From: a virus
Length of the DNA stretch: 31,032 nucleotides
Virus record (IMG/VR): IMGVR_UViG_3300012931_000058
Span: 1-31,032 of that record
Reading direction: 5' to 3' (one strand)
In this document: positions 1-31,032 of the stretch, piece after piece
Layout: each line of letters begins with the position of its first letter
Numbering within the stretch: position 1 is the first letter of the stretch
Made by a program: the position numbers and the translations under genes
Notes under the pieces: generated by a model
What the model saw: only the letters and a program-made list of their open reading frames with translations
Told to the model about the DNA's origin: nothing
The model's database searches: none

Positions 1-123
1 AAAGAGACAACTACCTGTCCGTTCCTGTCTGTAAATTTAACTGCATTCGTTAAAAGATTTGAAAGGACTGAATTAATCATATTTTCATCGGCGAATATTT
101 TTCCGTCCTCCTCGCCGTTATAT
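1..123 (-). pseudogene. Sensor histidine kinase, C-terminal part (interrupted by prophage)
   Basis: Read on the minus strand this flank encodes the start of a HATPase_c domain, with FADENMINSVLSNLLTNAVKF as the N-box: an Asn-Leu-Leu-x-Asn-Ala helix that binds ATP/Mg in two-component sensor kinases. The frame is open across the whole flank and continues beyond the window. The preceding part of the same gene lies at 30910-31032, on the other side of the prophage. Removing the prophage and one TATAT copy joins the halves in frame through Ile-Lys-Tyr-Asn-Gly-Glu-Glu-Asp. The kinase is therefore inferred to be disrupted between its dimerisation/phosphoacceptor region and its ATP-binding domain. 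Which signal it senses cannot be told from this fragment. Confidence 0.85.
119..123. repeat. Left copy of 5-bp target-site duplication (TATAT)
   Basis: TATAT abuts the inferred left end of the phage (next bases ACTGTTTTCC) and recurs at 30910-30914. Mu-type transposition makes 5-bp duplications. The choice of TATAT over the overlapping ATATA rests on it restoring the host kinase frame. Confidence 0.7.
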
Positions 124-214
124 ACTGTTTTCCGTTATTATTTGAGAAATTACTATTACCATTATTTTGTTTTTTGCACAAAAACAAAGGGTATTACCCA
201 CGCTATTTGAGAAA
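124..214 (+). repeat. Left phage end with two transposase-binding-like repeats
   Basis: ATTATTTGAGAAA lies at 137-149, 13 bp inside the inferred end, and a second copy ATTTGAGAAA at 205-214. The same 13-mer occurs inverted at the right end (30885-30897), so these are likely the Mu A-type end sites (L1 and L2 equivalents). Between them are a 9-bp inverted repeat TTTGTTTTT/AAAAACAAA (166-188) and the palindrome GGGTATTACCC (189-199). A TG dinucleotide typical of Mu termini is at 126-127, two bases inside the end suggested by the target duplication. Confidence 0.75.
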
Positions 215-286
215 ATGACACTTTTTTATGTTTACTAAAAATTATTATTTTGTTTTTAAGCTGAAATCTAAGGATGATACTGGATA

Positions 287-323
287 TTTTGACACTTTTG
301 ACACCTGCTTTTTGCGGTGTCAA
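287..323. promoter_or_regulatory. TGACAC repeat cluster with hairpin, end of repressor transcript
   Basis: TTTTGACAC is tandemly repeated at 287-295 and 296-304, another TGACAC is at 216-221, and an inverted GTGTCA at 317-322. Together they give an 8-bp perfect stem TTGACACC (298-305) / GGTGTCAA (316-323) with a 10-nt loop. It lies just after the stop of the leftward repressor gene, so it could be the repressor terminator. It could also be a binding-site cluster comparable to the Mu operator/enhancer. No long T tract follows on the minus strand, which weakens the terminator reading. Confidence 0.45.
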
Positions 324-344
324 TTGTCATTTTGTCATAGAATA

Positions 345-698
345 CTATTTGCGTTTATGTTTACCCTTTTTCAGGTCTTTTACTTGAGGTAGGAGTTCAG
401 TATAACGGTCAACAAAAGTGCGGAGTTGCTCATTCTCCTCTTTAAGTTCTCGTTTCTCCTCCTCAAGCTTTTTATAATCAATATCACATGGTAATTCTCC
501 TTTGATTAAGTAATCAAGACTAACCTTAAAATAATCTGCTATCCTAATTAAATATTCTAATCTCCACTCGCTCTGTTCGTTTAGCATCTTATAATAACTT
601 GATTTTGGGATAGTTAATATCTCTCTCAGCCTAAAAACAGTCACATTATGTTGTTCACAGAGCGAATTAATTCTTGATGTAATATTATTAGTTCCCAT
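345..698 (-). CDS. Phage repressor, Xre/CI-type HTH with C-terminal coiled coil
   Basis: This 117-residue protein has an HTH_3 (Cro/CI) domain over about residues 1-65, with the recognition-helix region around TIPKSSYYKMLN, followed by a charged heptad-like coiled coil (about 75-100) and a basic tail ending GKHKRK. It is transcribed leftward, away from the early genes, exactly where Mu carries its c repressor. It has no peptidase S24 domain, so induction by RecA-stimulated self-cleavage is not expected. The ATG at 698 is preferred. A longer frame opens at a TTG (728), but that lies inside the palindromic operator. The operator at 720-736 is just upstream of the gene, so it could repress both this gene and the early promoter. 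Confidence 0.8.
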   Translation of the reverse strand: MGTNNITSRINSLCEQHNVTVFRLREILTIPKSSYYKMLNEQSEWRLEYLIRIADYFKVSLDYLIKGELPCDIDYKKLEEEKRELKEENEQLRTFVDRYTELLPQVKDLKKGKHKRK

Positions 699-712
699 AA
701 GATACTTTTCTC

Positions 713-743
713 TTGACAAAGTCCCCAATGGGGACTATATTTG
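713..743 (+). promoter_or_regulatory. Early rightward promoter with palindromic operator in the spacer
   Basis: TTGACA (713-718) is followed after exactly 17 bp by TATATT (736-741). The same bases also read TATATTTG (736-743), a perfect match to the Bacteroidota -7 consensus TAnnTTTG. The spacer contains AGTCCCC-AAT-GGGGACT (720-736), a palindrome with 7-bp perfect arms. A dimeric repressor bound there would cover the space between -35 and -10 and block polymerase, and would also sit just upstream of the leftward repressor gene. Occupancy by the 345-698 or 780-959 protein is inferred. Confidence 0.8.
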
Positions 744-779
744 TGTAAGCTAATTCACTATTACTACAAAGAGGTACGG

Positions 780-959
780 ATGTCATACATTCAAAAAAAC
801 AGGAATTTGTTTAATCAAGCAGAAATAGCCCGTGAGCTTGGATGCTCAACATCCAACGTAAATATGGCTATAACCGGTTACAGGAAAGGGCCGGCTCAAA
901 AGAAGCTTTTAGTCAAAATTGAGAAGCTGTTGCTCTCGAAGTTTTCCAAAGCCGCATAG
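780..959 (+). CDS. Small Ner/Cro-like HTH regulator
   Basis: This 59-residue basic protein has a helix-turn-helix over about residues 10-40 (QAEIARELGCSTSNVNMAI). It is the first rightward gene and diverges from the repressor, the place of ner in Mu and cro in lambdoid phages. Its likely job is to shut down repressor and/or early transcription during lytic growth. The frame is open back to 741, but that position lies within the -10 element. The ATG at 780, preceded by AAAGAGG, is therefore the start. Ner and Cro are different folds, and the sequence alone does not say which applies. Confidence 0.7.
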   Translation: MSYIQKNRNLFNQAEIARELGCSTSNVNMAITGYRKGPAQKKLLVKIEKLLLSKFSKAA

Positions 960-1047
960 CCACCCTGTAAAATATATGCCGTACTTCTATAACAAAAATA
1001 ATATAGAACAATAGGATATGCGAGTAAAAAATAAGGAATAATTTTTA

Positions 1048-1443
1048 ATGGAAAATAGAACAGTCCGGGACGTAATAAAGGAAATGGTTATTAACAAAAA
1101 TCAGACGGTTGCCGAACTTGCTGATATGCTTGGCTGCTCTGATAATAGTTTGTACAGATACGGATTAGACGGAGAATCAGGAACCGATATGCCGGTTTCC
1201 AAAGTGATACCGCTTACCCACGCAACACGCAACCTTGCATTAATTAAACATCTTGCAAATAGCTGCGGGTGCATTGTTATTAAAATACCTTTCAAATCAA
1301 CCAGGCAGAACAAACTTCAAGTTGCTCAAGAATATCAATCGGCGATAGCGGATTATGATAAAATCAAAAGCGGTCTGCAAGAGTTATTGGATCATTGTTT
1401 GGAAAACATAATTCAAAACGAACAAACGGAGATGACTTTTTGA
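1048..1443 (+). CDS. CII-like phage regulatory protein
   Basis: The protein has 131 residues, with an N-terminal HTH-like segment at about 5-40 (TVAELADMLGCSDNSLYRYG) and a C-terminal helical region at about 95-125. The arrangement resembles the phage CII/CP76 family, in which the HTH is followed by a conserved strand-rich middle (ALIKHLANSCGCIVIKIP here). Such proteins govern early transcription or the lysis-lysogeny choice. It sits between the ner-like gene and the transposase with an 88-bp leader, and its last bases overlap the next start. The family assignment comes from motif layout only. Confidence 0.5.
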   Translation: MENRTVRDVIKEMVINKNQTVAELADMLGCSDNSLYRYGLDGESGTDMPVSKVIPLTHATRNLALIKHLANSCGCIVIKIPFKSTRQNKLQVAQEYQSAIADYDKIKSGLQELLDHCLENIIQNEQTEMTF

Positions 1444-1691
1444 GTGAAGATAAAATCTGCGAGGAATTATTTCAAGACGAACGCAATAAGGAAGAATTAT
1501 TAAGGATGAAGGTTAGGGCAGGCATTACAGATATATATGTGTTAGGAGAAGAAATTATTGATGGTAGGAAAAAATATCTTGCGGAATTTATAATCGAAGG
1601 TGAATACAATAGGCTCGTATCCAAAAGGGAAATCACTAAAAAGCAGCTCACAAAAATCGCATCCATCTTAAGAGGTGAAAATGACACCTAA
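1440..1691 (+). CDS. Hypothetical small protein upstream of transposase
   Basis: An 83-residue acidic/helical protein with no family I recognise. The chosen start is the TTG at 1440, which overlaps the stop of the CII-like gene (TTGA) and has GGAG 10 bases upstream. The frame stays open back to an ATG at 1395, inside the previous gene and without a good ribosome site. Its end overlaps the transposase ATG by 11 bases, so all three genes look translationally coupled. The middle (about 25-55) has alternating hydrophobic strands, and the C-terminus is lysine-rich. Confidence 0.55.
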   Translation: MSEDKICEELFQDERNKEELLRMKVRAGITDIYVLGEEIIDGRKKYLAEFIIEGEYNRLVSKREITKKQLTKIASILRGENDT

Positions 1692-3669
1692 AGAATATTC
1701 TGAAAATTATAACATTGGATTACGTCGTGTTTATAGAATGATAGACCGCGAAGAATTACAAACTTATGTTGATAGCTTGGGAGCTCTACAAATTATCGTT
1801 GATATAAAGAACAATTACTCTAAACTCTCGCAACCACAGAAAGACTATAACATAAAACAAGCCAACGAACGTCTTGGCGAGATGATATTAATCGGTTACA
1901 ACACTCCGACAGCGGGACTAATGAGACAGATTGAACCGATCATCCGACAATATCAGGCGCTTGGAATTACTTTCAAAGGTAAAAAGTGCGCCGGGGAAAA
2001 CTGGGAAACGAAAGAACATAATAAATATGATATAGTTGGTTATGATTACAGATCGGTTGATAGAAACAAAAAAAGAAGTAAAACAAAAAGCGATCGGAAA
2101 ACGCGCAGCGATAAACATTTTTACCGCGATGAAAATGTAAATAAAGTTTTGTACAGCCACATCCTTCCTCTTGCGGCATATATTTATTTGAACAGCGCGA
2201 AGGCGAACATTCTAAGAACGCTTGACCAAATGATTGATTACTCCAAGACGGATGAAAACTTCTATGAGATAGCCGCGATAAATGAGAAAACATTATATAG
2301 AGTTCTTACCCAGGAATTTGCCGCTCTTGGTTTGGAAGAAAAACACGAATTGCTTAACCACTATAATAAATGGTTTGTAAAGAAAACATACTGCACAGGC
2401 GCATTCACGGATGATATTCCTTTCGGAACCATTTTGATGGACGATAACAAGCGCAACGTTGCCTCGGCATGGGTTTATAATTCAATCACACGCAAGAACG
2501 AACTGAAGCAAATTAAAAGCTGGAATGCAATTGAAAGCCGTACCGGAAAATATCTATCATTCAAAAATGATGTAAAAGATTTTAAAGCGGATGACACAAT
2601 TGAATTGCTTGTAAAAGCTCTCCAGGTAATGGGCTGCACTAAAGTAATAGTTGATAACGGAATTGCATCTTCAAAAGAGTTCCAGAATTTTGTAACCAAC
2701 CTGAATTATGCATTAAGAGAAATTTACGGTTTGAATGCCTACCAGTTGGAATATGAAATTGCGAAGCCGTATCACCCCACGGATAAATCGCCGATTGAAA
2801 GATCATTTGGAATTACAAAAGACGAGCTTGATGTTGATTTCAAAAACTTTGTAGGCGATAATCACAAAGAGGAAGGCATACATAAAACAAATTCTCTAAC
2901 ACCCGATCAGGCGGATTATACTTTTGCTGATTACAATAAAAAATATGAACAATATATTTACGGCTGGTACGAAACTCGTACACGCACATTAACAATCGAC
3001 GGGATGAAGAAAAGGACTTGCATACGCGATTACTTTGATGAGTTATTTCAAACATTTGATTACAAACCGATACCGGAACGCGCCTTACGTTATGCTTTGC
3101 AGAAACAAAAAGATTACACTTTCAAAGGCCGCTTCTATCTCAACATCGAAGGTTATCAGAGTGATTTTATTCCGGTAGATTTTGGAACCGAGTCCTTGCC
3201 TTCGAGCTTTATTAACCGCCGCTACAAAATACTTTACAACCCGGCAAATTTGAACGAAGTGGATCTCTACACAGCCGAATCATTCATCGATAAAATTCAC
3301 GGCATCTATTACGAAGCCGGTCAATTTGTTTGCACGCTTCAATCTGTGCGCGAACTCGGTACAGAGAAACAAAAACTTGTTGCAATTCATAACTCATCGA
3401 GGCAGAAAGAAGCCCGCAAGCTTGCGCTTAAACTTTTACCGATTGATGTAATGGCATCAATAAATGAAGCCGGCAAAGTTGAAGACACTCCAAAGAAAGT
3501 ACAAAAGGAAATTGCGAGAATAATAAACGATGAAATGCCGCTTGAAAAAATTGCGGTTGAAGCTTCAGAAAAAATTGAGCAAAAGAACCACACGTTTTCA
3601 ATAGAGGAATTGGATGAAATAATTAACGAAAAAGAACCCGGCTATTTTGCCGGAACAGAGGAGGAATAA
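1681..3669 (+). CDS. Mu A-type DDE transposase
   Basis: This 662-residue protein matches MuA in length. MuA-type transposases bind the phage ends, pair them and catalyse DNA cleavage and strand transfer in the cytoplasm. The N-terminus (1-30) contains a helix-turn-helix-like region. A basic stretch at about 128-145 precedes the catalytic core. The DDE triad is visible as Asp254/255 in ILMDDNKRN, Asp325 in VIVDNG and Glu373 in KSPIERSFG, with rve-family spacing. A mu-C-like beta domain follows at about 480-540, and a lysine/glutamate-rich tail from about 570 is where MuA contacts MuB and ClpX. ATG 1681 follows AGAGGTG. An in-frame GTG two codons earlier is less likely. It ends 1 bp before the next start. 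Confidence 0.93.
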   Translation: MTPKEYSENYNIGLRRVYRMIDREELQTYVDSLGALQIIVDIKNNYSKLSQPQKDYNIKQANERLGEMILIGYNTPTAGLMRQIEPIIRQYQALGITFKGKKCAGENWETKEHNKYDIVGYDYRSVDRNKKRSKTKSDRKTRSDKHFYRDENVNKVLYSHILPLAAYIYLNSAKANILRTLDQMIDYSKTDENFYEIAAINEKTLYRVLTQEFAALGLEEKHELLNHYNKWFVKKTYCTGAFTDDIPFGTILMDDNKRNVASAWVYNSITRKNELKQIKSWNAIESRTGKYLSFKNDVKDFKADDTIELLVKALQVMGCTKVIVDNGIASSKEFQNFVTNLNYALREIYGLNAYQLEYEIAKPYHPTDKSPIERSFGITKDELDVDFKNFVGDNHKEEGIHKTNSLTPDQADYTFADYNKKYEQYIYGWYETRTRTLTIDGMKKRTCIRDYFDELFQTFDYKPIPERALRYALQKQKDYTFKGRFYLNIEGYQSDFIPVDFGTESLPSSFINRRYKILYNPANLNEVDLYTAESFIDKIHGIYYEAGQFVCTLQSVRELGTEKQKLVAIHNSSRQKEARKLALKLLPIDVMASINEAGKVEDTPKKVQKEIARIINDEMPLEKIAVEASEKIEQKNHTFSIEELDEIINEKEPGYFAGTEEE

Positions 3670-3670
3670 A

Positions 3671-4042
3671 ATGGCTAAACAAGAACTATCAACAGTAACA
3701 GTCGAAGATCTTCTCGACGAGAACGAGCTGCCTGAAAATTTTGAAGACTTACCGGCACGGAAGCAAAAAGAAATTATTATCAACACAGTGCTTTCCGTTT
3801 ACAAGGAAGCTTTGGACTGCATGAGTTTTGAACAGAAAGCAAAAGCTGCTCAGAAAAAATTATCCAACGAAATTAAAAACAGTCCGGCTGCCGTAAAACT
3901 TGCCGCACTCAAAAAAGATACGAGAAGAAACGATGCACAAATTAAACAGCTGCTCAACCGTTACGACGGGATGAAGCAATTAGCAAAAGCGCTTGGTATT
4001 TCGGAAAAGAATTTTTCTCAAATAAAGATGATAGAAGGATAA
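3671..4042 (+). CDS. Unknown helical protein in the place of MuB
   Basis: A 123-residue, mostly helical, charged protein directly after the transposase (GAGGAGGAAT ribosome site, 1-bp gap). In Mu this position holds MuB, a AAA+ ATPase of about 312 residues that captures target DNA. Here there is no Walker A or B motif and the protein is too short for an ATPase. The N-terminal half is acidic (DLLDENELPENFEDLP). The C-terminal half is lysine-rich and ends in an HTH-like segment (LAKALGISEKNFSQIKMI, about 100-120), so DNA binding is plausible. It may assist transposition, but no function can be assigned. Confidence 0.65.
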   Translation: MAKQELSTVTVEDLLDENELPENFEDLPARKQKEIIINTVLSVYKEALDCMSFEQKAKAAQKKLSNEIKNSPAAVKLAALKKDTRRNDAQIKQLLNRYDGMKQLAKALGISEKNFSQIKMIEG

Positions 4043-4294
4043 ATGAGTTTAAGCATTAAGCCCGGAGATCGTTACGGACGCTTAGTTGTTGTTATGGAAT
4101 GTGCACCGCGAAAAACCTTAAGCCGTCGTTTTGTGAGATATTTTTCTTGCCGTTGCGATTGTGGGAAGATAGTAAATGTAAGACTCGAATCTCTTCGGAA
4201 TAGTGACACCAAAAGCTGCGGTTGCTTAAAAAAACAAATGAACAAAAAGATGAAGCTGTTTTGGACACAATATAGAAAGGAGAAGCAACAATGA
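4043..4294 (+). CDS. Small zinc-ribbon phage protein
   Basis: An 83-residue basic protein. Its start (GDRYGRLVVVMECAP) and cysteine set CRCDCGK ... SCGCL match the zinc-binding module often found alone, or in front of AP2/HNH domains, in small phage proteins. Four to five cysteines are present, enough for one zinc site. The nuclease or AP2 half is missing: the protein stops after a lysine-rich helix. It abuts the preceding stop codon and overlaps the next start by 4 bases. Nucleic-acid binding is the likely role. Confidence 0.6.
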   Translation: MSLSIKPGDRYGRLVVVMECAPRKTLSRRFVRYFSCRCDCGKIVNVRLESLRNSDTKSCGCLKKQMNKKMKLFWTQYRKEKQQ

Positions 4295-4587
4295 AGAAAT
4301 ATTTGAATTATATAGCGTGGTGTTTTGTCCCAAAGAACAAATTGGACGATGCAATAACTTCTTATTTCAAAAATATTGATAGAAAAATCATAAAAGAGGA
4401 ATTGCTTGAAGAATATAAAAATAATATCCTCAATGATGTTGCGAAACTAAATGCTGAATATCCAAGATGCACACCGAAAGAAGTTAAATTTAGAAGCATA
4501 CACTTTAGCGAGGATATTGCTCTCGACGGTTTATGTGTAATAGAATTTAAATTACTTGTCGGTAATGAAAGTGAGGTGAAGTCATGA
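4291..4587 (+). CDS. Hypothetical early protein
   Basis: A 98-residue protein of unknown family. It has helical character over about 15-55 and a beta-rich C-terminus. It has a strong AAAGGAG ribosome site and overlaps its neighbours on both sides by 4 bases (ATGA-type junctions), which supports it as a real member of the early operon. Confidence 0.6.
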   Translation: MKKYLNYIAWCFVPKNKLDDAITSYFKNIDRKIIKEELLEEYKNNILNDVAKLNAEYPRCTPKEVKFRSIHFSEDIALDGLCVIEFKLLVGNESEVKS

Positions 4588-4886
4588 ATTGTAATTGTTT
4601 GGAGATAATAGAAGGAAAAATGTGTACACGGTTTAACGAACAGAATAGATATGGGAAAAATTCTGTCGTTAAGGTTTCGATTAACGAAAAAGCATTGATG
4701 TTTTCTGACGATTTATCACAATCACAAATTAAAACCTACAGTACGATAAAAATAGAACTTAGCAATGGGAAAAAGAAGAATGAGGATTTATTGCATTCGT
4801 ACTGCCCTTGGTGTGGAAAAAAGATTGAAAATGAAAATGCCGAGACTATCAAACAAGAAACTGAATCAAGTGAGGTGAAACCATGA
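4584..4886 (+). CDS. Zinc-ribbon-like hypothetical protein
   Basis: A 100-residue protein with an N-terminal Cys pair (NCNCLE) plus Cys14 and a C-terminal CPWCGKKIE knuckle at about 74-82, a layout typical of small zinc ribbons in phage early operons. An acidic tail rich in Glu and Thr follows. AGGTGAAGTC precedes the start, and both ends overlap neighbours by 4 bases. Role unknown. Confidence 0.6.
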   Translation: MNCNCLEIIEGKMCTRFNEQNRYGKNSVVKVSINEKALMFSDDLSQSQIKTYSTIKIELSNGKKKNEDLLHSYCPWCGKKIENENAETIKQETESSEVKP

Positions 4887-5149
4887 TTAGACCAATAATC
4901 CCGAACCAAAAAATCCTTTATATGAAAGCACAGATATTGAAAGAGTTGGACAAAAATATTATGGTAAAAGGCGCAGGCAGTTTCACATCGAGCCATGAAA
5001 CTTTAGGATGTGTAACGGAAGAATATAAAGAACTAACCGATGCCGTTCACTCCAAGGACATGAAAAAAATAGAGGAAGAATTGTTGGATATTATCGGCGC
5101 GGCGGCGTGGGGTTTAGCTTCGTTATATAACAAAACACTCAATTGGTAA
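4883..5149 (+). CDS. MazG-like (all-alpha NTP pyrophosphohydrolase) protein
   Basis: This 88-residue protein carries the metal-binding pattern of the all-alpha NTP-PPase superfamily: TEEYKEL (Glu46, Glu47, Glu50) on one helix and EEELLDII (Glu65/66, Asp69) on the next. Such enzymes hydrolyse dNTPs or NTPs to the monophosphate and pyrophosphate, and phage versions may clean nucleotide pools or blunt stringent-type host responses. The length fits a single-domain MazG-like protein. The assignment rests on the ExxE/ExxD pattern. The first 30 residues do not obviously match the family. Confidence 0.6.
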   Translation: MIRPIIPNQKILYMKAQILKELDKNIMVKGAGSFTSSHETLGCVTEEYKELTDAVHSKDMKKIEEELLDIIGAAAWGLASLYNKTLNW

Positions 5150-5167
5150 AATGGAGTTGAGTAAACA

Positions 5168-5395
5168 ATGGCTAAGAAGAAAAAGAAAATTGTGCATTTA
5201 ATTAATCCTGAAAGCGAGCATCAAAAGTTTATCACGCTTTGCGGCTTTGGAATTGAGAAAGTAAAACATTCAGGAAGGATTATTGATCTAAAAGCAATTG
5301 AATCGGAAAGTACTAATAGAGCTTGCCACAAATGCAAATACATCTTAAGAAACCAAACAGCATCATTCAAAGAAAAGGTGCAGCATGGCAAATAA
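5168..5395 (+). CDS. Basic hypothetical protein with Cys motif
   Basis: A 75-residue basic protein that opens with five to six consecutive lysines (MAKKKKKIV). It contains Cys in TLCGFG and a CHKCKY motif near residue 55, consistent with a small metal-binding or nucleic-acid-binding protein. GGAG precedes the ATG. The end overlaps the next gene by 11 bases. No family recognised. Confidence 0.55.
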   Translation: MAKKKKKIVHLINPESEHQKFITLCGFGIEKVKHSGRIIDLKAIESESTNRACHKCKYILRNQTASFKEKVQHGK

Positions 5396-5660
5396 AATAT
5401 TTCAAAAAGACCAACCAGTTGTTTATGCGAACGGAATTTACATTGTGCTTTACAGCAATCATACGACTACAAAGCTTATAGGCAAAGAAGAAAAAATAAA
5501 ACGGTTTGAGTTTACTAACCCGGAAACTGGCGAACGCGAGAGCATTGAAACAAATACAATTTACTGCGAGACTGACAGTATGTTTTTGAAGGAATTGAAG
5601 AAAGATTTTGAGCAAAGCACAGAGATAAAAATAGAGGGACAACATGACACGATACATTGA
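5385..5660 (+). CDS. Hypothetical early protein
   Basis: A 91-residue protein with a beta-rich first half (VVYANGIYIVLYSN) and a charged helical second half. A strong AAAGGTG site lies upstream of the ATG. It overlaps both neighbours (11 and 17 bases). No family recognised. Confidence 0.55.
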   Translation: MANKIFQKDQPVVYANGIYIVLYSNHTTTKLIGKEEKIKRFEFTNPETGERESIETNTIYCETDSMFLKELKKDFEQSTEIKIEGQHDTIH

Positions 5661-5934
5661 TCTCAATATAAAAAAGAGCAACAACGCCATTGAGCTAATG
5701 ACAGAAAATCTTTTACTCAACACGAATATACCGCACGTTGATTTAAATAAAAAACCGGCTGAAACCAAAGCTTATAAAGAGAGATCGAGTTTTGCAAACA
5801 TGAGTCCCGAGCAGAGAGAATATATTATTTCTCATTTAAAAGAACTGAGAGAAGCAATGGATGTTTGTGAAAAAAGAATAAGGGAATCGACAATAAAATA
5901 TTATAGCGGGTTGATAAATGTACAGAGGTTTTAA
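5644..5934 (+). CDS. Hypothetical early protein
   Basis: A 96-residue protein, helical at about 55-85 (SPEQREYIISHLKELREAM), with a GAGGGA ribosome site. It overlaps the neighbours by 17 bases at each end. No recognisable family. The helical half could mediate protein-protein contacts. Confidence 0.5.
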   Translation: MTRYIDLNIKKSNNAIELMTENLLLNTNIPHVDLNKKPAETKAYKERSSFANMSPEQREYIISHLKELREAMDVCEKRIRESTIKYYSGLINVQRF

Positions 5935-6454
5935 AACATATCGTCATTTCCTAAATTATAAGCTGCATGCCCTCTCGGCTATAATTTGCGGGGATGATTA
6001 TGTAATAGATGGGGAGCTCGCAGCCCGCGGGCTCTCGTCTGTAAAAGAACTGAGCAATCCGGAAGCGAAAGAGCTTGTAGAAAAATTTACTGCAACTGCA
6101 AAAAGAGTTTCGAACAATGTTGATGGTTTAAAAGCTGCCATTGGCGAAGGAAAAATAACCGACCGCCAGCGCGCTGCAATAATAAAAGTTGGAAAATATA
6201 TTTTGAATTGGTCCAACGAATCGATATTCAGTTATATACTCGATACATGTCCGGCACACCGCAAACGCCTTTCTCTATGGGAAGTCCGAAACAGCAAGCT
6301 TAATAAACTCCTCGGGCTTCTCTCATCTAAAGATGCGGATGCGGTAATAAAGCGATTAGATCAAATACAAAAAAGGGACGCGGAGAATGCAGAAAGAGAA
6401 AAAACAAATGCAGAGAGCGAAGCAGAAATTGCCAACTCTGCATCAGGTTGTTGA
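5918..6454 (+). CDS. Hypothetical protein, possibly GemA/Gp16-like
   Basis: A 178-residue helical protein. The middle and C-terminal stretch (DRQRAAIIKVGKYI at about 81-94 and KLNKLLGLLSSKDADAVIKR at about 128-147) loosely resembles the C-terminal helix pair of the Mu Gp16/GemA family, which occupies a similar early position in Mu. The match is weak and the usual N-terminal motif is missing, so this is only a suggestion. The final 25 residues are a charged Glu/Ala-rich tail. Its end overlaps the next gene by 68 bases. Confidence 0.45.
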   Translation: MYRGFKTYRHFLNYKLHALSAIICGDDYVIDGELAARGLSSVKELSNPEAKELVEKFTATAKRVSNNVDGLKAAIGEGKITDRQRAAIIKVGKYILNWSNESIFSYILDTCPAHRKRLSLWEVRNSKLNKLLGLLSSKDADAVIKRLDQIQKRDAENAEREKTNAESEAEIANSASGC

Positions 6455-6620
6455 GAAAGCGCGCAAATGCTACCCCGGGCTTAATACTGTTACAGCTTGC
6501 GAATATTATTCTCTCATACTTAACAAAATAATTTATTATGCCAAGCGCGAACACAGCGCCGAGACAGCCACTGCGGAATACAAACTGATAAACCTTTTAA
6601 TCAACATCGGGAGTAACTGA
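6387..6620 (+). CDS. Hypothetical basic helical protein
   Basis: A 77-residue protein with a lysine/glutamine-rich start and a helical core. GGAGA precedes the ATG at 6387. A second in-frame ATG at 6408 would reduce the large overlap with the previous gene. No family recognised. Its stop overlaps the start of the small membrane protein reading frame at 6617. Confidence 0.5.
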   Translation: MQKEKKQMQRAKQKLPTLHQVVEKARKCYPGLNTVTACEYYSLILNKIIYYAKREHSAETATAEYKLINLLINIGSN

Positions 6621-6784
6621 TAGAAATATCTCTCGCGGTTTTTATTATCTGTCTTTTATGCTCGGCTTTTACCGGTTCATGCATTACGGCTGCATATTTT
6701 ATAAAGAAAACAATAATAAATCTTCAATCGGAATCGGCAGAAAAAATTAATGAAGCAATTGGAACAAATACAAAACGATCTTAG
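6617..6784 (+). CDS. Possible 55-residue single-span membrane protein, non-ATG start
   Basis: Between two genes is an open frame with a strongly hydrophobic segment (ISLAVFIICLLCSAF..., about residues 4-28) followed by a polar tail. It has no ATG. It would start at CTG 6617, overlapping the previous stop as CTGA, with GGGAG about 6 bases upstream. It overlaps the next gene's ATG (6750) by 35 bases. Composition and operon packing support it. The rare start codon lowers confidence. A role as a small holin-like or regulatory membrane peptide is speculative. Confidence 0.4.
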   Translation: MIEISLAVFIICLLCSAFTGSCITAAYFIKKTIINLQSESAEKINEAIGTNTKRS

Positions 6785-6959
6785 GAAACTAACTCGTGAC
6801 GAGCTCGCTGCACTCGCGCTCGCGTTGATTAGTGAATTTTATCTTGCACAATGGCACGACCAAAAGGGAGAGATAATTCAATCACTAAAAGAATCCGCCT
6901 CGGCGGATAAATCAACAAAGGAGAAACAAAATGAAAGAAGCAACAGCAACAACACTTGA
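6750..6959 (+). CDS. Hypothetical early protein
   Basis: A 69-residue protein with an amphipathic helix over residues 1-50 and a polar, Ser/Asn-rich tail. It overlaps the next gene by 29 bases, whose good ribosome site (AAAGGAG) lies within this gene. No family recognised. Confidence 0.45.
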   Translation: MKQLEQIQNDLRKLTRDELAALALALISEFYLAQWHDQKGEIIQSLKESASADKSTKEKQNERSNSNNT

Positions 6960-7374
6960 AAATGCCCCAAAGGTCGGCTCAAAACAATGGTGCGATTACA
7001 AAGCGAACGTCTGCCAGGAAGCGCTTAATCTTAAGAAGAAAATTGAAAAGTTACAGGCACGTTTCGGCGAGGTACAGGGACAATTAAAACTTATCTTCGC
7101 CGAAGATCCTAAACAATTCTTCTGCGAAGACGGTACAGTGGATCTGACGAAATCCAATTCTTACAGTATCGATGAATCAAAAATTTCGGAAGTAAAAGTT
7201 GTTTTATCTGATAACAATTTAGTAGTTGATGATTATATAAATCAAAAAACAAGCTGGGGCTTAACACCAAAGATGCGTTCGCTTATTAAGGATAGTGAAA
7301 ACGTCATCGGTACTAAACTGAAACCGTTTGTAACCATCACTGAGTCTTCATCATTAACAATAAAAACTGCATAA
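6931..7374 (+). CDS. Hypothetical coiled-coil protein
   Basis: A 147-residue protein. Residues about 28-55 (NLKKKIEKLQARFGEVQGQL) form a likely coiled coil. The rest alternates charged helices and strands. AAAGGAG sits 7 bases upstream of the ATG. It could be a host-nuclease inhibitor of the Mu Gam type, since Gam proteins are helical and of similar length and position, but no Gam signature is clear. Function unassigned. Confidence 0.5.
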   Translation: MKEATATTLENAPKVGSKQWCDYKANVCQEALNLKKKIEKLQARFGEVQGQLKLIFAEDPKQFFCEDGTVDLTKSNSYSIDESKISEVKVVLSDNNLVVDDYINQKTSWGLTPKMRSLIKDSENVIGTKLKPFVTITESSSLTIKTA

Positions 7375-7378
7375 CAGC

Positions 7379-7693
7379 ATGAGTGTACGTGAAGGATATT
7401 ACTCCGAGCAGATTCGCAATAATGCATTTGCAAATGTTCATTTAAGCAAAAGGCAGCTTGAAGTATTAGAAGTAATTGAACGCTGGCAGCCGATTTGCAA
7501 TGAAGATATTGCGGATCATCTCGGGGTACATCCTCATCAAGTAACACCGCGCACTTTGGAATTAAGAAAGCTTGGACTTGTACAATTTGCCGGGACAGGT
7601 AAAAGTAGATTGTCAAAAGTAGAATACAATTCCCGTCAGGATGTTTCGCTTTGGATGATCAACAAAGATTTGGAACAACCAAGTTTATTCTAA
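7379..7693 (+). CDS. Winged-helix DNA-binding protein
   Basis: A 104-residue protein with a winged-helix layout over about residues 22-80: SKRQLEVLEVIERW, then NEDIADHLGVHPHQVTPRTL as the helix-turn-helix, then a LRKLGLVQF wing like MarR/DprA-type domains. It is a candidate middle or late transcription regulator, the role that Mor and C play in Mu, although no Mor/C family signature is visible. It starts 4 bases after the preceding stop. Confidence 0.6.
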   Translation: MSVREGYYSEQIRNNAFANVHLSKRQLEVLEVIERWQPICNEDIADHLGVHPHQVTPRTLELRKLGLVQFAGTGKSRLSKVEYNSRQDVSLWMINKDLEQPSLF

Positions 7694-7712
7694 AAATATA
7701 GGGAGAAAAGAT

Positions 7713-7925
7713 ATGATTACAACAATACAGGAATGTGAAGGTTCTTTTTCAATAAACCTTACAGCCGAAAGTATGATGGAAGCTGCGCTTCTAACACGTA
7801 TGGGTATGAACGCAGTTGGTAAAATAAGCTTTGAGACTGATGCTCGCAGAGATGGGATATTTTCTTCTCGCATTTGGGCAAAAAAATCTAAACGCGCATC
7901 TTCAACTATTGTTAAGAGGCGGTAA
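7713..7925 (+). CDS. Hypothetical early protein
   Basis: A 70-residue protein preceded by GGGAG. The N-terminus is strand-like and the C-terminus strongly basic (KKSKRASSTIVKRR). It ends 1 base before the ASCH gene's start. No family recognised. Confidence 0.5.
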   Translation: MITTIQECEGSFSINLTAESMMEAALLTRMGMNAVGKISFETDARRDGIFSSRIWAKKSKRASSTIVKRR

Positions 7926-7926
7926 T

Positions 7927-8391
7927 ATGAAAGTTATAACACTTTGGCAACCGTGGGCGAGTTTCATCGAATTTGGCTGGAAAACAATTGAGACGAGAAC
8001 ACATGACAGATTCAAGAATTTAGTTGGTGAAACGATTGCGATACATGCAGGGCAGAAATGGGACGATGAGGCATATGAACTTGCAAAACCATATCTATTC
8101 CAAGATCAGTATCGTGACATTGATGTTATAAAAGAACGCTTCCTCAATGATAATCCAATAATACCTTGGTACAAAGGGAGTATCATTGCTACCGCGAAGA
8201 TTGAAAAAGCTCATTGGCTATTATCGGGGTATTGGGTAATTGATGCTCAAGCGTTATGCAAATGCGATAATGATTTGTTCGGCTTATTTCTCACAGACAT
8301 AAAACCGATTAAGCCAATCCCCGCGAAGGGCAAACAAGGAATATGGAATTACGAAGGTGAATTAATTTATTTGAGTGATACATGCCAATAG
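7927..8391 (+). CDS. ASCH-domain protein
   Basis: This 154-residue protein begins with the typical ASCH signature, LWQPWASFIEFGWKTIETR (residues 6-24), followed by AIHAG (about 38-42) and a C-terminal strand set. ASCH proteins have a PUA-like beta barrel that binds RNA, and some hydrolyse modified cytidines. They are common in phage early regions, but their phage role is mostly unknown. The start at 7927 after GAGGCGG is chosen because the domain begins right there. The frame extends upstream to 7831 inside the preceding gene. Confidence 0.8.
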   Translation: MKVITLWQPWASFIEFGWKTIETRTHDRFKNLVGETIAIHAGQKWDDEAYELAKPYLFQDQYRDIDVIKERFLNDNPIIPWYKGSIIATAKIEKAHWLLSGYWVIDAQALCKCDNDLFGLFLTDIKPIKPIPAKGKQGIWNYEGELIYLSDTCQ

Positions 8392-8801
8392 TAAAAGAAC
8401 TATTCGAACTTTGGAGCGATGAACCGAAGATAAACCAAGCTGCGCGCATTATGGTTGGACGGTTTATAAAAGATTACGGCTACGAGGAAGTGAAGGAAGC
8501 TTTTATAATAGCGGCAACAAAAGAGCAGTTAAATTTATCTTATGTGCGCGGCATACTCCAGCGCCGGGCATCAACAAAAAAAATAAGTGAAGCAAAGAAT
8601 AGAGAACAAAGTTGGCAGCGGGAAAAGAGCATCGAACAGAAAGAAAGCAGTGAAGAATTGTGCGGAGTTAACCTATCGGAAATATTCAACGAGCAGAATG
8701 CCGAAAGTAAAGAGCAAAAAGAAAAGCGGCACTCGGACAGGAAAAACTCGGATGAATATAAACGGGCGAAGGCAGATTTTGAAAGAGCAATTAAACAATA
8801 A
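8382..8801 (+). CDS. Hypothetical, possibly DnaD-like domain protein
   Basis: A 139-residue protein. Its first 65 residues are helical and end in LNLSYVRGILQRR, reminiscent of the tyrosine-containing last helix of DnaD-type replication-initiation domains. The remainder is a very charged, probably disordered Glu/Lys-rich tail. It overlaps the ASCH gene by 10 bases. If the likeness is real it could recruit host helicase to phage DNA after transposition, but this is tentative. Confidence 0.4.
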   Translation: MPIVKELFELWSDEPKINQAARIMVGRFIKDYGYEEVKEAFIIAATKEQLNLSYVRGILQRRASTKKISEAKNREQSWQREKSIEQKESSEELCGVNLSEIFNEQNAESKEQKEKRHSDRKNSDEYKRAKADFERAIKQ

Positions 8802-8812
8802 ACGGAAGGCGA

Positions 8813-9082
8813 ATGAAAATTTCTGATGTTTCTAAATCAATTGGCAAATCCAAAACACACGTGTACCGAACTCTTAATGATGACAGTTACAACAAAAATG
8901 ACTTTGGAAAAATTGTTACTCTTCTAAATTTTGAGGAAGAGACATTAACCAACATGTTTACGGATGAGCGTTTTCTTGAACTTTGCGAGGTCGGAATAAG
9001 TAAAGCAAGATCGCCTGTAATTCGGGACTTCTCGTCGAACTGTAAAGCTCTGCATCTTTATTTAAAAGGAAAGAAGAAATGA
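8813..9082 (+). CDS. Small HTH protein
   Basis: An 89-residue protein whose N-terminus, ISDVSKSIGKSKTHVYRTLN (residues 3-22), reads as a helix-turn-helix. The C-terminal part is helical and basic. GGAAGG precedes the ATG, and the end overlaps the next gene by 4 bases. A regulator of phage or host genes is the simplest reading. Confidence 0.5.
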   Translation: MKISDVSKSIGKSKTHVYRTLNDDSYNKNDFGKIVTLLNFEEETLTNMFTDERFLELCEVGISKARSPVIRDFSSNCKALHLYLKGKKK

Positions 9083-9345
9083 TTTGCACAGAATGCGGAC
9101 ACGATGATTTTAACGTTATCAAAGTTTTCCGCAACCGGCGGCAATCAAAAGGTACATTCAAAGTTAACGATGATATTGACAGCCGCATTGTTATCTGCAA
9201 GCTTTGCGGAACGCGGTTCGTCACCGAGACAGAAATTAAAGCAAAAATTTTTAACAGAGAATATAAATTAGTTATCAAAGATGATCAGGGCGAATTCAAT
9301 TTCAATGAGTTTATAGAATCCTCGCATCAGGAGAAAGAAGATTGA
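9079..9345 (+). CDS. NrdR-like zinc-ribbon protein
   Basis: An 88-residue protein with CTECG at residues 3-7 and CKLCGTRFVTETE at about 41-53, the spacing and wording of NrdR-type zinc ribbons (CPxCG ... CxxCGxRFTTxE). It has no ATP-cone domain. Single zinc ribbons of this kind occur as phage transcription factors, so a role in switching to late transcription is possible. The stop overlaps the TTG start of the next gene. Confidence 0.6.
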   Translation: MICTECGHDDFNVIKVFRNRRQSKGTFKVNDDIDSRIVICKLCGTRFVTETEIKAKIFNREYKLVIKDDQGEFNFNEFIESSHQEKED

Positions 9346-10040
9346 AACGCGAAGTTAAAGCTTTATTAGAATCGGTAATTAAGAAATATTTTATTGAGGG
9401 TAAGCCGGATAAAATAAGAACCGAAGGCGTTGAAGAAATCAAGCGTCTGCTTAAACGCTACGATGTTCCTTACGGTAAAATCAAATCGGAAATAAATCCG
9501 TTGATAAAAGAAATACAAGATGATCTTGGGAAACTTTTCCTGGATAAAAAACTCCGACCGATTGACGGGACAATTCAAAGAGAATTATTGAGAGTTGCAA
9601 AGAACGGACAGTTCGGAAAAAATGAGCGGCAGAAAAAAATTTACGGAATAATTGAAGATGTCCTTTCCGGTAATCCGGAAGATATTAATACTGCCCTGGT
9701 TAAAGGGTTGAGAAAAATAAAATTGGAAGAACGCTACATCGAAGCCGAAAAAGAAAACATGAAGCTTGCGCTTAATAATATAAAAAGAGCTCAGAATTTT
9801 ATAAGCGGCGATGTAAAATATTTATGCTATGTTGGCCCGGAAACAGAGAGATCATTTTGTAAAGAACACTTAGATAAAGTTTACACGCTTGAGGAAGTAC
9901 AAAAAATGGTTAACGATTTCGGGCAACCGGCATTAATCTATAACGGCGGTTACGGCCCATGCCGCCACAGATGGATAAATGTAATTGACAATGAAGTTGC
10001 AAAGAAAGAAATTGCGACACGATTAACTAAAAAACTATGA
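9342..10040 (+). CDS. Minor head protein, gpF/SPP1 gp7-like
   Basis: The protein has 232 residues and starts at TTG 9342 (TTGA overlap with the previous stop; CAGGAGAAAG upstream). The first 150 residues are lysine-rich helices. The C-terminus carries a Cys/His pattern, YVGPETERSFCKEHLDKVY followed later by GPCRHRW, which matches the end domain of Mu gpF/SPP1 gp7 head-morphogenesis proteins (RxxCxxxxxKVY ... HxxCR). Those proteins sit inside the capsid near the portal and are ejected with DNA. In Mu this gene lies between portal and gpG on one strand; here it is on the opposite strand from them. Confidence 0.65.
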   Translation: MKREVKALLESVIKKYFIEGKPDKIRTEGVEEIKRLLKRYDVPYGKIKSEINPLIKEIQDDLGKLFLDKKLRPIDGTIQRELLRVAKNGQFGKNERQKKIYGIIEDVLSGNPEDINTALVKGLRKIKLEERYIEAEKENMKLALNNIKRAQNFISGDVKYLCYVGPETERSFCKEHLDKVYTLEEVQKMVNDFGQPALIYNGGYGPCRHRWINVIDNEVAKKEIATRLTKKL

Positions 10041-10047
10041 GTATAAA

Positions 10048-10317
10048 ATGATACCAACAGATTTACAAAAAGCGATTAACTCTATTCAAACCTATGAGGA
10101 AACATACGAAGGATTGAGACCGGTAAAAGAACTTGATGGTGAATGGGTTAAGATAGAAGATGTTAATAATTTGCTAACGAAATATTTCACTTCAGCCACA
10201 ATCACATTTGAAGATTACATGAAAAGCTCAATGCTTGATGCATCGGATGATGCTTACAAGGAAGCAAAAGATATATTCGATAAATATTTAGTTCTTCTAT
10301 CTGATATAAATAAATGA
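10048..10317 (+). CDS. Hypothetical acidic protein
   Basis: An 89-residue acidic helical protein, 7 bases after the minor head gene. Aromatic and acidic residues are frequent (YEETYEG, TFEDYMK, DDAYKEAKDIFDKY). No family recognised. Confidence 0.5.
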   Translation: MIPTDLQKAINSIQTYEETYEGLRPVKELDGEWVKIEDVNNLLTKYFTSATITFEDYMKSSMLDASDDAYKEAKDIFDKYLVLLSDINK

Positions 10318-10363
10318 ATAAACTAATATTTGGTTTACTTAGAGATATTATTTCGGAGGGAAA

Positions 10364-10687
10364 ATGTCCATTCTAATAATCATCGTGGGAATAATTATTA
10401 CCGTTGTAATCATAGTCAGAAACAGAAATGCCAACTCGGATAAATCCGAAAGTGATCTTGACATCAGCGATCGAGCGGAAACTTTGTCCACAATATTAAA
10501 GACTGTTGGATACTCTATTGGTCTAATTGCAATTGCATACGCAGGGTATGTAGCATACGAATATGAGATGATTCTAACTTCTATCTTCTATGCTGTTGGC
10601 GCTGCGTTAACAACTCTTTTGTTCGTTGCGCTGGCAGAGATAATAACTTTGCTTTCAAGAATTTATGAGGCGGCAAATAAGAAGTAA
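10364..10687 (+). CDS. Small membrane protein
   Basis: A 107-residue protein with an N-terminal hydrophobic helix (SILIIIVGIIITVVIIV, residues 2-18) and a polar linker. Two further spans follow at about 47-65 and 73-95. The GGAGGG ribosome site is strong. It is the last plus-strand gene before the convergent packaging block. Three spans and the size would fit a holin, but the endolysin is 8 kb away, so a superinfection-exclusion or other membrane role is equally possible. Confidence 0.6.
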   Translation: MSILIIIVGIIITVVIIVRNRNANSDKSESDLDISDRAETLSTILKTVGYSIGLIAIAYAGYVAYEYEMILTSIFYAVGAALTTLLFVALAEIITLLSRIYEAANKK

Positions 10688-10694
10688 CCTGTTG

Positions 10695-11231
10695 TTATAT
10701 TTTTTTGCTTTGTAAAATAACTTCTCCCAGGTCTTTAATAACAATATCTTTATATTCACCGCCGAGTTTATCCGCTAATATTTTCTGCTGGGCAGGGGTA
10801 ATGCCGAGGAATTTCCAAAGCTTTCTTCCCCTGCCCGCCCCGGAAACATTCAACCAAAAAGCTTTCTGCGCCTGTTCCGGATCGTTGAAGCCAATGAACG
10901 CAGCGGAGTCCGTTACGGAAACAACTTTCATATCGCGAAGCATTTTTCCTTTCACGGTTAAAAATTTATCAGCCGCTCCGGGATAAACATACTGCTTGAA
11001 TTTTTTATATCCTTGAATGAGAAAGCCAAACGTCCCGGTTCTTTTAGAATGGACTATTGAAGCGAGAGCGGGATTCTTCTTAAGTTTTTTATAGAGGGCT
11101 TCGTCGAAAGGACGGAAGAAAGGTCTTTCGGAATAAGCAAATCTATTGCCGTCGTAATCAATGCCTTTGCGAATGTTTTCTTCAATTTGGCCGAGAACAT
11201 AAACACCGGCAACATCCAATAATTTTTTCAT
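10695..11231 (-). CDS. Phage virion morphogenesis protein, Mu gpG-like
   Basis: A 178-residue protein resembling the Mu gpG (gp31, phage virion morphogenesis/tail completion) family. It has an N-terminal helix, a central Lys-rich strand region with GKMLRDMKVVSV (about 94-105), and the AFWLNVSGAGRGRKLWKFLGI segment (about 124-144), which fits the family's conserved G...R.FLG end. gpG proteins help build or cap the head-tail interface. It overlaps the portal gene's stop by 4 bases and is the last gene of the minus-strand packaging operon, stopping tail to tail with 10364-10687. Confidence 0.7.
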   Translation of the reverse strand: MKKLLDVAGVYVLGQIEENIRKGIDYDGNRFAYSERPFFRPFDEALYKKLKKNPALASIVHSKRTGTFGFLIQGYKKFKQYVYPGAADKFLTVKGKMLRDMKVVSVTDSAAFIGFNDPEQAQKAFWLNVSGAGRGRKLWKFLGITPAQQKILADKLGGEYKDIVIKDLGEVILQSKKI

Positions 11232-12409
11232 AAGCTAAAATTATTTGTTGGTTTAGCTTCCAATAATTCATCGGTTGATTGCGGAGGAGTAAAACCGATT
11301 CTTTTATAAACTTCAGATTTAATTAACGGGATACCGGCTTTAACAATAACATCAATTGCGGATGCGTTCGCTTCGAGATCTTGTTCCTCGGAAAGATTAA
11401 ATAAAAACTTATGAGGAAGATTATCGATTGTCATTGTTGATTCCCAATTCAAACGAAAATCAATAAGTAAAAGTCTATTTATCAAATTTTCAACGCGGTT
11501 CATATCGCTATAAAAAATATCTGCGCTCATCATCTTCTGCACTTGGAGAGCTGCGCGGCTTCCTGCATAAGCGGGAAGCTCGGATGTGTTTGCGTTACCA
11601 AGCCACGCGATTGCAATTGAGTTGTCGATGTACTCGTTAAAATCACGGAATGAAAGATAACTTTGCGCCGCGGTAACTTGATTGAATTTCAATTCAAGCG
11701 AATCAGATGAAATAAAGAAATTTTCTTTTATAAGATTAGCCGCTGCATTCTCGGCTGCCGCTTCATCTTCCGGCGTTCCGCCTTTGTTCACGATCTGTAA
11801 AAGTCCTTTCAACTTGCGCAGGAAGTTTGCATTTTCAATGAGCATGTCCATTCGTAAAATTTCAAGCGGCATAATCGTTCTCAATAATCCGCCGCGGTGT
11901 GGATACTCTACAACATCAAAAATGTAATCGTTTGTTATGTTCATGTCGATAGTGTCGTAACCGTTGCCTTTCTTACGATCGCCGTTCTTATCTTCTTTAT
12001 ATAAATATACGGACGGGAAATCATAATCATATTCGTCCGGAGCGAAAACTTTTTCGACAGTTGTTTTATTCCCTTCCGGAGTAGCAACTACTTTCAATTT
12101 AGCGAACATGGAACCGAACGCCACTGCTTTGAGTTGTACTTCGAGAATAGAAAGGATTGCATCGGTTAATCTTATTTTCGCTTCCTCGGCTTTATCCTGC
12201 GTTGATTTATCTTTTGCAGTGATTAAAAAATCAAAGGAAGCAAGCGCTGATTTGCGTACCGAATAATGTCCAAATACTTTTGCATTAAGAGAGAAGATTC
12301 TTTTAAGCGATTGGAATAAACTTGTTGTATCTCTTGCCGGGAATTTTGCTACATCGGTTGCATTTGCATTTTTAACAAATTCGTTTAGCTTAGGATAAAA
12401 CGTTGCCAT
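11228..12409 (-). CDS. Portal protein, Mu gp29/DUF935-like
   Basis: This 393-residue protein follows TerL and precedes the gpG-like gene, the Mu order for gp29. Portal proteins form the dodecameric DNA channel at one capsid vertex. The N-terminal part has the lead-in RDTTSLFQSLKRIF. The middle contains RTIMPLEILRMDMLIENANF (about 181-200), a long helical region as in portal stems, and AWLGNANTSELPAYAGSRAA (about 272-291), like the DUF935 active loop. It is shorter than Mu gp29 (about 512). Assignment rests on context plus these motifs. Confidence 0.75.
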   Translation of the reverse strand: MATFYPKLNEFVKNANATDVAKFPARDTTSLFQSLKRIFSLNAKVFGHYSVRKSALASFDFLITAKDKSTQDKAEEAKIRLTDAILSILEVQLKAVAFGSMFAKLKVVATPEGNKTTVEKVFAPDEYDYDFPSVYLYKEDKNGDRKKGNGYDTIDMNITNDYIFDVVEYPHRGGLLRTIMPLEILRMDMLIENANFLRKLKGLLQIVNKGGTPEDEAAAENAAANLIKENFFISSDSLELKFNQVTAAQSYLSFRDFNEYIDNSIAIAWLGNANTSELPAYAGSRAALQVQKMMSADIFYSDMNRVENLINRLLLIDFRLNWESTMTIDNLPHKFLFNLSEEQDLEANASAIDVIVKAGIPLIKSEVYKRIGFTPPQSTDELLEAKPTNNFSL

Positions 12410-12424
12410 AAATTCTCCAGGGAA

Positions 12425-14029
12425 TTATAATTGATAATAATCTTTGATAACTTTTACCGGCTGCTGTTTTTGCCGGATTAATTTTCGCTCGTGAATAAAT
12501 TCGAAAGCGCAAATCATAGAATCCGGAGCGTCATCATCATTGCCTTCTTTTTTTACTCCGCTAAATGAGAAAAATTGTACAAGGAATCTTTCGCCATCAA
12601 CAGTTTTAGAAAATCCCGGCGCAAACTTTACTTTACCCTCGGCATACGCCGATTGAAAATTTTTAGCAAGATCGTTCACTTTATATTTTTTGTATTCAAC
12701 ATGCGGGAACGGCTGGCTTGTTATCTTGCAAAAATTTCTTATGTGCTGTGTCCAGGTACTTTCTTGTGTAACGTTGCCGTCGAACGCGAGACCAGCAATA
12801 CAACTGCGCTTTGCCTCGGTAGTTACATATTCCTTCAAAGTAAAAATTGAAGCGAGTAGTTTATTAGAATCCGCGAAGCTCCGGCATACCGCCATAGGTA
12901 TATAATATTCGTTTGTTGAAGGCGAATACAAAAGTGCGGGGATTGCAGTTGTGTTACCCTTTCCTTTTTTAGATAAGTTTGGATCGCAATAAATTATTCC
13001 GCGTACATCATGCGGCAAAGAAACATATTCGTCATAATCCGAGCGTTTGAAAAAATCACCTTCGGGCGGAGTTGGATTTTGTTGAAAGCCGGTTTGCCAG
13101 TCGCTTTCATCTTTGGGCTTCAACATTTTTTTTAATGCCGCTTCGGTAGTTGCTTTGAATCTTTTAAACCACAGCGCGCCTTTCGGCTGTAGTTTTGTTT
13201 TAATGTTGGACCAAGCTTTATAAGCATAAACGTGCCAATGTTCCGGCAGTAAATTATTTTCATGCTCGTAACGTATTTGATGTATGCACGATGCCGGATT
13301 AAAATCGTTTGCAAGAATTAAGAACACACCGCTGTTGCCTAACGAGTGATAAGCTTCTTGAATCTTTTGCATCCTTAACTGAACAGCGCCGGATGTAAAA
13401 GATGATTCAAGAGTTTCAATGTCATCACCTAACAAAAATTCCGGGCGTCCAAAAAGTTCGGTAAAACCTTTAACCGATCTGCCTTCGCTGAATGCAGCGC
13501 AAACACGTAACGGACGCTGTTGCCCGTCCAACATTTTTATTCTAATAGCATCCGCATTGGCTGTAACAAATTCAAATTTGTAATCGTAACGCAGCCGAAC
13601 ATTTTCTTTCATTAATAAATAAATGTTCAACAATAACCACGATGCTTTAAGAATAATTTCTGAGTAAACACCGGATACATGAATTTTTCCCGTAACCAAC
13701 AACCATATCAAAAGTTTTTTGCCTTCGATAGTTTTACCATGTCCGCGCGGACCTATGAATATATGGATACCAGCTTTACGGCAGACGTCAACAATTTTTT
13801 CAAGCATAACATTCGGTTCGCCGTAATCTTCGTATAGTTCAGGCGGGAAGTACGTCTTATCAAAATACCAATAATCATTATCGCTTCGTTCGCGGCGCTT
13901 TGCGCTTGCTTCTTTTGTTGCATCTTTGCCGGAAAAATTTGTGAGATTAATGCCGAGCGATAATTTCTTAAGCTCGACTTCTTTCTCAAAATCTTTGAAG
14001 CTTAATTCTATGCGGCTAAATTGTTCCAT
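12425..14029 (-). CDS. Terminase large subunit, Mu gp28-like
   Basis: The protein has 534 residues. The ATPase half shows Walker A GPRGHGKT (93-100) and Walker B FLLGDDIE (198-205). The coupling region CAAFSEGRSVKGF is at about 177-189. The RNase H-like nuclease half has its first Asp in IIYCDPN (349) and a second in LAFDGN (417). An acidic cluster near the end (DDDAPDSM) supplies the third. It pumps DNA into the prohead through the portal and cuts the host-phage DNA in headful fashion, as in Mu. It overlaps TerS by 14 bases. All key motifs appear intact. Confidence 0.92.
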   Translation of the reverse strand: MEQFSRIELSFKDFEKEVELKKLSLGINLTNFSGKDATKEASAKRRERSDNDYWYFDKTYFPPELYEDYGEPNVMLEKIVDVCRKAGIHIFIGPRGHGKTIEGKKLLIWLLVTGKIHVSGVYSEIILKASWLLLNIYLLMKENVRLRYDYKFEFVTANADAIRIKMLDGQQRPLRVCAAFSEGRSVKGFTELFGRPEFLLGDDIETLESSFTSGAVQLRMQKIQEAYHSLGNSGVFLILANDFNPASCIHQIRYEHENNLLPEHWHVYAYKAWSNIKTKLQPKGALWFKRFKATTEAALKKMLKPKDESDWQTGFQQNPTPPEGDFFKRSDYDEYVSLPHDVRGIIYCDPNLSKKGKGNTTAIPALLYSPSTNEYYIPMAVCRSFADSNKLLASIFTLKEYVTTEAKRSCIAGLAFDGNVTQESTWTQHIRNFCKITSQPFPHVEYKKYKVNDLAKNFQSAYAEGKVKFAPGFSKTVDGERFLVQFFSFSGVKKEGNDDDAPDSMICAFEFIHERKLIRQKQQPVKVIKDYYQL

Positions 14030-14681
14030 ACTCCTCGCGCAACTTTTGTAATTCTTCGTTGTATATCTTCACAACCATATCGTCGGAGGCATCCGGTTCG
14101 AAACGGCGTATAATGTTTGCAATCAACTGAGCATCTGCACGCTTAAGATGAGATTCAAGTTCAACTCTTTGTATGTGCATTCGTATGCGGGTTGTTTTGT
14201 AAAGAAGATCTATGCGGCTTTGCAATGCAAGCTTTTTATTTATCTCCATTTCAGCTAAACAGTAATTCAGTTGATACCGCATTACCTCGGCTTCATTAAG
14301 ATCATCTGCCATCATCTCTGCAAGCTGCCTTCTGCCTTTCACAGTGGCTTTACCAAGATCGGCTTCGAGAGCAAACTTTTGTAAAGCATAACGCGCCGTG
14401 TGTGTAGGCACATCAAATTTCTTTTCAAGCTGCTCAAGTGTAATCTTCGGATGATTGCTTTTATAGATTGCAATTTTTTTTAACAGCTTCTCGTCGGTAA
14501 AGTCCCGCTTCTCAACGCCGGAATGTTCCGGGTGTTTATGCACGGCGTTGAATACTTGGCGCTCAGTAACTTTAAATAATTGTGCAATGGATTCGAGAGA
14601 CGCGCCCGGATGTTTGCCTTTGTACTTCGCGATCTTAACCCTGTACTCATCATTAAGAAAACCTTTCCTATTACCTTTCAT
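14016..14681 (-). CDS. Terminase small subunit, gp27-like, with two HTH units
   Basis: A 221-residue protein immediately upstream of TerL. The N-terminus has two tandem helix-turn-helix units: LESIAQLFKVTERQVFNAVH (about 29-48) and LEQLEKKFDVPTHTARYALQ (about 82-101). Each is preceded by a similar KIAxYKxxHP motif (KIAKYKGKHP and KIAIYKSNHP), so the second looks like a duplication of the first. A long helical C-terminal region follows. Small terminases recognise packaging DNA and activate TerL. AAAGGTG precedes the ATG. The gene reads out of the 390-bp control region at 14682-15065. Confidence 0.8.
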   Translation of the reverse strand: MKGNRKGFLNDEYRVKIAKYKGKHPGASLESIAQLFKVTERQVFNAVHKHPEHSGVEKRDFTDEKLLKKIAIYKSNHPKITLEQLEKKFDVPTHTARYALQKFALEADLGKATVKGRRQLAEMMADDLNEAEVMRYQLNYCLAEMEINKKLALQSRIDLLYKTTRIRMHIQRVELESHLKRADAQLIANIIRRFEPDASDDMVVKIYNEELQKLREEYGTI

Positions 14682-14734
14682 AACACACCTTTATGCAAAA
14701 ATTTTTATTCAACAATTTTTTACATATTTCTCTA

Positions 14735-14747
14735 ATTATTTGAGAAA
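14735..14747 (+). repeat. Internal copy of the phage-end 13-mer
   Basis: ATTATTTGAGAAA is identical to the left-end copy (137-149) and to the inverted right-end copy (30885-30897). It lies 54 bp upstream of the TerS start, in the same orientation as the left end. Confidence 0.8.
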
Positions 14748-14902
14748 CGATAGAACCTTAAACCCGGCAAAACCGGTACTTTTTGGAAAAGAAAAACGCA
14801 ATAGAAGCCCGTAGAGGGCTTAAAAAGCCATGAACCCGGTATTTTATAGGGTGCAAAACCCGGTAAACATTGTAAACTTTTTTATATAGAAACCGGGTTG
14901 AA

Positions 14903-15005
14903 AGTGTACAGCGAGTAAACAAAAACAGCCCGAAAGTGAACGCTAAGTAAACAGAAGTAAACAAAAACAGCCGAAAAGTGAACGTTAAGTAAACACTTAG
15001 TAAAG
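14903..15005. repeat. Helically phased AGTRNAC heptamer array within 42-bp tandem repeats
   Basis: Two 42-bp units (14914-14955 and 14956-14997) differ at only a few positions. Inside and beside them are eight heptamers starting at 14903 (AGTGTAC), 14914, 14946, 14956 and 14988 (AGTAAAC), 14935 and 14977 (AGTGAAC) and 14999 (AGTAAAG). Start-to-start steps are 11, 21, 11, 10, 21, 11 and 11 bp, all close to whole turns of DNA. An inverted AAACAAAAACAGC/GCTGTTTTGTTT pair adds dyad symmetry at the right edge. Such arrays usually bind a protein cooperatively. Confidence 0.8.
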
Positions 15006-15056
15006 CTGTTTTGTTTGATCGGGCTCTAAAAAGACGGTTTTTGAATAAAACCTTGT

Positions 15057-15082
15057 AAAAAAAACCGCACAAAATCATTGTG
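15057..15082 (-). terminator. Intrinsic terminator overlapping the gp37-like stop codon
   Basis: On the minus strand GCACAA-TGATT-TTGTGC (15082 to 15066) is followed by GG and seven T (15063 to 15057). The stop codon of the 15075-15536 gene lies in the loop. It separates the gp36/gp37 pair from the TerS operon. Confidence 0.7.
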
Positions 15083-15536
15083 CCTCCCAAAACGGAGCGT
15101 AATTCATCCATGTTTCCAGAGCGCTTGTTGCAAAGTCGGAATAGATCCCATCAAAATACATCGGTTGCTCGGCATCCGTATATGTAATTTCAGTAATGGC
15201 GTCGTTTATATTTTCTTGATGGGCATTTAGGAAATTTTGAAAACCCTCAGCGAAAAGTAGTTGCTCTACTTTTTCAATTAATTGCATTGATTTATTTGCA
15301 GCTTCGGTTTGATCTTTAGCGGATCCTATGCATGCAAAAAAAGTAACTTGCGCTCGCCGTAAAACCGGGTAGTTTTTATAATTTTTATTCTTTGGGCGCG
15401 AGGGTTCAACATAGATCCAAACGCATGGAGTGATCGAGGGAAACTCCCCGCGCTTGCCCGGCTCTATTTTAACATCGGGGAGATTTCCTTCAAGATATTC
15501 TTTACAAACTTTTGCAAGCGATGTAAATGTTAGCAT
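15075..15536 (-). CDS. Connector/tail-terminator protein, Mu gp37-like
   Basis: A 153-residue protein with the layout of Mu gp37 (DUF1834)/head-closure or tail-terminator families. An N-terminal helix (FTSLAKVCKEYL) is followed by beta strands (TPCVWIYVEP, RRAQVTFFACIG), a helix (KSMQLIEKVEQLLF), and final strands ending SALETWMNYAPFW. In Mu-like phages gp36 and gp37 are adjacent and join head to tail. That pairing is kept here, with gp36 2 bases upstream. The pair has moved in front of the terminase genes instead of following the capsid gene. Confidence 0.55.
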   Translation of the reverse strand: MLTFTSLAKVCKEYLEGNLPDVKIEPGKRGEFPSITPCVWIYVEPSRPKNKNYKNYPVLRRAQVTFFACIGSAKDQTEAANKSMQLIEKVEQLLFAEGFQNFLNAHQENINDAITEITYTDAEQPMYFDGIYSDFATSALETWMNYAPFWEAQ

Positions 15537-15538
15537 AA

Positions 15539-15883
15539 TTATTCCGTTGAATAAACTTCGTTATAAGAAACGACTTTTGAAGTGGAAGCATTCTGAGTAT
15601 CCGTGTATCCTTCCTCAAGTATTTTAACAGCTTTGTCATAATGTTCGGAGATAAAATCCATTTGCTCTTTTGATTGCCCGCTTAATTGAGACTGCGAAAG
15701 ATATTCGAGTATCCAAACGAACGGTTGTTTTAACCATGCAGCCGCTGCGGTGACGCCCGCTTTATTTTTTACGATCTCGGCAGCTTGAGGTTCGTAGATG
15801 TCGAACAATTTATTGCTATCATCCGTAAGCAACGTTTTGAACTGCTTGCCAAGCAAATCTTTCACATCGTTAATCGCGTACAT
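15539..15883 (-). CDS. Head-tail connector protein, Mu gp36-like (DUF1320)
   Basis: A 114-residue, mainly helical protein. It starts MYAINDVKDLLG and has a central AAAAWLKQPFVWILEYLSQSQ segment (about 47-67). Mu gp36-type connectors are small helical proteins that begin in a similar way with a Y...DL pattern, so with the adjacent gp37-like gene this is a reasonable call. ATG 15883 follows GGAG. A TTG lies one codon upstream. It is the first gene after the divergent control region and has a terminator-like hairpin in its leader. Confidence 0.5.
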   Translation of the reverse strand: MYAINDVKDLLGKQFKTLLTDDSNKLFDIYEPQAAEIVKNKAGVTAAAAWLKQPFVWILEYLSQSQLSGQSKEQMDFISEHYDKAVKILEEGYTDTQNASTSKVVSYNEVYSTE

Positions 15884-15926
15884 CAATACTCCGTTTTTAT
15901 TGCTGTGTAAAAATCAAAAAGCAGAT

Positions 15927-15960
15927 AAAAAAAAGTCGGCTATATACGCATATACCCGAC
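15927..15960 (-). terminator. Terminator-like hairpin in the leader of the gp36-like gene
   Basis: On the minus strand the sequence from 15960 to 15935 folds into GTCGG / CCGAC plus TATAT / ATATA arms: 10 pairs with one G-G mismatch and a GCGT loop. Eight T follow directly (15934-15927). It lies 44 bases in front of the gp36 start, with no minus-strand gene upstream, so it can only act on leader transcripts (attenuation or antitermination) or as an operator. Confidence 0.65.
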
Positions 15961-16026
15961 ATTATTTTCTTGTGGTAAATAAGTTTCGCAAGACCTTAAA
16001 TAAGGATTTGTAAACAAGGAGACTTT
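15961..16026. promoter_or_regulatory. Divergent late control region
   Basis: Transcription must diverge from here to the minus-strand connector genes and the plus-strand scaffold-capsid-tail operon. It contains the dyad CCTTA-AA-TAAGG (15994-16005), a TAAGTTTC element (one mismatch from TAnnTTTG) upstream of the scaffold gene, and AAGGAG before ATG 16027. No strong -35/-10 pair is visible, as expected if a phage activator is needed. Confidence 0.4.
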
Positions 16027-16572
16027 ATGAAGATAAAAGAATTATTGAAGTTATTATTCCCGGATAAACATACAGACATTGATAAGCTTGAAGATGAAAA
16101 ACCGGCAACTCCTCCGGCTACAACAACGCCACCGGCTGTATCAACCGAAACGAAATTACCCGCTGAAGTTTTTCAGTTAGTTGAATCAATGAAAGCGGAG
16201 AATCAAAAATTGTTGGATGCTCTTGCTGCTCAAACAAAAAAAGACGAGGACCGCGAAAAACTTCTGGCAGACCAGGCGAAGGCGGCGGCAAAAGCAAAGA
16301 TTGATGCCGCCATTCAAAAAGCTAAAGATGAAAAAAGAATTCCTGCAAAAGATGAAGCAGCCGAAGCTCGTTACAGGAAATTAATGGAAGTCGATTTTGA
16401 AAACGGCGAAGCCGCACTTAATGCGCTCCCTAAAATTGCAGATTCAAATTCAACGCAATCATCAACAAAAACCAATGACGTCAAAACTACAACTACAGAT
16501 ACTCCTTTCAAGGTTGATCGCACTGCTTTGAAAGATGCAATTTCGGCACAGATGGAATCTTATAAAAATTAG
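16027..16572 (+). CDS. Capsid scaffolding protein
   Basis: A 181-residue acidic/alanine-rich protein just upstream of the capsid gene. It has a Pro/Thr-rich segment (about 25-45) and a long coiled coil (about 50-110). The block AKIDAAIQKAKDEKRIPAKD (about 95-114) resembles the scaffold part that ends Mu-type protease/scaffold (I/Z) proteins. That part is normally followed by a helix and L..LP, here NALPKIA. Scaffold directs prohead assembly and is then removed. There is no serine-protease domain in front of it, so this corresponds to the Z portion alone. Confidence 0.7.
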   Translation: MKIKELLKLLFPDKHTDIDKLEDEKPATPPATTTPPAVSTETKLPAEVFQLVESMKAENQKLLDALAAQTKKDEDREKLLADQAKAAAKAKIDAAIQKAKDEKRIPAKDEAAEARYRKLMEVDFENGEAALNALPKIADSNSTQSSTKTNDVKTTTTDTPFKVDRTALKDAISAQMESYKN

Positions 16573-16583
16573 GACGGTTAACC

Positions 16584-16898
16584 ATGGCGAAAAAAGATGA
16601 ATTGAAAAAAGAGCAAGATCAAGAGCAGGTACAAGAGCAGTTGGAAAAACAAGAAGTGGACAACGCTCAAGATCAAGAACAAAATACGTCGGAAGTTGAT
16701 CAACAACCGCCCGAAGAAATATCAGAGAAGGTTTTCGATTTACAGTTTCAGATATATGATCAGTACGGCGGAAAGGATTCTATTCTTCCCATGATTGGAA
16801 AAGCAAAAACTCTTGATGAAGCTGTGCAGACTGCCGGGATAAAGCTGCAAAAGGTTATTCAAAAAGGTTGGACATTTAAATTTATCAAGGAGAAATAA
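16584..16898 (+). CDS. Acidic Gln/Glu-rich protein of the head module
   Basis: A 104-residue protein. Residues 1-50 are low-complexity Glu/Gln/Asp (EQDQEQVQEQ), probably disordered. Residues about 50-104 form a small ordered domain ending KGWTFKFIKEK. Lying between scaffold and capsid it could be a head decoration or assembly factor. No family recognised. Confidence 0.55.
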   Translation: MAKKDELKKEQDQEQVQEQLEKQEVDNAQDQEQNTSEVDQQPPEEISEKVFDLQFQIYDQYGGKDSILPMIGKAKTLDEAVQTAGIKLQKVIQKGWTFKFIKEK

Positions 16899-16901
16899 AA
16901 A

Positions 16902-17819
16902 ATGAAAATAAGTCAATTTCCCGGTGACGCAATCACCGCAACAGTTAGAAATGCAATGCTTGAAGTTAGCAACGTACTTCAGATTGCGGAATTTTATTCG
17001 ATAGTCGGCAATGCCGATTATACACGTAAAGCAGCATCGGCAACCGGCGGGCAGTTTAGAGCATTGAATACAAATTACCCCGATAACCCCGTTGATCCAT
17101 CGTTTGCGAATCCAACTCTTAAAATATTCGGCGATCAGGTTCAAGTTGACCGCGCACATGAAAGACGCGGAAGCGATGTTGCATCTGTGCGAGCCAGTGA
17201 GTTATTAACCTTCGCTAAAAATTGTGGTAAACAATTCCAGAATAATTTTATTAACGGCGATGCCGCGGTTGACGTTAAACAATTTAACGGCTTGAAAAAG
17301 ATTATGCCCGGCGGTCAAAAAGTTCCAGCCGCTCAGAATGGTTTTTCTGTTCCTCTCGGAAATTCCGATGCAAACAAAACCGCACAACAGCAATTCATTG
17401 AGTTGGTTAACTCGATGATTGATCGTGTTGATGGCGGTGCTCAGGCGCTTTTGATGGATGGCAAAACACTCGACCGTTTAACTTCTATCGCACCGGTCAC
17501 CTGGACGGTAAACGAATTCGGGACCAGAATCGCTTACTTCAATAACCTGCCTATCTTGGTTTCCGGTTATGATAAAGACGGTAACAGAATTCTATCGCAT
17601 ACAGAAGCAGTCGGCAATTCCGGAAATGTTTGCACATCAATTTATGGCTTCCGTTTTGGCGAAGCATCCGATCTTTCTTTTGCTACAAACGTTGGCGTTG
17701 AAGTTAAAGACCTCGGACTTGTCGGCGTTCATTATACGCATTCTGTTGATTTCGATCTCGACTTAGTTCTTTTGAACGATAAATCAGTTGCACGGCTGGA
17801 AGGAATTATAATTGTATAG
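16902..17819 (+). CDS. Major capsid protein (HK97-like fold)
   Basis: The protein has 305 residues, the usual size for an HK97-fold subunit. It begins with an N-arm and helix (DAITATVRNAMLEVSNVL). The A-domain/spine region has the QVQVDRAHERRGSDV strand (about 78-92), then the long helix ELLTFAKNCGKQFQNNFING (about 98-117) and the FNGLKKIMPGG loop typical of these proteins. The C-terminus ends in beta strands (LVGVHYTHSVDFDLDLVL). It follows scaffold, has AAGGAG upstream, and is followed by a strong terminator, consistent with high and separately controlled expression. It builds the icosahedral shell. Confidence 0.8.
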   Translation: MKISQFPGDAITATVRNAMLEVSNVLQIAEFYSIVGNADYTRKAASATGGQFRALNTNYPDNPVDPSFANPTLKIFGDQVQVDRAHERRGSDVASVRASELLTFAKNCGKQFQNNFINGDAAVDVKQFNGLKKIMPGGQKVPAAQNGFSVPLGNSDANKTAQQQFIELVNSMIDRVDGGAQALLMDGKTLDRLTSIAPVTWTVNEFGTRIAYFNNLPILVSGYDKDGNRILSHTEAVGNSGNVCTSIYGFRFGEASDLSFATNVGVEVKDLGLVGVHYTHSVDFDLDLVLLNDKSVARLEGIIIV

Positions 17820-17844
17820 CATGTCTTCTCCCGTATCGTGCCGT

Positions 17845-17890
17845 TGAGGCGTTCTGCTTTGCAGCGGGCAGGGCGCCTCATTAAAAATTT
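17845..17890 (+). terminator. Terminator after the capsid gene
   Basis: TGAGGCG (17845-17851) pairs with CGCCTCA (17874-17880). Inside is a second hairpin CTGC-TTT-GCAG (17854-17864). A short A run and a T6 tract follow (to about 17893). It lies 25 bases after the capsid stop. Confidence 0.7.
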
Positions 17891-17916
17891 TTTCGAATTT
17901 AAGACGGAGTAAAACC

Positions 17917-18368
17917 ATGAAGCTTTCAAAAATTATTCTAATTTCTATTTTCGTAATGTTTACTGCGCTGAATATATGCGCACAAACTGCAATTACCACA
18001 AACGGGGCTAGGGATCCCGGTACTTATTATACTACTTACACTTTTGCCGGGACGGTTGCACGAACGGATACATCGAACTTTGCAACATTCCAACTCGGCA
18101 ATCACAACGCGATTATTGATTTGCAATATACGCTTACAAATGCTCACGACTCTGCGAGGATCTATATCGATCGACAAGAAAGTTATTTTAGCAATAAATG
18201 GACTGTGAAAAAAATCTTGTTGCGGCGGATTCGGTAGAAAATTCGCAGGCGAGTATAAGAGATACAATAACTTCATATGATGCAGGAATACGTTATCGAA
18301 TCAGGGGACATTCTAAGAACGGAGTGTCAACCGGTTATACGATAAATGTAAAACTAAAGAATAATTAA
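17917..18368 (+). CDS. Secreted protein split by a -1 frameshift
   Basis: The first frame (17917-18237) gives 106 residues with a clear Sec signal peptide, MKLSKIILISIFVMFTALN then ICA|Q, followed by a beta-rich domain. Its last codons turn basic (KKILLRRIR) and stop. The -1 frame stays open from the A7 run at 18208-18214 to TAA 18366-18368. It continues with normal-looking sequence (NLVAADSVENSQASIRDTIT ... GYTINVKLKNN), giving about 150 residues. Either a programmed or transcriptional -1 slip at the A7 joins the parts, or an A has been lost. The protein sits between the capsid gene's terminator and the endolysin. A GGAG site precedes the ATG. Function unknown; export to the periplasm or surface is predicted. 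Confidence 0.65.
18208..18214 (+). other. A7 slippery run, candidate -1 frameshift site
   Basis: In the zero frame the run reads AAA AAA A (GTG AAA AAA ATC). A one-base backward slip gives AAA AAA AAT and restores the open frame to 18368. It may equally be an indel in a homopolymer. Confidence 0.5.
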
Positions 18369-18379
18369 AGTAGAAAAAC

Positions 18380-18808
18380 ATGTTTGATAAAAGTCAATTT
18401 AAAAGTTTAATAGAGGAAGTGCTAAAAGAATTTTCTCTCTACTCGGAAGCGGCGGTTAATCTTTTACTTGGTACTGCTGCGCAAGAAAGTCAATTCGGCA
18501 CATATCTAAAGCAACTCGGCAATGGCCCGGCGCTCGGTATTTTTCAAATGGAACGTCCTACTTTTAATTGGCTTAAAAATGTTTACGAAAAAAAATATCC
18601 GATCGGAAATTTCGAAGAGCTTAAATACAATCTCAAACAAGCTATCTTATTGTGCCGACTGAGATATAAGGTTATGCCGGAACCATTACCAGCGCATGAT
18701 GATTTACCAGGCATGGCTGTCTATTGGAAGAAATATTACAATACTCAACTTGGCGCCGGAACAATTGAAGAATTCAAAAAAAATTATAAAAAATTTGTAG
18801 GAGTATAA
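18380..18808 (+). CDS. Endolysin, lysozyme/transglycosylase-like
   Basis: A 142-residue protein with the catalytic-type motif GTAAQESQFG (Glu36) and GNGPALGIFQMERPTF (about 47-62), which match phage lytic transglycosylase/lysozyme-like endolysins (GPALGxFQMEP). It would cleave the glycan strands of host peptidoglycan at the end of infection. There is no signal peptide, so it needs a holin for release. The genes right after it encode three small membrane proteins, which fit holin and spanin-type partners. The ribosome site is weak. Confidence 0.75.
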   Translation: MFDKSQFKSLIEEVLKEFSLYSEAAVNLLLGTAAQESQFGTYLKQLGNGPALGIFQMERPTFNWLKNVYEKKYPIGNFEELKYNLKQAILLCRLRYKVMPEPLPAHDDLPGMAVYWKKYYNTQLGAGTIEEFKKNYKKFVGV

Positions 18809-18809
18809 A

Positions 18810-19232
18810 ATGTTACGATATTTGAAATTATTTCCATTCATAATGCTCGCAATGTTTGTATTAATTATTAACACAGTCATTGCACAATCCGATACGACTT
18901 CGACATTAATCCCAAATATCGAAGTACCCGAAGGATTCAATTGGTTTTATCTTGGATTTTTTATCCTCGGTATGTTGATCCATTATGTCTATAAAGTTTA
19001 TAAAGTCCTCGGTTCGGTGAATTTATTAAAAGGATTGTTAAATAATTTTGTCGGTTGGTTCATCAATAAATTTCATCGGACATTGCTTGCAGGGTTTGTT
19101 GCTGCAATATTAGGATTAGTCGAATACTTGGGCCTCTCAATAAATTTTTCAACAATTACTTTTATAGGCGCCGTGGTAGCAATTGCTGCCGGTTATATCG
19201 GTGATCTTGCAAATGCCGGTGAAATAAAGTGA
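18810..19232 (+). CDS. Membrane protein with signal-like N-terminus, holin candidate
   Basis: A 140-residue protein. The first 25 residues form a signal peptide-like sequence ending VIA|QSD. Two further hydrophobic spans follow, at about 45-62 (FNWFYLGFFILGMLIHYVY) and about 90-135 (LLAGFVAAILGLVEY; ITFIGAVVAIAAGYIG). It starts 1 base after the endolysin stop with TAGGAG upstream, the usual place for a holin. If the signal is cleaved the mature N-terminus is periplasmic, an uncommon holin topology; otherwise it counts as a first transmembrane span. Confidence 0.6.
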   Translation: MLRYLKLFPFIMLAMFVLIINTVIAQSDTTSTLIPNIEVPEGFNWFYLGFFILGMLIHYVYKVYKVLGSVNLLKGLLNNFVGWFINKFHRTLLAGFVAAILGLVEYLGLSINFSTITFIGAVVAIAAGYIGDLANAGEIK

Positions 19233-19507
19233 CAGAAGATAATTTCGACATCCCCGCGAAGGGATTAGAAAAAATTCCGGAGAAGGTTTTTACTTCTCCG
19301 GATCATCTTGAACAAGTAAGCGAACCGGCAAAGCCGGAGGCGAACGTTGATTTAGACATTGAAGATTTAGTTCCGGTAGTTGAAAAGGAATTATCTAATT
19401 CGTTGAGCGAAACTTTGAAAAGCGGCTGGACGATCAAAAATGCAATCGGGATAGTTTTAACGCTGCTTACGTTTTTGTCTTTATTCATAATAGGTAAATG
19501 TTCATGA
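19229..19507 (+). CDS. C-terminally anchored membrane protein of the lysis module
   Basis: A 92-residue protein that begins with GTG overlapping the previous stop (GTGA). The first 60 residues are acidic and soluble. One hydrophobic helix ends the protein (AIGIVLTLLTFLSLFIIGKC, about 71-90). The topology is that of a tail-anchored protein with an N-terminal cytoplasmic domain. It could regulate the holin or act in membrane disruption. No lipobox or recognised spanin motif. Confidence 0.55.
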   Translation: MTEDNFDIPAKGLEKIPEKVFTSPDHLEQVSEPAKPEANVDLDIEDLVPVVEKELSNSLSETLKSGWTIKNAIGIVLTLLTFLSLFIIGKCS

Positions 19508-19668
19508 AAATATTATCCGTCTGGTCTTTTACTATTTCTGCCTGGCTGTTACAGCTTGTACATATTCAAGAAATTATTGCAATAGTAGCCGGGCTGCTTG
19601 CAAGCGGTTATACAGGATGGAGATGGTTAAGAGATCTTCGGGAAGAGAAAAAGAAGAATAAAAAATAG
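19504..19668 (+). CDS. 54-residue membrane protein of the lysis module
   Basis: The frame starts at ATG 19504 (ATGA overlap with the previous stop) and gives 54 residues. Two short hydrophobic stretches (SVWSFTISAWLLQLV and EIIAIVAGLLASGYTG) precede a very basic tail (LREEKKKNKK). The topology and size resemble small class II holins with a charged C-terminus. It ends 11 bases before the tail tube gene. It completes a run of overlapping membrane-protein genes after the endolysin. Confidence 0.6.
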   Translation: MKILSVWSFTISAWLLQLVHIQEIIAIVAGLLASGYTGWRWLRDLREEKKKNKK

Positions 19669-19679
19669 AGGTAAATAAA

Positions 19680-20615
19680 ATGGAACGCACAGGGTTAAAA
19701 CAAATAGTAATGTGCAACGCAGGGACAATGTTAACAACGCCTGTTAGCCCACTTGCAATAGGTCTGCGGAATGCGGCAACAATGGAGCGAACGCCGCATG
19801 CCGAAATTACGGATTACCGCGGGCGCAAACTGCGCAATATGACAAGCTTCAAAATAGATGCTGAAAGTTTGCAAGCCACGATGCAATTTTTAAAAGCATT
19901 GATCGGATGGACCAACTTAAACTGTGATTCGCAAATTATTACTCGCGAAGCAAACGAAGTCTATCAATTCGCTTCTGTGAATAAACTCGGTCTCGATTTC
20001 GAATATTTGGCGACACATGATAAAGTTTCGCTTAAAGCAATATTGGAAGGCGCGTTCCCTTATGCACAATCCCGGGATATTATTAATTCCGCTAAAACAA
20101 ATACGGCAGTTTCATTTACAGGTATTACCGGCGAGGGAGCGGATTTCACAAAATATAATGCGCCTTACTTCACGACAATTGAAGCGCCGCAATCGACAGC
20201 TCTTTTTTCTTCGCTCTTACAGTTAAGCGAAATAAGTCTCTCAATCAAATCGAAGAATAAAAAATCTTTATACAATTCGTCGATGGTTGATTATGTAACT
20301 TTTGAAATCAAGGTTTCTTCCTACGACAGTGGTATAACGAAGCAACTTGAAATTATTGATAAGGATGTATCCCCGTCGATAAAAATTAAAAAACAGAATT
20401 CAACCTCCTCGTTATATGATATGTTCGACTTCGCAGCAGGAGTACTTACTTTACATGATGAGCATAAAAATACCGACGAAGAAAGAACGCTCCCGATCGT
20501 ATTCAGCGGAGATGTTCCGGTTAACGATATTAGCTTTCTATTCGGCGCAAGCAACGGCGGAGACGCAGCAGATACTGTTGGTGCTAAAGGCGGAACAATG
20601 AAAATTGGTTATTGA
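19680..20615 (+). CDS. Probable major tail tube protein
   Basis: A 311-residue protein rich in beta strands and in Ser/Thr/Asn. It contains an early RTPHAEITDYRGRKLRNMTS segment (about 37-56) and a late FSGDVPVNDISFLFG stretch. It is the first gene of the tail module and has a good AGAGG site. No contractile sheath gene is present in the module, so a siphovirus tube is likely. Direct family motifs are weak: the call rests on position, size and composition. A structural role is fairly safe; tube versus other tail protein is less so. Confidence 0.5.
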   Translation: MERTGLKQIVMCNAGTMLTTPVSPLAIGLRNAATMERTPHAEITDYRGRKLRNMTSFKIDAESLQATMQFLKALIGWTNLNCDSQIITREANEVYQFASVNKLGLDFEYLATHDKVSLKAILEGAFPYAQSRDIINSAKTNTAVSFTGITGEGADFTKYNAPYFTTIEAPQSTALFSSLLQLSEISLSIKSKNKKSLYNSSMVDYVTFEIKVSSYDSGITKQLEIIDKDVSPSIKIKKQNSTSSLYDMFDFAAGVLTLHDEHKNTDEERTLPIVFSGDVPVNDISFLFGASNGGDAADTVGAKGGTMKIGY

Positions 20616-20640
20616 TTTATTCAATATAGCAGGAGAAAAA

Positions 20641-20832
20641 ATGGAAATAAGAATATATAAAGACGGTTACCTGATTGATGTTCTAAAAGCTAAAGAAGAA
20701 ATGTTCAAATATCCCGGACACGATTACAAACTTATTGATGATAAAGGCAAAGAAGAATTCGGAACTGTTCCGAAAAGTCCAGACGTAGCCGAAGAGATCG
20801 GAATAAACAAAGAAGAGGGAAACACAAAATGA
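20641..20832 (+). CDS. Hypothetical small tail-module protein
   Basis: A 63-residue charged protein, MEIRIYKDGYLIDVLKAK..., preceded by CAGGAGAAAA. The frame is open upstream to 20605, but that overlaps the tail tube stop and lacks a ribosome site, so ATG 20641 is chosen. It resembles small tail-tube-associated proteins only in position. Confidence 0.5.
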   Translation: MEIRIYKDGYLIDVLKAKEEMFKYPGHDYKLIDDKGKEEFGTVPKSPDVAEEIGINKEEGNTK

Positions 20833-21107
20833 AAAATATATTTCTCAGCTTTTGGCTGTTAGCCTTTAGCACATTGATGTTTGCACAGGTTGATTCGGTA
20901 TCCATCAATAAAAAATATGATACCAAACAACAGCAGCTTAAACAGCAATACGATGCGCGAATACAAGAATTACTTACCAACGATCCCAAACTTAATCAAC
21001 TGCGCGGGGCCTCGCAGCAAATAGAACTTGACAGAATAGAAGCGCTGACGGCGATTAAACCGGAAGACGTAAAAACCGAAGATGAAAAAAACAAAAACAA
21101 ACAATGA
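20829..21107 (+). CDS. Secreted coiled-coil protein
   Basis: A 92-residue protein with a signal peptide, MKNIFLSFWLLAFSTLMFA|Q, then a Gln/Lys-rich coiled coil (about 28-70, YDTKQQQLKQQYDARIQELL) and a charged tail. Mature protein about 73 residues. A periplasmic coiled coil could be an outer-membrane or spanin-like factor, although no lipobox is present, or a fibre chaperone. It lies inside the tail module with GAGGG upstream and overlaps the previous stop by 4 bases. Confidence 0.6.
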   Translation: MKNIFLSFWLLAFSTLMFAQVDSVSINKKYDTKQQQLKQQYDARIQELLTNDPKLNQLRGASQQIELDRIEALTAIKPEDVKTEDEKNKNKQ

Positions 21108-21469
21108 TCTTAGATTTTGACAAAGCACTGAATGTGCAACTGACTATTCGTCAAGGCGATAATTACGACCGAGCATTTCTTGTAAAGAAAAACGGCGAAG
21201 ATTATGATTGGGACAATGTTGATGATCTCATATTCCAGGTTAAAAGTTCGAAACGAGTAGAGACTCCAACAATTGAATTAAAAAAATCAACAACCGATAT
21301 TGAAATATCCACCGGGAGAATGATTTGGCATCTGCCTCTCGCAAAAACAAATGTAATTGCGGGAGATTATAAAAGTTTGGAACTACTGATTTTATTCACC
21401 AATACTAAACCCAAAACATGGATTGACGGAACTTGCAGAGTGTTAGAGCGAGGAATAAAACTTGGCTGA
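21104..21469 (+). CDS. Beta-rich tail/baseplate protein, BppU-N-like
   Basis: A 121-residue protein. LTIRQGDNYDRAFLVKKNGE, then strands ending in ...ISTGRMIWHLPLAKT and YKSLELLILF, follow the pattern of N-terminal domains that attach receptor-binding or fibre proteins to the tail or capsid (BppU_N-like: RQGDT ... GxxxWxLxxxxT). It overlaps the previous gene by 4 bases and the next by 8. Attachment protein is a reasonable but unproven role. Confidence 0.5.
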   Translation: MILDFDKALNVQLTIRQGDNYDRAFLVKKNGEDYDWDNVDDLIFQVKSSKRVETPTIELKKSTTDIEISTGRMIWHLPLAKTNVIAGDYKSLELLILFTNTKPKTWIDGTCRVLERGIKLG

Positions 21470-21818
21470 TTCATCATTTGATATTGATTTAACTACAAAC
21501 GAGGAAACGATTATCCTGGAAATTGCAACCGACGAACCTGAGACAATTGAAGTAATAAACGGAGACGTTAATATTTATGAAGGGATCGGGCGCAGTCATC
21601 TACACCAATTAAGCCGAAGTGATATTGATAATAAGTTTATTGAAGCTACATATCTGCAAGGTGTTGTATTCTCAACGGTGCAAGTTTGGATTGAAAGCTC
21701 AATGGCTAAGCTTTCATATCTCGACGATTATATATTTCAGAATAACCGCATAATTTGGGATGGATTAGGAGCAGAACAATTCATGAAACTTGGGCGCAAA
21801 CTTAGAATTTATTATTGA
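21462..21818 (+). CDS. Fibre-associated protein sharing a C-terminal domain with the next gene
   Basis: A 118-residue acidic protein starting at TTG 21462, with GAGGA about 9 bases upstream. The first 60 residues are Glu/Asp-rich. The last 30 residues (DY...IIWDGLGAEQFMKLGRKL...Y) match the end of the 21828-22568 protein without gaps at DY, W-GLG-E, G-L-I-Y. A shared small beta domain in two consecutive genes is typical of phage accessory fibre proteins. Confidence 0.55.
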   Translation: MADSSFDIDLTTNEETIILEIATDEPETIEVINGDVNIYEGIGRSHLHQLSRSDIDNKFIEATYLQGVVFSTVQVWIESSMAKLSYLDDYIFQNNRIIWDGLGAEQFMKLGRKLRIYY

Positions 21819-21827
21819 GGTAAAAAC

Positions 21828-22568
21828 ATGACACAAATAACAGGAGATCTCCTTAAAAAGGATTCGCAAACACTTGAACACAATACAAGCGATGAATTAC
21901 AGGTAAAAATAAAAAGCGGCGGAGGACTTAAAAAAACAGCGAGCGGAATTGAAGCCGACATTTCGGATTCTGAAACATCCTCAACAAAAATATGGTCGAG
22001 CGCAAAAACATCGTCGGCAATCGGCTCCGCTGTTGACTCGGCAATTGCGGATACGTTGGTTGGCATAGCCCGCAAAGGAGCTGTAATTAATTTTATAACA
22101 CAAACTGCTTTAGATGCTCTTTCGCCGAATACGAATGATCGTTATGTTATCACAGACGGCGCGAATATAAATAAAATTGCACAATTCAACGGCGCAACAT
22201 GGGATTATACTTCGCCGGTAGAAAACTGGCTGATCATAAATTCAAATGATGACTGTGATTATACATATGATCCTGATACGGCAGCAAATTTCAAATGGAT
22301 TATCTCGGGTACAAAACAAGCCGCAAAACCGAAAACGGAAACATTCACGCTTGACGCCGCCGCGATTGCAGCAAAAAAGGTAACTCTTACCTGGACGCCG
22401 ATTGCAGCGGGCAATGTAAAAGTTTTTCTCGTCGGCGGTATCATACAGCTTAACGTTGTTGATTATTCTATTACGGGCAAAGATGTAAGCTGGAATGGAC
22501 TTGGACTCGAATCACTTTTAGCAGCAGGAAAAATATTAATCATAGATTATCCAACATACGAGTCATAA
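21828..22568 (+). CDS. Tail fibre-like protein with DUF2793-like region
   Basis: A 246-residue protein. The first 75 residues are Ser/Ala-rich and shaft-like (SGIEADISDSETSSTKIWSS). The middle (about 85-140) has NDRYVITDGANINKIAQFNG followed by ATWDYTSP, the pattern of DUF2793-type fibre domains (GDRYIV ... IAxYxNGxWxxxxP). The C-terminal ~65 residues repeat the small domain of the preceding protein (VSWNGLGLESLLAAGK). A role in host attachment is likely. GAGGT precedes the ATG. Confidence 0.65.
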   Translation: MTQITGDLLKKDSQTLEHNTSDELQVKIKSGGGLKKTASGIEADISDSETSSTKIWSSAKTSSAIGSAVDSAIADTLVGIARKGAVINFITQTALDALSPNTNDRYVITDGANINKIAQFNGATWDYTSPVENWLIINSNDDCDYTYDPDTAANFKWIISGTKQAAKPKTETFTLDAAAIAAKKVTLTWTPIAAGNVKVFLVGGIIQLNVVDYSITGKDVSWNGLGLESLLAAGKILIIDYPTYES

Positions 22569-22571
22569 AAA

Positions 22572-23195
22572 ATGTCTTTGATTGAATTTAATTTCATCGA
22601 TAATCATGAAAATATAGAAATAAAAACACCGGGTTTAATAAAAATATTTGCCGGTGATTCTATTCCAGCAGGTTATCTTGAATGCAACGGCGCCGAGGTA
22701 TTAATAGATACTTATCCGGATCTTTATGATGCGATAGGAAATAGTTTCTGCCCGCCGCCATATAGAGAATCCGGTGAAGCTTCGGTTGCAGTAAAAAGCG
22801 GAGGCAATACCGGAGACGGAGCTTTAACAATGAACGAAGACTCGCCGCTTGATAATACAACTCCAGCGGGAACATACACGGTAAGATGCTCATATATTGA
22901 TGCCAGTGATATGGACAAAGCCGAGTTCGAATTAAAGGATCCTGAGAACAACCTTCTTGCGACGATAAAAATTGATGAAGGTTATTGGGGACTATTAAGA
23001 TTTACGATTACCAATGATACAACTGCATTTGCAATTGGCGACGGCTGGGATATAGAAGTTACTGCCGGAGAAATTATAACTCCATCTTGTACGGAGGGTT
23101 ATTTTAGACTTCCTTCTTTAGGAAAATCGTCGCGAGTAACATCGCTTAGCCCTTTCAGTGAAACTATTATTTATAGAAACATTATAAAAACTTGA
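22572..23195 (+). CDS. Tail collar-domain protein with an inserted decoration-like domain
   Basis: A 207-residue protein. Residues about 20-60 match the phage tail collar domain (GLIKIFAGDSIPAGYLECNG ... YPDLYDAIG). The collar then continues near the end with TEGYFRLPSLG (about 174-184). Between the two parts lies a second domain (about 68-168) starting SVAVKSGGNTGDGALT, with GTYTVRCSYI, FELKDP and FAIGDGWDIEV. That is the sequence style of the GNTGNGT modules found in head-decoration and other phage surface proteins. The collar is thus interrupted by a nested domain. Probably receptor-facing. Confidence 0.7.
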   Translation: MSLIEFNFIDNHENIEIKTPGLIKIFAGDSIPAGYLECNGAEVLIDTYPDLYDAIGNSFCPPPYRESGEASVAVKSGGNTGDGALTMNEDSPLDNTTPAGTYTVRCSYIDASDMDKAEFELKDPENNLLATIKIDEGYWGLLRFTITNDTTAFAIGDGWDIEVTAGEIITPSCTEGYFRLPSLGKSSRVTSLSPFSETIIYRNIIKT

Positions 23196-23212
23196 TAAAT
23201 AAAGAGGCTAAA

Positions 23213-23515
23213 ATGGCTGCTGAACAAAGAACCTACATCATCAACAACACAGAATACCATCTTAAAGAAAAATACACACTTAAGGATTGGGGCCGGATTA
23301 TCCAATGCGTTGAAACTTTAGATAAAGATAATATTGAAAAATCAATGATCATCCTTCTTGCAGAAGATAAACTCGGCGATTTGCTGAATTTGATTTTAGA
23401 TAAGCCGATAAGCGGAGATTTGTACGAGGAAGATTTCGACACGGTCAATAAGGTAACCAAGGATTTTTTTTCGAGAAAAAATCCTTTGACGGGAAATACA
23501 ACAAAATCCTCGTAG
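23213..23515 (+). CDS. Tail assembly chaperone, gpG-like (zero frame)
   Basis: A 100-residue protein, MAAEQRTYIINNTEYHLKEK..., immediately ahead of the frameshifted partner and the tape measure, the standard place for the lambda G-type chaperone. It has the beta start and helical body (NIEKSMIILLAEDKLGDLLN) usual for this group. Two slippery heptamers near its end (23464-23470 and 23476-23482) allow a -1 shift into the next frame. ATG 23213 follows AAAGAGG. It binds the tape measure during tail assembly. Confidence 0.75.
   Translation: MAAEQRTYIINNTEYHLKEKYTLKDWGRIIQCVETLDKDNIEKSMIILLAEDKLGDLLNLILDKPISGDLYEEDFDTVNKVTKDFFSRKNPLTGNTTKSS
23464..23482 (+). other. -1 programmed frameshift region (T-TTT-TTT and A-AAA-AAT)
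   Basis: In the zero frame (GAT TTT TTT TCG AGA AAA AAT) two canonical X-XXY-YYZ heptamers lie 12 bases apart, at 23464-23470 and 23476-23482. The -1 frame opens at 23452 after a TAA (23449-23451) and runs to 23778, so both sites are inside the overlap. Confidence 0.75.
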
Positions 23516-23778
23516 AATTAAACGCGGAGTTGATTGACTGTTCGAGGCGGATAAAAAGTTTATCCGAACTTAGTGTTACTTTCTACAAAAACAAATTACA
23601 GCAAACCGAGAACGAAATAATTATTCAAGAGCTTTGCGATAACGATTTAACAAAAAAATCTTTAATTGAAAATTGTGATCGGGACGATGCTTACCATTGG
23701 TTATATGAAAAACGAATTGACAGATTGAACGAACTGCTTATTAAAATTGCACAGCTTGAAAAGTGGCAAAAAAAATAA
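23470..23778 (+). CDS. Tail assembly chaperone extension, gpT-like (-1 frame)
   Basis: This frame has no good start codon. It is open from 23452 and reads FEKKSFDGKYNKILVELNAE... into a helical, charged region ending at 23778, about 102 residues past the shift. Joined to the 23213 frame by a -1 shift it gives a protein of about 187 residues, the classic G-T fusion that together with G wraps the tape measure. An independent start at TTG 23530 or later is possible but has no clear ribosome site. It ends 3 bases before the tape measure. Confidence 0.7.
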   Translation, partial: FEKKSFDGKYNKILVELNAELIDCSRRIKSLSELSVTFYKNKLQQTENEIIIQELCDNDLTKKSLIENCDRDDAYHWLYEKRIDRLNELLIKIAQLEKWQKK

Positions 23779-23781
23779 ACC

Positions 23782-26058
23782 ATGAACAAAATCGAATTAG
23801 AAATAGTAATTAAGGACCAGAACGGCAATGCCACCCTCGTTCTTACAAAGCAGAATGTCAAGGAATTATATAATGCTTTCAAGATTGGCAAAGAGGAAGC
23901 GAGCCAGATGGCTAATTCGGTCTCGCAAGGTTTCACACAAGCTCGCGATATAATCCAGGGATTCAAAGAAACTTACAACGTTATTGTCGATGCATTCAGT
24001 AAACCAATCTCGGTTTTTGTAGATGATGAACAGGCGCAAGTTTCTTTCGAAGTGTTATTAGGCAATGCAGAGAAAGCAAAATCAATGCTTGCTGATCTGA
24101 AAGATTACGGCGCAAAAACTCCTCTTGAATTTACAGACCTGCGTGAGAACGCAAAAACACTTCTTAACTTTAACATAGCCGGTAAAGACATAATGCCAAC
24201 ATTAAAGATGCTCGGCGATGTTAGCGGCGGCGATGCGGAAAAACTTAGATCGTTAACTCTTGCCTATGCACAGGTTCAAAGCACGGGCCGGTTAATGGGA
24301 CAGGATTTATTGCAGTTGATCAACGCGGGGTTTAATCCGCTCCAGGTTATTTCCGAAAAAACCGGCAAGTCGATCGGCGCGTTAAAAAAAGAAATGGAAG
24401 CAGGCGCCATTTCTTCCGATATGATAACCGAAGCATTCAAAGACGTAACGAGCGAAGGCGGAAGATTTTATCAGATGCTTGAAAAGCAGTCCGAAAAACT
24501 CGGCGGGAAAATTTCCAACTTCGGCGATATGATTACGAGCGTACGCAAAGAGACCGGCGACTTGATCGGACGCGCATTGTCACCGCTGTTGGATTTGATA
24601 AGCGGCATAATGGGCAAGATAAATGAAATATCCCCGAGTTTAACCGGGCTAATTGGTCTTGTTGCAACTCTTACAACTGTGATGGTAACTTTGAATGTTA
24701 CAGGTGTAGGGGCAATAATAAAAAATATTGTTACCGGATTTATTCCGGCTTTAACGGCTCTAAAAACAAGCTTGCTTACGTTGCAGCTTACGCTTGGCCC
24801 GGCGGGATGGCTGGCGCTTGGACTTACTGCTATTGCGGGGTTGTGGTTATTGATTGCAAAAAATACGGAGGAAGCGGCACGCGCAAAATTAGATTACTCC
24901 ACTGCAACTGTTGAGCAGATGCAGGCTGAGAAGAAAACACTTGCCGAAGAAATTTTCCGTTTGGAAAAATCTAATGAATCAATGAAAGATTCTGGGCCAA
25001 TGACAGCCGAACATGATTTATTCAAGAAAAATAAAATCAAGATACAACAAATGTGGAGTGAAATAGACAGCTTAAGTGCGCAGATTACATCACGTAATAA
25101 TCCCGGAAAAAAAACACCCGAGAAAACAGACGATGAATTAAAGAAAGAATTTGATCTTGCATTCAAGAAGCTTGAGATAGAACAGAGCCACGCGCGCAAC
25201 ATGCTGCAAATCGAAACCGATAATGAATTCCAATTATTAACATTGCAAAAAGAACAGCTCGAAAAGAAGAAACAACTCTATCAAAAATACGGACAGGATG
25301 TAACAGAGGTTAATTATAAAATCCAGGAAACCCAGGCGGAATTAGAAAATAAACTTGAGAAGTCCGTAAAGCCCAGGGAAGTTGAAAAAGGTAAAATAGA
25401 TCCAAGAATAGAGATGCATGCACTTGGCGAAGAAACGATGACAGAACTAACAAGAAAGCATACAGAGCAAAGAGCAAAATTAACCGAGGACTTAACAAAT
25501 TTTGAAATATGGCTATTCGATGAAAAAGCAACAGCTCAAATGCAAGCTCAATCCGACGTTCTCAATTATCTCGCTGCGAGCTATAATCAATACACAGTAA
25601 TGGCAAAAGCAGCGGCTGTGTTCGAAGCATTATTAAAAGCAAAGCAGGCATTTCTTACAGCTCTCGCAGCATTCCCCCCGCCGTTTGGAGAACTTGCAGC
25701 GATTGGTGTCGCAATAGTTGCAGCAAAACAAGTAAATGATATTATTGCCGCAGAACCGCCAAAGATGAAAGGTTTTAAAGACGGCGGCGCAATTGTAGGC
25801 GAAGATGGTTTGGAGATTATTTCCCCGGCGAAAGAATATGCCGAGGGATTTGCCCAGGTTGCGGCGATGACGAAATTTGCAATTGAAGCAAAGATGGCCG
25901 AACAGACTTTTCAATCTGTTAATCTCGATAAATATTTTTCCGCGCAATTCGAGAAAATAGATCAGTGGCAGAGCGAATTTGTTTTTCGATTTGAAAGCGG
26001 CGAGTTTGTTTCCGGTTCGAATAAATTACAAGCGCAATATAACCGTCTGAAGTTTTAA
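23782..26058 (+). CDS. Tape measure protein
   Basis: A 758-residue protein, the longest of the tail module before the hub. The N-terminal part (about 80-240) matches tape measure domains: KDYGAKTPLEF, the TGRLMGQDLLQLINAGFNPL motif and GAISSDMITEAFKDVTSEGG. Hydrophobic segments follow at about 283-320 and 330-360 and again near 600-650. The centre (about 370-570) is a long charged coiled coil. It sets tail length; at about 1.5 angstrom per residue 758 residues predict roughly 110 nm. No peptidase domain is obvious. Confidence 0.85.
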   Translation: MNKIELEIVIKDQNGNATLVLTKQNVKELYNAFKIGKEEASQMANSVSQGFTQARDIIQGFKETYNVIVDAFSKPISVFVDDEQAQVSFEVLLGNAEKAKSMLADLKDYGAKTPLEFTDLRENAKTLLNFNIAGKDIMPTLKMLGDVSGGDAEKLRSLTLAYAQVQSTGRLMGQDLLQLINAGFNPLQVISEKTGKSIGALKKEMEAGAISSDMITEAFKDVTSEGGRFYQMLEKQSEKLGGKISNFGDMITSVRKETGDLIGRALSPLLDLISGIMGKINEISPSLTGLIGLVATLTTVMVTLNVTGVGAIIKNIVTGFIPALTALKTSLLTLQLTLGPAGWLALGLTAIAGLWLLIAKNTEEAARAKLDYSTATVEQMQAEKKTLAEEIFRLEKSNESMKDSGPMTAEHDLFKKNKIKIQQMWSEIDSLSAQITSRNNPGKKTPEKTDDELKKEFDLAFKKLEIEQSHARNMLQIETDNEFQLLTLQKEQLEKKKQLYQKYGQDVTEVNYKIQETQAELENKLEKSVKPREVEKGKIDPRIEMHALGEETMTELTRKHTEQRAKLTEDLTNFEIWLFDEKATAQMQAQSDVLNYLAASYNQYTVMAKAAAVFEALLKAKQAFLTALAAFPPPFGELAAIGVAIVAAKQVNDIIAAEPPKMKGFKDGGAIVGEDGLEIISPAKEYAEGFAQVAAMTKFAIEAKMAEQTFQSVNLDKYFSAQFEKIDQWQSEFVFRFESGEFVSGSNKLQAQYNRLKF

Positions 26059-26059
26059 C

Positions 26060-27871
26060 ATGGGCACGTTAACAATAAATCTTTCCGATAATCCGATTGC
26101 ATTTGAGCAGCCGGGCGATACAATCACATTCAAGCTTATAAACAGCTTCTCTGTTTATTCCGGCACTGAAGAGCATACATTAATAGATTTCGGCAGCTTT
26201 GAGCTTGGCAGTGATGATGAAGACGAAAGTGTTTTTTTCCCTGGTAATATTGACGTTAGTTTTAAACTTGACGCTGACGTTTTTAAATTCGAAAATATTG
26301 TACGTGAATTAAAAACAAAAACAGTCATCGCTCAAATATTTATTAATTCTTCAAAAGTATATAGCGGTTATGTTTCCAACGAAGATGTAACCGGTATGAA
26401 AAATACACAGCTTATTAAATTGAAAATTATCGACCAATTTAAGCGGCTCGAATCTTATGCTTCATCGAATGATGCACTCGTGCCAAATTTATACAGCGAT
26501 CCTCTTGAATATAAAAACATCTTTGATTTAATAAGAGGATTGTTAACAAACGGAGCGGTTTATGCAGATCCATATATTAGCACGATAGTAAATTTACACA
26601 CGCTCGAAGTTCAGATTGAAAGCGGTTGGTATCCTTTTGCAACTTTCGCAACAAGAATATTCCGTTACTTCAATAAAAATATTTTTGAAGATTGTTTACA
26701 GATTCTTAAAGCGCTGATTTATAATTACGGTTGTATTGGCGTAATCGGCTTTGATTGTAAATTTTATATTTATCCGCGAAAATATTACGACGGCGCCGCA
26801 AGTTTTGAGTTGAATCAAACAAATTTAATGTCGGAACCGGAATTAACAACTATCCCGAAGAAAGACAGCTTGATGATGGATGTTTATCGTTTTTATCAAG
26901 TTGCCGGTTCAAGCCCGGCGTCTTATGTTCCCGCAGAGCCGGAAAAATATGTCGGCTTTAAGAGCGATTTATCCGACGATGATAATACAGAAAAAATACA
27001 AATGGTTGATGTCGGCGGTGTTTTACCTTCAGGTTTATATACAGAAGGACAATCATTGTATCTCGGAACGCCTCAAGATTATACTCCGATTTTATATAGA
27101 ATTAAAAAGCCGGATGGAACTTATTTTGAATCGACAAAACTGTATGAATTAGTATCGGAATATATTTGGAGCGCCATCGGCGAGGATAGAAAAAATTATT
27201 CGGTTGATGTTAAGGGCAGCTTCAGAGATATACACTTTGGACAGTTTTATTATTTTGCAGATAACCCTACGCAATTTTACCGGCTTAGAAAAGCAGCTTA
27301 TAATCTAAAGACAAAAACTGCAACGCTTGATTTAATTGACGCAACAAACATTGAAATAAACCCAAGCCTGGAAGTACAAATAAATCATTTAATAGATGCG
27401 CCCACAGCAACGTTGGAAAATGATCTGTTCACTATTTCTATCGAAAGCATTTGGCGGTTGCGATCGGATGAAAAAGTTTATGCGGTATTTGACAATTTTT
27501 TTGCAACATCTCCGAGCACATTAACTTTATACAACGGCACATCAATAACAATCCCGATCGACCAGCGAGATAAAGTTGCAAAATCGGTAAAGAATTATAT
27601 CGTTTACTTAGCTGTTGCTAAAAACGGGAATGCGCCGCAATATTCTTATCCAAACGCTGATGATAACCAGGCAGATTGGTATCTAATTGATCATTACCCA
27701 GATTCTAATCATTACGATCCGGAATACCAGTATAAATTTTTATTACCGGATCTAAGTGTAATTCACAAAAAATTTTGGCTTTGGATGGGAGTACAACTAA
27801 AAAACGCGCCGGTGATTTTTGGAATACGTCGACATCCTAAATTAGGATGGAGTCATGGAGAAGAAAAATGA
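26060..27871 (+). CDS. Tail hub/baseplate protein
   Basis: A 603-residue protein directly after the tape measure. Its N-terminal ~60 residues (INLSDNPIAFEQPGDTITFK) and the middle (NKNIFEDCLQILKALIYNYGCIGVIGFDCKFYI, about 209-241) fit the layout of distal tail/hub proteins. In those an immunoglobulin-like front part precedes a gp27-like ring domain. The C-terminal ~150 residues are beta-rich with many Tyr/Trp and Asp. No enzymatic motif seen. Likely forms the tail tip, adjoining the fibre encoded two genes downstream. Confidence 0.6.
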   Translation: MGTLTINLSDNPIAFEQPGDTITFKLINSFSVYSGTEEHTLIDFGSFELGSDDEDESVFFPGNIDVSFKLDADVFKFENIVRELKTKTVIAQIFINSSKVYSGYVSNEDVTGMKNTQLIKLKIIDQFKRLESYASSNDALVPNLYSDPLEYKNIFDLIRGLLTNGAVYADPYISTIVNLHTLEVQIESGWYPFATFATRIFRYFNKNIFEDCLQILKALIYNYGCIGVIGFDCKFYIYPRKYYDGAASFELNQTNLMSEPELTTIPKKDSLMMDVYRFYQVAGSSPASYVPAEPEKYVGFKSDLSDDDNTEKIQMVDVGGVLPSGLYTEGQSLYLGTPQDYTPILYRIKKPDGTYFESTKLYELVSEYIWSAIGEDRKNYSVDVKGSFRDIHFGQFYYFADNPTQFYRLRKAAYNLKTKTATLDLIDATNIEINPSLEVQINHLIDAPTATLENDLFTISIESIWRLRSDEKVYAVFDNFFATSPSTLTLYNGTSITIPIDQRDKVAKSVKNYIVYLAVAKNGNAPQYSYPNADDNQADWYLIDHYPDSNHYDPEYQYKFLLPDLSVIHKKFWLWMGVQLKNAPVIFGIRRHPKLGWSHGEEK

Positions 27872-28227
27872 GTTTGATCGGCCCATTTATAAACAGCGGT
27901 AATGTTTATGTTTTTGAAGAGCTGGCCGTACCGTGTGAAATTGATCTTGGCTCTATACCGCGGATGCAATTCTTTGAAGAGTTAAAATGTATCGTTGAAA
28001 CCCCGGCGCCCCTTGGGACAACATTCAAGGTAATAGATCAAAACGACACAGAGATTACAAAGATTACAAAAAAAATATTTCCCGATCGGCAAGGTATTTT
28101 TTCAGCTACAAATATTCTCACGACGGATGCCAATACAGAAGTTTCATTACGCGGAATATTTGAAGGCCCGGCGGGCACAGTAAGTTTATTCTTTATTAAA
28201 AAACTTTGGAGGAAAGCAAATGAATAG
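27868..28227 (+). CDS. Small tail-tip protein
   Basis: A 119-residue beta-rich protein starting MSLIGPFINSGNVYVF. ATG 27868 overlaps the hub stop (ATGA), with GGAGAAG just upstream. The frame is open a little further upstream, but only inside the hub gene. The end overlaps the fibre gene by 8 bases. Probably links hub and fibre. No family recognised. Confidence 0.55.
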   Translation: MSLIGPFINSGNVYVFEELAVPCEIDLGSIPRMQFFEELKCIVETPAPLGTTFKVIDQNDTEITKITKKIFPDRQGIFSATNILTTDANTEVSLRGIFEGPAGTVSLFFIKKLWRKANE

Positions 28228-30838
28228 GAATGTTTTATTCAAATCTGTAATGCTCTTTTTTATAATGAGCATTTTGTCTTTATCAAATATTTCGGCTCAA
28301 TCAACAAACACAATTGATGCCGACGGGACAACTGCCGATCAATTTTATATAGGGAATGATTCAACGGCTAAAGCTGCTGTCGGTATTCCGCAATATGAAG
28401 CCCCGACAAAAAACTGGACGATCGGAGATAAACTTATTTCCGGATCACAATCATTCGCAAGCGGATGGACAGGTGCGGGCTGGCAGCTCGGATATGACGA
28501 TTCCTCCGGTTACACGCTTGAATTAGATAATTTAATTCTACGCCACGGTTTGACAGTAAACGAGCTGATTGTAAATAAAATAAATGCTCAAACGGGGAAT
28601 GTGTTTTTCTCTTCAACGGGACGGGTAAAAGGCGCTTTCGGAAATTTTGTCTTTGTTGAAAACCCGGATAGCGATGGAACCAGTCCTTTTGATGTTGACG
28701 ATATAATAATGACACAAGTATTTAATATGAGCGGAAGTACAATCATTCGAGATGCAAAGGCACGGGTTATAACAAAAACGTTTGCTGCCAATATGATCCG
28801 CCTATATGTAAATTATTATACAAGCGATGTTTTTCAACCAGGCGATGTTATTGTTAGAATAGGGAACACCTCAAATACTGCAAGACAGAATTCAATTTAC
28901 TTCGCAACTTCGGGTTCCAATACTCCATATATGGATATGATTTCTGGCGTTGCTTCAGTAAGCGATTTTACATCATTTAACAAAGTTATTGTACGAGTTG
29001 GTAATCTCACTGGAATAAATGATCCCGATTTGGGTTCACTTAGCGGCGATGGCGTATATATAAATAATGCATATATAAAAGGTCATTTGATAGCAACAAA
29101 TCCGGAAGATTTTATCCAAATTGTTTATTGGGATGATATTAATAATAAACCTACATATACTAATTCGCCTACGGGTTCGGGACTTTATCTTAGCGGTTCT
29201 AATTTTGGTTTTTATAATGCTACTCAATTCCCGTCGGATCCATGGCGCACTTACATGGATAACCAGGGACGTCTTTATTTAAAAGGAAATTCCAGCAATA
29301 CACTAACATGGGATGGCTCTGCGCTTAATATCAATGCAACCTTTGCAGGCAATGGGAATGCACTAACTATTTCAGCTAACTCAACAATAACAGGTATCAA
29401 TAGCACTCTTTCAACACATACAACTCAAATAAGTCAGAATACAAACGCAATTACTTTCAAAGCCGATCAGGTTGATTTGGACGAGGCATTTGATACTTTA
29501 TCAGTTCATAATTCCAGGATATTACAAAACGCACAGAGTATAACAACAAAAGTATCAGAAACTTCTTTTAATACTTTATCCGGAACAGTATCAACTCACA
29601 CTTCGCAGATTACACAAATGGCAACAGATATTTCGTTACGACTTTTGGAGAGTGATTTCAGCGGCTACAATATAATTTCCGAGATTAATTTAACAACATC
29701 CGGCGCAAGGATTGCCGGTAAAACAATCACCCTTGATGGGGATGTGAATGTTACAGGGACCTTCAGTGTCAACGGGCAATTAATTACACCAGGAAGTATC
29801 ACATACGATAAATTAAGCGTGGCCAATCTTAGCGCTATAAGCGCGACCCTCGGAAGCGCTATTGTCGGCACATCTTCAACGGTGGGATATTTGCAATCAT
29901 ATGATTATGTAAGTGGCTCAACAGGATGGAAGATCGCAAAAGGATTGGCTGAGTTCAACGGCGCGACGTTAAAGGGTTCGACGATTACAAGCGGGACAAT
30001 CCAAACCGCTGCAAGCGGACAGAGAATAACTATAAATGAAAGTGGGTATGCTAACACATTGCGGTTCTATGATGGCAGCAATAATTTAGCAGGGGGTATT
30101 TCCGCTTCTACATCAGGCGGTTATCCCATCTTGAATTTTACGGCTTATGATGTAAGATTCGCAGCGGCTTATGTAAGAAATAGTGGAGATATTATTTCAA
30201 GTCAAGTTGTGAGTGCCCTTGGAGGTTTTGAGGGTGGCTCAGCAGATCAATTCGTTGTAAATTCATCTGGACAACTTGTTTGCGTAAATAATATGTTGGC
30301 AACATCAGGATATGCTTTAGTTGGAGACGGAACGAGTTTTACACCTATTGATTTACTTGGTGGTACTTTATCATGGACAGGCGCTCATACATGGACTAAA
30401 AGTGTTTCAGGTAGTTATTATAATATTGTCTCAAATACCGAGACAAGTAATGCCTCAGCTTTGTCGGGTTTTTATGCGAAGGCAAATCAATCAAGTTCCC
30501 AAGCCGGGGTTGCTATGCAGGCATTCGCTAGTCAATATTCTGACGCAACGCTTGCGGGTTTCGGGCGAATAGCTACCGATGGATCGCTGAACGGCTTGGT
30601 ATTAGGTGTTGGGACGAGCGATATAATAAGTTTTAGAATAAACAATGTTGAAAAAGCGAAGGTGAATTCGAGTGGTATCGATGCTGTTGCTTATTATGAT
30701 AACGGAACTTTGAAGTATTTATCATCCGGCTGGGGCGCAAAATCCGCAGCTATTGGAACGACTTCTACGGGGACAGTCCTATATTCGAGAAGTAAATCCA
30801 TAAACGGGGTAACGGTAAACGTAGTTACGCTTGATTGA
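28220..30838 (+). CDS. J-like central tail fibre with N-terminal signal peptide
   Basis: The protein has 872 residues. Residues 1-27 form a textbook Sec signal peptide: Lys8, a hydrophobic core VMLFFIMSILSLSNI and ISA|Q. The rest is Ser/Thr/Asn/Gly-rich. Repeated heptad-like turns at about 390-480 (HTTQISQNTNAITFKADQVD; THTSQITQMATDISLRLLES) are typical fibre coiled coils. The part at about 530-600 (PGSITYDKLSVANLSAISA, then GWKIAKGLAEFNGATLKGSTI) matches the end region of lambda J-type central fibres. No intramolecular chaperone peptidase (S74) is visible at the C-terminus. It determines host attachment. A signal peptide is unexpected for a virion protein. GGAGG precedes the ATG. Confidence 0.75.
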   Translation: MNRNVLFKSVMLFFIMSILSLSNISAQSTNTIDADGTTADQFYIGNDSTAKAAVGIPQYEAPTKNWTIGDKLISGSQSFASGWTGAGWQLGYDDSSGYTLELDNLILRHGLTVNELIVNKINAQTGNVFFSSTGRVKGAFGNFVFVENPDSDGTSPFDVDDIIMTQVFNMSGSTIIRDAKARVITKTFAANMIRLYVNYYTSDVFQPGDVIVRIGNTSNTARQNSIYFATSGSNTPYMDMISGVASVSDFTSFNKVIVRVGNLTGINDPDLGSLSGDGVYINNAYIKGHLIATNPEDFIQIVYWDDINNKPTYTNSPTGSGLYLSGSNFGFYNATQFPSDPWRTYMDNQGRLYLKGNSSNTLTWDGSALNINATFAGNGNALTISANSTITGINSTLSTHTTQISQNTNAITFKADQVDLDEAFDTLSVHNSRILQNAQSITTKVSETSFNTLSGTVSTHTSQITQMATDISLRLLESDFSGYNIISEINLTTSGARIAGKTITLDGDVNVTGTFSVNGQLITPGSITYDKLSVANLSAISATLGSAIVGTSSTVGYLQSYDYVSGSTGWKIAKGLAEFNGATLKGSTITSGTIQTAASGQRITINESGYANTLRFYDGSNNLAGGISASTSGGYPILNFTAYDVRFAAAYVRNSGDIISSQVVSALGGFEGGSADQFVVNSSGQLVCVNNMLATSGYALVGDGTSFTPIDLLGGTLSWTGAHTWTKSVSGSYYNIVSNTETSNASALSGFYAKANQSSSQAGVAMQAFASQYSDATLAGFGRIATDGSLNGLVLGVGTSDIISFRINNVEKAKVNSSGIDAVAYYDNGTLKYLSSGWGAKSAAIGTTSTGTVLYSRSKSINGVTVNVVTLD

Positions 30839-30861
30839 TATTGGCATTTTGACATATATTT

Positions 30862-30909
30862 TTACTCAAATAATGCGAGAATGGTTTCTCAAATAATTTG
30901 CGCACAAAA
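30862..30909 (-). repeat. Right phage end with two transposase-binding-like repeats
   Basis: Read on the minus strand, ATTATTTGAGAAA (30897-30885) and ATTATTTGAGTAA (30874-30862) mirror the left-end copies. The outer copy lies 12 bp inside the inferred end (TTTTGTGCGCAA). The left copy is 13 bp inside its end, so the two ends are nearly symmetrical. The two right-end sites are 23 bp apart, closer than the 68 bp on the left, an asymmetry also known for Mu. Confidence 0.75.
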
Positions 30910-30914
30910 TATAT
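30910..30914. repeat. Right copy of 5-bp target-site duplication (TATAT)
   Basis: TATAT follows the inferred right end (CACAAAA) and matches 119-123. See the left copy for the reading-frame test. Confidence 0.7.
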
Positions 30915-31032
30915 TTGATCGAAATATTTTTCTTTTCGGCTGTCGGCTTTATCGATTCAATGGTTTTCAGTATCAATTCATGCGAATAAATTTCCTTTTG
31001 TTCGAACGAATAATTTCCCCGCTGCATTTGAG
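30910..31032 (-). pseudogene. Sensor histidine kinase, part upstream of HATPase (interrupted by prophage)
   Basis: The minus strand is open through the whole flank and reads QMQRGNYSFEQKEIYSHEL, followed by a helix and AEKKNISIKY. This is the stretch just after the HisKA dimerisation helices in many PAS-type kinases (...W.R.Q.G...F....L; ...A..KNI.I.Y). It joins in frame to the N-box at 1-123 once the prophage is removed. The upstream sensor part lies outside the window. Confidence 0.8.

Follow-up and report, generated by a model that had tools for sequence, protein, structure and literature searches.

Central sites of transposable phages

The strong gyrase site (SGS) of phage Mu must be central in the prophage, where it promotes synapsis of the prophage ends, with gyrase organising the prophage as one supercoiled loop (PMC10052514, PMC3820752). 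The gyrase motif consists of phased GC arms around a 36-bp core, in a 47-36-47 arrangement, and the right arm of the Mu SGS matters for the binding of gyrase and has anisotropic flexibility (PMC6379681). For Pseudomonas phage Ab30, a putative SGS at 18736–18772 has been proposed from an insertion-free gap (PMC5977238).

The region described here is comparable to both sites. Like the Mu SGS, it lies between genes at the centre of a Mu-type transposable phage, among the head genes, and it has the strongest helical base periodicity of its genome in the same scan. With the Ab30 site it shares the status of a candidate, located between genes near the middle of a transposable phage. It differs from the Mu SGS in that its phase lies partly in near-identical heptamers of 42-bp tandem copies and partly in CCCGG clusters, and in its location: it sits in a divergent late region, on the side of terS, and an internal end-type motif lies next to it. 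Unlike Mu, the phage has no MuB gene among the subset of its ORFs that was scanned.

The prophage and its ends

The window, by which we mean the whole 31,032-nucleotide stretch of viral DNA that was analysed (IMGVR_UViG_3300012931_000058), holds a transposase, inverted end motifs and a short duplication, from which we conclude that it represents a whole transposed Mu-type prophage. The features that define it are:

139–149 (+), left-end motif L1, TATTTGAGAAA
204–214 (+), left-end motif L2, TATTTGAGAAA
1675–3669 (+), Mu-type transposase, MuA-family DDE (phrog_310, E 1e-7)
30862–30872 (−), right-end motif R2, one mismatch to TATTTGAGAAA
30885–30895 (−), right-end motif R1, TATTTGAGAAA

The prophage ends are placed at about 124 and 30909, giving a length of about 30.8 kb. 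A 5-bp TATAT duplication, read by eye, flanks them at 119–123 and 30910–30914; when the flanks are joined at TATAT, a histidine-kinase gene (ATPase segment) comes back in frame, also by eye. The end motif has five exact copies in the window (0.11 expected), three of them at the prophage ends and two internal, at 4014–4024 (−) and 14737–14747 (+). The right end of a related phage, G319 (see below), carries the same motif pair as the right end in the window. Internal copies are also present in G319 (L036, 6745) and in a second relative, G154 (L037, 4165, matching the central place). The end-type motif at 14737, common with G154, suggests that the transposase may also contact the phage centre, which we note as a lead only.

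Organization of the central region

The centre of the prophage is laid out as follows:

12425–14029 (−), terminase large subunit, TerL (phrog_38, E 1.4e-26)
14016–14681 (−), putative small terminase subunit, TerS, HTH-like, directly upstream of TerL
14682–15066, central intergenic control region from the putative small-terminase gene to the 153-aa gene (ORF map)
14737–14747 (+), exact end motif TATTTGAGAAA inside the prophage, candidate site of transposase binding
14756–14866, GC-phased arm, CCCGG/CCGG/GCCC clusters every ~10.5 bp (periodicity scan)
14867–14902, candidate core, ~36 bp with little phasing between two phased stretches (phase scan)
14903–15005 (+), array of eight AGTRNAC-like heptamers, period 10.6 bp
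14914–14955 (+), first 42-bp tandem copy
14956–14997 (+), second 42-bp tandem copy
15067–15083 (−), terminator-like hairpin with a T run after it, where the 153-aa gene ends
15075–15536 (−), upstream 153-aa gene, weak match to tail terminator family phrog_123 (E 0.034)

The array thus lies between a terminator-like hairpin (15083–15067, minus strand) and the terminase operon (TerL at 12425–14029, minus strand), as an earlier note made from the sequence alone had placed it, and at 48.2% of the inferred prophage, close to the midpoint as also claimed there. The terminase operon reads leftward, away from the array. The putative TerS is assigned from its place and its HTH-like character, its HTH profile matches being weak and under the cut-off; it has homologs in relatives, as does the 153-aa gene (G319, G154 and others). 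The HTH-like N-terminal part of the putative TerS is duplicated in the window and in G319 (L036, 1959–2624) and single in G154.

All eight heptamer starts listed in the earlier note were recovered by direct reading: 14903 AGTGTAC, 14914 AGTAAAC, 14935 AGTGAAC, 14946 AGTAAAC, 14956 AGTAAAC, 14977 AGTGAAC, 14988 AGTAAAC and 14999 AGTAAAG. Six of them are exact AGTRAAC. The AGTRNAC consensus proposed for all eight is matched by seven, including the first (AGTGTAC), and fails for the eighth, which ends in G. The start-to-start steps are 11, 21, 11, 10, 21, 11 and 11 bp, agreeing with the steps of 10, 11 or 21 bp reported before, and the placement on one face of the helix is borne out by the Rayleigh R of the positions (0.968 at 10.5 bp, 0.987 at 10.6 bp). 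The layout is that of two 42-bp tandem copies plus flanks; the copies, also predicted, are 93% alike over the 40 nt compared.

The heptamer array is real, and neither coding nor chance accounts for it. Seven AGTRNAC sites fall on one strand within 104 bp, compared with at most two in 200 dinucleotide shuffles of the window, and the phased 6-mer score is 36, compared with at most 11 in shuffled sequence. A 117-aa ORF (14758–15111, minus strand) crosses the array; no relative of it was found in the loci searched, so the array is not explained by coding, in agreement with the earlier note. An RNA family reading of the region was rejected, its lone match being a chance one, far under the family threshold. 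The transposase was likewise ruled out as the heptamer binder, since the prophage end motif differs from the heptamer.

The phased region is larger than the heptamers to which it had been assigned, and begins near 14756. The helical periodicity of G+C peaks phage-wide at 14756–14866 (power 15.8, period 10.6, rank fraction 0). This CCCGG arm, which is not a tandem repeat and contains no heptamers, has the stronger phase; the phase of the heptamer stretch shows in C and not in G+C. We read 14867–14902 as a candidate core by inference from the 47-36-47 gyrase motif (PMC6379681), and by eye the region fits two ~47-bp phased arms around a 36-bp core. A mirror-symmetric 47-36-47 two-arm gyrase model recovers the region in the window and in both G319 and G154, and fails at the Mu SGS; given this failure, it is not used as proof.

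Place and phase in related phages

Single-protein searches of viral and genome contigs with terS, TerL and the transposase yielded no close relatives. A capsid search led to one Stygiobacter phage, and from its genome the search was extended to its class; a terminase profile search gave six viral contigs with a good match to the query. TerL identity to the window is 60% in G319 and 50% in G154; transposase homologs are 44% identical in G319 and 31% in G434. A central gap is found at the same place in G319 (398 bp) and G154 (335 bp). The central regions of the window, G319 and G154 do not align, despite TerL proteins that are 50–60% alike.

Arrays of short units were found in five relatives. 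G319 contains AAGTTGACC units in steps of 11, and G154 nine AAGTCAT/AAGTAAT sites in steps of mostly 10 and 11, an alternation averaging about 10.4. G432 has TATTA sites at steps of 10 and 20 bp, G434 TGGACA sites at 53, 21, 21 and 31, and G435 GTTTAAT sites at 11, 10 and 19. The G432 array was seen by eye and with the Rayleigh test, and is not among the tops of the 6-mer score or of the 105-bp Fourier scan. Phase is significant by the Rayleigh test in the window, G154 (R 0.968), G432 (R 0.966) and G434 (TGGACA, R 0.989), and not significant in G319 (p 0.38), G435 (p 0.20) or for a second G434 unit, AATTAAC (p 0.14); the units of all five relatives were picked by eye before the test, which makes these p-values optimistic. 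The arrays lie at 51.0% of G434 and about 52.9% of G435. They occupy the gap g153|terS in most relatives and g115|g153 in G434.

Place and helical phase are therefore preserved in a subset of the family, with the sequence free to vary. The expectation that relatives would carry the same heptamers at the same place and phase holds for place and phase in that subset, and fails for the heptamer sequence. The earlier note had also counted retention of the genes without the repeats as evidence against its reading, and this is the arrangement found in G433, G437, L060 and the Stygiobacter phage, which keep the genes and have neither gap nor array there. It speaks against the idea that control of these genes requires the repeats.

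Other repeats were seen in the family. The viral contig L056 has more short intergenic tandem arrays, at 11060–11150 and 14725–14790 (ACTAAAG/ACTAATG, CTACTAA-like). In G433 (L072, 14400–14560, near the left end), GTTCGTTTAAA repeats lie between the repressor gene and the left end and are possibly operators.

Helical periodicity in Mu and other transposable phages

Whole phage genomes were scanned for the Fourier power of base identity at 9.8–11.2 bp in 105-bp scan windows. In the phage under study the top scan window is 14761–14865, adjoining the heptamers, and in G319, G154 and G434 it falls on the array or in the same operon region. Mu (36.7 kb) served as the positive control: its top scan window, at 17886, lies beside the annotated gyrase cut (17879/17880), in the SGS right arm. 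The homologous central gap ranks first in D108, B3, B23 and StopSmel, second in SfMu and Ab30, and within about the top 1% in PM105, D3112, V1028, martha, Mushu and PeaP1. RcapMu and the Flavobacterium phage fF4 showed no central periodicity signal. In Ab30 (L132), the strong helical periodicity is in the gap at 19557–19775, not at the published candidate 18736–18772.

Across nine independent transposable phages, with the window phage left out, a circular-shift test gave p = 0.0008 for the central excess, a value that is somewhat optimistic since its 47–53.5% band was set after most gap positions had been seen. In six of the nine (Mu, D3112, B3, martha, B23 and StopSmel), no other gap scores as high as the central one. 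The top 0.5% of scan windows cluster in the first 5% and at 45–55% of the genome (eleven phages, including the window phage and G435). The top scan window is not central in P22, HK97 or P2; the second of HK97 lies at 0.495.

A candidate central wrapping site

Taken together, the central place and the physical signature of an SGS-type site lead us to propose, with moderate confidence, that the region at ~14756–15005 is a central DNA-wrapping (or bending) site that works like the Mu SGS and is placed for synapsis of the prophage ends. Most likely it would represent a form of the gyrase-type site found at the centre of transposable phages, one that differs in having unusual tandem heptamers. The proposal draws on what is observed: phasing, a central place, recurrence in relatives with unrelated repeats, and the same periodicity signal at the known Mu site and at the centre of other transposable phages. 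Repeats on one face of the helix would allow the DNA, up to about 250 bp of it, to curl readily round a protein, which we infer to be most likely host gyrase. The heptamers would be part of the wrap, they and the GC-phased arm being the phased stretches that flank about 36 unphased bases. Supercoiling from the central site would then push the prophage out into a single plectoneme loop that has the site at its apex, and the prophage ends would meet at the base of the loop, ready for the transposase, end synapsis being the presumed purpose.

Of the three roles put forward in the earlier note, a central synapsis site comparable to the Mu SGS fits best, because of the central place, a phase kept without the sequence, and a scan that tops at the Mu SGS. 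Several points count against it: the array is confined to part of the family; the heptamers are conserved beyond what phasing requires, and their stretch lacks phase in G+C; RcapMu and fF4 give no central signal; the symmetric two-arm model fails at the Mu SGS; and, gene order being conserved, any late-gene site would be central anyway.

The main rival to the SGS-like reading is a cooperative array, in which a sequence-specific phage (or host) DNA-binding protein would sit on one face, one molecule per turn, with a unit sequence that is phage-specific because the specificity of the binder drifts. Such an array could silence, insulate or organise the prophage centre, or regulate the terminase operon. 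We consider it possible rather than probable. The heptamer columns reach 2.0 bits at the invariant A, G, T and one later A, whereas the spacer columns are mostly below 1 bit and near random; the heptamers are thus more conserved than phase alone needs, which favours a sequence-specific binder. The AAGT core common to the arrays of the window, G319 and G154, the terminator-like hairpin that precedes the array and the several HTH-like proteins encoded in the window (profile searches) point the same way. However, the flanking GC-phased arm has the stronger phase in the absence of heptamers, and the unit sequences of G432, G434 and G435 are unrelated.

Stacked activators typically have phased sites, and the array is 5' of the terminase operon, past the terminator-like hairpin, where sites that activate a late promoter of that operon from upstream would be expected. 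This option, an activator array for the packaging genes in the earlier note, is weakened and in our view unlikely. A search for sigma-70-like promoters, the one type that it covered, found none between the array and terS. The array also shifts between operon gaps: in G434 it lies one gene further upstream, and in G435 about 20 bp separate its end from the start of terS. Several relatives keep the genes with no gap there.

The small terminase subunit might instead recognise the array as a packaging (pac) site, wrapped round the terminase ring. In many headful phages pac lies beside terS, which the array adjoins here (as a putative gene), and a ring of 8–10 subunits would go well with a spacing of about one site per turn. 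Nevertheless, packaging of a Mu-type phage, whose ends carry host DNA, starts from an end, and a site in mid-genome would cut the genome in two; moreover, the array is not adjacent to terS in G434 and is absent from G433 and L060, which keep terS. A packaging role, also among the earlier proposals, is therefore very unlikely.

The iteron-type partition site parC of R1, with its 11-bp repeats and ParR, offers another comparison: like the array of G319, it has 11-bp repeats in tandem that share one face of the helix. Unlike R1 parC, the array in the window has no recognised partition gene among its scanned neighbours, and it is not evident why a phage that is integrated and transposes would need a partition site.

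Finally, a neutral by-product of local tandem duplication in an intergenic gap, with 21- and 42-bp units phased by accident, would suit the two 42-bp copies (93% alike) and the other short tandem arrays of L056, but is highly improbable given that phase recurs in G154, G432 and G434, that the 10/11 alternation of G154 averages about 10.4, and that the CCCGG arm is phased without tandem repetition.

Implications for transposable phages

Beyond the SGS-like reading, the relation of the arrays to MuB may be of interest. The 131-aa gene that follows the transposase in the window (3647–4042) does not match the MuB family phrog_296, which is matched in G433 (no array), G438 (array not found) and also G435 (weak array). 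The same slot holds a 149-aa gene in G319 and a 145-aa gene in G434, neither with a family match. We raise as a somewhat doubtful conjecture that these phages, which seem to lack MuB, carry a distinct central synapsis class: an array whose phase is kept and whose unit differs from phage to phage, beside an internal transposase-type end site. Its binder would be a protein specific to the phage, and not just gyrase, which would assume the domain-organising role that MuB has in Mu.

The generality of SGS-type sites is an open question (PMC8705779), which is turned here into a list of candidate sites. In one simple scan the Mu site ranks at or close to the top, and so do the centres of several transposable phages that are unrelated; candidate sites are now exact in B3, where the stretch is 19656–19760, and in B23, StopSmel, Ab30 and the phage family of the window. 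Such sites could help to explain the constant length and gene order of transposable phages. If such a distinct class proves true, central helical phasing would be a general property of transposable phages, readable from the sequence.
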